Below, in pieces: positions 1-64,000 of a DNA stretch of 64,000 nucleotides (positions within the stretch are counted from its first letter, which is position 1; every line of letters starts with the position of its first letter). The notes below the pieces were generated by a model. The model did no database searches and was not told the DNA's origin. It saw only the letters and a program-made list of their open reading frames with translations. The position numbers and the translations under genes were made by a program. This DNA is from Phytoseiulus persimilis (lineage: Eukaryota; Arthropoda; Arachnida; Mesostigmata; Phytoseiidae): assembly GCA_037576195.1 (NCBI GenBank), contig CM075101.1, positions 47,554,001 through 47,618,000 of the forward strand, in the 5' to 3' direction.

Positions 1-87
1 ATTCCGGGAAAAATCGTCGCAGAGGCACTGCAGTTCTGTGGAGGTGCCGGTATCGGAGACGTTGCAGTAGCAACACGAGCAACATAA
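1..87 (+). CDS. possible 3' end of a gene entering from the left
   Basis: A reading frame is open from base 1 to a TAA at 85-87 and ends in ...GIGDVAVATRAT. It has no start and could be the last exon of a gene lying left of the window. The opposite strand also has an ATG-led, leucine-rich frame over the same bases, so the coding strand is unsettled. I do not recognise a family. Confidence 0.18.
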   Translation: MPGKIVAEALQFCGGAGIGDVAVATRAT

Positions 88-1548
88 AAATAATCGGAAA
101 GACTTCTCTGTCCGCCGCTCAATCGCGCCGTCAATGCGAGCGTATCAACTTTATGATTAGCAGGAACCTTGAACGAATTGGAAAAGAAACGAAAGTGACT
201 GGCGAATGTTGGACATTCAAGCCAGAAACGATCGATTCGAGCAGCAAGGTTATGAACGCCGTGAGATGCCAAGTGCCAGAATTCGTTCCATGTCATGTTC
301 ATTGATTCGATTGGTTTCGGAAATCAATCTGACACACTCTCGATACCTGACACTCCATGAGGACTCCAGTGAAGTTTCGAGAGTATCTAGCCGGAACAAT
401 TGAACGTTCTGAGGTGGACTGAGGTTCCCCGGATGGAAACCTGAAGAGAGGGCGTAAGGCGGAAAGTTATGCTAGACTCCGTCCATCATCGAGCTCTCTA
501 CCCCTCCTGCGGCACGCGGAGAAGAAGAGGTCTCGGAAAGAGCCAGGAGAACAGGAGGGGTCGATGGAGGCCTAATGGTCGTCTCCCGATTTCCTTGCAC
601 CCCGAAGACACGACGATGAGGAATGAATCAATCAGAACGCAACCGACCGGGGCGGTGCGGTCGCGAAAAAACGAGGAAAAGAATGATCAGAGTTTGACCG
701 CAAGAGCGAATGACCTAAAATTCCAAGTCACGTTTGCAGCGGTCGTCACGCTTGCGACTTCCGCGTGCCTCCGGTGAGGTTGGCGAACTTTTTTAAACCA
801 TCCAGTTGACTCTTTCCGGCCTGAGTCCGATGGTTCGTAGTTTGCCTACTTGTTTGTAGTTATCAACACTTCAAACCTGCGGTCCGGGCACACCTTAAAC
901 GATTTGGAATCTGGGGCTGCGAGGGTATACCGGGAATAGCTCAAATCGCTCAACTGTTTCGTCTTTCGACTCTTCCATGATGATTGAATCTCCGCCTCTG
1001 ACAAGAGAGCATGAGTCCTGCGTAATTAGCCATCGTTCTCGAAAGCTTCTCATAGTAACGATATCAGACAACAGGCATGCGCCGCGGTAGAACAGCGCAA
1101 CAAGGACGAGTCCTTCAAGATGACGAAGTTTATTCGATAAACGAGCGAAACAGAAAATATCATCATGCCGGAGTCAGCAGACGCTGCCGCTACTTGTGCC
1201 GGCCGTCAGTGATGCTTGATCGCTGCGTGAGAAATTCGAATGTTTAGTTCCCTTTTTTTGCGCGCGCGACTCCGACTCCTAATTTTCTTCTGTTCATTTT
1301 TCTGGTCCGAACTTCCCGCATGAGAATTTTCCCGAATTTCGCAGTCTACGCGTACACGCATTGACCATCTGAATGGCTGCCGCTTTTGCGAAGTGGATTA
1401 TCTGCTGTAAATAATGCGAGCTAACTTGGAAATGAGCGGCAGCATCGGAATCACAACCAAGCCGTGCTGGAGTGCTATTCTACGCTTTCAAGCCAGGCGA
1501 GTTTGCTTACGGCATTGTCCGGTAGATCCTCTAGTACAGTTTTGCACT
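88..1548. other. no supported gene
   Basis: Only short frames without convincing starts or splice pairs were seen. A minus-strand AATAAA lies within about 1127-1135 and could end a minus-strand transcript starting near 1863. A short alternating GC run is at about 1260-1268. Confidence 0.4.
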
Positions 1549-1863
1549 TCAATGCAAGCTTGAAAGGTCAAAAGTGAACATGAGTTGAAGCAATCCTTGA
1601 AGTTTGCTCAACTTCTTGTCGAGAACTTGAGTCTTAACGAGTTTTACCGAGCGGGGAGGAAATTTGAACTCAGCCTCTCGACTCAAACTGTCTCGAGTTT
1701 CGCAGGAAATCATTGACACGAGCTCAGATAAATTCTCAGAGCTCACGGGACTTAACAAAACGAGATCTAAGCGCGAGTAACCGCACTTGTTGAGGTCAGA
1801 GAAGAATACCTCACCTTGAACGACGGCACCGAAAACCATGAGAAGAGCGGTTATCCGAAACAT
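1549..1863 (-). CDS. candidate small secreted protein or first exon
   Basis: An ATG at 1863-1861 opens a frame whose first 17 residues look like a signal peptide (MFRITALLMVFGAVVQG). Unspliced, the frame continues to about 104 aa with two cysteines and few other features. Directly after the signal a near-consensus donor, CAAG|GTGAGG, lies at about 1815. The signal may therefore be a separate first exon, as in the two fibronectin-like genes of this window. No family is recognised and no downstream exon was found, so both models remain open. Confidence 0.32.
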   Translation of the reverse strand: MFRITALLMVFGAVVQGEVFFSDLNKCGYSRLDLVLLSPVSSENLSELVSMISCETRDSLSREAEFKFPPRSVKLVKTQVLDKKLSKLQGLLQLMFTFDLSSLH

Positions 1864-1908
1864 AATGAAGAAACTCTGTCTTTGGAGAACGACTAAACAC
1901 TTAGACAC

Positions 1909-2497
1909 ATGACAAGTACTGAGGTGAACCTCACCGACACTTCACTTCGTTCCAATGAAGCCCGCTGGACTCACGTCAAGTGATCACACATCGGGGGAGG
2001 GTAAACACCGGGCTCTCTCCCTATGCCGGGTCCACATTGCCAGTAACTGGCTGGGCGAGTGTTTCACGATGACGGCATCCACGATTCTTCGGGACAGTCC
2101 TCGAAAGTCTCAAACTGCAAGTCAGCACTTTCGAAACCGAACAGACGGCTCCATCTTCTTCTCGTTGGATGCTGCTCAAGGTCCCGGGGCTTCACATATA
2201 CATGGACATGACAAACGCGGACAAACACTGACGCTTACGCATACACGTCGTTCCATTCCCATGAAAATCGTAGAGGCTTCTCATTTGCCATCTAGATTTC
2301 TCCAGTGACTGCTCGAACCTATAGGGAGGCTCGATGAAGGTAATTTCATCACTTTTCGAAATTCAATCTCGAAACAGGAGGAAAGCAAGGGAAATTACGC
2401 ATAAACGAGCAAACATATTTTCCGTGGTTGAAAAATATTGAGCGACACCCTGCAATACATTCATGGATTGTTGGATGGCTTTGGAGCGCCGTGCGCC
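1909..2497. other. no supported gene
   Basis: Gap between two weak signal-peptide candidates on opposite strands. I see no RNA gene and no convincing exon. Confidence 0.4.
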
Positions 2498-2806
2498 ATG
2501 TTCTCAAGCCGACCTAGCTACGTGCTGCTGGCGATGATTGCCGTGTCGACGATGGGGGCTATATCATGCATCAACGTCCACGGAAGCTTCCGTGCCTCAG
2601 CTGATCACGGCGTCTTGAGATCAACTCTTGCGATGGGGCGGCAACGAACTATTCGCGCACTCAAACTTCGTAACAACTTCCTGCACAGCGAAAACTCTGT
2701 AAGAAAGAGAATATGGGATTTTGCTTTCGAAAGTCGAGGAGTTCATAGAAATTACTTGGAAAAAATAGAATTCATGCTGGCAGACGGGCGCTCCGCTTGG
2801 GGCTAG
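2498..2806 (+). CDS. candidate secreted precursor, possibly peptide-like
   Basis: The ATG at 2498 starts a 102-aa frame. Its first about 25 residues have a positively charged tip, a hydrophobic core (VLLAMIAVSTMGAIS) and a cysteine, as in a signal peptide. About 65 residues later comes a basic RKR triplet, followed by about 30 residues ending in Trp-Gly before the stop. That layout would suit cleavage and C-terminal amidation of a peptide. A donor-like GTAAGA at about 2700, just before the RKR, could instead end an exon and remove the tail. No known neuropeptide was recognised. Confidence 0.28.
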   Translation: MFSSRPSYVLLAMIAVSTMGAISCINVHGSFRASADHGVLRSTLAMGRQRTIRALKLRNNFLHSENSVRKRIWDFAFESRGVHRNYLEKIEFMLADGRSAWG

Positions 2807-4239
2807 CCAATGCGCTGGATTTCCATTCATTCCCTCGCGACCCTTAGCCAGAGGCGTCTTCGGCCTTACGACCGGTTGACAGGGGATGGCTCCGGAATGA
2901 GTCTGAGGAGCATGGAAGACCCTCGCGAGGTGCCTGGCTGCGGGTATCGCACCCACTGCTCACGCTCAGGCCTCCTTCCGAGATCACGCAAGTCAAAGTT
3001 GTTTTCCGGATCTGCAGGCATAGTCTCGTTGGTTTTTACAGAAGTTCACTCACTCTGGCACGTTCCGAAAAGGATCCCGGTCGGGTGGTGGAGGCGTTCA
3101 AGACCTCGACATGAAGCCTCGATGGATGGGCTTCACCGGGAATCAGCGTTTATCTTCCCGAAACTGTCGTCGAAAGTTGTTTACGGTAGGAGAATCGAGG
3201 GCTGCTTCGATTTGCTGTGAACCTTCGAGTAGTCGATCGATTGGAATATTCGAGATAGCCTCCTCTCGCTCATGGTTGCTCCCAAAGGTGGAATTCGGGA
3301 TACACAGAAAACGTTCAACGATCCGGTACTGGAAGATGAGACAGCGTGAAATGTCGAAGGACATTCAGTCGACAGAAAATTCTCCCATTTCACTACAAAA
3401 TAGGAAACTCGTGGAACAAAGACAGATTCAAGCATTCAGGAAGCCTTCACGGAAGAGCCGTATCCCAAGATCGCTCCGAACTCATGCTTAGTACCTGGCG
3501 TGGAATTGAGACTTAATGGAAGTTGTGACGTAGATCGGCAGGGTCCCTGCGGAAGACTCGGTGGGCAGGACAAGTGGGCTCGGCGGCCATCTCAAACCCC
3601 ACCATGTTACTTCCGCTCGGTCGCACCTCACCTGTTGATTTGGAACCTCTATTCAGAGTTCCTGACCCTTCTCCGGAACTTCGCAGAGAGTTCATCATAG
3701 AGTCCGCGAATTAGCGGCAGTTTTTCTCGGCCAGAGTCTCCGAAGATGGGACCTTTCCGATCTTGTTGTTTCGTTTTCGAACCGTTCTCACTCAGTCTGG
3801 TCGGAGTGATCTGTCATCGCTGAGTATTCTGCATCATCTCGTTTATTCTTGGTCGCCCGTCTCTTTCTCACTTCCGAATCGGTTCAAGCGCTGAAACGCG
3901 CCGACCGTCAATCACATATTGGAGGAAACGACAATACAGTGATTGAGCAGCGCGATCTTCGCGCAAGATGTCTGAACTTTTCAAATTCCGACATTTCAGC
4001 TCAGAACCGCATTCGCCGATCGTGAGGAGTTTGCTTCGGCCACACTTTTCCCGAAGGCTCACGGATCTGTTCTGGTTTATTTGACCATCTGGATCTCGGA
4101 GTTTTTGAAAGGGAAGCGACAATGAATCTCATTTGCTCGATCGTTTCCTCGAGGGCGAAACGAGAGAAAGTTGAAATGAATGATGAGGTCGGGGCTCAAA
4201 TACGGAGAGGCGAATTTACGGAAAGAATTGGCGGTGATT
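2807..4239. other. no supported gene
   Basis: Several overlapping short frames occur on both strands but none shows a domain, signal or coherent splice pair. Minus-strand AATAAA motifs at 3847-3842 and 4081-4076 could be alternative 3' ends for the LIN-41 transcript. Confidence 0.4.
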
Positions 4240-4259
4240 TCATTTTGTCGGAAAAAGAT

Positions 4260-4265
4260 TTTATT
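4260..4265 (-). terminator. candidate poly(A) signal of TRIM71/LIN-41
   Basis: AATAAA on the minus strand, the first one met downstream of the stop codon. Further copies lie at 4081-4076 and 3847-3842. Confidence 0.45.
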
Positions 4266-5652
4266 CATTCTTTCCATTCGATTCGATGATGCGTTCACAG
4301 TTCGTCGTTCGTCTTCTCAGGTGACGACTGCCGACGAATATATTATCAGATATTGATACGTGGAGTACTAAAGTGAACATCGAGGAGACTGGAGCTTCGA
4401 TCTAGAGTCCGAGTTACTCAGGACAGTTTTAGAAATATGCATTCTTGTTTCAAGAAGTCTTTCGTGCTCTTTCATTAACCACCATAGCAATGGTGGAAGG
4501 ACAGAATTTCGCTTGTTTTCGCCTTGACATTTCATGCCGATGCCAAACTTTCAGTAAAATATCTCTTGTTGCGAAGCGTTATCTCGATATACCTCTCTTA
4601 TCCTGCTTTTGTTTTTGTTTTTTTTTCACACGCAGCCATGACCACTGGAAATTCTCGACGTGAAAGAGTGTTTTCTTCATGTTCTTCACTTATTCCGTGA
4701 TTCCATGCCCGCCTCGATAATTTGGAATTCCCTAATTAGGAATCGTCGTTGGGGGCCGAAAGTTCGAAATCACGGGCGACTGCGTTTTGAGTTCGGTCGC
4801 CTTTTGTCGGGGTTCTCTAGTGAAAAGAAATAACGTGGAAACGCGCGATCACATCGGAAATCTCTCCGACTTGGTGTGATTGACTAGCTGATGCAACCAG
4901 TATCCCGAACGCAAACTCCAGACCAATACAGGTAGGATGGCGTTTCCGGTGATTCTTCTGGAATGACATAGATTTTCACTCAAAGTAGAATTTTCCCCTC
5001 GAGTCAAGTCTGAAATGCAGTCTTAACGGGAATTTCCGATAACTTTCTAAGGGATGAAAAGGAACCGCGTCAGTGTGATGGGACTATTCGGAAAAAAGTA
5101 GTCGGCTGCACTGGATCCTCCCAGACGCTTCGATTCGACGAATCCACTGACAACGTCTCAGTTTCTGGGGAAATCGAATCGAACGTCGGATGCGAAATCC
5201 GTTTCTCTGAGATTAGACACCCCTTGTGGGTGGAATTAGATAGAAATATAAATCTTTGTATCAGATGCCCTTTGAGTTTTCTCCGACGAGCTTGAGAATG
5301 GTTGTGGGAAGAGGGAGGGATTATCGGGGAAACTCTACGTGTCATTACTCCGAAAGCTTCTTGCCTGCAAGCTCAAGAGTTGACCGAAGTGCGAGTTTGG
5401 ACATCCTGCTGCAGAGACGCGTGGTTCGGCAGTGAGTGCACCAAGCTCGATTCGGTCAGCACCGAACTCCTGATCCGGATGCCACACCGGTGTTCTCTAC
5501 ACGGTTATCAAACTATCGTGGTGCATAACCCCGTATCTTCGTATATCATAGGAACGTATCGTGTATAAAGCTGACTAGCAGTAGGAATCTCTGGCAAGCA
5601 AAGTGGGAATATAGGAACTAGTGGACCGGGAAAATGGGAAATATTTTGATGA

Positions 5653-5675
5653 TGAGGTAGCTCTTGTGTATAGTT
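5653..5675 (-). promoter_or_regulatory. let-7 microRNA target site in the LIN-41 3' UTR
   Basis: Read on the minus strand the site ends in CTACCTCA (5660-5653), a perfect eight-base match to let-7 positions 1-8. It starts with AACTATACA (5675-5667), complementary to let-7 positions 14-22. Six target bases (5666-5661) face five let-7 bases in the middle, giving a central internal loop. The site is about 740-760 nt after the TRIM71/LIN-41 stop, and no poly(A) signal lies between. lin-41 is the classic let-7 target in nematodes and vertebrates, so position, strand and pairing agree with known biology. Binding itself is inferred. Confidence 0.85.
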
Positions 5676-6410
5676 TCGATCAGATCGTTGTCATGCAAGA
5701 CCTGACTGCTTCAACATGGAACGGAGTCCAGTCAAGAGCATTCTTTGGTATTTGCTGCAATACTTCAGTCTCGGTTTCGGAGATAGAAGTCAACATACAG
5801 TACAATAATACATACGTACATACTTACAGACGTACAAGTTTCATCGATGGAGTCGGAGGGGACCTCTTTGAAACCAATACACTTTTTGTGTCTCGTGAAC
5901 ATGAATTCGAATTTTGGACTCGCTTGGAGGTCCTCTCTCCGATTTCGTACCTAGAGCATCTTCGCTCACCACCCAGCTGGAGTGCCGGTGGTAACTTTTT
6001 GAGATTTCGAGACAGTGTCTCGCTATCTAATAGGAACTTCAGTTCATAGGAACTTTTACCGGATACGGTTTTGCACTGAAAGGTCCGGGACCTTTCGAGC
6101 CTTGGTGGTCGCCGTTGTTTTGTCTCTCGACTCCGACTAGAGATCACGCCTTTAGATGTAGTGCTCATAACTGTTGCTCTCCGTTCGCTCTGGTTCTCGA
6201 GTGAGTTATCCTCTTCCAACTGTGCATACCTTTTAGGTAGATATAAGTTCTTGTCTCGGTCTCGTTGCCCTTGTCTGGTAGGAGTGTTCATACCTGGCTG
6301 GAGTCTCGCTGGCTACTTCCAGGAAACCTGCGAGTTCTGTCGTTGGTCGATGATAGTTGTTGAAGGTGAAGCGGTTTCGGGAATATGCTGCAGCTGACGT
6401 CCAGGCTTTC

Positions 6411-9400
6411 TCAGAAGATCTGGACGCGGTGGTTCCCGAAATCGACGACAACTATTCTTCCCTCAGGTGAGATGGCAACACCCGCAGGCCGATCCATTTG
6501 ACCAGGCTCTACGCCGGGCTCACCGAAAGAACACAAAAACGTCCCGTCGGGACGGAAAACCTGGACTCGATGATTCCGCGAATCCGATACTATGATGTGA
6601 CCCTCGGAATCCACCGCGACTCCCTGGGGTCGGGTGAATTCTCCGTTGCCGTTCCCTTCGTGTCCGAGGAATTGGGCGCTGTGGAAGTCGCTGCGGATCA
6701 CCACGATCCGATGATTGTTGAAATCTGTCACCACCATGTTGCCTGAGGGCGAACAAAAGTTTTCGTCAATATTTCGAGCGCGATATTTGAGCGGAAGCAA
6801 GGGAAGTCGTTCAAGTGCGAAATGGAGAAGCGAAGAAAAGTTGATTGGTTCGAAGGCTCGTCATTCATGGACAAAACCTGTCGTCCGTCTTTGGCTTGAC
6901 CTTCGGCGGAGGCGCTACGAAACTATTTTGTTGTGGGACGCTTTTCAACGAGTTCCTCCAGAATGAGACTGGCGGATTTTTTCCCTCAGTGTTGTTCGCT
7001 AGCTCATGGAAAGTTTCTCTCGGTTCGTTTACGATAACCGCGACCAAGTGCGAGGAAAAAACCCGACGAAATTCCATTTCTGGAAACACTTCTGTGAGAT
7101 GAACGGAAAACATTCATGGGTGAGCATGTTCTTCACGTCAGTGTTTGCGTTTTCCAGAAGATCCCTCGGCGACATTCACCGAGGCGTTGAAGTACAAACT
7201 CTTTAATTGGTTTTTGGTTCTTGAGAGTAGCCGCTGTCGCGCGCCAACTCTTGAGTTCCGCGGGCGGAGCGGGCATTTATCTGATCGCTCGTTCTTCTCA
7301 TAGACTCAGTTTCTCCTCTGTTCTTGTTCCAACGGCATGGATTTGCGTAGCCTCAACCAACCGTTCATTTCAACAAAAGGAGAGCAACTTCGCCCTTCCA
7401 GCGGCCCTCGGACACCTTTAAAAGCCGTCCTCAGCGGTGACGCAGCCGCGTGAATTCCGCTCGGTTGAATCAGAGCGTGAAATCAGTCCACAGCTGAAAA
7501 CGACGAGGGCGTGTTCATGAATGTTTCACGTTCACGGTGACCTGTGTACGCGCCTAGTGGAGCTCACGAGCATTACGGCGACTCGCCGGCCGCCGATCGG
7601 GGGCCGATCCCCCTCGGTGCGCTCAGAGCAACGTTTTCGAATCACCGAACGATGTTCCCGTGGGAACTGAGCTGAAGTCGGAGGTCAGGAGTCGAACTGG
7701 TCTTGGCAAATTGTCATCAACATGTGCTCGGAGTCATGTGTCCGTTCGCGCCTTGCTTCAGGCAGCCTTGTCGACATTTCTGGCTCGTTCAGCGAGACAA
7801 GCCATCCCGACAGAAGGCAAATTAGACCACAACCAGTCTCGATGGAACCTTCTAACGGCAGGGCGTCCACTCATGATCCAGCCAGTAGATTCGAACGAGC
7901 GCAAATACATATTCCATGACACGAACGATGTTGGGATTCTCCACGCTCGTTCCGACAATTGTTGCGGTCAACGTGGTCGATCGAGAGAAGGAACCTCGAG
8001 GATCGGGCCCATGGCGCCACGAACGAACGCGCCGGAGCTCTTCTCTCCAGGAGGGAGCTCTCTTGCGTAGCAACGCGAAATAGGGATCCCGATTTGGTGA
8101 GAAATCATAATTGGGAGTTTTTAGTGACCCTCGGGATATTTTCCGACGAAAGTTTTCCTACTCACTCAAAACGTCCAATATTGCGACAACTCGGCCGATC
8201 TTCAAAACTCGAAGGGTCCGAGCTAACAGATCCGGAGCGGACTTCTCGATTCACGGAATGGTTGAGTGCTCACCTTGATGGTCGAACGCCACTCCTCGTG
8301 GAGAATCGAACTGCTTCCATAGAGCGCCTTCGAAACCGTATTTGTTCAGAAAGACACCATCCGGACTGAAGAGCTGAACCCGATGATTTCGAGTGTCAGA
8401 CACCAAAATGTTGTTGTCGGAGTTCACAGCCACGTCCCACGGGTAATTGAATTGACCAATTTTCGACCCTCGCTCACCGAACTTCAGGATGAACTCGCCG
8501 CGGCCGCTGAACACCTGGAATCGTCGACTTGTGAATTCGAAACGATAATCGGAGCTGAGCAACCGGCGAAGAATGATTCGGAATGGTTTCGATATGCGAC
8601 TCGGATCAGCTCCTATCCCCCGAAGCCGACGTTTCCCTCTTCCGCGTCGGCCACTCGCTACAAACCTGTATGCGGTGGTTGTCTTTGTCTGCGACGATTA
8701 TCCGTCCCGAAGAGTCCATCGCAACGCCTGCCGGACGATCGAACTGTCCCGGTTGCGATCCAGCTGAGCCGAAACTCGTGTGGAATGTTCCATCAGGATT
8801 GAAGATCTGAGTTTTTGAGACCGAGATTAGTCCAGATGTCTCGCTGTCCCAACGGATCCGGCGGAAAATCGAGGGAGCATCGCGAGCGGCCGCCGGGCGC
8901 TCTCACCTGAATCCGGTTGTTGGAGCGATCCGCGACCACTACCCGGCCGGCCTGATCGACGCAGACACCCCAGGGTCTGCAGAGGTCGCCTTCGCGCACG
9001 CCCTCGCCTCCGAACACAACTGACGGCTGCTCGTTGGGAAGATTCTCATAGAATCGGCCCAATCGAACGTTGATCTTGTACGGGGACGAGGCTACGGCCG
9101 CTCCTCTCAGGGTGAGGCTGATTTCGTGAACTCCCTCTGTGCAGGGCCGGTAAGAGAACGAATAGCTGCCGTCGCGATGATCGGTCGTGTCGACTTTTTG
9201 CATGAAACCCTGAGGCGTTGTGATGCTGACGGTGAAGTGTTCTCCTCCGACCATCGTCTTCTCGTTCAGGTGGTTGTGAGCCTCAACTTTGAAAGATGCG
9301 CTCTGAAAAATCGAGCTCTCAATATGGGAACGGCTTCCACGCGATGCCTCGCTCAGAGTTTCCCGACAGAGCGTCCGACGGGGAGTCCATTTAGTTCAGG

Positions 9401-11032
9401 CGTACCTGGCCAACGACCGCGCCTTTCAGGGCCTCTCCAAAGACCTTACAGTACATGGGAAAACTCGCTGTTGAGATGTATCCCAGGTTGTTTAGGAGCG
9501 GGATGTCGGCGATTGTGAAGTCTATGCGATCATCCTCGTACGGAGTGGACCAAACTGCGCGAGAGAAGCACCGTTAATTTTCAACCGTCCACCGGCGAGG
9601 GCGGTCATGTGGAACCAGGCCTCCAAATTGAGTTTGTTTCCACTTTCCCTCGCGGCGGAGAGCGGCCACAGGAACGCGGCTGACGCGCTGGGCCAGAGCT
9701 CGAGGACGACGAACACCGATAGAATCCGCGCGAGCGGAATGAAACAGAAAGGTGAGTCTGAGCGGAGAGCGATAATTAACTCACCCGCGCGAACCGGACT
9801 AATCGGTAGAACTTTCTTGGCCTTGATGAAGTCGAGGTCGTTCGCCGAATTCAGGAAGTCACGAAGTGCGCGCGCGTGCCCGTTCAGCTCTCGGGTCGCT
9901 TTGTCTATCTGATCCACCTGGGCCTTCAGGAGGTTACCCTTAAGAAGACGGATCGTTTCAACTTTCGACAGCAGCTCCTTCTCGCGTTCTTCCAACGAGG
10001 ATAATTGTCTGTGAAAGTATGAAATCACTCGTAACAGATTCATGGCGTCGCCTACTTTGCGCCATCCCCGGAGTTCGGACGCATGCATTCAGACACTTGT
10101 TGAGAGTATCGAAAATCGGCAACACACGGTTCAGGCCCTGGACTGGGCTCATCAACTCACCTCCGGATCGCGTTTCGTATCTGTGCAGCGACGTCATGCG
10201 TTTTCTGCTCGATTCGTTTCGCCATGCTTTGATTGTTGATCAGACCCTCTTGTAGTACTTTGAGTTTTGACTCGGTATCCTTCAGCGAGCGCTCGATGTA
10301 ACTCCTGCCGCTGTCGATCGCGTCGCGAATGTGCTGAAGACTGTGGCCCTTGTGCACCCCCGTGCATTTCCCGCAGAGAGGCTTCTCGCACGTATCGCAG
10401 TAAACGTACAACGCCTCGTTGTGCTCGGCACAGCTCCTCGGTATGTAGTGCTTCAGTTCCTGGAATTGCACCAGAAACATTTTGGAATCCGCACCGTTGT
10501 TTTCGGCACTCTCCGCGGCGGTCCGTTGGGCAAGGGCTCCCGGGAAAAAGTTCGATGGGCTTACCAACGAAGGGGACGGCGCGAAGCGCACGATCGTGTG
10601 ATCTCGGGTCAGCCTGACTCTTTGGTGAGCGTTGATGCAGTTCTCACAGAGCAGCTCGTTGTTGCAGTCTCGGCAGCGGCCTTTCGCGGGATTCCGGTCG
10701 TCGCAAGATGAGCAGATGGGCAGGACATCAAGAAAACGCACGGAGCCAAGATTCAAACCCGACAAGTCGAGTTTGTTGCACTGAGGACATTGGTAAGGAC
10801 CCGACTCCTGGAGACATTTGGTGCAGACCGTGTGCGAGCACGGGAACACCTTGGGCAGTCCGCCGTTGCTGTCGAAGCACGATGAGCACGTCAAGAAACT
10901 GGTGCCGACCCGTAGCGGGTGCAGCGGTCCGAGTTTCTGTGACGGCAGTTGCATCGGTAACGACATGCCGCACGCGCTGGAACTGAAAGCACGACGATCA
11001 TGACCGGCTACCGAGAGTCTGGCTCCAGACAT
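6411..11032 (-). CDS. lin-41: TRIM71/LIN-41 E3 ligase and RNA-binding TRIM-NHL protein
   Basis: Seven coding exons join in frame with consensus GT-AG sites: 11032-10161, 10008-9785, 9554-9406, 9302-8907, 8806-8666, 8514-8274, 6742-6411; 784 aa. Order of domains: RING at about 49-85 (C49, C52, C65, H67, C70, C73, C82, C85), two B-boxes at about 107-145 and 201-230, coiled coil to about 365, filamin-type repeat ending in SSPYKINV, then six NHL repeats running to the C-terminus. Repeats carry [23 protein letters not shown] and [14 protein letters not shown], and the protein stops right after the last one, as vertebrate TRIM71 does. Family members repress mRNAs in the cytoplasm and control developmental timing and stemness. 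The last intron is 1531 bp, the others 100-230 bp. Met1 is the furthest upstream start; Met23 is possible because an acceptor-like TTTCAG lies between. Drosophila wech is the likely fly relative. Confidence 0.95.
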
Positions 11033-11842
11033 GAATCGCTACTGTAACCCCTTCTGGTCGAGTACATCCCCCGCAAACGGCCGTTGGCGAGACCTTGAAA
11101 CGAGGGATTTTCTCTGAAAATAACCCCGATGGCTGGATAGAGGGTCGGCTCGGGTCACAGATGCGGAGACACGCGCTGTCTGTCGGGGGAGCAGAATAGA
11201 CCGACCGACCACTGAACGATGACTCAAGCCTACTGCTTCTCCCCCGTCTCGCCTACCCCGCCAGCGAACCCCCACTGAACCCCCTCGCACCCCCACGAGT
11301 CCTACAACATTGCACTCCGACTGTGACACTGCGTTCATGTCGGGCTCACACTTTCCTTGTCGAGCGACGCACGCCGATCGGACGGGTGACCGTGACTTAG
11401 AGATGCGGACGTCAACGGACAAACCGGAAGTACGTCGCCGGCCCCATGCTTGCGCCCCGAGAGTTGGTCGCTCACACGTGAGTGTACTCCGAGACTCTCA
11501 CAAAAGCTCGTTTGGAATGGGAACGGTTTTTGGGACCCGTGAATAAAATTCCACGGAGTGTTCCGAACAGAAAGAGCCTTCGCGCGGACTGTCAGTTGCT
11601 CTCTAGAGAGGGCACTTACACTATCCCGAACTATAGTGGAGATGTAGTCGACGGACTCAGAGAGTACTCACCAGGAGTGCCCGAGCTGTTAACGGAGTTC
11701 CAACATGACGGCTCCTGCTGTGAAGACGAACTTCACCGAGGCTTCGACGGCAAGAGTCTAGCGCGGACTGTGAGCTCGCGGACTGTGGGTTCGCGGAGCG
11801 TAGAGCATAGGCAGCCCTGATAACACAAAAAATAGCAAAATA
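11033..11842. other. upstream region of TRIM71/LIN-41, no gene seen
   Basis: Probably promoter and 5' UTR of the minus-strand gene. The stretch 11221-11300 is C-rich on the plus strand. A short GCGGACTGTG-type motif recurs at about 11760-11800. Confidence 0.35.
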
Positions 11843-11854
11843 AAGATGGCGGCC
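11843..11854 (+). promoter_or_regulatory. YY1/Pho-like motif
   Basis: AAGATGGCGGCC matches the core of the YY1/Pleiohomeotic site that often overlaps a start codon. Here the ATG opens only 17 codons, so a role as promoter element or uORF is uncertain. Confidence 0.25.
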
Positions 11855-14207
11855 CGTGGCGGAGAGGAGGTTTTAGAGAGAGCTCAGGCAGAGAGTTGAT
11901 GCTTTTTATGTTGAGTTCTTATGCGTGAGGGCGCTGCTATCGTAGGATGATGAGGGTGGACCGTCGACCACTCGGTCTCCAACTCGTGAGTTCACGACCG
12001 ATATTCGTCACTGTTAATGAATTTCCGCGGGAAAATGGGTCCACGTTGGCGGCGACTACAGGCTTTTTCCAGTAATTGTCCGGCGGTTTGTTTGGAAGCT
12101 GGGCGGTGGCGGGCCACGTCTCTCTGATGTAAAACTCCGTAAATCGGGATGGGCGAGGTTGAGTGGTGGCCGAGTCGAACCCCCACAGAGAAGGAGGACT
12201 TTTTGTGTTCTTAACCGGGTGAATCCCGAGGAAATTTCAGAGATCGCTTCAAAGGCCCGAAGCCTCATGGACCGAGAGCTTGAACTCGGAATTCTGGCGG
12301 CGTTTTCTGTGACAAACAATTTCACTCCTAGCTTTCAGAGGATCGGTCTTCAGGCGGACCTACTTGGGAGCCTCTAAGGAAGTTGGGACTACCTGACTCT
12401 ACGCAAGATTCCGATCGAGGACGTCGTTCATGAAACCCAGACCAGTCGCTACGACACCGGTCGCTGCAAGGTTTTTTTTATTCATTGAAAAAAGCAGAGA
12501 CCTGAAGCCTTCCATTGAGAGAGTTCCGAGAGACATAACCAAAATGGCAATTTCTGATGTTAGTCGATTGAATACATTGTTAACAAGAGCGGAGCAACGA
12601 AAAAAGTGCATCAAGAAAAGTTTTTGTGCTCGCTCAAGACTTTCGCGGGCAGAGGGTGATAATATGCAGCTGAAAAACTCGATCTCTCCGAGCTCCGAAG
12701 CTCGGTATATTTCGAACAGGCAGCGAGAGAGAGGTTTGACCTACACTAGTTCACCTGGCACACGCGCGCGCGCGACTTTGGGAGTTTTTTCGTCTTTTGG
12801 TCCTGATTGGGGACAGGGGCGCCTGGAGGGATCTGGAGGATAGGTTGGGGAACGCTTGAGCTCACATAAAAATGTGTTCACATCTTCGCTTGTCAATGTT
12901 CGGGATTGGGAGAGAAATTTCATCGACATGACTGGTGGTGGTGGTGGACTGCTTGCGTTTGCATCGTTCTACGGAGCAGTGGCGACGAAACCGTATCATG
13001 TCCTTAATGTGCAGTATTGCCGGAAAGTTCCAGACATCAGATTAGATTTGCCATCAGCCAACGTAACGTAAGGACCGACGAAATTTTTGGTGAATAAAAA
13101 AAAGTGAAATCCTATCTTTGATCTCAACAGCTTTCCGATGCGGATTGAGGCATACATTCGGCCCGGGGGATTTCGAGCGAAATTCCTCCAAACTGAGAGT
13201 TTTTGCTATTGGTTTGGTCCGGTTGGGTCAGCGCCCAGAGACACATGGGTATGACTCATGATCGAAGAGGTCACACCATCTGTCCACTGAAACTCGTTAG
13301 GAAGCTGCAGGAGGGTGTATGTGAGAGGGAATCGATAAACAGAGGTCGTCTGCGGCTATCAATAGTCGGACAATCGCTCTCCAAGAAGAGATTTTTTCCG
13401 TAAATCACGTGGTATGTCTTCGCTTAGCGCCAAAGAGCGTTCGAAAATGATCACAACATGGTATGTGGGTCTCTGGTTATGGAAGTTGGACCGCAGCCGA
13501 GACCCCGGTCTGACGGCGACACTCCCACCAGAAACCGGACTATAGTTCCGTGGCTCCTGAAAGTGCTGTCGATTGAAGAACCTGTCGAGCTCAAGATAAC
13601 GATCCGAACTCTTCCATCCTGGAAAAATCTTGCGCATGCGTGGGATTCTTGAGTGATTGATGTAGGGTTCGCGTGGATTTTCATCGAATGCGCGCTCCAT
13701 AAATATGAGTCCTCTCAATCAGCGAGAACCCATACCTAATGATATGCACTACGACGCGCACATGCGGAACTTGCTGTATTCCTCCACTATGTCCAACATT
13801 CCGGGCTGGTCTTATCATCAGAATTCCTCATTTCTTCTGAATGCTAGCTGGGAGAATTCTATGATGCACAGCCTGCGGCTCTGTGTCTACGAGAAGGGTC
13901 CACTACAGCTTACTCCATATGTTCGTTGGGACCGAAATCTCGTCAGTTTTCCTCTCACACAAGGAGTCTTCTCCATTTGGAGCATATAAATTCATAATCT
14001 CAATCTTTCGGGAACGAGGCAATGACGATCTGAGTCCCATGCGAGAATCCCATGCGTCCGCGGCTCAGGAGACGGAAAACCCTTGCACGGGCATTCCAGA
14101 TTCCTTCGCTCTATCCCTTGGAGATGACTCCACTATTAGAGTGAACCCTCAGATCCCTGATTTGAAATCGCGACAAAGCTCCGAGATGGGAGTTCGGAAT
14201 TCGAGCT
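11855..14207. other. no supported gene
   Basis: Frames here lack domain content and mostly start at non-ATG codons. A CG alternation lies near 12762-12774. Confidence 0.4.
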
Positions 14208-14315
14208 TACCGTGTTTTTCAGAAAATAAGCCATCCCCGAAAATAAGCCGCAGTCCGATTCTCGGACCCCATGACGAATATGAGCTTATTGGCTTATTTC
14301 CTGAAAAACACGGTA
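14208..14315. mobile_element. 108-bp MITE-like element with 25-bp terminal inverted repeats
   Basis: The left arm 14208-14232 begins TACCGTGTTTTTC. The right arm 14291-14315 is its inverse with one mismatch in 25. The interior is 58 bp with no coding capacity, and it repeats part of the arm (AAAATAAGCC at about 14243-14252). GCT precedes the left end and follows the right end, a possible 3-bp target duplication. Small size, long matched ends and lack of coding sequence point to a non-autonomous DNA transposon. The family was not identified. Confidence 0.7.
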
Positions 14316-15598
14316 GCTGTATACGGATCTGTTCTAGAGCCAATTACTCTGACAACTGAAAAGAACGCACGAATCATGTATTGGCAATGAGACGGATCCT
14401 CTCAAACCGAAACACCTGATACATCTCGAGGTCGAATCCGAGGCCGTTGTACTCCGTCCCAGTTGACTTTTCAGAAAGTTTCCGGACATCGGGAGACTCG
14501 GAAGTCATGGAAATTTGCAAAAATCGTCCCATGGGAGATGCATCACATTAAATTTCGCTCAAGAGAATCGACCATGCAAAGAGTGAGCGTAATGATTGGG
14601 AGGATGGTCAAACGATAGAACGTTTTCTCGTGAAGAAAGCGGCTGGATCAGACATCACCGCTCGTTGCGCTGGAAAGTCCAGTCGCACAGCGGTTCCAGA
14701 CGGAGTTGCTGTGCAAACCAAGGTCATTCGCCCTGAGCAACAGAGGAAGGAGCATCTTTGTTCTCGTAAACGAATGCAGCACTTGCGTATGCTGGTGTAA
14801 GGAACACGTTTTCAATTCTTGAAATGTTTCGGTTTCGTTCCTGAGGGTGGGAAGCAAGAAGATTGAATGGAACCACTCGTGATCCATTGCTGTCTGTTGT
14901 GATGGGGCACATCTACGATCGCCCCGAAAATTCTTCGTCTTCGATTAGGTCTCAGGGCGAGAGTTCGATTATTTTGGCTTCGTGTTGTCAGATCGGCGAG
15001 TTAGATTTGACTTCGGCTGCGCTAACAGAGAAGCGAATCTCAAGCCTAATGTGTCACAACAAGATTCGGTCACGTTGTTTCGGTAAAAAGCTCTAACGGT
15101 TCTCAGCGGCTTTGTTTTCGTCAGTACACAGAACCGGACCCCCCATACCAGGGATCAGGCCTCGTTGTAGAGGCCTCTTCTCGATGCTCTACTTTCACAA
15201 CCAATCACCAACTACAAGAGCCTCTCTTTGTACTGATGTTGCAAGCTCATCTTTCGATCTTGGGCTGAAAGCTAGCTCCGGACCCGCTCTTCCACCTCGA
15301 TGATGCATATTATCGTTTGTCGGTGATTTCCACGCGCCACAGATAGTGATCGCGAGAATACTCTCTAGCTTTCCGAAAAAGCGGGGTCATCGTCCACGGG
15401 ATCACGGACTCCATGACTGCGTCCCGAAACACCGGAGACGCTGACTTTCGGGATGAATCATGAGGGCTAATGTAGACATCAGGGCGACTGAAACGAACGT
15501 TGTGGATGCCGCGGGACTCAACGGCACTACGGATCGTTGAGGGAGCATACATCCGAACAGGATGGGAATTGAGGACATCGTGGTCGACGGATTCCTTT

Positions 15599-15615
15599 CC
15601 CCCCCCCCCCCCCCC
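15599..15615. repeat. poly(C) tract, 17 bp
   Basis: An uninterrupted run of 17 C on the plus strand, one of several C or G homopolymers in the window. Confidence 0.95.
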
Positions 15616-15723
15616 AAGCTCTGACTCCCTACTCAGCCCTGCGTCAGAGCGTACAAGCAAATTTTCAGCCATGCCGAAGACAGCCGTTACCGTCCAGCCA
15701 TCTCGTTGCTGATTCGCCCTCGT

Positions 15724-15758
15724 TGCGTACAGGGATATAAGTTATATCTCTGTACGCA
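15724..15758. repeat. 35-nt near-perfect hairpin
   Basis: Two 16-nt arms starting TGCGTACAG and ending CTGTACGCA flank a 3-nt loop (AGT). The single mismatch becomes a G-U pair in plus-strand RNA. The stem is shorter than a typical microRNA precursor. It could be a remnant of transposon ends. Confidence 0.75.
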
Positions 15759-16812
15759 TCATATACTGTATGTATCATATAGCTCGGGAAGATCATTCTC
15801 GTGCTGTTCACGTTCTCGATCCGCGGTTCGAGGATATCTGAGCTTGAACATCTCAAAAATGGGCACTTCAAAGGGATCGGAGAGCGAGAATTTCCAAAAG
15901 ATTAACGCCATCGAAGGTCACAGGAGCCACCTCTAGGAACAGTAGATTAACAGTGTCCGTTTACCTCGAAGTGCGCGAGCGAGCGAATGCCATTAATCTC
16001 AATGTCGCGAGTCTGGTGGAGTCCACTCCGTTCACGAGACTAGGATCTGAAGTACTGCCACATCCTTTCGCAATTACTCAACTCTCTCCCTCAAACGCGC
16101 GCTCTCTCTCTCTCTATTCTCTGAGAGCGGCTCCGAACACATGCGCTCAGCTCGTGTCCGACTCGCGATTCCTCTCCTCTCCAATTGTAGCGGTCGGTAG
16201 AGCCGAGAACAACGAGCGGGTTGAAGACGAACGAAAAAAACTTCGACTCCGTTGACCTCGAAAATATTCCGTTATGCCTACTAGAGCCGTGAAATTTACC
16301 TGAAATACTCGCTCGTTAAACCGAATCCTCGTACGATTCGGCGCGCTGTTCTCGAAATCAAAAACAAAAACTGCATACTTCAGAGAATCGATGAAGGTCT
16401 CTTCTTCGGTTGCATTTCAATGCTCTGCCAGCTTTCACAGCGCCTTTCTCTATTGGGCGACACCCAATAACCTGGCGCCGCTGTCAAACTCAACCTTGCG
16501 CTGAGCATGAACCGGACAATGAGCCGCGACTCAGCTAGGTTCCGCGGGCTCGACATGCGCTCTCCGGGAACAACAAACTGAAATCGTGTCAGCCGTCTCG
16601 ATTCACGAAACGCGAGCAGGAGCTGGTTACTCGCGGTTATGAAGCAAGCAACGGTCACTGATAGAGGCTCTCCGTAGTGTCCAAGCAGATCGTTTCGCCG
16701 GTTCGTGACGCTTCAAAGAAAGGTCCGAAAAGTGTGTCGGTCAATCCCTTTCCAAGTGCCAAGGGACGTAGCGTACCGAGGGCGCAGCAGTGATTCGGCC
16801 GAGAACTCAAGA

Positions 16813-17666
16813 ATGAGTCGGCCAGAGTTTGGCCCGTGCGGGGGCGATGAGGAGTCTTTGTCAGAGGAAGGGGAAAACTCAGCCTTCCGACTGGAGCTCC
16901 GGGCTGGGTAAACCTGGACTGCCTAGAGAAGGGACACTACTGAAGCTCGCGGATCCCATCGTGAAATACGCGCGGCCTTCGGAAGCCTCATACCCCCTCT
17001 GGTCAGGTCGACTCTGCTGAGGCTTTCTCGCGACCTGCAGTGCTCAAGACTATGTGTAGGAGATAAAGGCGTGCCGAATACCTACAAGGCGTATGAGGGC
17101 TAGGGAACGGGTGCTCAGTAACAGTCACCAATCCGGATTTGGCACTCGCTAATGCACCCCTGCTTTTGCAACTCAGCGAAGGGAATCAAGATCGACCGCA
17201 TCAGACAGTCATGATGAGCTGTTCGTCTTCTGCCTGAGAACAAGATGAAATACTGCGTACCACAGAAATAGATTATGAAACATCTCAGGCACAAAACTTT
17301 GGTGTAGCGATATCACGGATGGCAGGCGCGGGGAAGCACGGTGATATCGAGCGAGTCGGATTCAGTCTGAACATCACCTCGTACAGTGCAGGGAATTCCA
17401 GTCGAGGTACTTTGAAGCCAGCAGGCCGCCTGTCTTGCAGCCACATCTGCCGGAAGGCTACGTGCTGGTGCCAAATGTAACAGAGCGCATTCCGAGAAAG
17501 TCTGGGGAAGTGAATTACGGAGTTGGACGGAGAACTTCATCCAGCTGTCCGCATGAGCGGAGGGCTACTTTCTATCAAGCATTTGGTGAGTCTTCCCGAA
17601 CGGACAGGAGAAGGATGATTTCCGAAATTTTTTTCAGAGACCAGCTTCCTATGTTCGCCGTTATAA
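16813..17666 (+). CDS. candidate small three-exon gene
   Basis: Exons 16813-16907, 17422-17585 and 17638-17666 join in frame to 95 aa, starting MSRPEFGPCGG and ending ETSFLCSPL before TAA. The second donor (TTTG|GTGAGT) and the last acceptor (TTTTTTTCAG) are strong; the acceptor at 17422 is weaker, and another AG lies at 17440-17441. The encoded protein has an acidic N-terminus and a basic middle, with no recognised domain. A competing reading starts at the ATG at 17553 and continues through 17638-17756 in another frame. Because the splice sites are good but homology is lacking, this is a hypothesis. Confidence 0.3.
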
Positions 17667-17756
17667 CGATGCTTCCACGGTCGCTCCCCGGGCTCGTGTG
17701 GCACTTTCTAACCAAAATTTCGAAGTCGAGAGCGCAATCAAGATATTCTACTCTCG

Positions 17757-20598
17757 GTGAGCCGATGCCAGTGTCAACGAATTCATCCCGATCACAATGA
17801 GGTTGCAAGCCGGAGCCGGTGGCACAAATCGGCTGAACACTTGGAGAGAGGTGCCGTGAGCCTCTCTTCAGATTTCGACGCCTACTGCTACCCGGGTCCT
17901 TGGTCAGCGAGTCTTTTCAACGACTTGGCCTTCCGTCGCGCACCGAGCATGTCTGACTCGCAAGACTCTGACATCCAGGGATCGTACGACATGATCGCTC
18001 TGCGGAGAGGAGGCAAATGGGGATCTTCGACTCGCCGACCCTGCGGTTAGAAATCTGAATCCGGATTCGCAAAACTGAGCCCAAGAGGCTTCGGCAGACC
18101 TTGCCGGATACGGATTGACGGACCGAATCAGTAGCAGGTGGAGCCAGAGACGATTTTGGCTTCCGCCAGCGTGCTTAGCCCGCTCTGTCCAGCGAAGAAG
18201 TCGTCCCAGAAGGATGGTGGGACCTATTATTCCAAACGGTCCTACTGGATTTGTGCGAACACTGGGACGGCTATGCACTACACCTCGTGGGAACAACAAT
18301 TCTCTTCATATGTGAGAGCGCAACGCGTGAGGTACCGATCAACTCACTCATTGTCTCGTTACTCCACGCCCCGCTAACTCATGCGGCAATGTCCTCCCGA
18401 ACCAAAACCAGATCCAAGACCCCCCAATTCCAAGATTCTCTTTCCCATCCCCTCGCTACATTTCTTATGTGTTATACCACTGCACAGTTGTGATTTCGTT
18501 CTGGTTCGGTTTGAAAAACGATGATGCTTCCAGGTTACGTTTGTTCGGCTGGAGTCGCTGATTCGGATCTCTTACAGCTCACACACTCTATCACTGGGCT
18601 CTCAGCGTCAAGCCCACAACTAATCAGCTATGTCTCGATACAATTTGTAAGCTATCGAAGGAAATGACGGAATTAGCCGCTGTGTCGACTACCTCGGTGA
18701 CTGGTTTCGCCACCAATGCCATGAAATTTATCTTATAGGTAGAAACAAGGCGCTGGGCAGAAGAAGCTTTGCTTTCCAAGACGTGGATAGGAATGGTGCT
18801 CTCCATAATCACTTGTATGCATGGCCCCAACGCACACGACCATTTCGTCGATCTCGAGCGGATGTAATGTTTATTGCACACGCTTCCATGGGTCTACGAA
18901 TTGAGTGATGAATTCCATTGAGAACGGCTTCTACAGAAGAAAAGTGATGAATGTTCATGAAGTAATGTGATAACTCGCCAGAAGATATTCAAATGTTTGG
19001 TCTAGTCTCTTTTGGTGAATAAATTCCTGCGCTTCCATAACTGAGAGCCCTCTGCATTCGTTGGAGAAATTTTCCGTCTGGGAAACGAGCAAAATATATA
19101 GAACGGAGAATACGTGAGCACGCGTGACCGACCGACATGACCGCGGTGCTCCTAGAGTCGACGGCTCGATCAAGATTAAGACTCGGTCCCGCGAATCCAT
19201 CGAAGACCCGACGGTACAACTCTCGACGTCAATCCGGAGTTGGTAGGACACCGCGCCCCATCGAATCGTTCCACCTCACGTAGGATACTGCTGGTCCTCC
19301 GAAGAATCTCAGTCTGAAGATTGGGCAATTTGAATCTTTTCAAACACAGCGAGGCCTTATGCTGGCTTGAGAGCAGCTTTCCGCGAAGCGGCAGAGATCT
19401 TCCCGGCGAATCTCTGACGCGGGATCCTCGAGGGTTCCTCCGGAGATCCCCATGATTTTGGACTCGCTCTATGCTCGGTCGAGCGCTCATACGGAATTCG
19501 TTGGGACCTATTGATTTCATGAGAGCAGCGCGTTGAATGTCCGTAGTTCAAGGACGTTTTTCGATGGGAGAAACACGACGCGTTACCGTCGAGGAGTCGG
19601 AAGCGATAATAGTTGAATCCACAAATTATCGCTCAAACTGAACACTAGGATTAGTTCCAGACATCTCCGAGGAGTTGAAGTGATCAAGTAGGCTTTTCGT
19701 TTGTGCACGTTTACCAACACCAATCGAAGACAAGACATTCGCCTGTATTGCAGCCCAGAATGGAACGTCTCGGGTTAGCGGCCTGAGACTCTGCTGTCGT
19801 TGGGAGAGAATCCTGCATAGGTAAAGAAGAGCGTGTTTGTTCTCAACGAATTTATGATTTTCCCGTCTGCGCAGGGCTCCTGAAGCGCTGGAGATGGTCT
19901 ACCGGGGCTCTCTGTAACCCATCATCGAGACAATTTGACCACCCACTCGCTTTTGTTTCGGGATCCGGGCCAGAAAAATCGACCCTTGGTGGCTTCGGGT
20001 CGAAATCTATATTCTTCGAGCTTAGGTTCCGTTCTTCGACGTCAGGCTTGGTCTCGAGAAGCTAGAATCCGTGAAAAGTCACGGGAACCTTCCTCTCTCG
20101 CTCATTCACCAATCATCAACTTATTGCAGGCATCGCGATTAAAACTCTTCATCTCAGAAAGCTTTTAGGCGGATGTAGAAGAATCATTCAGAGCGTCATC
20201 GAATTATTATGCTTCGCCGGGTTCGAGGATGTTGACATTTCCCGAATGACCCGTTCTACTCCGCGGAGTGAAGGTTTTCACACTTTTTCCCGCGTATTTA
20301 GTGTTCTGCGTTTCTTATTCCATCGAGAGGATTCCTCCCAGGAGACCAGTGGCGTATCCATTCATCCGCGTGGATTCGAAGAGCGCAGGAACACGACACT
20401 CCACGCAACCCCGAGCTGCTGAGCGCATTCAAACGAGTTCCGCACCGAACGCTCTGGGTAGGTCTCTACGAGCAGGGAGGAGTTCTAGTCGGACGGCCTC
20501 TTTCTAGACACTCCCCTGCTTTTTCCAGTTACTCACGATTGATCGGACCCAGGGTACAGGCTGTGTGTTTGTGTCAGCTTCTAGAAAAACCGCTCAGA
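17757..20598. other. no supported gene; upstream region of MyoD
   Basis: No coherent exon series was found on either strand. The last few hundred bases presumably hold the MyoD promoter and 5' UTR; no clear TATA box was seen. Confidence 0.4.
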
Positions 20599-23500
20599 AT
20601 GCTTGCCCACGGCATGGAGCCGTACGATTACTATTATCCGAACGCTTACTCAACTCCAGAAGCGAGTCGTGAAAGTTATTCCAACTTCCAAGGACAGAAC
20701 AGTCCGGAGTCCACCACCAGCCAAGACTACGATGACGAACTCACCGACCAAGGTAAGTGAAACCTTTGGTTCTTCCTAAGTGATGAGCGGGTAGGACGTG
20801 CCGATTGCTGGATCGGGAGATAGGGATGCAGCCGGAAATGTTCACGATCAGATTCGTTCGATTCCGGGAGTCTAGGTCTCGACGAGCGCCCTAGTGCAAC
20901 AAACTAATCGATTTGGTTTCATGGGCACCAATTTCGGAGTTCACACACACTCAGGAATCTCTTGACGACTTTTGAAGCCTTTAGAAAACCGAAATAGTGC
21001 AAAACTCTACGAGTTTGAAGGGCGGAGCCGTACCTGATGGTCGCGGAGCCGTACCTGATGGTCGCGGAGCCTGAGGTTTCCATCACCGTACGCGTATTCC
21101 CATACACCACCCGTTCCCCCGACTCGATAGCATGTCTCCGAGAGGGATATCGCTTGCGATCGCAGGCCCTTTCTCGGTGGAAGCAGTTTGGGGTCGTGTT
21201 CTAACGTTCAGGCGGTTGCCTGAGCGCGAGAGAACCGGGGCAAAAAGCTGTTTCGACCATTCCTCCATGCACCCGCTTTATCATCGCCCGTCTCGGAAAC
21301 TGCTGAGGGAGTTGGGCTCTTCCATTAATCTGCCCATTATCATTGCGATGGCTCTCCCGCTCCCAAAGATTCCGAAAGAAAATTCTTTGTTCTCAATGTC
21401 AGAATCGACGACGGGCTGGAGACAACAAAATTTTATCAGGATTTTCAGAGTTTTCCCGATCCTCTCATATCGGATGGAGAGATCACAGAAACATCTAAAT
21501 CGAGAGAAGTTAGCGCTGGCTCAGAGTCAGGTTTGTGAGTACGCCGCGGTTGCAACAAAATCCGTGGCCTCCCAGGATTAGACTGGAGCCTCGTGGATGC
21601 CCGTGAGTTCCTCCAAATGATATCTCAAACTTCACCGGTCGACCTGATCTTTGCTTCTTTCGGGGCCTCTTTTTGGAGTGATCTGACGTTTTGTGGAAAC
21701 GGAGCATCGAAAACTGACTTAGGTCGAGGAAGCTGGGCTCCTTCGCGTCTTCGACGCGGTACACGCTTCTTGAAGTTTAGCGGCTGGGCACATGAAGCTG
21801 TGAAAGAGAACGATTTCTCGCGTTCGGCTGACCATCAGCGCGGGAAGAAAAGTTCAGGTTCTGAGATTCATCGGAGAATGAGTTCGCTCCTCTGCCATAG
21901 GGAGAAAAAAGAAAACATACACATCGGTTCTTCCCTCAACGAAATGTTAAGGAAGACATCCACCGCTCTTTACGATGAGGCGGCGGATTATCAACCCTGC
22001 TCTTCTGCCTCAATGTTGATGGCTGACCGGAGTGCGGGTTATGTTTGATTGAACATACGTAACAACTAACTAACCTTCTCCAATATGAGCAGCGCGTTCG
22101 ATACACGGACAGTAGGCGGCGAACGAAACCGATTGCTAGAAGAAGTCGAAGTGTGATCAGGTGTGGCTCGAGCTCCTGCCCGTTGTTGAGTTACCGACGC
22201 TCGTTCTTACCGCAACTGCATCAGGGGGAAGAGTCTGACACCCGAGTCGATCCTCGCTTTCATCAAAACTCGCCTCTGTGCAAGCGAATAACTGTGACGG
22301 AACGTCACTAAGCTACACACTCGAACAGTAGCAGGACATTCGGGAACCGGAAGCTCGGTGACGATCAAAACGGAATCCGGCAGGGATTCTGATAGCTCTG
22401 AGAGACAATCAGTTCTGCCGAGCTATCAATTTAGCCTGAAGCAATCGGACTGATATGACGCTGACTCAGTCATCCCTAGGTTCAGCAGACTCGAGAGATG
22501 GTTCGCTGACTTCTGTCCGCAGTGAAACAAAGTTCATAAGAGGTTGGATATCATTCTGCGCCATTCAAATACTCTAGGCGGAATAACAGGGCCAACTCTT
22601 TTCTCCTGGGAACTGAGCGCTCGCGGGGAAAAGACGACGAAAAAATCACGCAATCGCGAAAGAGGCCGAACGAGCAGGACAAAGAGTTCCGAGATTCACT
22701 GATTCGGATAGATGCGACAAGGCGAGACATTTTGAGTCGAGCCCGAGTTATTTTTTATCGGGTGCGTAAAAATGTGACCGACCGGGCGGCCGCCGGGTCT
22801 ATTGCCCGCCTCGTATCGTCTCCTCTCGTTCTCTGCATTTCTATCCATCTATTTCTATCTCGCATTCTCTCGTACGGTCAACCGGTGGTCTCGTTCTCTG
22901 CGACAGGCTCGGGAGTAAAACATCATGCTCTGGCCATTCGCTCTGATTATAGAAAGAATGAACACGCTTCTCTAGACGAACAACGCGGCTCTAAATGACG
23001 GACCGGCGACATTTCCATACACCTATTTGAAAGTAATTAAACAGCGACGGCCGCCATGGTGATTCAGGACCCGTTCGAGAGCGCCGGCGTGATTCCGCGA
23101 TTGAGGTGAAATCCTGGAGTCAAAGATGTTGACCGAGAGTGTTTTCGCTGGTTCGATCGTTTCTCCTCGGTCAAGCAACTGACAATGGCAGTGTTTGGTG
23201 ACTTCGACCACAGGGAGAAATCCACGTGATGGAGAGTCGCGGATCGCGAGGATTTTCACTCACGCTAAATCAGCGTACTGATGAGAAAATATGCTATACT
23301 TCTTCAAATTTATTGCGAGCTCTATGGGAATCTATGGGAGCAATCGCGTATACCGATAGGCTGTGCCCGCACAAGCAACGAGTCAACGGCCTTCTACTGT
23401 ATTTGCGAAGTCGGTCTCTATCCGAATCGAAACCAGGAACGATCATAACCGAATCGTGCTGCCAACAGAGTCGTCGTCCAGTCAGGACTACGCACCGCAG

Positions 23501-26500
23501 TGCAACAGTCGGGGAGCATGCCTGGTGTGGGCCTGCAAAGCATGCAAGCGAAGATCGGTGAGCGTCGACAGAAGAAAAGCTGCGACCCTCCGCGAGCGTC
23601 GGAGGCTCAGGAAAGTGAACGAAGCTTTCGAGCTCTTGAAACGAAGGACATCGGCCAACCCCAACCAGCGCTTGCCGAAAGTGGAGATCCTTAGGAACGC
23701 CATCGGTGAGAAACCGCTTTCCGAAATCTGATCCCCGGAGCAAGAGAGGAGAAGCCGGGAACCGAGGTGAAGCTTTAACCGGAACCGATCGCTTTTTCAG
23801 AGTACATCGAGAGTCTGGAAGATCTTCTGCAGCACAGCACCACGAAACACGGGAGCCTACTGGCGGCAAGCGGTACCGCCACTTTGAGCGCCATGCAAAG
23901 ATTCCGAGAGCTCCAAGCACAAAAGTTGCAGCAACGGCAAAACGGTTCCGAAAGCGTCGATGCCGTCGAGCGCACGCAGCATTCCCAGGTAAGCGGGAAC
24001 TCGGGTCGCTGTCATGCCTCGAAACAAACGAACAGCATTGGCTGACAGGTACAGGCATACGATGCCGGTCCGGAACGTTGAACTCGCGCACAAGGTCGAC
24101 GGTGTCTCCATGGAGTCCATTGTTCCGAGGGCTCGTCATAACTCATTCCGTTGTTCTGGTTTCTCTCGGCTTCTGGAAAAATGTCGTCAGCGTTATCATC
24201 CATTCCAGCGCTTCCTGTCATTGTTTTGTCTTGTTGTTCTCGAAAAAAGCAGGTGCACCCTGAGAAAGTCGAAGGATGGACCGAACACGCCTTTCAGAGC
24301 TCTCGTTAGGTCCAACGGATCACTTAATTGAGATAAGCCTTCATGCTTTCGTGCGCCAGCCTCGTTCACCGTTTTGACGAAGCTTCTCCGGGCTGTCTGA
24401 ACCTGGGTTTGGAAGAAAGGGTTGGAACCGTTCTCGTTTCGTTCGGTCAATTCGAGCTTCCCTTGTTTGATGATTCGTTCTGAAACTGTTCAGCCAGTCG
24501 GTACGCGCTCGGATTTCCCGGTAGACAGGTACTTCGAGGGCATGCGCAGCGGGGTCTCGGACGGAGGAACAAGATACACTGGAATTGGGCTCCGTCTTCC
24601 GTTTCATCGAGCTCATTCGTGCGAAGGCGCCCACTCCGGCAGCTTTTCTGAAACAGCTAGACTTGTTCGCATCTCACCACGGCTGTGGAAAGCACAATAG
24701 GAGTCGGTGTCAAGGTTACCAAGTTCCGGCGGAGGTATCAAAGCTTCCTTCCGGTGAGATTCACTCCTTCCTGGAGTCTAGCTTTCCCTCGTTTGATGGC
24801 AGGAGACGATCGCCGACCAGCGTTCCCCTCTCGAGATCGTTCTGATCATGGAAATCTCTCTTCCTCCGCTTTCTTTGTGTTTCGTTTTTCTTCGTTTTCG
24901 CGGCCGCGCGCTCTGCCTGCGGCTCCTCCCGTGCGCACACTTGTATCCGCGCGTCACAGATCGAGAACGCGCTTGCGTTTGGTGCTGAGATATTTTCGAC
25001 TGTTTCAACTCATAACTAGGGATCAGCGTCCTCCGTGTCCGATATCGAGCACCGAACTTCGGCACGGGATCTTTCGCAGCTCTGCCGCGTGAAATCCCGC
25101 CATCAAAGAGTTCGTTTGTTCGTCGTCGTCGTCGTTCTCTGCTCCGATCATGGTGGCCCTCCGCAGAGAACAAGGGAGCCGTGAACACGGAATCCGTGAA
25201 ATGTCGGCTCTTGGACCTTTGTGGCTGGAATGTCATCAGAAACACATCAACATTAACCCTGTTCGGAAGAGGTCTTTGGAACTCTGTGATATTCTCTCTG
25301 GAAAGGTCGCAGATCCCCAAGGTTCGAGCTCGGCGGCGATTCTGACGCCGCCGCATTTCCAAACGGTCCGCTGACGAATCGTCCTCCTTCGACGTCATCA
25401 CTTGTTGATCACTGAAAGGAAAACCGGATTCGTCTTCGAGAGCGTTGACAGCGACGAGAGCAACTCACGAGCCGGTCCATCCAGCTCTGCGTGTTAGTGG
25501 AGGAACCGGAGACCGGGCCGGCCCGGTGCACGGGGGATGAGTTTCGTGTCGGAGATTCGTTCTCGGGGAGCTCAGTGATAACCTCTGCTCAAATGTGGAT
25601 ATTTGTCGACACTAATGCTCCTCTCTGGAGACTTGTTACATCCCACGGTCGTTGAGTTAATCCCACTCTATCTGTATTTTGGTGTTCCCTCTTCGCTGCC
25701 CGGCGTAATCCCCGACGTCTTTCAACATTTCCTCTTTTAGCTTTCATGGACAATTCATCACTTACCCTCCTCCAGAACGGCGCGAAGAGTGGCAGCGGGA
25801 AGAGCACCGCACACAGAGAGCCTCGTAATCTCTTGGGCTCTATCGGAGCTCCCATCGAGCTTCTGCATTTCATTTTATGACACGAAACAGATACCTATTC
25901 GATCAGCTATCGATTTGACAGCACAGAGTCCGTCAGAGCGCACGCAGCCAGGCCTGAGTCACCGGTGCGCGGTGTGGCTGGTCGCGTTCGAGAGGCAAGC
26001 TAGCTAGGGCTGTGGCCCTAGCCGGAAGTGTTTTGAAAACTTGGATTCAGGTGGAAAGCGACGGGGCCAGCTCGGGGACGGACGTCTCTCTGCAGCCGCC
26101 CCGCTGTTCGGTACTCGTGGGATGCCGATGACCAACAAAGGAAAAGTGTTCCGAATCGCCACGAAGCGCAGAGGATGCGTAAGTGATGCGGAGCACGCTT
26201 GAAACAGATCTCCGCAGTATTCGGCTGAACGCACATCTTGTGTAACAATCGCAGAAGTGGCAGCCGTCAGGCATCGTGACAGGCCGTCAGAGTCGCGGAG
26301 AAGATGTCTCCGATACATGCTCTCGATAGACGCACTAAGAAAGATGTTCGTTACAGGCAAGAGATAGCACAGACTCCCAAAGACTGGCCAGGTACCACAA
26401 AGGTGAGTGAGTGACGGACGGACTGATCCACCCGTGGCCTCTTCGCTTCATCCCATTTGTCACCGGCCATTTGCCTATAAACTCACTCTCATATAAGAGC

Positions 26501-29270
26501 TCACCGACGAAAGAGTCAAAACATGCGAAAAAGTACCATTCGAACCGCCCGTCAAGCGGGGCGACTTTGGAAAGGCGACCGCCGCAGCGATCGTTGCTCT
26601 CTCCGGGTAATCCTCCCGCATCTCGACGCGAACCATTAGAACCCAATATGACGGGGTCGCTCAGTTGAAAAGATATTCCTTCTCGACTAACGTCAGCGGA
26701 ACCAGGGCTTGGTGGTGATGGTGATCGCATCGCCGCGGCAGTGATGTCACCCGCCTGGCCGAAAGGTAACACACTCAATGAGACGCGCGAGCTGGTCGTA
26801 ACTCAAGACGAAACACAGAAGCCACTCGAGGATCAAAGCATCAATTGAGACGAAGACGGCAGCAGCAGCTGGCTTTCGCATATTATCCCGAAAAGTTGTT
26901 CGTCGCATCGCTCGAACGGGAGAGATGGCGTCAACGAGACCAAACAGCTCCGGTGATCTCTCCGAGCAGGCTCGAACTCTGCTTCCGATCTAAGATAAAG
27001 AACAAGATGGCGAAATGTTGGAGAAAAAACAAACCCTGTTTGGAGACATAAATCTGAGACCCATCAACGGCATCGGGTTAAGCCTCGCAGTATCGAAAGC
27101 GACGATCCCCGGCGACGGAAATCAATCAATCGAGTGCGGGAGATCCCCTTGTGTGCGGGAATCGTATTCGCGAGGGTATCTAGAGGAAATGCCGTGAGGT
27201 CACTGCCAGAACCGAAATCCGCCCGTCTCCCTCAGTTGTGTCGAGCAAAGGAGAAGCAGGGAGGAAAAGGAATAGCGTTGGGATTGCTCTGTCCGAAGAG
27301 GGAGGCGTCTTTTTTCTTCATCCACACACACCTAACATCCGGAGCCCGCGTGTTCGCAGGGCTGCGCTCTGGCGACGAATGACGGAGTCGCTCATTAAAA
27401 TTCACGTGGTTCCTTGTTCGGTGTTTGTCTGAAGCAGTTTTTCCATTTTTTGTGGAATCCGCTGAGCGACGCTGTTAGTCAATAACGTCCGCGGCTCGTC
27501 TCTCGGAGAGTACCACGGTCACACTTTTTTGTATTTGGTTCACACTGCGCTCGTGGGTTTTGAGGATAACTGCTCGTTCGGAAAAAGATGATTTTCTGCA
27601 GCTGTGGCCCCGAGCTGAAACCAAGCATCGAATGCGGACTGGACGAGCTTCAGTTCAGCTGTGACACAGTATCGGAACGTTTGGTTTCGGCCGCGACGAA
27701 CTCCGAAGGGGCTTCTGCCAATACTTCCGCGTTTGTGAGAGATATTGGAACGGATTCTGGAATCCACAACTTTGAAAGGGCTAGAGCTCAAGCGGGAAAA
27801 GCTCCGATTCGGGGAGTTAGAGTCATTTTAGTCGTCGAGCCTCAGATCTACCAGTGTAGTCTGGCAGGCAGGCAGAGTGCTAGGCAGGTAAGCAGCCATT
27901 CGGGTTTTTTCCCCCGCTCTCTGTCATTTCATCGTTGTCCATCGTTCGTGGAGCGTGTCCGGGCTGAGCATTGAGTGCTGTCTAGATTCGCTCGCCAAGT
28001 TCAGCTTGAAAGCCGACGGTGCGATTTTTTGTCACCGAACCCCGAGCAACGCAGATCATTGTACGGGAGCAGTCTCTAGAACCAATGATAGTTACGCCTG
28101 CGATTAACTTGTGCGATCATTTCATTCCGAGTCCGAGTTGAGCTGCTCGGGCTTCCGAGTCGGAATACCCGGCCCCAGCTCGATGAAACGCCAATCCGGT
28201 TTCTAAACCCAACTACTTCGATCATTCCGACTTCGAGTCCCCGTTAGGCATGTTTTTGCGAGACTCAGAACTCGGAAGAGGAAATCCATCATCAACTAGC
28301 GCATAGAACCCGCCGAAATCATTGAAAAAAAAATGGTGGATCTCCGTTTTCCGAATCAAATAATTATTCCCGAGTCAAATATTTTTTTCGAGTTCGGAGC
28401 CACGGAAGTGCATGCCTAGTTCGCGTCTATCGCGCCCGTTGTGGTCCCAAGCTACAGACCCTGGTGTTGTTCGTATGGCCCGATGGTCGGAGTTCCGATT
28501 TGACTGAAGGTAGATGATGTATCCCCTGGTTCGCCTATTTGTTGATGTTTCCAACGGTTCCGGTGGTTCGTCTGTCACGGATGTTGTGGAGGAGTCATCT
28601 GCGATCATTCAGTCACTTTTTCCCCAGGTTTCCATGCGTCGTCGGCCAGTTTCTCTGGTTTCCACGCTTGCTCTCAACCGTTTAGCCAATGGCTGGCTCA
28701 TGGTCTGTCGCGTACGCACTCCGGTCGTTAGGGTCGTCAGGAGACATTTGTAACGGAACGTTGTTGATGTTAGTTTAGTTAATGGCTCGTTCGATCTTAT
28801 GACGATCGCGTGACGACCCTGTGACGAACTCGCGGCCACCCAGAGCTCTCTGGCTCGCTCGAAGCCGCGCCCCTCTGCCTCTATCGACAGCGTGTGTGCC
28901 ATTCATCATAGCCTACCTGACCGAGCGCGAACAACAGATTACGCGGAACAACGGGACTCGAACATCCTCACTGGCTGGATGGATCTGGCACCGGGAGCTT
29001 GACGCCGGCTCCCGGCCCTGCTGTTGAAATTATCGAAATCCTCTCAGAATTCGCCCTCAATCGAGAATTTTTTCCGTTTCGTTTGCAGAAATCATGGAAC
29101 TCTCAACCCGACCGAACGCTCACTACCAACCCGCTCAAAACAGTTTGGACTGCCTGAACCGCATCGTTCAGAATTTGAATCCCACTAACGCAGCGAACTC
29201 CAGTTCTGCGAGCGAACCTACGGCAGTGCCCAAGACACTGGACAGGGCCAGCAAATTCGCTTTCCATTGA
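20599..29270 (+). CDS. nau: MyoD-family myogenic bHLH transcription factor
   Basis: Clear exons are 20599-20752, 23469-23705, 23801-23988 and 29089-29270. A 52-bp exon at 24253-24304 is needed to keep the frame and is a weaker call; with it the protein is 270 aa. Residues 63-78 form the Cys-rich motif with WACKACKRR. Residues 86-97 are the basic region, with the Ala-Thr pair diagnostic of myogenic factors ([12 protein letters not shown]). Residues 98-141 are the helix-loop-helix, with [16 protein letters not shown]. The last exon encodes [14 protein letters not shown], the helix III signature of MyoD proteins. As a nuclear E-box-binding dimer it would drive muscle genes. Met1 could also be the ATG at 20614. 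First and last introns are 2.7 and 4.8 kb, long for this window, and may hold enhancers. Confidence 0.92.
20753..23468 (+). other. first intron of MyoD
   Basis: Starts GTAAGTG and ends CCAACAG. It contains the 21-bp duplication at 21022-21071 and long but unremarkable frames. No nested gene is supported. Confidence 0.6.
21022..21071. repeat. 21-bp tandem duplication, 2.4 copies
   Basis: The unit, beginning GCGGAGCCGTACC, occurs at 21022-21042 and 21043-21063, with a partial third copy to 21071. The two full copies are identical, which suggests a recent event. Confidence 0.9.
24253..24304 (+). other. candidate frame-restoring MyoD exon
   Basis: Exon 3 ends in phase 0 but the helix III exon needs a phase-1 partner. 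This 52-bp exon follows a T-rich tract ending GCAG and encodes [17 protein letters not shown]. Its donor is GTTAGG, a weaker form. The frame fits exactly, but another small exon elsewhere in the next 4.8 kb is possible. Confidence 0.4.
24305..29088. other. large last intron of MyoD
   Basis: Ends in a T-rich tract and TTTGCAG. A minus-strand frame at 25401-24778 starts [19 protein letters not shown] after an acceptor-like TTTCAG at about 25415 but soon becomes low-complexity basic sequence. A plus-strand ATG frame at 27588 ends at a donor-like GTAAGC (about 27888). Neither is recognisable, so no nested gene is called. Confidence 0.45.
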
Positions 29271-29460
29271 GATCTTGGATTTTCAAGACGAGAGAAGCGA
29301 TTCATCTCCAGGGATGTGGAGTCAGGGGGCCCGTGTGCAATAGAAATTCTCCACTCGGTTCTATCGATGGAAAGGATACAACGAGACCCGCAATGATCAT
29401 CAGTGCTCGCCTAAACTCACCACAGCTAGGGATACTCCTCTTTTTCTGTATCGTTTGTGA

Positions 29461-29466
29461 AATAAA
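29461..29466 (+). terminator. poly(A) signal of MyoD
   Basis: AATAAA 190 nt after the MyoD stop codon. It lies between the convergent 3' ends of MyoD and the mucin-like gene. Confidence 0.6.
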
Positions 29467-29789
29467 ACTTCGAGGAATCTTGTTCCCAGAGACAAATGAT
29501 CGTCGTGCAAACCCGAGAACGCCTGCGGGAAGCTGGGCTCACGCGAATTCCGCAACTCTCCCACATCCCAGAATCATGGACTTTCGTTGAGATTGGGAGT
29601 CCTCGGAGCGTAGTTTTCAATCTGGGAGATGGAACAGGGGTTTCCAAATGAATGCTTACCACAAACTTTATATTACAATTTAAATACATGGATATGATAC
29701 AGATTACAGCTGTCCCACATCGAACGCGTCAAAGTCCGCGTCCGAACACAGGACAGGGTACGATGGATGGCTGCAGGCTCCGAGAATTT

Positions 29790-32700
29790 TCAGGCGAAAC
29801 TCTCCTTGGGAAAATCTTGGGCCAAGTCTAGCTCGTGTCGGATGGCTTCAATCACTCTCGATGTAGGCTCGCGGTAAGTAACGCGACTCGTGCTCTGGAA
29901 TTCCTCGACCACCCGTCTCTGCAGGGAGAAATCACGATTCGTCAGCTCGGACCACAAGGCGGTCGCGCAACTTGAAGCTGAAGCTGATCTCTGCACACTT
30001 ACATGACTTTCTTGACGTAGTCTGCGTTCTTTGGCGGCAGTTTCTTTGTGGATGGTCACCAAAAAGTGAGGTGGAGTCGTTTTCTTCGCGAAAGACGTCT
30101 GCGTTGGCTGGTCTCGAAAAATTGGATTGCACACGGACGGCACCGACGGAACAGGAAGCCTGCAATCAAGATCCGGTTCGAAACTCGAAGCACTTTCATG
30201 CGGGATTCAGAGACTCGAGTCAGAAACGAATGACGCCCTCACTTATCAATCGAGTCGGCCGATCTGGACCGCTTGTAGTCCTTCCGGCTGATCAAGAGTT
30301 TCTGTCTGTAGCTGCCGTGGAGTTTGGTTTTGGCCTGCTCGACGGTGAGGCTGTTGTCGACCAGAGCGTTCAATCTCTCCGTCATTGATTCGAGCTGGCG
30401 CCTGGCTTCCTCGATTTCCTCTTCAGATGGCCCCGGGGTCTCGTCTTCGCTCGCAACCTCACTGACCACGGGTCGAATCTCTATGTCGCCAGCTCTGCGA
30501 TGTACGAGTGAAACATTTCATATCAAACGAGAGTCAGAGCGTTGGATCTGGCTTCAATCACTCCATTGTCTTTAATCCGCCACCGGAGGAATTAATTAAA
30601 ACACAAGCGAACTACTCACGGGATCGTGGTGTCCCGACAGGCCGACAGGTCAGATGACTCCTGTGGCTCTGATTTCCTCCTCCGAGGCTTAACTTCAGGA
30701 GGCGTCAGCTCCGCCTTCGCCTGCCGTGGTTGACTCTCGAAAGTGGCTTCGAATGTGTGCTGCGAGAGCACGGGTCTCTTCCGGAGCCTGGGCTCATCAG
30801 GGTCGAACGCTTGGTTTTCGTAGAATTTCGGCGACTCGCTCCTCCTATAAGTCCCTGTCCCTCCGAAGTGCACGGGGCTCGTGACCGCGTCTCGGTACGA
30901 CCGAATGCTTTCGCCGGGCATAGTCTGAGGCTCGGGAAAAAAAATTGTAATCACCTTTAAGGGAGACGTTCTCAAATGACTCACCCGCAGAAGCCTGTAC
31001 GATCAGGCAATACCCGCCTGTCACGCTGTAGATCCCATATAAGTGAATGGGAATACTGACGTGCAGCGCGTGCAGCAAGTAGGTAAGGGTCACACGAAGT
31101 CGCCACATTTCTGAATTACCTAATATCCTCTAAGACAAGTCGGGAGGCGACGCGAAACGACGGATTGTTCTTCGAAGTTCCAGTGCGATTCATGATGGTC
31201 CGTTCAATCGACCGAAAGAATTTTACTCACGATGCCGGATGTTGTGCTGAACTTTCCTTCTCCTTGACTGAAGGAGCTGGAGACCTCAGCATCTTTGACG
31301 TCAGCTTTCTGCCGACTACGATTACGGACACAGAAGTAGAGTAGGATAATCAGGAGCAATAGCAGGAGCAAGAGGAGAACTAACACGATGAGCCATGCCA
31401 AGTTGGCTTTGTTCGAGAGTCGATTGTCTTCCAAGGATGCAGTTGACCTCGCAGGCTCGTATGCTGTGAAATGAACTCGGTTCTCAAACTTTCCCCAAAA
31501 GTGTGAGAGCTTTTCCCACCATGAGTAGGCCCAGCCGTCGACGGACTCATCTCGAGCTTCCGCGAGCTCTTCGAATTTGATTGCGAACTTTCGGGCGAGA
31601 ATTCGCTCCTAAAACTCACGTTTGGCTTTCACGATGACGCCGTGCTCGAGTACTTTCTCCATATCGCTTTGACGAACGACTCGGAGCTTTTCCACGGCTT
31701 CAGCAGCTGGCACGAGACGGTTTTGATAATACAGCACGTATACGAGCGTCATGTTTCTCTCTTTGTAATCGACTCGAACGTATATGAGTTTAACGGAGGA
31801 TATTCTGCCGAGCTGACGGCTCTGACGGCGGAGCTGCGCAGCGTAGGCCCGCTCGTAGATGAAAGCGAGATTTTTGACCAGCTTCGAAGTGTCCGTGGAG
31901 TTCGTTCCTCTGGGCACGGTCAACTCTGAAATTTCAAAATCGCAAATTTGAAGTTCTCCCCCATTTCTGAGCAACCCGAGTTGGACTTTCGCCTAGAGGC
32001 GTCACCACCATAACCGACCTGTTTGTATCCAATATTGAGTGTCTTGGTCGGAAGGTACCGATGGGGTCGACGTCGTGGGCGGCGGTTTCGCGGAGCTGAC
32101 AGCTATGTTCGTTCGGCTTGGCACAAAAGTAACTTTCGTACTGCGAGTCCAGAGAGACTCTTGGCTTGTGGAGGGCAGTGGCAAAGAATGTGTCCGGTTC
32201 CATGTGACCGTGACGTCATCCGAGTCTGAGCTATCGAATCCCTTAGAAGAGCGTGAGGGCGAGAGGGGGAACGTCGACGATTCGGGAAGACCGCTGAGAC
32301 TAGAACTGATATCTTTGGAGGAGGAGAACGAGGATTCGAGAATCCAGGAGGATCGAGCGCCGAGCGTCGAGGTTGAGGCCGGCGGCTCCGGGGAGGGAAC
32401 CCCCACGGTCGGCGTGGAAGGTTCTGCGCGGTCCGCGGACTCCGGAAAGGTATCACTAGTCGCTGAGCTCAGCTCGGGGATTTCTCGTGATCGCGACGCC
32501 GTTGAGTCAGGATCGATTGTGTGCGATGGACCCGGTGTCGCCGAGACGGTAGGCGATGCAGTCGAGTCCTCCGTGGGAGCTGGTGAGGAACATGGGGTAT
32601 CCTCCGAAGCAGATGAAGAGCTGTCGGAATCCGCCGGATGGCTATTGGAAACGACCACCGAAGACTCCTGCACTGCAGGACTGGGATCTATGAGGACGCT

Positions 32701-34392
32701 CGAGGCCGAAGCCGTCGCGGGCGGCGGGACTGTTGAGCCTGTCGGAGACACTTCCTCGCTCGCTCCGAGCGAGGGTGACGGCTCCGCGGAAAAATCGCTG
32801 CTTCCAGTGATTCGACCGGACTTCGGCGAAGTCCACGGAGGAAACCGAGTGATTATTGTTCCGGTCGAACCCGATGGGAGCGTTCTCGAAGGCTCTACGG
32901 GGCTGGAAAAGCCAGAGCTGGGGAGGTCCTCGCTGAATGTGACGATTCCCGACGATTCTGTGGGGTTACCACTAGACGACGTGAATTCATCAGGAATTCG
33001 AGCCGTTGGCTGCAAATCGCGACGATCATCGGACAGGTCGGGAACCATCGACGGAGAGGGTGTGAACCGGTCGGAGGAATACCAAGACGGAGTGTCGGAC
33101 ACTGGTTTCGATTCGGTCATATCGCGCCGCGACGACCACAGCGGGGGCGCGAGCGACTGATCCGACGCGGTCATGGTGGAGCTGAGTTCGAACACCCTGG
33201 AAGGAGATGAATCGTCGCCGTTTCTCGAAGAGATCTCCCCGACAGCAGGATGAGAAGACGAAGTTGTTTGCTCGGCCACAGATTGTGAGGCATCCCCAGC
33301 CCAGGTGAAATCTGATGAAAGGGTGGGCGTGGACTCGGCGACGTAATTGTCAGACTCTAATTCTCCGCTCCTTGGGGAGAAGGCTCCGAACGATTGTGAG
33401 TTGAGGTTGTTGTTCGTGACTCCGGACGATGGCATCGGAGTGCGACCCCCGAACGAGCGCTCGTCTGAGAGCGAAGAAAACGAAGTTTCGATTCCGGTGG
33501 GCTCCGAGCGAGGAGACAGGGGCACGATTCCGCGCGATTCGGAGGGATCGATCGAAGACAGAGCTGGAGATGACCACGAAATGTCCGCGCTGTTCTCGAT
33601 CGTGTTGCTGGGCCATGAGGTTGAGATGATGCTTTCGGGAACCCAGACCGACTCGAAGGACGGTGCGGTGGACGACGTGTCGGAGTCGGGCCGAACGACC
33701 GTCTCGAAGACAGTCTCGATCACCGAACTCGCGAACACTGTCACTGTGGTGGTGAACACCGGAGTCCTGTGCACGGTGGCCACCATGCCGCTGGTCGCAG
33801 ACGGAGTTATTGGCACCTCAATCACAGTCATGCACCAACAGGTCTTTCGGGCCATCAGGTTCCCAACTTCGCGTTCCTCAACGGTTTCAACTGAGGGAGA
33901 AAAGGACGTTAATTCGTTGATATCATCCGCACAAAGCCTCAGAGAACAGGTCGCGGACTTCAGTGTCATCCAGGAATCTCCGATCCTCGGATCCGGTCCG
34001 GGAAGAGAGCATAGGATACTTCTCGACGCAGAATTATCCGTTCGTGGAAATTCACTCAATATTCCGAGGTTAGCATTCACCTGTGACGCATGGGTTCCCG
34101 TCGACCATCTCCAGCCGTGGGGACTGCGACTCGAGGAACGCTGGCATCCGCTCCACGTACGATGTGGTCACCAAAGTCATGAGTTCAGCTGAAAACAGAA
34201 AAGCTGCTCGGTCTCCGCGAGATTCTGGCTCACTTCGAGCGATATCGAATATCGAAAGAAGGCTCAAGTGAATTCTGAAAGGATCTGCTTACAGTGTTTG
34301 GCAGCTCGCGTGACGTTCGTCGGCATCCCTCCCGTTCCGAGAACAGCGAAGAGTAGGACAGAACATTGCACTAACAGTTCCAGGAGAGCCAT
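29790..34392 (-). CDS. mucin-like type I membrane protein, KIAA1549-like
   Basis: Nine exons join in frame: 34392-34293, 34188-34081, 33890-32019, 31925-31620, 31463-31231, 30924-30620, 30494-30243, 30159-30003, 29918-29790; 1153 aa. The first about 20 residues are a signal peptide (LLVQCSVLLFAVLG). Residues about 70-690, nearly all in one 1.87-kb exon, are dominated by Ser, Thr and Pro, as in a heavily O-glycosylated stalk. Residues about 694-790 form a SEA/ferredoxin-like module (YVRVDYKERNMTLVYVLYYQ, then EAVEKLRVV). The membrane helix is at about 818-839 (LIVLVLLLLLLLLLIILLYF). The 310-residue cytoplasmic tail contains charged helices (EEEIEEARRQLESMTERLNA). The stalk-SEA-TM-helical tail layout and the SEA wording resemble human KIAA1549/UPF0606. 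I recall that family only broadly, so identity is tentative while the gene model is firm. Confidence 0.85.
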
Positions 34393-36051
34393 TGGATCGG
34401 ATCATTCGGGGTGGGGAGACATCTGTAAAGGAAACCGGAATAAGTTAGTTCCTTCCCGGGGTCTTGTCATCAGAGAACCTGTTGTCATCAATGTTGGAAT
34501 GAGCAACATAGTGCACATTGTGAGGATCAGCCTTGATCTCATCAGAGTTGCGCAGGTGATTCTGGCTGTTTGAACAACAGGCTCCCCCGATGCCTACCAA
34601 ACAGTGTCCAGCTGGATTTGTCGGTTGAGCGAGCAGCGTCTCCTATGAGAAGGGGCGCGCGAAGGATCCACTCGAGTCACAGCGATCTTAGACGACAGCT
34701 TTTAGCACGAAAACCAGAGCCCTGACCTCTGTTAAACACTCCACTCGGTCCGATGGGTCGGGCGACGGAATCACGTTGGTCGACGCGATGACGGCACTTT
34801 CCAGTCAAGTTTCATTCTGCCATTCTGCTCAGCTATCGTCGTTGTTCATTTGGTGGTCGGCCCGAAGGCCGGATGCGACGTCCGGTTCGTGAAGTCGCTC
34901 ACTCCCAAGCCGTGTTTCATTCATTCACTCGTTCATCACCTAGAACCCAGTCCGGCTATTGGTCGCCTCGTCGGGTTCTCGGTCGTTCCGAGCCCAACAC
35001 GGACTCCGTGTTGCTCTTCGATTCTGACCCGGCGTGGAAGAATCGATCACCGCACATCGATCGGAACTCGGAGGATAACAGTGGGGGGGTGACTCAAGAT
35101 GTTCAAAGGAGAACATTACTGACCCAAACGAGCCGGGTCTCGATCTCGGATACCTCCGAGAATTTCCTCTCTGCGAGCTGACCTCGACGCCGTACCCATC
35201 AGGGTCTCGAACGTCAAGTTCATCATTCTCGAGAAGAATCGAATCGGTCGGGAGATAGCGAGCGGAAAAATCTGTTCTGACATTTGTGGAACATCGGTTA
35301 TGATTCACTCCTTCCGTCCCCATTCCCAAACGGAACGGAAGGGTGAAGGCTGTGCTCCCCCAAATCAGAGCTCGAATCCTGATGCATGAATAAAGCGATC
35401 GACAGCCGGATTTTCAGTGACCGGATTGAGGCTTTGAAAGCAGTTTTCAATGGCGGAGAGATGTGAGCCAGCGGTCAACGAAGCTGCCATCGTGGACCCC
35501 CACGGACCCGGTCCCGATCCGAAAACTTCTTCTTCCCAAAAACACACATGCGCACTATATCTGTCCAGGCGCCGACTGTTTAATTTTTGACGGAGACTGT
35601 CGGATCAACTCACCGTAGTGGTTTCTACGAAGCACTCCCTCACAATCGCAAATGTTCAGACAACGATCGGAACATTTTAAGAACTTTCGTCACCCACTTA
35701 CTGTTTCAGCTTCGACCGCGTGCTCTGAACAGGCCGCTCCGCTGACCAAGGGTTCTCTCTTCTGATGTTTGTTTCGAGGGTCTCCATGGCATCCTCTGTA
35801 CGGAGCCTGGCGCTTTGGACATGGGATCCATGGTAGAGGAACCCAACTCCTAGATTCCCGCATCTCTTAGGGTGAGCTCTTCGAAAACAATACATTCGGC
35901 GCGGCTGTCGGGGGTGGCGGAAACGGCGATCTCTGATTTCGGGATCTCTAGCTTAATAGAGAAGGCTATCAAATGAACAACCACTGGCTCGGAAGAGAGA
36001 GATAAAACGTAACAGATGAGTCATCCCGGACCCGATCCGAGAAGCGAGTGA
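34393..36051. other. no supported gene; upstream of the mucin-like gene
   Basis: No exon or RNA gene was recognised. The first few hundred bases likely include the promoter of the minus-strand membrane protein gene. Confidence 0.4.
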
Positions 36052-39000
36052 TTAATCAAGGCTAGCTGTTTTACTATTGTCTTCGTCCCGGCGCTGGCGC
36101 TGGGCGCTTTTTAAGAGCGGCCTGGAAGCCGTCTTTCTTGGACTCTTTCTCGCGTCAACATCTCGACCTGATTTTACAAGACATTCGAGGAGAAAAAAAC
36201 ACTGATTCGGCGAGGTGTTCGATAGCCCGTTCGTGGGAGTTGCGAAGCCTGTGGGAGCGGCGAGGATTGCGATGCTCTGGAAGAGAAAGTTCGAGAGGCC
36301 CTCTCCTGCAGTTTGCCATCCAGAAAACAGAACCCCGGGTTCCCAAGAAGGCATGGGATGGGAATCCATCGGAAATCCAAGCGACTGGACGATGGCCGTA
36401 TTCATGGCTCGAAACGAACATCACAACATTTCCCTGACATGGGTCCTTTTCAGGAGGAGATGCATCCACGAAAAGTAACCACAACCTTCTGGGGTCTCGC
36501 AACATCGCCAACAATCTATCGTTCGAAACCATGAGGAAGTCTGGATAATCCTATTTTTCCCCGAATGTTGAAAAGTTTCATATTGATTCTCCTGGTGGCT
36601 CTGAGGTATACCCAACTGTGTACCATGGTCGAGTTAACTATGGAAGAATCGTTTGCGAGCAGCAGATGTTCAACAGATGATTTACTCTCCCTTATCCCTA
36701 GCGCTCGCAGCACGCCATTGACGAGCTGAGTATTCTGCGGAAGAAGAAGGAATCGAAGTTCGAAGAAAACCGACATACATCTCTCTCTTGTGCTCTCAAG
36801 AGTCGCAGAGCTACCTTGCACAACCCTCGTCCTCCGGCTGGAGTTGCTATTCTTTCCGAACTCCACCATCCGTTCCGCATGCCAAAGAAGATTGTCCTCA
36901 GAGCAAGCATTGAATGAAAATGCACAACATCGGGGAGAGCTTTCCAGAATTCGCATCGTCGCGTTGACTCTCTTTCGGAAACAACGTCAAATCGTGAAGG
37001 AAGGCATTCGATTCTTACCTCGACCGCTTTTTTTTCGAGAATGGTTCCTCTTCATCTCGCCTCTGGCTTGCGAGCTGGGTGACCTTGTGGCAGAGCCGAC
37101 AAAAATTCGTGCTGCGATACATTCCAACTCAGTAAAAACTCTGGAAACGCATTATTCCGCGTATTCAGAGTTCCATTCCTAAGGAGTCATTTTCTGTGGA
37201 CATACCGTCCCTCGGGAGGGGTACGGGGGGGGGGGGGTCTCCTAGAATAACGATGGCTATGGGACATACCGACATGCACACGGACCGCGATACCGACTTT
37301 GATGCAGGATCCGAACAGCATACCTTCCGTCTGGGTCACAAGTTACAAGGCCCGGGTCACGAAAATGAATCGAGCCTCAGGTACTCGCACGGCAGATATC
37401 CTGAAAGCAACCTGACACGAGACCACACCGATGTATGTCCTCGAGTGGAACAATGGGATTCGAGGTCCGGTTCCAAGCGAAGTCCAGACACACATATTAT
37501 GAGAGCGGCCGCGAAGGTCTAGAACATGTTGAGCCTCGGGACAGGAAAAATATGTCCTTGGGATCACTCGATGGATCGATAAGTTTACCTTGAAGTGTCA
37601 CTGGAATCAACTCGCGTTCGGACGGCGCTCACGCAGGAGAACGTCAGATGCAGCTTCTGAAACACACTTCCCGATTGTCTGCGACCGTTCTCAAGTCAAT
37701 CGAAAGGGAGGCGATGACGAGGCAGTACCTGCGTAGGTTTCCACATTCCCACCGAGCTCAAATAGCAATCGACTCTTGATCGATGGACCTTTGATCGTAA
37801 CGGGCCTACTTGCCGGGCCTGTTTCCGAAAAGTGCCTTTCCAAGAGTGGGAGCTCGCTTTCGGACTCGGAAATAATTCCTGAACGTCGGTCGCTTCGCTC
37901 TAAGGAAGGATTCAGAATCCGCAAACGGAGTATTCCACCATCCGTTACAGAATAATGGCGAATGATCCGTGAATCCGGCGGAACAACGGAGAAGACAGTG
38001 AGAGAAGGCTCCAACAGATGTGAGATATCTAGAGCCTGAGGGAATGTAACCGCGGTACCGCAACTTACCCCCTGCAACGAAGTAGCGGCTGTTCCTTGCA
38101 GGATCTGCCAAGAAAACCCCGGGGTGAACTGGGATGGTCCTTGCGAACCGGGTCTTCCGAGAAGGATCCGATCGATATCCGAAGAAAGATGGCCCAGAGT
38201 CACCCTGACCCCACTAGGGCGCTCAGCTCTGGAGCGTGCAGTTGTCTTATCAAAGGGAGCGTTCGAGAACAACAGTACGAGCTCGTAACGAGGAATGCGC
38301 TTCAATCCCGGTCCCAAATCATGTCAGAAGCGGGAGATGTCCCTCGGCACGGGGTTCCTTTTCTGCGAGAGTCGCAGTGGATATATTCTTCCCCGAAAGG
38401 CAAGGGAGCGAGCTTGCCAGGAAGAAGCCTGGAAATAAGGAGTCTCTCTGATCCGCGAGAACGCGCGATATTGACGCTCGAGGAGAGCTTTATGTAATAA
38501 ATCAGAAGCCCTTCGAAATCAATGAACTCATCATACAATTCATCGAGATCCAGCAGGAGGAGCAGCCCGAGCTGCAGCAGTGCCAGTTTAAACTTATCAG
38601 CGGCTTCGCATTTGTTCCACAAAGTGCAAACGGGAGTGGCCACTTGCCGTTGCCGACGTCAACGCGACGTGATTCTCGAAACAACAAGATTTTATGATCC
38701 TAAGAGTGCATCTGTCATATGCGAACCGATGGCGATGATCGCTTGACGTGAATGGCGTTCTGCGCGCTGGGGAGCTTTCTCTTTATTGAAAAAAGCTCGA
38801 AAGGTCGGCTTGTGGCGATTCGTATTCATATTTAACCTAAGCGTGAGTGCAGTCGACGAGAATCGATAACTGTACATCATTTTGACGGTAAACCCCGCTC
38901 AGCTGATTTCCCGGAACGGAATGCGCTCCCAATCGGCTTTACCTCGACTTTCGGCTTTAGGAGCCGCCGCTGGCGCATTCGTCCCTGCGTTGGCTTCCGC

Positions 39001-39189
39001 GGGCGCAGAACGAGATAGCGTCTCCGCAGGGAAAACCGATTCCAGCTCGGGACAGGCTCAGTTCTAGGCGACAGGTTCGCTCCCGGATGGAACGATTCCG
39101 TCTTTGCCGCGAATGAGTCCCTAGATGTCTTTGATGTTTGAATAGTGTTGGTTTTGCTGTCACAGAAGAACGCAAGTGTTCTGATCTGT
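36052..39189. other. no supported gene; unrecognised frames
   Basis: Minus-strand ATG frames at 36405-36052 (117 aa) and 36532-36155 (125 aa) overlap and cannot both be real; neither shows a domain. Long minus frames at 38317-37691 and 38643-38302 begin at non-ATG codons. A plus-strand ATG at 38921 gives 48 aa with a signal-like Ala-rich start. A 13-G tract lies at 37225-37237. Confidence 0.35.
37225..37237. repeat. poly(G) tract, 13 bp
   Basis: An uninterrupted run of 13 G on the plus strand, comparable to the C tracts at 15599 and 42220. Confidence 0.95.
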
Positions 39190-39195
39190 TATAAA
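39190..39195 (+). promoter_or_regulatory. TATA box of the DNase II gene
   Basis: TATAAA lies 42 nt before the DNase II ATG. Initiation about 30 nt downstream would leave a 5' UTR of only about 10-15 nt. Confidence 0.6.
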
Positions 39196-39231
39196 GAACG
39201 TTCAAGATTGACAGAAGAGGCATTGTCGGAC

Positions 39232-41113
39232 ATGGCGAAAATTCCGCTCCTGTTGGCGTTCCTTCTGCCGTTGGCCTACGCCGCGCCTCAATGCAAGAAT
39301 CACGCGGGCAAAGATGTCGAATGGTGAGGACTTCAATTGAACTTATCAAAAATCTGCTTTTCTGCGACTGCTACAAATCGCAGACCTAGAATTCTAGAAT
39401 CGGTCATGGTCTGAGTGCATCGAGGAGATTGGTTTTCCGAAGGTATGTCATCTACAAGCTGCCGAAAACAAAACCTTATCCCGAGTCCACTTACATCCCC
39501 GATGGCGGAGAAATGGCCTATGTGGACTCGACCATGAAGGATGCGAAGGGTTGGATTTTGCTCAAGGCATCTGTTTACGATGTAAGACTCCTAAGGAAGC
39601 GTCATGCTTCTCCTATTTCTTTTTTCTATTCTATTTCTGTTGTTCCCAAGCAATGGTCAGTCTCAGTTTTCACATCGATTGCCCCACGTGAGGATCGTTG
39701 TTCCCCACAATCAATCCTATTCTCGTCGCCAGACGAAAGGGAACCCCATCGCTGAAACGCTTGGCGATCTCTTCAGCGGTTTCGCTCCGAAAGACTCTCT
39801 GTACGCGGTCTACAGCGATCAGCCCCCGGAGCCTTACACCGGATCTGCGAAGGGTCACACAAAGGGTACGCAGAGGGCAATCGACAACCTCGTACTCTAC
39901 GGGAGAACGTTATTCTAATTGGAATTGAATTTTTCCCGAGGCCCCTCAGTGGAAGGCAACTTTCATTCCAGGAGTGATTCAGTTCACGAAGCAAAGAGGA
40001 TTCTGGCTCGTCCATTCCGTGCCTCGCTTCCCCTTCAACGTCACCTCGGATACTTACGGATACCCCGAATCTGGCAGAAACAACGGTCAGGTATTCATGT
40101 GTACTTCCTTCAAGGGCGACCAGCTCAACAAAGTCGGTATGTTCATCGGCGCCCTCGGCTGACATGTGGCTTCTCAAATCGCGGCAATGCCACGTTCGCG
40201 GGGCATGGAACGAGCTCAACTCCTCGTAGACGAAATCGCTCAGTGGTCTTTCGTTGCAGCTGCCGCTCTTCGCAATCAATACCCCTACATATACGAGTCC
40301 GGGGCTCCTGACGAGCTTCTGCAAGACGAGGACGTTAAGAATCTGATGGCCAAGAAGTTTATCAGGAAGCCCGAGGAGCCTGTCCTCACCGAAACCCTCA
40401 TTGGAAGCAAGGGAACCGAGTTCACCAGTTTCGCCAAACACCAGTCCCTCAACGACGGTAATCTCAATACAGCCAACAACATACGGACTCGAATTCCCTC
40501 CCCGATAGGACGAAACGCCGGGAACGTTTCAATCGCACAGATGGGAATAAAGATGGGAAGCCCCTCTCGAATTTCAATTACAGAGATCTATGCAAATGTC
40601 ATCGCACCTCATTTGGGGACTAGTTTGATCGTCGAAACGTGGAGGAACGGAGCGGGCGGCAAGCTGGATGCCACCTGCCCCATCAAGGGCCCTCATGTCA
40701 CCAACATGGCCAACGTAGTCATAAAGTTCAGCAACGGCAAGCAGTCTGTGTTCACGACCACCGAAGATCACGCAAAGTGGGCGGTCTCGGCCGATCCTGA
40801 AAAGCCCTGGTTCTGCGCAGGATCCCTGAACCGTATGGTGAGCGTCCCGCGAACGTAACTTCAAGTTGTTGATCCGGAGAGGTTCTGTTCCGCTTCTTTC
40901 GATGCCAATTGACCGCCCGTCCCCCCATTTGAGTTCATTTGACCATGAAATTTACAGCTGTCACAGTACACCCGAGGAGGACAAACGACTTGCATCCGCA
41001 ACAAGCTGGTGCACAAACTATTCACTGATTCCGTCGAGAAGTGCCAAGTATGCGAGGGCAAACAAGAAGAGAAGCTCTATTGCAAGATCAAGGTTTCCGA
41101 CGACACGGAATGA
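39232..41113 (+). CDS. deoxyribonuclease II (acid DNase)
   Basis: Seven exons join in frame: 39232-39323, 39443-39581, 39733-39865, 39972-40136, 40260-40457, 40584-40837, 40958-41113; 378 aa, a normal family length. The N-terminus is a signal peptide (LLLAFLLPLAYA), then the conserved start of the mature enzyme, VEWYVIYKLPK. GHTKG, split by the third intron, carries the first catalytic His of the HxK type; TTEDHAKW carries the second. GFWLVHSVPRFP and YPESGRNNGQVF are further family motifs. The enzyme cuts DNA without metal at acid pH in lysosomes or after secretion. The intron 40458-40583 is 126 bp without an in-frame stop, so retention would insert 42 residues; homology favours removal. The gene is very compact, with a TATA box 42 nt upstream and AATAAA 7 nt past the stop. 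Confidence 0.95.
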
Positions 41114-41120
41114 TCTCTCG

Positions 41121-41126
41121 AATAAA
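41121..41126 (+). terminator. poly(A) signal of DNase II
   Basis: AATAAA begins 8 bases after the last base of the stop codon, giving a very short 3' UTR. Confidence 0.75.
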
Positions 41127-41213
41127 ATATGAAAAAAGGACTCGTTGGTTCCCGGCTCGCGCGAGACTCATGAGCACGAGTGACCAGAAGAGGCCAGATG
41201 GAGTTAACGCTGA

Positions 41214-41522
41214 TTTACCATCTCATCGATCGTCTTTCATCAAGCCGATCCCAGACACTCTCGATTGTTGGGGAACCTGGGCCAGCTCGATCCTTCTCGC
41301 TTCAACACTCGGAGAGATAGAAAGCTCTTCGACGCTGGGAGTCTCCTTCCTCCTCCTCTCGATGTGGTTCACGGCTCAGAGTCAGATCTCCGGATGTTGG
41401 ATGCATGCATCAGGTTTTGCGGGGAACTGGCGGAGACAGACCGTCTTCAACGGATTTTCGACGATATGGACGAAAACGTTCGAGAGGGTCACTTTACAGG
41501 TTGTATCCAGGAACCAGCCTGA
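41214..41522 (+). CDS. candidate exon, protein-like frame
   Basis: The frame is open from 41214 to the stop at 41520-41522 without an ATG near its start. It reads like a globular protein (LRMLDACIRFCGELAETDRL, then IFDDMDENVREG). A donor-like ACAG|GTTG lies at 41499. The family is not recognised. An exon of an unplaced gene, or chance, are both possible. Confidence 0.25.
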   Translation, partial: FTISSIVFHQADPRHSRLLGNLGQLDPSRFNTRRDRKLFDAGSLLPPPLDVVHGSESDLRMLDACIRFCGELAETDRLQRIFDDMDENVREGHFTGCIQEPA

Positions 41523-41551
41523 TAAGATAAGAAATGTAATCCGGGGAGAAC

Positions 41552-41753
41552 CTGAAGGGGAACAACACCGAGCTCGTCGGCCTGATTGTCTGAAGAATCA
41601 CTCCCGCTCGAGTCATCCACACCGATGACCGGGTCATCGAGCGCGTAGCCTCTGAGAGGCAATCGTTCTCTCTTGGAACACTTGTTCGGGCCCTCGTTGC
41701 TCGTACCCGCCGTGCTCAATCCTTCAAGTTCCAGGGCCCGGGGGTCTGTGATT
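41552..41753 (-). CDS. candidate exon, protein-like frame
   Basis: On the minus strand a frame bounded by an AG at 41755-41754 and a donor-like CAG|GTTCTC at 41551-41550 encodes ITDPRALELEGLSTAG... and an acidic Ser-Asp stretch (GVDDSSGSDSSDNQADELG). The composition is typical of real protein, but the acceptor lacks a clear pyrimidine tract and no partner exon was established. It is next to a candidate on the other strand, so at most one is likely to be right. Confidence 0.25.
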
Positions 41754-42728
41754 CTTGATCAGCGATCGTCGAACTCTAGCGATTCGCTCGTTTCAGCGAT
41801 GTCTCGTGCGTAGAACGTTGCATAGAACTCTCGCATGGTTTACTAACCAGAAAATGAACAGGCTGCCATTCTGGGCAGAGACCGCTCAGTAAAACTGCCG
41901 ACTCGGTCTCAAGCTTCGCCACCGCCTCTGTGGTTCGCTCGCTGATTGAGCTCGGAATCGGTTGGATAGACCGTCCATGGAAACACTCAGCAGATGAGAC
42001 GCAACTCCGGGTCCAAATACACCTGGAAGAGCAGGAAAATCGCTCTCTCGAAGCTTTTCGTCCGGGTGACACATTCGAAGACATGACGCCACCTACGAAG
42101 ATTTTCTTCTACAGACGGAAAGTTTTTGGTGCGAGAAGGTCAAGAGGCTTCTTGAATGTGTTATGCATCGCTCGCGTGTTACAAAAGAAACTCTTATTTT
42201 CGGATGCGCTAGAAATCCGCCCCCCCCCCCCCCCCCCTCGTCCTGGGGGAATTCCCAAGTCCGCCAGTGAAGCACGCTCGGTGCAGAGCGCACAAGCCAA
42301 ACGGTTTCCAGGCCGAGTCGGTTCGGTTCTTGAAGTTTCCGACTCTCGCATTGCGGGAAGCGATGCGGGGCTTCCGTCGGCCGGTGTAAACGCCTTCGAG
42401 CAGCACGACCTCTTTTCGTAGCATGGCTGGTCTCCGTCGCAGTGTCGTCTGCAGCGATCACTGTCCTCCCAGCCGATTCTCTCTCCTTCCCAGGACGGCC
42501 TTGACCGCCGTCGCCGACATTCAGTCCGCTCGTGAGTAAGCGCGGCGACCGTCCGTTCGCTCGTCTAGGTCTAACGTCAACGGCGGCGGCGACAACAACA
42601 GTAGCGTCGAGGAGACCGTCTGCTTCTGAGTACTGGGCTTATGGAGATTGTGAGCCGCGCGGAGACGGGCCTGGATTTGCGCTGCTATGGGCCGAGCCGG
42701 CTCAGTACGGCCCAGCTGCGTGACAACA
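41754..42728. other. upstream region of the Rho-family gene; poly(C) tract
   Basis: Probably 5' UTR and promoter of the GTPase gene at its right end. No convincing exon. An 18-C run lies at 42220-42237. Confidence 0.4.
42220..42237. repeat. poly(C) tract, 18 bp
   Basis: An uninterrupted run of 18 C on the plus strand, the longest homopolymer noticed in the window. Confidence 0.95.
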
Positions 42729-43331
42729 ATGCCGTCCGTGTCGCCGGAAAACTACAAGAAGATCGTCATAGTCGGTGATGGGAACTGTGGAAAAACGAGC
42801 TTGTTGGCCCGCTTCGTCCGCGGCGAATTCCCGCGGGACTACGTACCTACAGTGTTCGATACCGATGTGTCGTCGGTGTCCGTGGACGACAAGGATGTCT
42901 TGCTGAGCTTGTGGGACACCGCGGGCCAGGAAGCCTACGAGAGGTTACGCCCGCTGTCGTACAACGACACGGACGTCGTTATCATCGCGTACTCGGTCGC
43001 CGATCGGGACACCATCGCCAACGTTGTCGAGAAATGGTACCCTGAGATTTGCTACTACCTTCCGACGGTCCCCATCGTGCTCGTGGGCACCAAGCTCGAC
43101 TTGAGACCGCCGCTCGATGAGATGGATTTCAGCGAGCGACAGAAGTCCAAGTTCGTCAGTGTGGATGACGGCAGGAATCTGGCCGGGTACATCAAGGCGG
43201 CAGCTTTTATCGAATGCTCTGCGCTGGCGAACGTCGCTGTACATGACGTGTTCCGGAGCGCCGCGCAGCTGTCACTTCGGAAACGGAAACACCGCTCGAG
43301 GAAGAAGAAGTTCCAATGTGCTCTACTCTAG
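42729..43331 (+). CDS. divergent Rho/Rac-family small GTPase, intronless
   Basis: A single exon encodes 200 aa. The P-loop is GDGNCGKT (16-23), switch I YVPTVF with T41 at the RhoA T37 position, switch II DTAGQE with catalytic Q67, base-binding TKLDL and ECSAL. KWYPEI and GTKLDLR resemble Rac/Cdc42 more than RhoA. The C-terminus is strongly basic (RKRKHRSRKKK) and ends CALL, a CAAX box predicted to be geranylgeranylated for membrane attachment. All catalytic residues are present, so it should cycle as a switch controlling actin. It departs from Rho and Rac just after switch I (FDTDVSS where Rac has FDNYSA), which may change effector choice. The start at 42729 matches family length; an in-frame ATG at 42687 would add 14 residues. 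Having no intron is unusual here and could reflect an old retrocopy. Confidence 0.93.
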   Translation: MPSVSPENYKKIVIVGDGNCGKTSLLARFVRGEFPRDYVPTVFDTDVSSVSVDDKDVLLSLWDTAGQEAYERLRPLSYNDTDVVIIAYSVADRDTIANVVEKWYPEICYYLPTVPIVLVGTKLDLRPPLDEMDFSERQKSKFVSVDDGRNLAGYIKAAAFIECSALANVAVHDVFRSAAQLSLRKRKHRSRKKKFQCALL

Positions 43332-44804
43332 GGTTCGGTCCTTGACTCGACGCACCTAAAACTTCCGTCTCAAATGTGTCGGACGGTCCAGTGTTAGGCG
43401 GTGGTCCGGAGCCGTCGTAAAACCGCTCCACGTATATTCTAGGCCGACGCAGATCCCATTCACTGCGGGGGACTAGAGTGAGTCTTTGGAATCGATGATA
43501 CATCAAACTACGGGAGTTTATCCCGGATCCAGCAGAGCTCGATTCAGACGGAGGACTTCTGAGTCACGTTTCTTGAGGATAGATGTGATGGGTGACTGAT
43601 GAGTGTGATAGCGTGTGATGTATATTCGACTTGTTGAGAAGGAGGTGTTCTGCGGCGCATTGTGGTCGCTGGCAGACGATCTTGGCTCTATCCCGAAAAC
43701 GCGCTCGAGAGCGAGCCGATTCGCTTTGGACCACAGATCACAGTCACCGAAACCGATGAGAGAGAGCTGGAAAGGAGCTCTGACTCATCGATAGCACAAC
43801 ATTCAACCGACGATTTGCGTGGTTTGCCATGCAATGTGGCGCGCACTGTAGCCAGGCTCGGTCAGCGGTCGAACGAGTCGCTCGGCCGCCAAGAAACTGT
43901 GAGATTTCATCATGAAGGCCTCGATGGTCGGAGAAATTCCTTCCGAAGTCCGGTTCGGCCTTCTCTGACGACTCGACGACACGACTGGGATTCACACAGG
44001 GGCTACGCGGTGATTTGGAAGCCGTTGTTGTGCGGCCCTCTTTCCAATCAAAGCCTTCCGATACTCTCTAAGCCCACGAGTCGAAGCTCCTCGATCATCA
44101 GCCCTTATCACGATCAAAAACTGGTTGAGCTATTCGTTGGAAGCTTTCACGGTCCGCTAGCCATCCTTCATTCTGTGTTATGAACGCTCGACCTCTACCA
44201 GATATGCGGTCGGGCTCGTTTCTGTTTCGAAAAGCGTACAAGTAATGAGACAATAGTCATTCCTGTAATCGTTAACTATGTTAATCTATTTATGAACTCG
44301 GACTCCATAGGATCTGTGAGGGGACCGATCCATTGGATGAAGCGGGTACTTGGCCTCATCCGACTCAGTTCGTTCCTCGAACTCCTGATGACGTTCCCAA
44401 GTATTAGATAAAGCTACCGTTCTGCTTTCGCAGTTGAACTGTCGGAATCTGGTACGCCAGTGCCGATCATGAGCTCGGTCACAGCCAATAAATAAAACTG
44501 TTCCCGCTAGACAGAACGAACCAGTCTCTTTATTGGAGGATACGATCACGTCCGGAGAGAACGGGAGGAAGGAACGTATGATGGACTCCCAAAGGGACGA
44601 ACGCTCCATTCGGTCAATGGTTCCACTCATCGGTGACCTCCGAACCCCAGGGTGGGGCTGGGGTTAGAGGGGTGCTCTTCGACGGGGACTGTAACGTTCC
44701 GGTTCTTTGATGTTAACTGATGGAAACGGGCGATGGATTAGCTGGGACTCGGTTCGCTATACACTACCTAATTCCGCCTGCGTTAATCAGTACACAGAAT
44801 CGTT
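43332..44804. other. 3' region of the Rho-family gene; no further gene supported
   Basis: A plus frame at 43662-44183 begins at a GTG and lacks recognisable content. A minus frame at 44630-44286 likewise has none. Overlapping AATAAA signals lie at 44487-44496. Confidence 0.4.
44487..44496 (+). terminator. candidate poly(A) signal after the Rho-family gene
   Basis: Two overlapping AATAAA hexamers, the first clear ones after the stop at 43331. That would imply a 3' UTR of about 1.15 kb. Confidence 0.4.
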
Positions 44805-44810
44805 TATAAA
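44805..44810 (+). promoter_or_regulatory. TATA box of fibronectin-like gene A
   Basis: TATAAA lies 126 nt before the ATG of the gene at 44936. A donor-like CCCG|GTAAGT at about 44850 and an AG before 44903 suggest a short intron in the 5' UTR. Confidence 0.5.
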
Positions 44811-44935
44811 ATCCTCTTCAGGATTCTTTTGTCCGACTGCGTTCTCCCGGTAAGTTTCCCTTTCTATTCCGCTAAGATATTATAATCCCCTCGAACGGCT
44901 AGCAGAGTGTTTGCCATGGCACGGAAGGCTCCACA

Positions 44936-45947
44936 ATGGCTCGTGGTTTGTCAATAGTTCTGTGCTTCGCAGTTGCGGTGAGTATTTTGAATACGTTTCA
45001 CTGTTAGAATGAACGGCCAGGAATCTTGGCCCATAAATAACATTCCGATACCGCTGATATCAACAACACTCGATCTAAGGTGTCTTCATTCATGAATCGC
45101 AGACCGCCTTCGAGCTTAAAGTCGATCCCCTACCTGACCTGGATGGCCGCGGAGTAAGTTTCGAAATTTCTCCAAATGACCTAGAAGTGAATTTGACTTG
45201 GTGTGAGGTGAAATATGGGCCTTCTGGCTGCGAGTCGATGCCCTCTGTAACTGGCGGAGTCAATGTCACTTCCCTGCAACCGAACACGAAGTATAATGTC
45301 AGTGCTGAAACTTTGAAAACCAACGAAACCGAGATTCGGATCTTCAGCACAACGTATGGCAGTGAGTATGCCTCCTCAGTCCCTCCCCCTTCTCCTTGAG
45401 CAACAACTCAGAAGCTACACCGATATCCAACTTTACCGAAGGTGGTGGAATTTCAAAACGGAGTCTCCTTCTAGCGCCGACGACTCTCTTCAACATAACC
45501 GTCACGGAGGTGGACGCGTTCTGGATCGCGCTAAGTTGGACTCCAATGAATAGCTTGAAACTCAATGGGCCCCCGACTGGATACAGAATTGTTTACTGCA
45601 ACACGACGTGCGACGCGAAAGAGACGGATGAGCCCGAAGTGGTCCTGGGATCATTGAGACCCCAAACCACCTATACCATTCGTATGTGGGCCTTCAACAT
45701 CGATCACTTCCATCAGCGATTGGAGAACGATAAATACGTGACTATCATCTACGAGACGACAGCACCCGATTCGCGAACTTCGTTGATTTTCGTCATCGTG
45801 GCATCAGTTGGTGTGTTCGTCTTCGTCGCAGGGCTCATAATATACATGCGAAAGTCGAGGAGGATTCGGCGAAGAGCCCATCAGTTCAACATGGTGAAGA
45901 CTTACGACGAATCATACAGCGCGACATCTACTAGGAATAGCCTTTAG
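44936..45947 (+). CDS. short fibronectin-III-like type I membrane protein, copy A
   Basis: Exons 44936-44977, 45103-45361 and 45412-45947 encode 278 aa. Exon 1 is just the signal peptide (MARGLSIVLCFAVA). Residues about 16-100 and 120-215 look like two fibronectin type III modules: the second has IALSWTPM, GPPTGYRIVYC and TYTIRMWAFN, the usual strand B, C and F wording. N-glycosylation sites are frequent (NVT, NET, NIT, NTT). The membrane helix is at about 224-246 (LIFVIVASVGVFVFVAGLII), then a 32-residue tail beginning with a basic RKSRRIRRR. It is probably a cell-surface adhesion or receptor-type protein, with no catalytic domain. The second intron is only 50 bp. Its convergent neighbour at 47732-46351 is a clear paralogue. 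An earlier ATG at 44915 in another frame stops after 13 codons. Confidence 0.86.
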
Positions 45948-46162
45948 GAGTAGAACCATTTCATCGTCAGTATATGTCGTGTAAATTCTCATCACAAGAG
46001 CTCTCGGATATGATCATGCGCTTTGCCTGGAAAATAACATTACCTTCTGTCTCCAAGTATTCTCCTCCGGAGCCTCGATTCCTCATTCCAGCCAGAAGAG
46101 CATTCTATGAGGTTCACGTATGCACACCCCTCGGACGGGTGGAACTAGCTTGAACTATTGAT

Positions 46163-46168
46163 TTTATT
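46163..46168 (-). terminator. poly(A) signal of fibronectin-like gene B
   Basis: AATAAA on the minus strand about 185 nt after the stop of the gene ending at 46351. It lies in the 400-bp gap between the convergent paralogues. Confidence 0.55.
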
Positions 46169-46267
46169 ATCTCCAACCGTATTTACAAATAAGATGCTCC
46201 ACCGCCCGGTACGGTGATCGCGGCTGCCAATAGCGAAAAACCGTTAGGCGAAACGATCTCTTCGCAG

Positions 46268-46296
46268 TATGGTGAATGTGTGATACATTCACCATA
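46268..46296. repeat. perfect 12-bp hairpin between convergent genes
   Basis: TATGGTGAATGT and its exact inverse flank a 5-nt loop (GTGAT). It sits in the 3' UTR of the minus-strand paralogue, about 55 nt after its stop. Confidence 0.8.
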
Positions 46297-46350
46297 TACT
46301 GGATTGGAGAGGCAGTGTTTGTGACGGGCTTCTTGGAGCTCAGCGATTTT

Positions 46351-47732
46351 CTACAGCGAAAAGTCTTCTTCGATAAGAAGGAAATGCTTCGGGCTCGACG
46401 AGAAGAGTCTCTGCTTCAAGATGCACAAAAGAAGCCCCGAAACTAGTATCAGCACGGCGGACGCGAGCACGATCGGAACCACGAAGGAAACAGGCGCCGC
46501 TGCGGTGCGAACGATGAGAGTGTTGGCCAGCCTAGAGTTGTCGAGCACGTCTCCAAATGAGTCCACGTTGTACGGCCAGATTGTGATGTTGTAGCGCATC
46601 AAGGGCGCCAGGTCGACGAATTTTCCTCGATTTGTGGTGAAATTCAGCATGGTGCACGACTTGATGGAGAAATATTCGCAAATCACCGCGCGGTAGCCCG
46701 AGGGAGGACCGTGCAACACCTCCGGGTACTGCGGGTACCATGTGAGGTCGATGCTTCGCGAGGAGACCTTGACCGAGGAGTAGTTCACTGCGCTGAAAGG
46801 AACTGTCGAGGCCATAATGAATAAGCTGACGAGCACCGAACATGTGAGAGTGTTGTAATGGATGAGAATATTGCGACGGCAACCGAAAGGATTGCTTGGT
46901 ACTGGTATATCGAGACCACTGCTTCCCACGCACCTCCGAAGTCCGTTCTGAAAGCGATTGACTCCTGCGTCCCAGCGTCAGAGAGCGTCAGGTTGTAGTC
47001 GGTGTACGGATACAAATTCGAGAAACGCAAGTTTCCGCTGAATGTCTCGTTCGAACAAAGTTTATAAGAATCGTAGTACCCACATAACGTCCCAAGAAAT
47101 ATCTTCTCTTTGGGATCCACGTTGATCAGCACTCCTTGCCCCCCAGATCCCCTTTGGAAGAGAACGGAAACATCGAGCATGACCTGTAAGAATGGAACAA
47201 CATCACCATCATTCGGAGAGCGATTAGGTCCGTCCCTCATTATCCGTTAATAGATTCCTCCTGAACTTCCTATCCCACATTGTTCGAATTCCTCTCTCAT
47301 GGCTCTACACGTCCATCCAGCGATCTTCGGTGCGTTGCAGTTCGTGACCAATTTTCACTTTCAACCAATTCCTAGGATTTCAATCAGTGTGTTTCTTGGA
47401 TCGAGACTTTCGAGAGCCTGCGGAAATTTCGCGGAGAAAAATCGAATGCACGGATCTTGACGATCGCCGAAAGAGGCTCCCTCGCGTGGACATCATCGTG
47501 ATTCCTGCTCCGAATTCACTCAAATGTTGCAACGCGGTCTCTGGATCTCGTCACGTAATACACTCGAGATCCTCTCAAGAGCTGATAACGACAACGGGCG
47601 CTGACAGCACGGCATCATCATTTCCGAGTCATCAGATGAGGATTTCCCTAATAGAATTCGAAGTCGCAATTCATAACTCACAATGTACGGAAGAACTTGC
47701 AGAAGCACTAGCGCAGATCCAAGACGCCACAT
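46351..47732 (-). CDS. short fibronectin-III-like type I membrane protein, copy B
   Basis: Exons 47732-47682, 47183-46934 and 46802-46351 encode 250 aa. Exon 1 holds the signal peptide (MWRLGSALVLLQVLPYI). Residues about 25-100 form a first, weakly conserved module (TDYNLTL). Residues about 105-200 form a fibronectin-III-like module with IDLTWYPQ, GPPSGYRAVIC and YNITIWPYN. The membrane helix is at about 206-228 (SFVVPIVLASAVLILVSGLL), then a short tail of about 20 residues ending IEEDFSL. Intron phases (0 and 1), exon roles and the GPPxGYRxVxC wording match copy A, so the pair arose by duplication with inversion. The first intron is about 500 bp and the first exon is chosen mainly by phase and signal peptide. 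Confidence 0.84.
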
Positions 47733-48736
47733 CTTGACGGTGACCAACGTATGAATCCAGATAGAGCTTTACAGAGATTAGAATCGTCGATGATATCCTA
47801 TTCCCTCGCCATTGAATGGTCGCGGGCGCTTTCGGTCTTGGGGCTGTTGTGAAAACTTCCAAGATGAATTCATCCGCTGGCTTCCTTCTGTCGTGGCGGC
47901 GTCGTGTCACACAGTCCGCATAGCGAAAGAATGGAGTCCTGATTTCTCGGCGTCGTTCCGAGTTAGATAGTTCGCTCACTCCCGAATACGCTCGCTGCTC
48001 CGTAGAAAGAGGAACGTAACCGAATCAGAAGCATACCCAGCAATCTAATATAACTGAGTGACATCACTCGCGATCAGTCTGAAACGCCGCTCGCAGTCCA
48101 AGCTGAACGCCCTCGAGAACTCTGTTTCCATGCTGAGCCGAGTCGAGGTTTAGTCACAACTCGCGTACCCGAGTTTCTGATGAACGATGAGCGCCGGCTC
48201 AAGCTCCACCTCTCGGGACTGAATAAACGGCGGTTCACATCATAGCACGCAGCGCTGCATGGAAAAGCCCATAAATGGAGGCACTCGAGTAGGGCTTCAA
48301 TATGTTAAGTTGAGCTCCGAATGGGGAAAAAGACCGATTCTACGTGGTGGGGAACCGGCATTGAGCTCCAGGAAACGCTTTCAGATCTCATGAGTCATCA
48401 TCGTGTGCCGTTCGAGGGTTCTAATCTTCAACCGAGTCGACAGATCTTGTAATAGGCCTGGTCGGAGTTCGACATGTCTTTCTGTGGACTGTGTGAGATT
48501 AAATACTCCCTGAAGTTGACGAAGTTGTGCATAATATGAACTGAACTGACAGTGAGCTGTTGCCGCAAGGACCCTTGAGATCAGGCAATCGACGCGAGCA
48601 ATCCAGGTTCTTAGCACAGCCCGTGAGCCATAGATAAGCTTCGTCCGATCTACGAAGAGAACTGGTAAGCAGACCCGATCAACTACAGACATCAGAGGAG
48701 TCCGGATTCACTGTTGAGATACGTTCAATCTTAAGG
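47733..48736. other. no supported gene
   Basis: Gap between copy B of the fibronectin-like genes and the COX7A 3' end. Only chance-like frames were seen. It should include the promoter of copy B at its left end; no TATA box was found. Confidence 0.4.
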
Positions 48737-48742
48737 TTTATT
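48737..48742 (-). terminator. poly(A) signal of COX7A
   Basis: AATAAA on the minus strand, about 50 nt after the COX7A stop codon. Confidence 0.65.
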
Positions 48743-48790
48743 CTCTACGTCGCCTTCTCATCCTCTCGACAGAAATTAACAATCAACTCA

Positions 48791-49150
48791 TTAGCCATAG
48801 CGCCTGAAAGCCAACTTGTACAGACAGTTCAGCGAAAATAAGGTGAAACCGGCGCAGCTCAAGTACGCGATCCTGTAGAGGGTCAGATCCAACTTCCCAT
48901 TCTTCAGATGAACTGGAAGGCCGTCAGCGGACTGGTATAGCTTCTGCAACTCCCTGATCCGCTCGAGGCGAACGTAGCTCCTGAAAAGAAGTGAGTCGAG
49001 GTTGAGACTTGGATCGCATTTAGGGGTGACCGTGTTGTCGCTGGCGTTCTTTCAGGGCGCTGAGAGGTTTCGCACGCGTCTCACTCACCTGGTACCCTGC
49101 TTGGGGATCGCAGCCGCACCCACGCGGAGAAGTTGTCGACCAGCGTTCAT
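48791..49150 (-). CDS. COX7A: cytochrome c oxidase subunit 7A
   Basis: Two exons, 49150-49089 and 48980-48791, join in phase to 83 aa. Residues 1-25 are rich in Arg and Ala without acids, as in a mitochondrial targeting peptide. The mature part has the family signature KLYQSADGLPVHLKNG followed by LYRIAYL, then a single membrane helix (SCAGFTLFSLNCLYKLAF) and a short basic end. Mammalian COX7A reads KLFQ...IP.YLKGG...LLYR at the same places. It is a nuclear-encoded single-span subunit of complex IV in the inner mitochondrial membrane, important for dimer and supercomplex contacts. The intron is 108 bp with a TTTTCAG acceptor. AATAAA follows about 50 nt downstream. Too short to appear as a long open frame, it was found from its splice sites. 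Confidence 0.92.
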
Positions 49151-52100
49151 ACCTTCGCTCGATTCAGTTCTTATTCTCTCAAGACCTTGCAAAGTTCACA
49201 ACAGAGCAGTGTGAAAACAGGCCTCCGCTCCCGATACCGCGTCCAGTGCAGCGCGGTTGAATTTGAAAAACATATAGGCGTCGCTGAGTTTCGTTTGCGA
49301 GAGAGCCCTCAGCCAGCGTCTAACTGATCAATTGTTAGTTTGACTCGCGGTTTGCTGTGAGCACCGGAGCGTACCCCGAGAATGAGGCACTTTCCCAGAT
49401 GATTCGAATCATCGAGCGAAGGAATTCCCGTACCCATGTTTGAGATGACCTCTATCGGAGAGACCTACATTGATGCGCTCAATTCACTCCTTCGATTTCG
49501 ATCAGCCCCTAAAACACAGGATTCCAAGGTTCACAGCCTCTCGAAAAATATCCTAACGAGTAGATTGAATGCAATCCATGTACTTTCGCTTCCTTTGACT
49601 TTCCGTGATCGACGGACCGTTTTGATACGACCTGCGGCTCTGATCCGAAAACCTCGCGGAAGGGAGCCGTGCACTTTGTCGACTCTCCTACCGAGCATCC
49701 AACTAGACTATGGTGTCGCGCCCACAACGCCGCCTACTTTGTTTGTGTCCGGAATCCCGAAAACCCGGACTACCGAAAGCTCTAAATACCGAAAACCCGA
49801 AATGTTGAGAGATGTCTCCCCTCGTCGAAGAGCAGCGGAGACTTCTAGGTCGAGGGCCGAGCCTGCCCACGATAGAATATATTTTTCTCTTGATTGTTCC
49901 GTGCTTCCTCGACAGGATGACCCTGTCTCATTCCTCGCAGAAAGCGGTTCCAGAGCTTTATTTCAGTCAACGGGTTGTGAGAGTTTGACGAACATCCTTC
50001 CATATTGCTAGCTGGGAACTGGACTAACAACCTAGTGTCTATGCTCCAGGACAACCAAACCTCCGTCAGATGGTCGCCCATCCTTGAAACCTCGATGCTC
50101 CCTCACGTTGGACGTCAACCTTGGCAAAACCCATGGCAAGGCATCTTTGGTTCGCTATTCAAATGGTCCACTCTCGGCTACGGTTGAGTTGGGCACACCC
50201 TATGACCATATTTTCGAGCCGCAAACAGAGGACAACGTGCAGTACTCATTCCGGTTCTTCTGGAATGATCTGGAGGAAAACTGGGTTCGAAAAACTAACA
50301 GCTCCGGGATCTGAATCGTTCCGGAATCTATCGGTGCCAGTGAGCGCCATCGAATCCACATCCATGGCTGAAATCCGAGCTCGGCAGAGAAGCCTCGGTT
50401 GGTGTACTATGAGGCGGAACGGATTTTCGGGATTCCGGTTGCACACCGCGTACGTTCCGCTTCATCGAGAGCGGAGCTGAAATTGCAGCAGATTCTCCAC
50501 GAATGTCGCCCCTCAGATTGTCGAGGAGAGCTAACGGGAAGAAGTCTTGCAGATAGTCTCAGAACCCCAGAGAAAAAACTGTGAAGCAGCTACCGTGAGT
50601 CGCGAGACTCTAGAAGTGTTATGGATCTCTTTAGACTCCATACGATGTTGCAAAGACTCGCGTTGCAGCCTGAAGGATCATGGGATCGAGCCAGACTTCC
50701 TTCAAAAAGTTGAACACTGAAACACTGATGTGAAACAAGCCACTCACATTCATGAACGCACGAGAACTACGAATAACTACCTCTCGGAATCTGTACCTCT
50801 GGAAATTCGACATTGAAATGCGCCCACCGCAGACCTAAGACGGAGGCTGAAAACCGAGACTGATGACAATATTTGCAAGGGGGCTGCTTCTTGGTCATTA
50901 TTAGGGCTGCAAAGTCGCGATCAAAGAACGCCAATCGCGCGGTGACGGATCCGGAAATCGCGGGAACTGAGTTAATCGCTCGACAATCGTGAAGGGTGAT
51001 GAGATCGCGTGCATCCCGCGGCAAATTTATCAAAAATAAGAACCTGATGTGACGATACAGCAACATACCTCTTTCTTCATTTGAACAAACATGAGCACCT
51101 TGCAATACTAGAGTGGAATGACAGCGGTAGAGGACAAAACTCGCGGTTCCCGCAATCCTCTTTCAGCCCTAGTCATTGTTCATTTTACACCTCCCATTGA
51201 GCCATACGAGAAGATGGATAAAATGATCGGGTCTATGGGCCACATGTATCGTTCATCGAGATATTCTTCCATTCCATGGAAATCCATGGATCAAGGCAAA
51301 GTGATAAACGAAGAATGTCTGAACTTCAAATATCCAGGGATAACAATCGAGCAGTTCGAGAACTTGTCAAGCAGTCTCTCCAGACGTCTTGCAGAAAACC
51401 TCTATCTATATGAAGAGTCTCGAATCTCATCGACTATTTTATTTCCTCCGTAGAGCTCGATGTTAAGTGAGCGTTCTGTGACTTCAACAAGCGCGGCATT
51501 TGTAGATCAAGTCTGTTCAAATATCAACTCTCTTCAGGTTCCTCTGTAAGCGGATGCGTATGGTTGAGGAGCCACCCGACGCGTCCAAGCACCCAAAGCA
51601 TTGCGACACCCATCACGCATTTCGCCACCAATATTCCTTCCTGGAAGGTATCCGAATATTAGTTCATTCCGACTCATCATTGCTCAACACCCAAATTCGT
51701 CCACGTCAAGTGATAGGGCTCGCTGCGCAGCGGATACCGGTCACTGAGCGCAATACGAGCACGGACCTCGAAGTATCAGCTTCGTACTGCGCGTGAGTTC
51801 TCGCAGACCACTTACCTTGTTCGCATTTTGAATGGTCGAGCCGAAAACTTCGTGCGGAGTTTGTCCTTGGCTACTGGCATTTCTTCTGCGGAAAAGAGGA
51901 CAATACATCTTCCATCAAGAAAGTCACTTAAATCTCGAGCTTTCGCTCCTATACTGCTTCTCGGTGAAGTTGCGATCACTGGACTTGAGTTAGTGACGAA
52001 ACAGAGCGAAGACTTCGTGGGTTGAAGGATGTTATGCACCGAAACTCGTCCTGCTAACCATCGAACCGCTCACCTCGGAGGCACTCTGCGCAACACGCTC

Positions 52101-52204
52101 CGACTCAGCTGGAAAAGCTGGCGCCCTGAGTTCATGTTTGTTGTTCACCTCAGGAGATTCCCTCAAAGACCTTGCCAGCCGTCGTCAAAGAGCCCTGATA
52201 AACG
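49151..52204. other. no supported gene; possible decayed coding sequence near 50.1-50.6 kb
   Basis: Around 50084-50580 the plus strand shows protein-like stretches in different frames (CSLTLDVNLGKTHGKASLV, later LVYYEAERIFGIPVAHRV). They do not join cleanly and could be a pseudogene remnant. Repeated CCGAAAACCCG-like words occur at 49755-49800. Other frames, including 51118-51453, have no recognisable content. Confidence 0.3.
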
Positions 52205-52837
52205 TCAACCCTGAGGAGCTGCCGCTACCGCCCGCAGGCACGCGCCGCGCGGACTCAAGCTCATGGTTCCGTCTCGACCCTCAGTAAGCTGCTGGGGCGC
52301 TGGTCTGACGGATCCTTTCCCAGTGGGATTTTGGCGTGACGAACTCAGATTCGCTCCAGCCTTAGATTTCTCACCGGAAAGTTGAGACTCCGGGCTGGGG
52401 AAAAGATTTACCTCACGAAGTTTTTCGCGAGGCGAATGAGCGGGTTCTTCCCGCAATGGGCGGAGTAGACCAGCTGATTTATGGGACTTCGACCACGATG
52501 AACTAACTTTTCGAAATATCCTGTCTCGATGAGAGAGAAGTTTTCCAATAGATGTGGCCTCTGACGACTCCTGTTCCACCACTCGGCTAGGTAGTTCATC
52601 GATGATCATATCTTTATCTAGATTCCTGGATATCCCTTCATAATTGGGGAGAACGCCACTCCACTTGGAGCTCTGAGTTCGGAGCCCATAGATTCCGAAC
52701 TTGATTGAGCAGTAAACATTGTACGAACGTATTTCCTTGAAGTTCGGAACAGAGACATACACCATCCTGGACCAGTTTGGCGAATGGCAAAATGGAAACT
52801 TGCCTTGAGAAAGCAGTCCTAATACGTGAGAAGTGTC
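52205..52837 (-). CDS. candidate two-exon 3' part of an unknown gene
   Basis: Exon 52837-52412 follows a strong pyrimidine-rich acceptor (TTTTTGTTTGTGCCAG) and ends at GAG|GTAAAT. Exon 52291-52205 follows GCGCCCCAG and ends in TAG or TGA; the two join in phase 0 to about 170 residues. The text is protein-like (VYVSVPNFKEIRSYNVYCSI, then a Ser/Lys-rich tail) but no domain was identified, and no 5' exon was found. A methionine-led frame through the acceptor also exists, so the model is uncertain. Confidence 0.3.
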   Translation of the reverse strand, partial: DTSHVLGLLSQGKFPFCHSPNWSRMVYVSVPNFKEIRSYNVYCSIKFGIYGLRTQSSKWSGVLPNYEGISRNLDKDMIIDELPSRVVEQESSEATSIGKLLSHRDRIFRKVSSSWSKSHKSAGLLRPLREEPAHSPREKLREVNLFPSPESQLSGEKSKAGANLSSSRQNPTGKGSVRPAPQQLTEGRDGTMSLSPRGACLRAVAAAPQG

Positions 52838-55800
52838 CTGGCACAAACAAAAACCAACAGTACCGAACATCATCACTCGAAAGGATCACGATGGGGACTG
52901 TTTCCCCGATGATGGTTACTGATGAGGATCGCTCACTTTGGACTTCGATAACTTGCCGACTGGACCAAATAAACAACGTATTCTGGGACAGAACTTTGGT
53001 GCTCATAGCGATATGGCTGCTGGATCGCGCGCGCAAAAATCTTTGTACTGATGATTCCTGGAGGTCTGATCGATTCGCCTGGCGGTCGAAAATATGTTGG
53101 GCTGACAGTATGTACCAGTGTTATCGACAATAGATGACTCAAGGTCTAGCGGTTGGCCTTTGCTGGGCCTCGGCACAACTAGCGGAGTTTGTTAAATTAC
53201 GTGTACGTTTTGTGAATGCTCTCTGATTCCATCGCGATTCCTCTGCCCGATGGACCTCTCTGAGGGCTTGAGACTCATCTACGCCCTCTGCGAGTCACTT
53301 CGATTCAGAAGGATCCGATACCAAATCCGCTGGAGCAGGGCTCGTAAACTGTGTGCCAAAATGTTCCGAAGGATGGCAACGGGTGTCGAATGAGGCTAAA
53401 CGATGCCTTCCATCGTTTGCATCATACTTTGGAGATGATTCCGCCCCGATCTGATCATACACTTCGACGCCGTTCGGCACCTCCTTCCTCGGCGGGTTAC
53501 GGTTGCGGCACCCCTCGGAAATGTCGGAATTGTTTGACGACCTTCGCGCTCGAGAGAGAGCCCGCCACCGTTAGGGCCCATTGAAGAATCGGCACGCGAT
53601 GTATGATTTGGCGAATGCCGTCGTCGGATTCTGAAGTGACATCGCGATGGGAGAATTTCGTCACTCATTCGTCCTCATCGGTATCCCATCAAATCTGGTG
53701 CTGGAGGAGGGATGTTTCGAGGAGGTCGATTCACGATCACAAAGAGACTCGCAAGGAATTGAGTAATCAGTTCGGTCCCTATTCGGGTGCTCAATCGCTG
53801 AGCTTCGAAACAGAACATGAATCAATTTACCCCGGGCAGGTTGTCGATGATGCACGACCAGCGAGATCAACAATTGAACGAAGCAGTCCCTGCAGTTGAG
53901 CGAGTTGAGTCAGTGACTCCTGTGGCCGCCCGATTCCTTTTGTTTCCTCAGCAGAAGTTACATATCCAGGCTCAAATTCGTTCTCCAGAACTCAAGACCG
54001 AGCCTCTTGAGTGCTCTATGGGATATTTGGGGAATAAGTGATCGTGGAGCGCATTGAAGTAGATGCCTGAACTTTATTCTCGACATCCGACACCGACGAA
54101 ATAGGATCGAGAGGTGAAGCAAGTTCTCTTTCTACCCGACCTCTCCTTCGGGAAACTTCGCAGAGTTCATGGCGGTCAGATCTCGACTCTTTGCTCTGGA
54201 AAACGATCACGGAGAGAAGTCGTGAGGCATTTCCCGGAATTTACCAAAAATTTCCGACATGATGCTCTCATCCACGCGTGTCGAAGAAGTTTCTGAGAGG
54301 AGTTACCATGGTAACATTCAGTCGAGTTTGAGGCCGGAATTACTACCAGATACGGTTCGAAGAGAGAGAGACAATATCTACTTCCTTGAAATGGAATCCT
54401 CCCATCCAGGCGCTCATGTAAACACGGCTTTTGTAACGAAAAATGATTTTTGTGCGCTTCCAAGGTTGCCTCCTGCAGTTCAGGTCGAGTGACAGAGAGT
54501 GGACTGACGGGACAGACGTCGCACCGCGGGTTAACGACGATTCCCGTAAATTCTCAGGGGAACCACAATATCAGGGATAACTGAAGGCTCGAATCAGTCA
54601 CGTGAGTGGACAATGAGGTTCTCGAAACCGGTCGCCCGAGCTGGGCTCTATTGAAATCTTGCATCTCATTCCATCAAAGTCTCTAGACTGTAATGTGATC
54701 GAAATTCGTTATAAGCACACGGGTTCTCCTTCACTCTCCATCCTCCAAGACGAGTCCATAGAAGGCCGAGGGATTCGACTGCGAACAGGCGGATGAGGAA
54801 TTCTTCCGACCTGAAACGCATGGAAATCGGATAACTGGGAAAACTCGAAGATTTCTCTGAATTTGATATGTCATGGCGTTGGAGATGCATCCCGGAGAAC
54901 AATGCTTCGCAGCCGCATCGGCAAAGACGAGAGAGGTTGAGAGGGCACCTTGCATCTACATGAACCGCCGCATTAGACAGATCTCAAAGAATGGAAACGG
55001 TGGATATATCGGTTGAGTGGATCGAAAAGTCCAACATTATGAAGTCGGATGGGGAAACAATTGATACAGTCATGGGCCGTTGATACAAGTCCTCGAACAC
55101 TGCATGTGGAAAAATTTTATTCAATAACAGTCAGAAAGCGATCTATGCGGCTTCTCAGACCCAGACCTTGATTGGTGTCCAGCCGGTCGGTAGAACTCAA
55201 CTGACAGGCAAATAAATAAATTAGCCCGCGTTTTTCAAAGTCTCCTCTCGGACGCCCAGAAAATTTGGGAGGAACATTGGCTCCGGTTCTCCACGCTCAA
55301 CATTTCGAAACAGCTGTCTCAAGCTCCGAGTGTCCTGCAAAGCACCAGTTAGGAGGTGAAATCGGCTCAGGAACTACTTTCCGGGAATCTAGTTCGCGTC
55401 GAGCTGTTTCGAACATCGACCCTCTCCCCGAGCGCGCGGCTGCGTCACCGCTCGTAGCGTAGTTTCGAGCCTGGCGCACGTTGGCATCTACCGATCGATC
55501 GTTGGTTGCTTGTGGTACGCTATTGTGGACATCGACGAGAGGCTGTGGAGTAAACTACGGATTTCAGCCGAACTTGAAGCTTTTTCTGTCCAGTTATCGC
55601 GAAACGAATCTTGAGTGAGGTAAACGTGCATCGAACCGCTTCGCCGCGAACGCTCATCAGCGGGATATCCAGCTGACCGAGGTGAGTATCGTCGAGTTTC
55701 TGAGGCGTCTCTGAGAATGTCGAGACGCTCGCCCTCAGACAGACCTTTCGTCGGCCGCAAACCCATACTGCGCTCGTCAGGACCTCTAAGATCGGCCGAT

Positions 55801-57762
55801 TTGTCTGTGCGGGCCCTCAGCGGATTTCAGACGAGTCCTCGTGCTGTTTCTGGGGGCCCAGACTTCGGTTTTGCCGAAACGACTGCTGAATGTGAGAATC
55901 ATTCCCTCTGTTCGTTGGCTACGGCTTGCGAATGAAGGCCCCTCTCTCCCACGAGCAGCTGCCGGACTCTGCGCACATTCACGAACCGATGTTTCTTCGA
56001 GAGATTTCCACATTGCCGTCCGAGGCTGGAACGACCTCACATTGGATCTCGCGTTGAATCCCCCTCCTCACAGGAGGAGCAGCCTCGCTCGCTAGCTCGG
56101 AATTACGTTTGACGAATTGAGATTTTCTTTTTTATAGCAGAGCGAACAACAACAAAACACTAGTTGTCGCTTCTCGCTGAGGTTTATGAGCCATGTTGTA
56201 GGGGATTCTTCAACGCACCTCTCGGAGTCTTCCCCGGGCTCCTATCCGATTTCGGCATTGGGAATTCGAATGATTCCCGCAGTTCTTCACCGAAAACCCC
56301 CTACCCATGCCTGTGAATCTCATCCGGCTTGATTGACACGAGTCCTAAGAATAAGGTCTCACGTATCCGTCAAAGCCGAATCCTGTGGTTCCACGTTAAT
56401 GGATGGTTGAGAAGACCGTGAATTCCACTCCGCGACCAGCGCCCCGACATATAGCCGTCAACTGTTCTCTCTTAGACGATGAGCCGTCGTTGTGGAATCC
56501 GTCCTTTTTTTCTTGACCTTTCGATGAACTTGATAATTCTGAAACTCGTTTTTTCCGAAGCTCAAATTCGAATTTCTGTTCCGTTGGCGCTGAATCGCGA
56601 TATCGTCGCCTGTCGCCGCGACAGCGTAGGAACCGCAGTTCAGGGATGTTTGGGTTGAGCGAGGACAACACTTAGCGCAGTCTTTTGTCAATGTTATTTG
56701 TCATATACCTACCGCTCATTCTGATTTTGGATACACCGATGCAAATTCTGGAAGGTCCCTGCTTGTCTGCTTGGCGGCGTGCTTCTTTGCTGGCCCACCA
56801 GCCGATCCAGTGGCATTCCGTTTCTACAACGCGGAGTCCTGGTCGATTTATTCCGCCGTCAGGTGAAACTCACTAACGACAGCTCTTTCCAATTAAGTTT
56901 GGTCTGCATCGTGAACCACATCCATCAAGTTTGTGGATATTCTGTTCTGCCATGAACAGCTTTTCCCCATGTTCACATGCAGCCTTCTTCAGCCATGCCC
57001 GGAATTTATTGTCTGGTGATCCCAGACCCCATGAGATGGATTGTCTGTTCGAATCGGGGGCAGCCGCTCCCCTCTTTGGAGGAAGCGTGTGCCATGACTT
57101 TCCAGCTGTGGAGATCATCTGGTCTCTGGATCTCGAGCTCAATGTTTCCCAACGCCAGACAGAAGGAGACCCCCTCTCGAAATGTTCGTACAATCATCGG
57201 GAGCGATGATTGTGTCTTCCTCAAGGCGGGACGGTCGCGATGAGCCTTCCAGGGTCGCCGCCCGGCGACGAGCGAGTTCTCTCTGAAATATTTATAAATT
57301 GCATCGTTCACGCAGAATATTTAGTCCAAGAGCCTGAACGAAAATCGTAGCCATCCGACTGAGTGAGCGAACGGTCGCTCTCCATCGGCTCGGTGTTCGA
57401 GGTGCGCAAGTCCCGTGCACGTGTACACTATTACATACATCGGTCAAGAAATGAGGCTGGCCGACAACCCATAGCTCCGAATGTCGTTCTCCCGAGGCGG
57501 TCTACCCGCTCTGATTCGTTCCCGTTGCGGACGTGGTCGAAGGTCTGAGAGCAGCGCACGTCATGGCATCATGGCTGTTGCTTGGCTCGCTGACTCGAAA
57601 ACCAGTTAGTCCACCAATCAGCTCTCCCAGCCTTCGGTCTCGAAGAACAGTCCTGAGAAACGGTTCTGCTAGCGCCGGTTGCCGCAGAACAGGGCTAGTT
57701 TCGGCACGGTCGACTTGACCATGATTGTGCTCATGAATGCTGTATATGTGTCAGTGGAACAG
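52838..57762. other. no supported gene; unrecognised frames
   Basis: Many short frames on both strands. On the minus strand at 57311-57006 and 57193-56873 two protein-like frames overlap (FREGVSFCLALGNIELEIQR and FRAWLKKAACEHGEKLFMAE). They could be one sequence broken by a frameshift, but no family was recognised. Confidence 0.3.
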
Positions 57763-57974
57763 TCTCAATATTGAACACGTACGCCAGTGTACCGGGACAA
57801 CTGGGCGAATGCCGCAAACTCGCGAAGAAACATTGCGAACGCCGCGTCCAAGCCGAGGCGCTGGAGGCTCGCAATGCGTTTGAGCGGTGCTTCCAAATCT
57901 ATCGCTGCAGAGTGGTGAATTCGAAACCAGTTTCTCAAGGTCTGCGTCCATACGGCATGCTGAGGAAACTCTAA
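57763..57974 (+). CDS. candidate Cys-containing exon
   Basis: After GGAACAG the plus frame reads NTYASVPGQLGECRKLAKKH, then RNAFERCFQIYRCR, with cysteines spaced 7, 17 and 5 residues apart, and stops at 57974. It has no ATG and would be an internal or last exon. The minus strand also has a long frame here (57765-58067) without an ATG start, so the strand is not certain. No family is recognised. Confidence 0.22.
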
Positions 57975-58340
57975 TCGAATCGCAAGAGGGAGCTTCCGAG
58001 CATTCTGCTCCCAATCATCTCGGAGCTCCCGGGAACCTTCCCCGGTTTCCCCGACAGCGGGTCTCAATTACCTTGGAGTTCCCGCGAGAGTGAAATAGCC
58101 TTGAAGCTCCTCTAATGCGGCCAGTTCCCCAAAGCATCCAGGGTATGCCCTAAAATTTCTCGAGCATTCCCGATGTGCCGGGAGCTCTCCAAAAGTTTCC
58201 TTTGCCCCCCCCCCGACCTGTTCCTTTGAACGCACCCGCATTGTTCTCGGGAGTTTCAAACTTCTTTCTTGTTCGGAAAAAAAGCGATTTGGGGTGAGTT
58301 TTCACGTCTGAGTTTGGGCGTTCCGGGCAAGTTTGTCGAT
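57975..58340. other. no supported gene
   Basis: Contains a 10-C run at 58205-58214. No exon was recognised. Confidence 0.4.
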
Positions 58341-58695
58341 TTATCCACAGGTGTAGTGCTCGAACCATGATTGCCAGATAAAAAGTCCCATCGACCGGAA
58401 TAAGCTGGTCAGGTAATTTGTGACACCCCGAACGCCATGGAGGGACCCTCCACGGTCAACATCCGCCAAAAATATGATTCCGTCTTCTTCCGCGGGAGCG
58501 AATCCATCCTGGGAGATGGTCGGTTTTTTCGGCTTGACCGCTTGAATATTGCAAGTGGAGACGATTAAAAATTTCGGCCGGTCGTGACGATCCGAAAGGC
58601 ATTCGCTTCCAGCCGGGCAGCCGATGTTCCTCAAACACGGTGAGATGTCACCTCCTGTGGCCACCGTCCAGCTTGACGCGGTCGAGCGGCAGTCG
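58341..58695 (-). CDS. candidate last exon, Cys-containing protein
   Basis: A pyrimidine-rich acceptor ending ATTTGCAG (58703-58696) precedes a frame of 117 residues that ends HYTCG and TAA. It contains CLRNIGCPAGSEC and LIVSTCNIQ, cysteine spacing suggestive of an extracellular protein. No ATG lies in frame and no upstream exon with matching phase was found. No family is recognised. Confidence 0.3.
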
Positions 58696-61600
58696 CTGCA
58701 AATCGACGAAAACACAGATAATAATTTCAATTGAGGTTACCCGTTTCGCGGTTGCATGAGAACTTCTGATTACACCGGGGATGGGATGGATATGATACAG
58801 CAGAGAGATGTGCCAGCTTCATTGTAGAGGCTGTCGACGCTGTGGTCGACGACCGCGCCAGGCACACAGCACATGGTATCGGTCAGGCCACGGCTCGCTG
58901 CTCCGGCGAGAGTCACTAAAACGCGGCAGGACGAGCTCTTGAGAGAATTCGGGAGTTTTCTTCGGGAACGATCCTCAGAACAGGAGAACGAGACTCCTGC
59001 TGCTATGCGATGCTTTCTGGAATGGGGCAGAACAAGTCTTAATGGCCACCAGTTAAATTGTGTGGAAATTCGAAGCGGTCGTTCCTTCCGGTGGACGACG
59101 CGCCGTCGAAATTTGTGCGTTGAGAGAACCTCGTTTGGAGTTCATGTGCGCGGAAAAGTTTTGCACGCAGTGAACCAGTCGATAACTCCCCTGCGGTAAC
59201 GATCTCCCCCGACCGAGTCAGTGAATCATTGACCCCGAACTATCGAATGCACATTTTCCTCAGCGATAGACGTCAACTCGTGTACCAAGGGTCGAACGTC
59301 GTTTCCCTCCGTGCGGTTTCTGCGCTTTTCTCTCCACTAACGAGAGAGAAGAGTTTCTTCCGAACGTTATTCGATCCGGAGCAAAAGGGAATTTCGGGAA
59401 ATCCTGAGTCCCGACGACTGGAATCGGGAGAAAGTATGGCTTTCCCGCTCTTTCTCTGTCACGTGACCATCACGTTCCCCCGTTCCTATGACGGCTTTCC
59501 CGAGCGGTGGTCCAGTCAACGTTACTGAGAACCACTCGTAGTTGAGTCCATGTCCGACTGCTCTGTGGCGGATGACGGTCTTCAGATTCGACCGACGAAT
59601 CGACCAATGATCCACCAGGATTCTCTTCGCGTGATTTTCGCGTAGGTGCCCCGCAGAAACTCGGTGTGAGTAGCAGGAGGAGAATACTCCTGAAGCTTTT
59701 TTTTCCCGCCATCGCTCGCGTTTGATGGACGACCTTGCGGCGCGGCTCGCTCAACGCGGCAGCGTTGGGTAATCAGAGCCACCAGAAAACGCCTATCGTT
59801 GTAGTGCGCGTGTTCAAACACCCGCTTTCGAGCCATTGTGTATTATTATCATCATCGATGTACGTTCGACGGGAACGGCAACAGACCGAGGAACGAACGA
59901 AAGGAGGAGGAGCTAAAGGACAGTATCACCCGAGCTCGGTAACAAAAGGAACGCGAGGCGAAGCCCGGCTCTCTATGTACAGTTTTATGAATGGACAGAC
60001 GCTTCTTTTGCGCCGACGTGCCACGTGCTCGAGTGGCCGGTGCGCGGCCTCGCTTCGCAGTAATTGCCTCGGTTACAGACGACCTCAATTCTTCCTAGTA
60101 ATGGAAAATGATCAGCTGACGCAGGGTTCCATTAGGGCTGCGAGTCCAACTTTCCCATGTCTCTCGGCGATGGAAAGATGCGAGCTCCAAGTCTCTCTTT
60201 TTTCTGCTCCGATTTCCCTCGTTCGCCCGGTCGACTGACTGACGAGTGCACTCACCAGGAAACTCCACTTCGGAAATCTGAGAAGTCCTCCGAAATCTCC
60301 AGATCCGACTTTGGATTCCACTTCGGAGACTTGAAGCGTCCTCGGAAAGATTCTGAGCAACTGGCCGAACGGAAGTTTGGAGTAGTTGGAGTTTTTTTGC
60401 GCTGGGTTGAGAAAATGCTTGTGAGCTCCAATTCACCCAGTTCGTCTGACCTCACTGATAAATTCCTTCACTTTTTGGGTTCGTGACGGAAATAAGAACG
60501 GGCGACTTGGATCCCATCGCGCTTTCAATGCCGATCTTCTGTGTTCGGAATAGCTTCGCGCTTCTTTCCCCAAGGTTGGAGGGCTTCGAGCGGACGCCGT
60601 TTGTCCACGATCAGCGATACGCTTGAACTGCTATGTGGTGTCGATACGCAAGGTGACGAGCTCGAACGGAGAGGGGCTGACTGCCGAGTTGAAACTTTCA
60701 CATTTGGAGGGAAGTGTGATCGTGGCCGCATTCCATTCGGGATCGGGCGGCTGCACCAGGAATGAGACGGGTTTCGATCACTCGGTGCTCGATGATTTTG
60801 AGGGAAATCGGGAAATCAATGCGAAAATCGAGAATCCGCAAGGATCTTTCGTCGAGCGATTCTGCAAACGAAGCGCTGATGACCTTCAGTGGAAATTTCT
60901 GATGGTTTCAGTGAATTATTTTCTCGTCACCTGCTGTAAAACCGTTCTAATTAATTTTGCGTCGTGACGTCGGGCTCATGTTCAATGACAATGCTCGAAG
61001 AGAACGCTCGACGCCATCGACGGGAAAGTCTCTAAAACCTGCATCGACGACAAGAACGCATCTCGCGTGAGTCCAGTGTTTGAACTACTCAAGGACCTTG
61101 CTGCATCGATCGCGGGCTGGCTTCCAATCCAGCTGTAGAGTGTCCGAGCAGTCATGAAAGCGATGCTCAATCAGAGCGATCAAACCGCGGATGCGATCGC
61201 TCTCATTTCTTAATCATTGTCCGACCAGGCCCTGACGAGGCGGGCGCGTCCTATTCCGGGCTGCGGTTCTGACGGAGCACTCCCATTAATCCCACTCCCG
61301 GCTCCCTTTTCCCGAAGCGGGCTGGAACTGCGAACGACGCGGCCCGGGGTTCGCACAGCTCAGAAATTCTCCTGTCGGTCCTACTGTTCCTGAGCCGGGC
61401 AGTGTCCCCGATGTGAGGGAACCGCGGTATTCTACCGCGAGAGGATTCAACCTGGAAGTCTTCTCGCGGGCTGCTCCGACTACAGTCCTCTGATCCATAA
61501 GTCCATGAGGAAAAACGACCGGAAACGAGACCGTCTCTTCTGATACTTTGAATTTCCGCCGTGGTCGAAAACGGGCGAGAGTTCAGGACTTTATCTCGAT

Positions 61601-63885
61601 TCTTAGGGCGAGAATTCCCGGAATCCGAAATTCAAGTACAGATGATTCGACGTTTCATGCAGCCTGGAAATGAGAATCGCATCGACGGCTTCGCTTTTTC
61701 TGGTTTATTTATATTTTGAGGCTTCACGCGAAGTCGAGAGTTTCCAACACATCATCCGGCGGAATTCTGGGTTCGCAGCGAGCGAGGGGAGAACTATGAA
61801 ATATTTCCGAAAGGTTCCAACATCCTTCAAGGCTGCGGCCGATGCAGCGACGACGGCGACAACTGACCAGCTGGCTCGCCTCTTTCTATTTCGGTCGCGG
61901 CGGATGATCATGGCTGCATTCACCTGACGTCATATGTTTTTCGCCGGGCTTTCCTCCTCTCAGTTTTCTAGTGCAGAACATTCCGACTGCCTGAACTTAT
62001 CGGATGACTTAATTAGACGACGCGAAACTTCATCCCAAGGTTTCTTCATCTAGCTGCGGAAATCGTTTCCGCGCCAAGACTGCTGCAGTGACCTCACAGC
62101 TGGTTTGAGCTAGGTGCAAGAGAGCGGCACCCGAATCATCGGTTTCCGTATTCTTCTGAGAACGAATCCTCGGTCGTCTGATTGCTCACGTTCCTCTTCT
62201 GTCCGTTTCGCGACTCGCGAACGTGGCCATGCTCGAATGTACTTCCAAGCGTGTGCGATGAGGATCGCTGAAGATCTCCCGGACGGGGGAAACGTTCATT
62301 GCAGTTGGTGACGCGTGGTGTTCTACGCGTCGAGGGTTCGGGAGTGGAACTTGTTGACTTAACACCGCGGTTGGAGCAGCCAGCTCGCGCTATTCCCTCG
62401 GCGCGAACAGCCGAGCGGATCTCTCGCTGCGGACGCCGCGGGCCATGATTCGGTTTGCTTTCCCGTTCCGAGAGGAACTCTGACGAAGATATTCGCTTGA
62501 ATACGATCTAAACTTGTCAGACGTTTTCGGTCTGAGGTACGTTGTGAGAGGCCGCTGCGAATTTCTTCTCGCGACGGTTTCGCACTCCAGGCAAGCCAGC
62601 GATGCCGAAGAGAAGAGGAAAGCTGTTCAAAAGATAGAGAATTCCTTCGAGGACGCCTTTAAATGAAACGATTTCATTCAGTCGACGGCCGCGTGGAACC
62701 GACTTAAACTGCCTCCTCAGTTTGAGGCGCAAGGGCGCGATTCGGTAGAACGGTTGGAATTCCGGGAGCAGGCGAATGAAGCGGAATGAAGCTCTGATTC
62801 ATCGCTCTGCCCCGGGAGAGAGAAACGGCACGGACGGGTTTTCGTCGAGAGCCGAGTTGCGGTGGGGAGAGGAGTTCGAAGCCCAACATTCAGGAGAGCA
62901 CATCCATCAAAACCGCGTCCATTATAATTTCCCCGTCGCGTTTCCACTCGAGGATTTTGAATCCGTCCTCTGGGGCTCGAGCCTAATATTTGGGAATGAA
63001 AAAAACCCAAGGTGACTCCGGGAATCGAGAGGAGCTCTAGGGGATTCGAAAACGCGAGCGGACCCCGTTCAAAAACTCGCCAGGAATCTGAGGATGGATC
63101 TGAGCAGTCGCCGCGACCAGCTCCCCATACTCCCCTTCCCGCGTTCGAATGACCTAACGCGAGTCCACCCCGTTCGTTTATCTCCGTGAGTAGTTCGACA
63201 AGGAGGGAGGTTGCTCGTAGAGGAAGCCGCGATGTCAGCGTCGGGCCTCCGCTCGGCTGGGACACTCGCGAACCCGACCTCGGAAATCTTCGTCCTCAAG
63301 GACATTCTCACAGCCGTGGTTAACGGTTCGCTCTGCTCTAGATTCCATTGTATCTCCTCCCTCTCAGAGCGAGAAGAGGAAGGAGATAAGCATGAAGAGA
63401 ATTGGTGATTTATTCGGCCCATCTGAGGCTTTCGGGTGAGGCTCATAACCGGCCGTTTGGTGTCCGAGTTCGAGCGATGCTTCCGGAGGGGAGAGGGAAC
63501 TCTACGGCGTTGGAAGAGTTTATCCTTTCATTTCGTTGGAAACTTTTCATTTTTCATCCAACGTTCAGAATTCCTGAGCCGCGTGAACAGCGCCAAATGG
63601 GCTCGGCAGAGCGTTCCGATGCAAAGGAGATCGCCCCGTGCTTATCGGGCGCAGGACGGGCTTCCAAAGCTTTACCAAGAGATGTTCCCCGTGCAGGCTT
63701 CCATTCGCAATATTTCGCGACTCTCGTATCCTTTGGCAGGCTACGATCGGGATGAGATTTCAACGCAATCGGTCGAATCAATTTCGTCCACGCTTCGAGT
63801 TCTTCTCCGTGTCCGACAGCGCGGAGCAGGCCATCTGGACATGACTGTTTTTCTATCGGAACATTGATGGAACAAAATTAATCAG
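58696..63885. other. no supported gene
   Basis: Frames such as 63265-62717 (-) and 60623-60967 (+) lack domains and good starts. A minus frame at 62732-62517 without ATG contains a hydrophobic stretch (YLLNSFPLLFGIAGLPG) and could be an exon. At about 60260-60360 a CCACTTCGGA-containing segment is imperfectly repeated. Confidence 0.35.
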
Positions 63886-64000
63886 AGGTCCCCTTGGTCC
63901 GGACCTGGTCCACTGGTCGGAGAATCGAATCAGATGGCTGGACGAGATCATGGCCATCCAGAGCACTGCCAAACCACGAAGTTGGTGGGTCGACGGGTAT
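63886..64000 (+). CDS. partial exon running off the right edge
   Basis: After AATCAG the frame GPLGPDLVHWSENRIRWLDE...RSWWVDGY is open to the window end and reads like real protein. Upstream the same frame is blocked by a TGA at 63842-63844, beyond which protein-like text continues (RPRFEFFSVSDSAEQAIWT). It may be an exon starting near 63886 or a pseudogene with an internal stop. The family is not recognised. Confidence 0.33.

Follow-up and report, generated by a model that had tools for sequence, protein, structure and literature searches.

The LIN-41/TRIM71 gene and the sequence downstream of it

The window, that is, the whole 64-kb stretch of Phytoseiulus persimilis DNA that was analysed (GC 51.7%), carries on its minus strand a seven-exon gene of the LIN-41/TRIM71 type. 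The gene is followed by a predicted 3' untranslated region (UTR) that contains a candidate let-7 target site. The features of the locus are, in the direction of transcription:

10161..10966 (-): LIN-41/TRIM71 exon 1, with a RING-like stretch and the B-boxes; as modelled, start codon uncertain
9785..10008 (-): exon 2, lying between the B-boxes and the filamin domain, with a putative coiled coil placed by position; exon model
9406..9554 (-): exon 3, reaching the beginning of the filamin domain; exon model and Pfam
8907..9302 (-): exon 4, filamin domain and start of the NHL propeller; exon model and Pfam
8666..8806 (-): exon 5, NHL; exon model and Pfam
8274..8514 (-): exon 6, NHL; exon model and Pfam
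6411..6742 (-): exon 7, with the final NHL repeats and the TGA stop (6413-6411); exon model and Pfam
4260..6410 (-): predicted 3' UTR; begins just past the stop and is drawn as far as the first AATAAA (4265-4260), taken as its putative 3' end
5653..5675 (-): candidate let-7 target site AACTATACACAAGAGCTACCTCA; sequence, energy and pattern searches
5667..5675 (-): 3' supplementary part AACTATACA, which pairs with let-7 nt 14-22
5653..5660 (-): seed part CTACCTCA, paired with let-7 nt 2-8, with an A facing nt 1

The gene model has six GT-AG introns and encodes 762 amino acids without an internal stop; an alternative in-frame ATG lies upstream of the modelled start, at 11032. Pfam domains that score above their cut-offs follow one another in the order zf-B_box (two stretches), Filamin, and NHL (six stretches, C-terminal), and a zf-RING_5 match at residues 27-65 (E 3e-05) reaches 24.3 bits against a cut-off of 27.9. 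The best matches among solved structures are four TRIM71 sequences (458-537 bits), among them those of zebrafish and human. Other TRIM-NHL proteins with solved structures score lower: Thin (235 bits), TRIM2 (189), TRIM3 (186), Brat (156), and Mei-P26 (107). Closeness to TRIM71 was judged on solved structures only, and Drosophila wech is absent among the matches listed. An initial sequence-only reading of this DNA had called the protein TRIM71/LIN-41. The domain order and the top-ranking solved structures bear this out, and on these features the gene upstream of the site is TRIM71/LIN-41. A search of the genome with the LIN-41 protein returned 21 matches, seven of which are its own exons; identity does not exceed 48% in the remaining 14, and LIN-41 is therefore probably a single-copy gene. 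Judged by eye, the open reading frames at 45396-45947 (+), 46351-46929 (-) and 46785-47240 (-) are fibronectin-type-III-like and membrane-anchor-like, and that at 42687-43331 (+) is Rho-family GTPase-like.

The candidate site lies on the sense (minus) strand of the gene, 735 nt from the stop, in agreement with the strand and the distance of about 750 nt given in the sequence-only reading. No AATAAA or ATTAAA is present between the LIN-41 stop and 4265, and the 12 poly(A) hexamers scanned have no occurrence that starts between 6410 and 4678. The absence of an intervening poly(A) signal had been put forward as an argument for a working site. It is correct that no AATAAA or ATTAAA precedes the site, but few are expected by chance: 0.44 between the stop and the site (P(none) 0.65), and 1.67 between the stop and 4266 (P(none) 0.20). 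Their absence is therefore weak support.

Pairing with let-7 and rarity of the match

Read on the minus strand from 5675 to 5653, the site consists of AACTATACA-CAAGAG-CTACCTCA. Compared with canonical let-7, eight of its bases match the 5' end of the microRNA and nine more match nt 14-22; complementarity to let-7 nt 2-8 is perfect at 5653..5660. The two paired parts of the predicted duplex are separated by an internal loop of 5 x 6, or of 4 x 5 if the U9-G pair of the folding program is counted. Nine additional pairs to the 3' end of let-7 and an internal loop between the paired parts are thus present, as first described. The eight-base seed pairing claimed alongside them holds for canonical let-7, but not for the genome's own let-7, which would start with C instead of U; the seed therefore comprises seven pairs (nt 2-8) and a target A opposite nt 1 (t1 A), not eight pairs. 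The predicted duplex energy is -21.9 kcal/mol with the genome's own let-7 and -22.6 kcal/mol with canonical let-7.

The seed part, CTACCTCA, has a single copy on the two strands of the window, that of the site, and the shorter words CTACCTC and TACCTC occur three and 18 times, respectively. Among the 18 TACCTC occurrences, the site at 5653..5675 has the lowest predicted energy, followed by one at 17409 on the minus strand (-21.2). In the predicted UTR, 79% of the 8-mers are less accessible than the seed, although its unpaired probability is only 0.23. No further TACCTC is found in the predicted UTR (4260..6410). It contains two more CTACCT words, at 6240 and 4935, with predicted energies of -12.1 and -11.1 kcal/mol; these were rejected as let-7 sites, being equalled in 446 and 509 of 2000 simulated UTRs, respectively. 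The predicted UTR also lacks a seed match to miR-125 or miR-100, and an exact copy of the Pumilio motif, TGTANATA.

The combination of the two paired parts is rare. Allowing up to three mismatches, the bipartite pattern has one match in the 64 kb of the window; shuffled sequences give a mean of 0.10, and a match in 10 of 100 shuffles. In the genome (181 Mb) a single exact match was found, against about 0.0019 expected under a dinucleotide model with the window as its training sequence. Genome-wide, no match is listed at one mismatch and at least seven are found at two mismatches, and a reversed control pattern has at least 31 matches at up to two mismatches, all these genome-wide counts being lower bounds. 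Within the predicted UTR, the dinucleotide model gives about 8e-8 exact matches over seven spacings. The bipartite match at 5653..5675 is a non-chance match. Energy alone is a weaker test than the pattern match: a seed site at least equally stable turned up in 13 of the 3000 UTRs simulated, and shuffling the 3' part of let-7 gave equally good pairing with the site in 75 of 2000 cases.

A looser pattern (7+N3-9+7) has three matches in the genome and its reversed control has 13, so that the looser pattern as such is not in excess. One of the three is the 5653..5675 site. Another is the let-7 gene itself, read in antisense, and was discarded as a target site. The third, at C3:36052965-36052982, was likewise set aside: it lacks the outer AA, and G replaces the t1 A. 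A reverse-transcriptase-like open reading frame, judged by eye, is located about 3.5 kb from this third match.

The let-7 gene and its microRNA neighbours

One let-7 gene was found in the genome, at C2:14174830-14174900. It scores 43.9 bits, where Rfam sets the gathering score at 53.5; it folds into a strong hairpin (z -5.05), and the 17-base let-7 core has a single occurrence in the genome. The mature sequence, CGAGGUAGUAGGUUGUAUAGUU (L007:137-158; C2:14174836-14174857), has C in place of U at nt 1 and would start CGAGGUAG; its other bases are canonical, 21 of 22 in all, by the canonical sequence given in PMC1976426. The C at nt 1 is the most unusual feature of the analysis. It may be an assembly error or a variant at this position, in which case mature let-7 would start UGAGGUAG. 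In sections of one paper let-7 is called perfectly conserved from worm to human (PMC6435043). Another lists nt 1 as one of the positions that vary within the let-7 family, with A in five let-7d members, and its account of these positions makes no mention of C at nt 1 (PMC1976426). If real, the C might lower Argonaute loading or shift the 5' end of the microRNA.

Two further sequences flank let-7:

L006:9286-9362: miR-100 hairpin, about 0.5 kb upstream of let-7; mir-10 model and fold
L007:567-588: miR-125-like sequence, about 0.4 kb downstream of let-7; sequence and position

Each shares 19 of 22 bases with known miR-100 and miR-125, respectively. The miR-100 hairpin reaches 34.3 bits with the mir-10 model (gathering score 47.5) and has a z of -4.11. 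The fold of the miR-125-like sequence is unremarkable (z -1.33; 17 of 200 shuffles equally good), and the Rfam lin-4 model has no match in the genome (E up to 0.001) and none in L007 (E up to 1). The order of the known cluster, as described in part of PMC4987109, is mir-100/let-7/mir-125, and the order here is identical, within about 1 kb. The genome in which the site lies also has the upstream part of the circuit, let-7 being accompanied there by miR-100 and a miR-125-like sequence.

A cold-shock exon (L022; C41:127721-127807), which seems to end at a splice donor, carries a LIN-28-like motif. Among solved structures, other cold-shock proteins match it best, with LIN28B in 16th place.

The site as a probable part of the let-7/lin-41 switch

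Drosophila wech (dappled) is an arthropod relative of LIN-41 with reported let-7 sites. It is not known to have a RING, whereas the LIN-41 described here has a RING-like match, below the cut-off (24.3 versus 27.9 bits). Vertebrate TRIM71 resembles the present case in that the gene is orthologous and the microRNA is the same. It also carries miR-125 sites, in contrast to the predicted UTR of P. persimilis with its lack of a miR-125 seed match.

The closest comparison, drawn from the parts of the cited papers that describe them, is with C. elegans. Its lin-41 3' UTR contains let-7 complementary sites in which stems flank an internal loop, and deletion of the UTR segment with both sites leads to let-7 mutant phenotypes (PMC6435043; PMC11514024). 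Repression of lin-41 by let-7 is established in the worm (PMC6435043), and Trim71 has been called a conserved let-7 target in animals (PMC7906602). By these descriptions the two cases are alike in having a let-7 site in the lin-41 3' UTR with two stems around a loop. They differ in that the worm has two sites (PMC6435043) and only one full site is found here. The worm duplex described in PMC11514024 has a loop of 2 x 3 and one stem with a G-U pair, whereas the seed of the present site pairs throughout, a t1 A is present, and the loop measures 5 x 6 (4 x 5 with the U9-G pair).

We consider it very likely that let-7 acts at 5653..5675, in the 3' UTR of the LIN-41/TRIM71 mRNA, by ordinary repression, because gene identity, strand, distance, the presence of the cognate let-7, and the genome-wide rarity of the pattern all fit. 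Other readings of the same sequence are possible. The site could be a true ancestral let-7 site that is mostly skipped through the use of an upstream 3' end, which would make regulation dependent on isoform or stage. Poly(A) signals can be non-canonical and 735 nt of UTR precede the site, but none of the 12 hexamers scanned begins in the stretch from 6410 to 4678 and the first AATAAA is at 4265. The preservation of 16 pairs and the t1 A would also argue for present selection, and we regard such skipping as unlikely. A chance match in intergenic or UTR sequence, devoid of any regulatory role, would be consistent with the energy-only tests, which are not extreme (13 of 3000; 75 of 2000). Such an origin is hard to reconcile with an exact 9+8 pattern that was found once in 181 Mb, downstream of the one gene at which it had been predicted beforehand, and of which about 8e-8 copies are expected in the predicted UTR over seven spacings; we hold it to be very improbable.

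The least probable reading, to which we attach hardly any weight, is that lin-41 is not the transcript regulated, the site belonging instead to an unannotated minus-strand RNA downstream of it. A 155-aa open reading frame on the minus strand at 6291-5824 could belong to such an RNA, but none of its Pfam matches reaches the cut-off (12.8 bits at best, versus 21), and let-7 and lin-41 are the specific pair to be expected.

If the site does work in lin-41, its action can be envisaged as follows. The lin-41 transcript would extend through the site at 5653, where a let-7-Argonaute complex would recognise the seed match together with its flanking A. The nine pairs at the 3' end of let-7 would add stability and specificity for this family member. 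A rise of let-7 late in development would then lower the production of LIN-41. The chances appear evenly balanced that this species provides a natural example of a target A retained despite being unable to pair with the C at let-7 nt 1. Retention of a t1 A without pairing is as expected if Argonaute itself reads the A, provided that mature let-7 starts with C.

Our non-exhaustive search of the literature on let-7, lin-41 and mites and on Phytoseiidae found no published report of the site. Control of lin-41 by let-7 is known in C. elegans and is thought to be conserved; the site is therefore a new example of regulation of a known kind, expected but well supported. It suggests that the let-7/lin-41 developmental-timing switch very probably operates in Phytoseiulus persimilis, and its extension to this species is supported by one short site that can be tested. 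The odd first base of let-7 would make the same species a natural test of how Argonaute handles nt 1 and the base opposite it.
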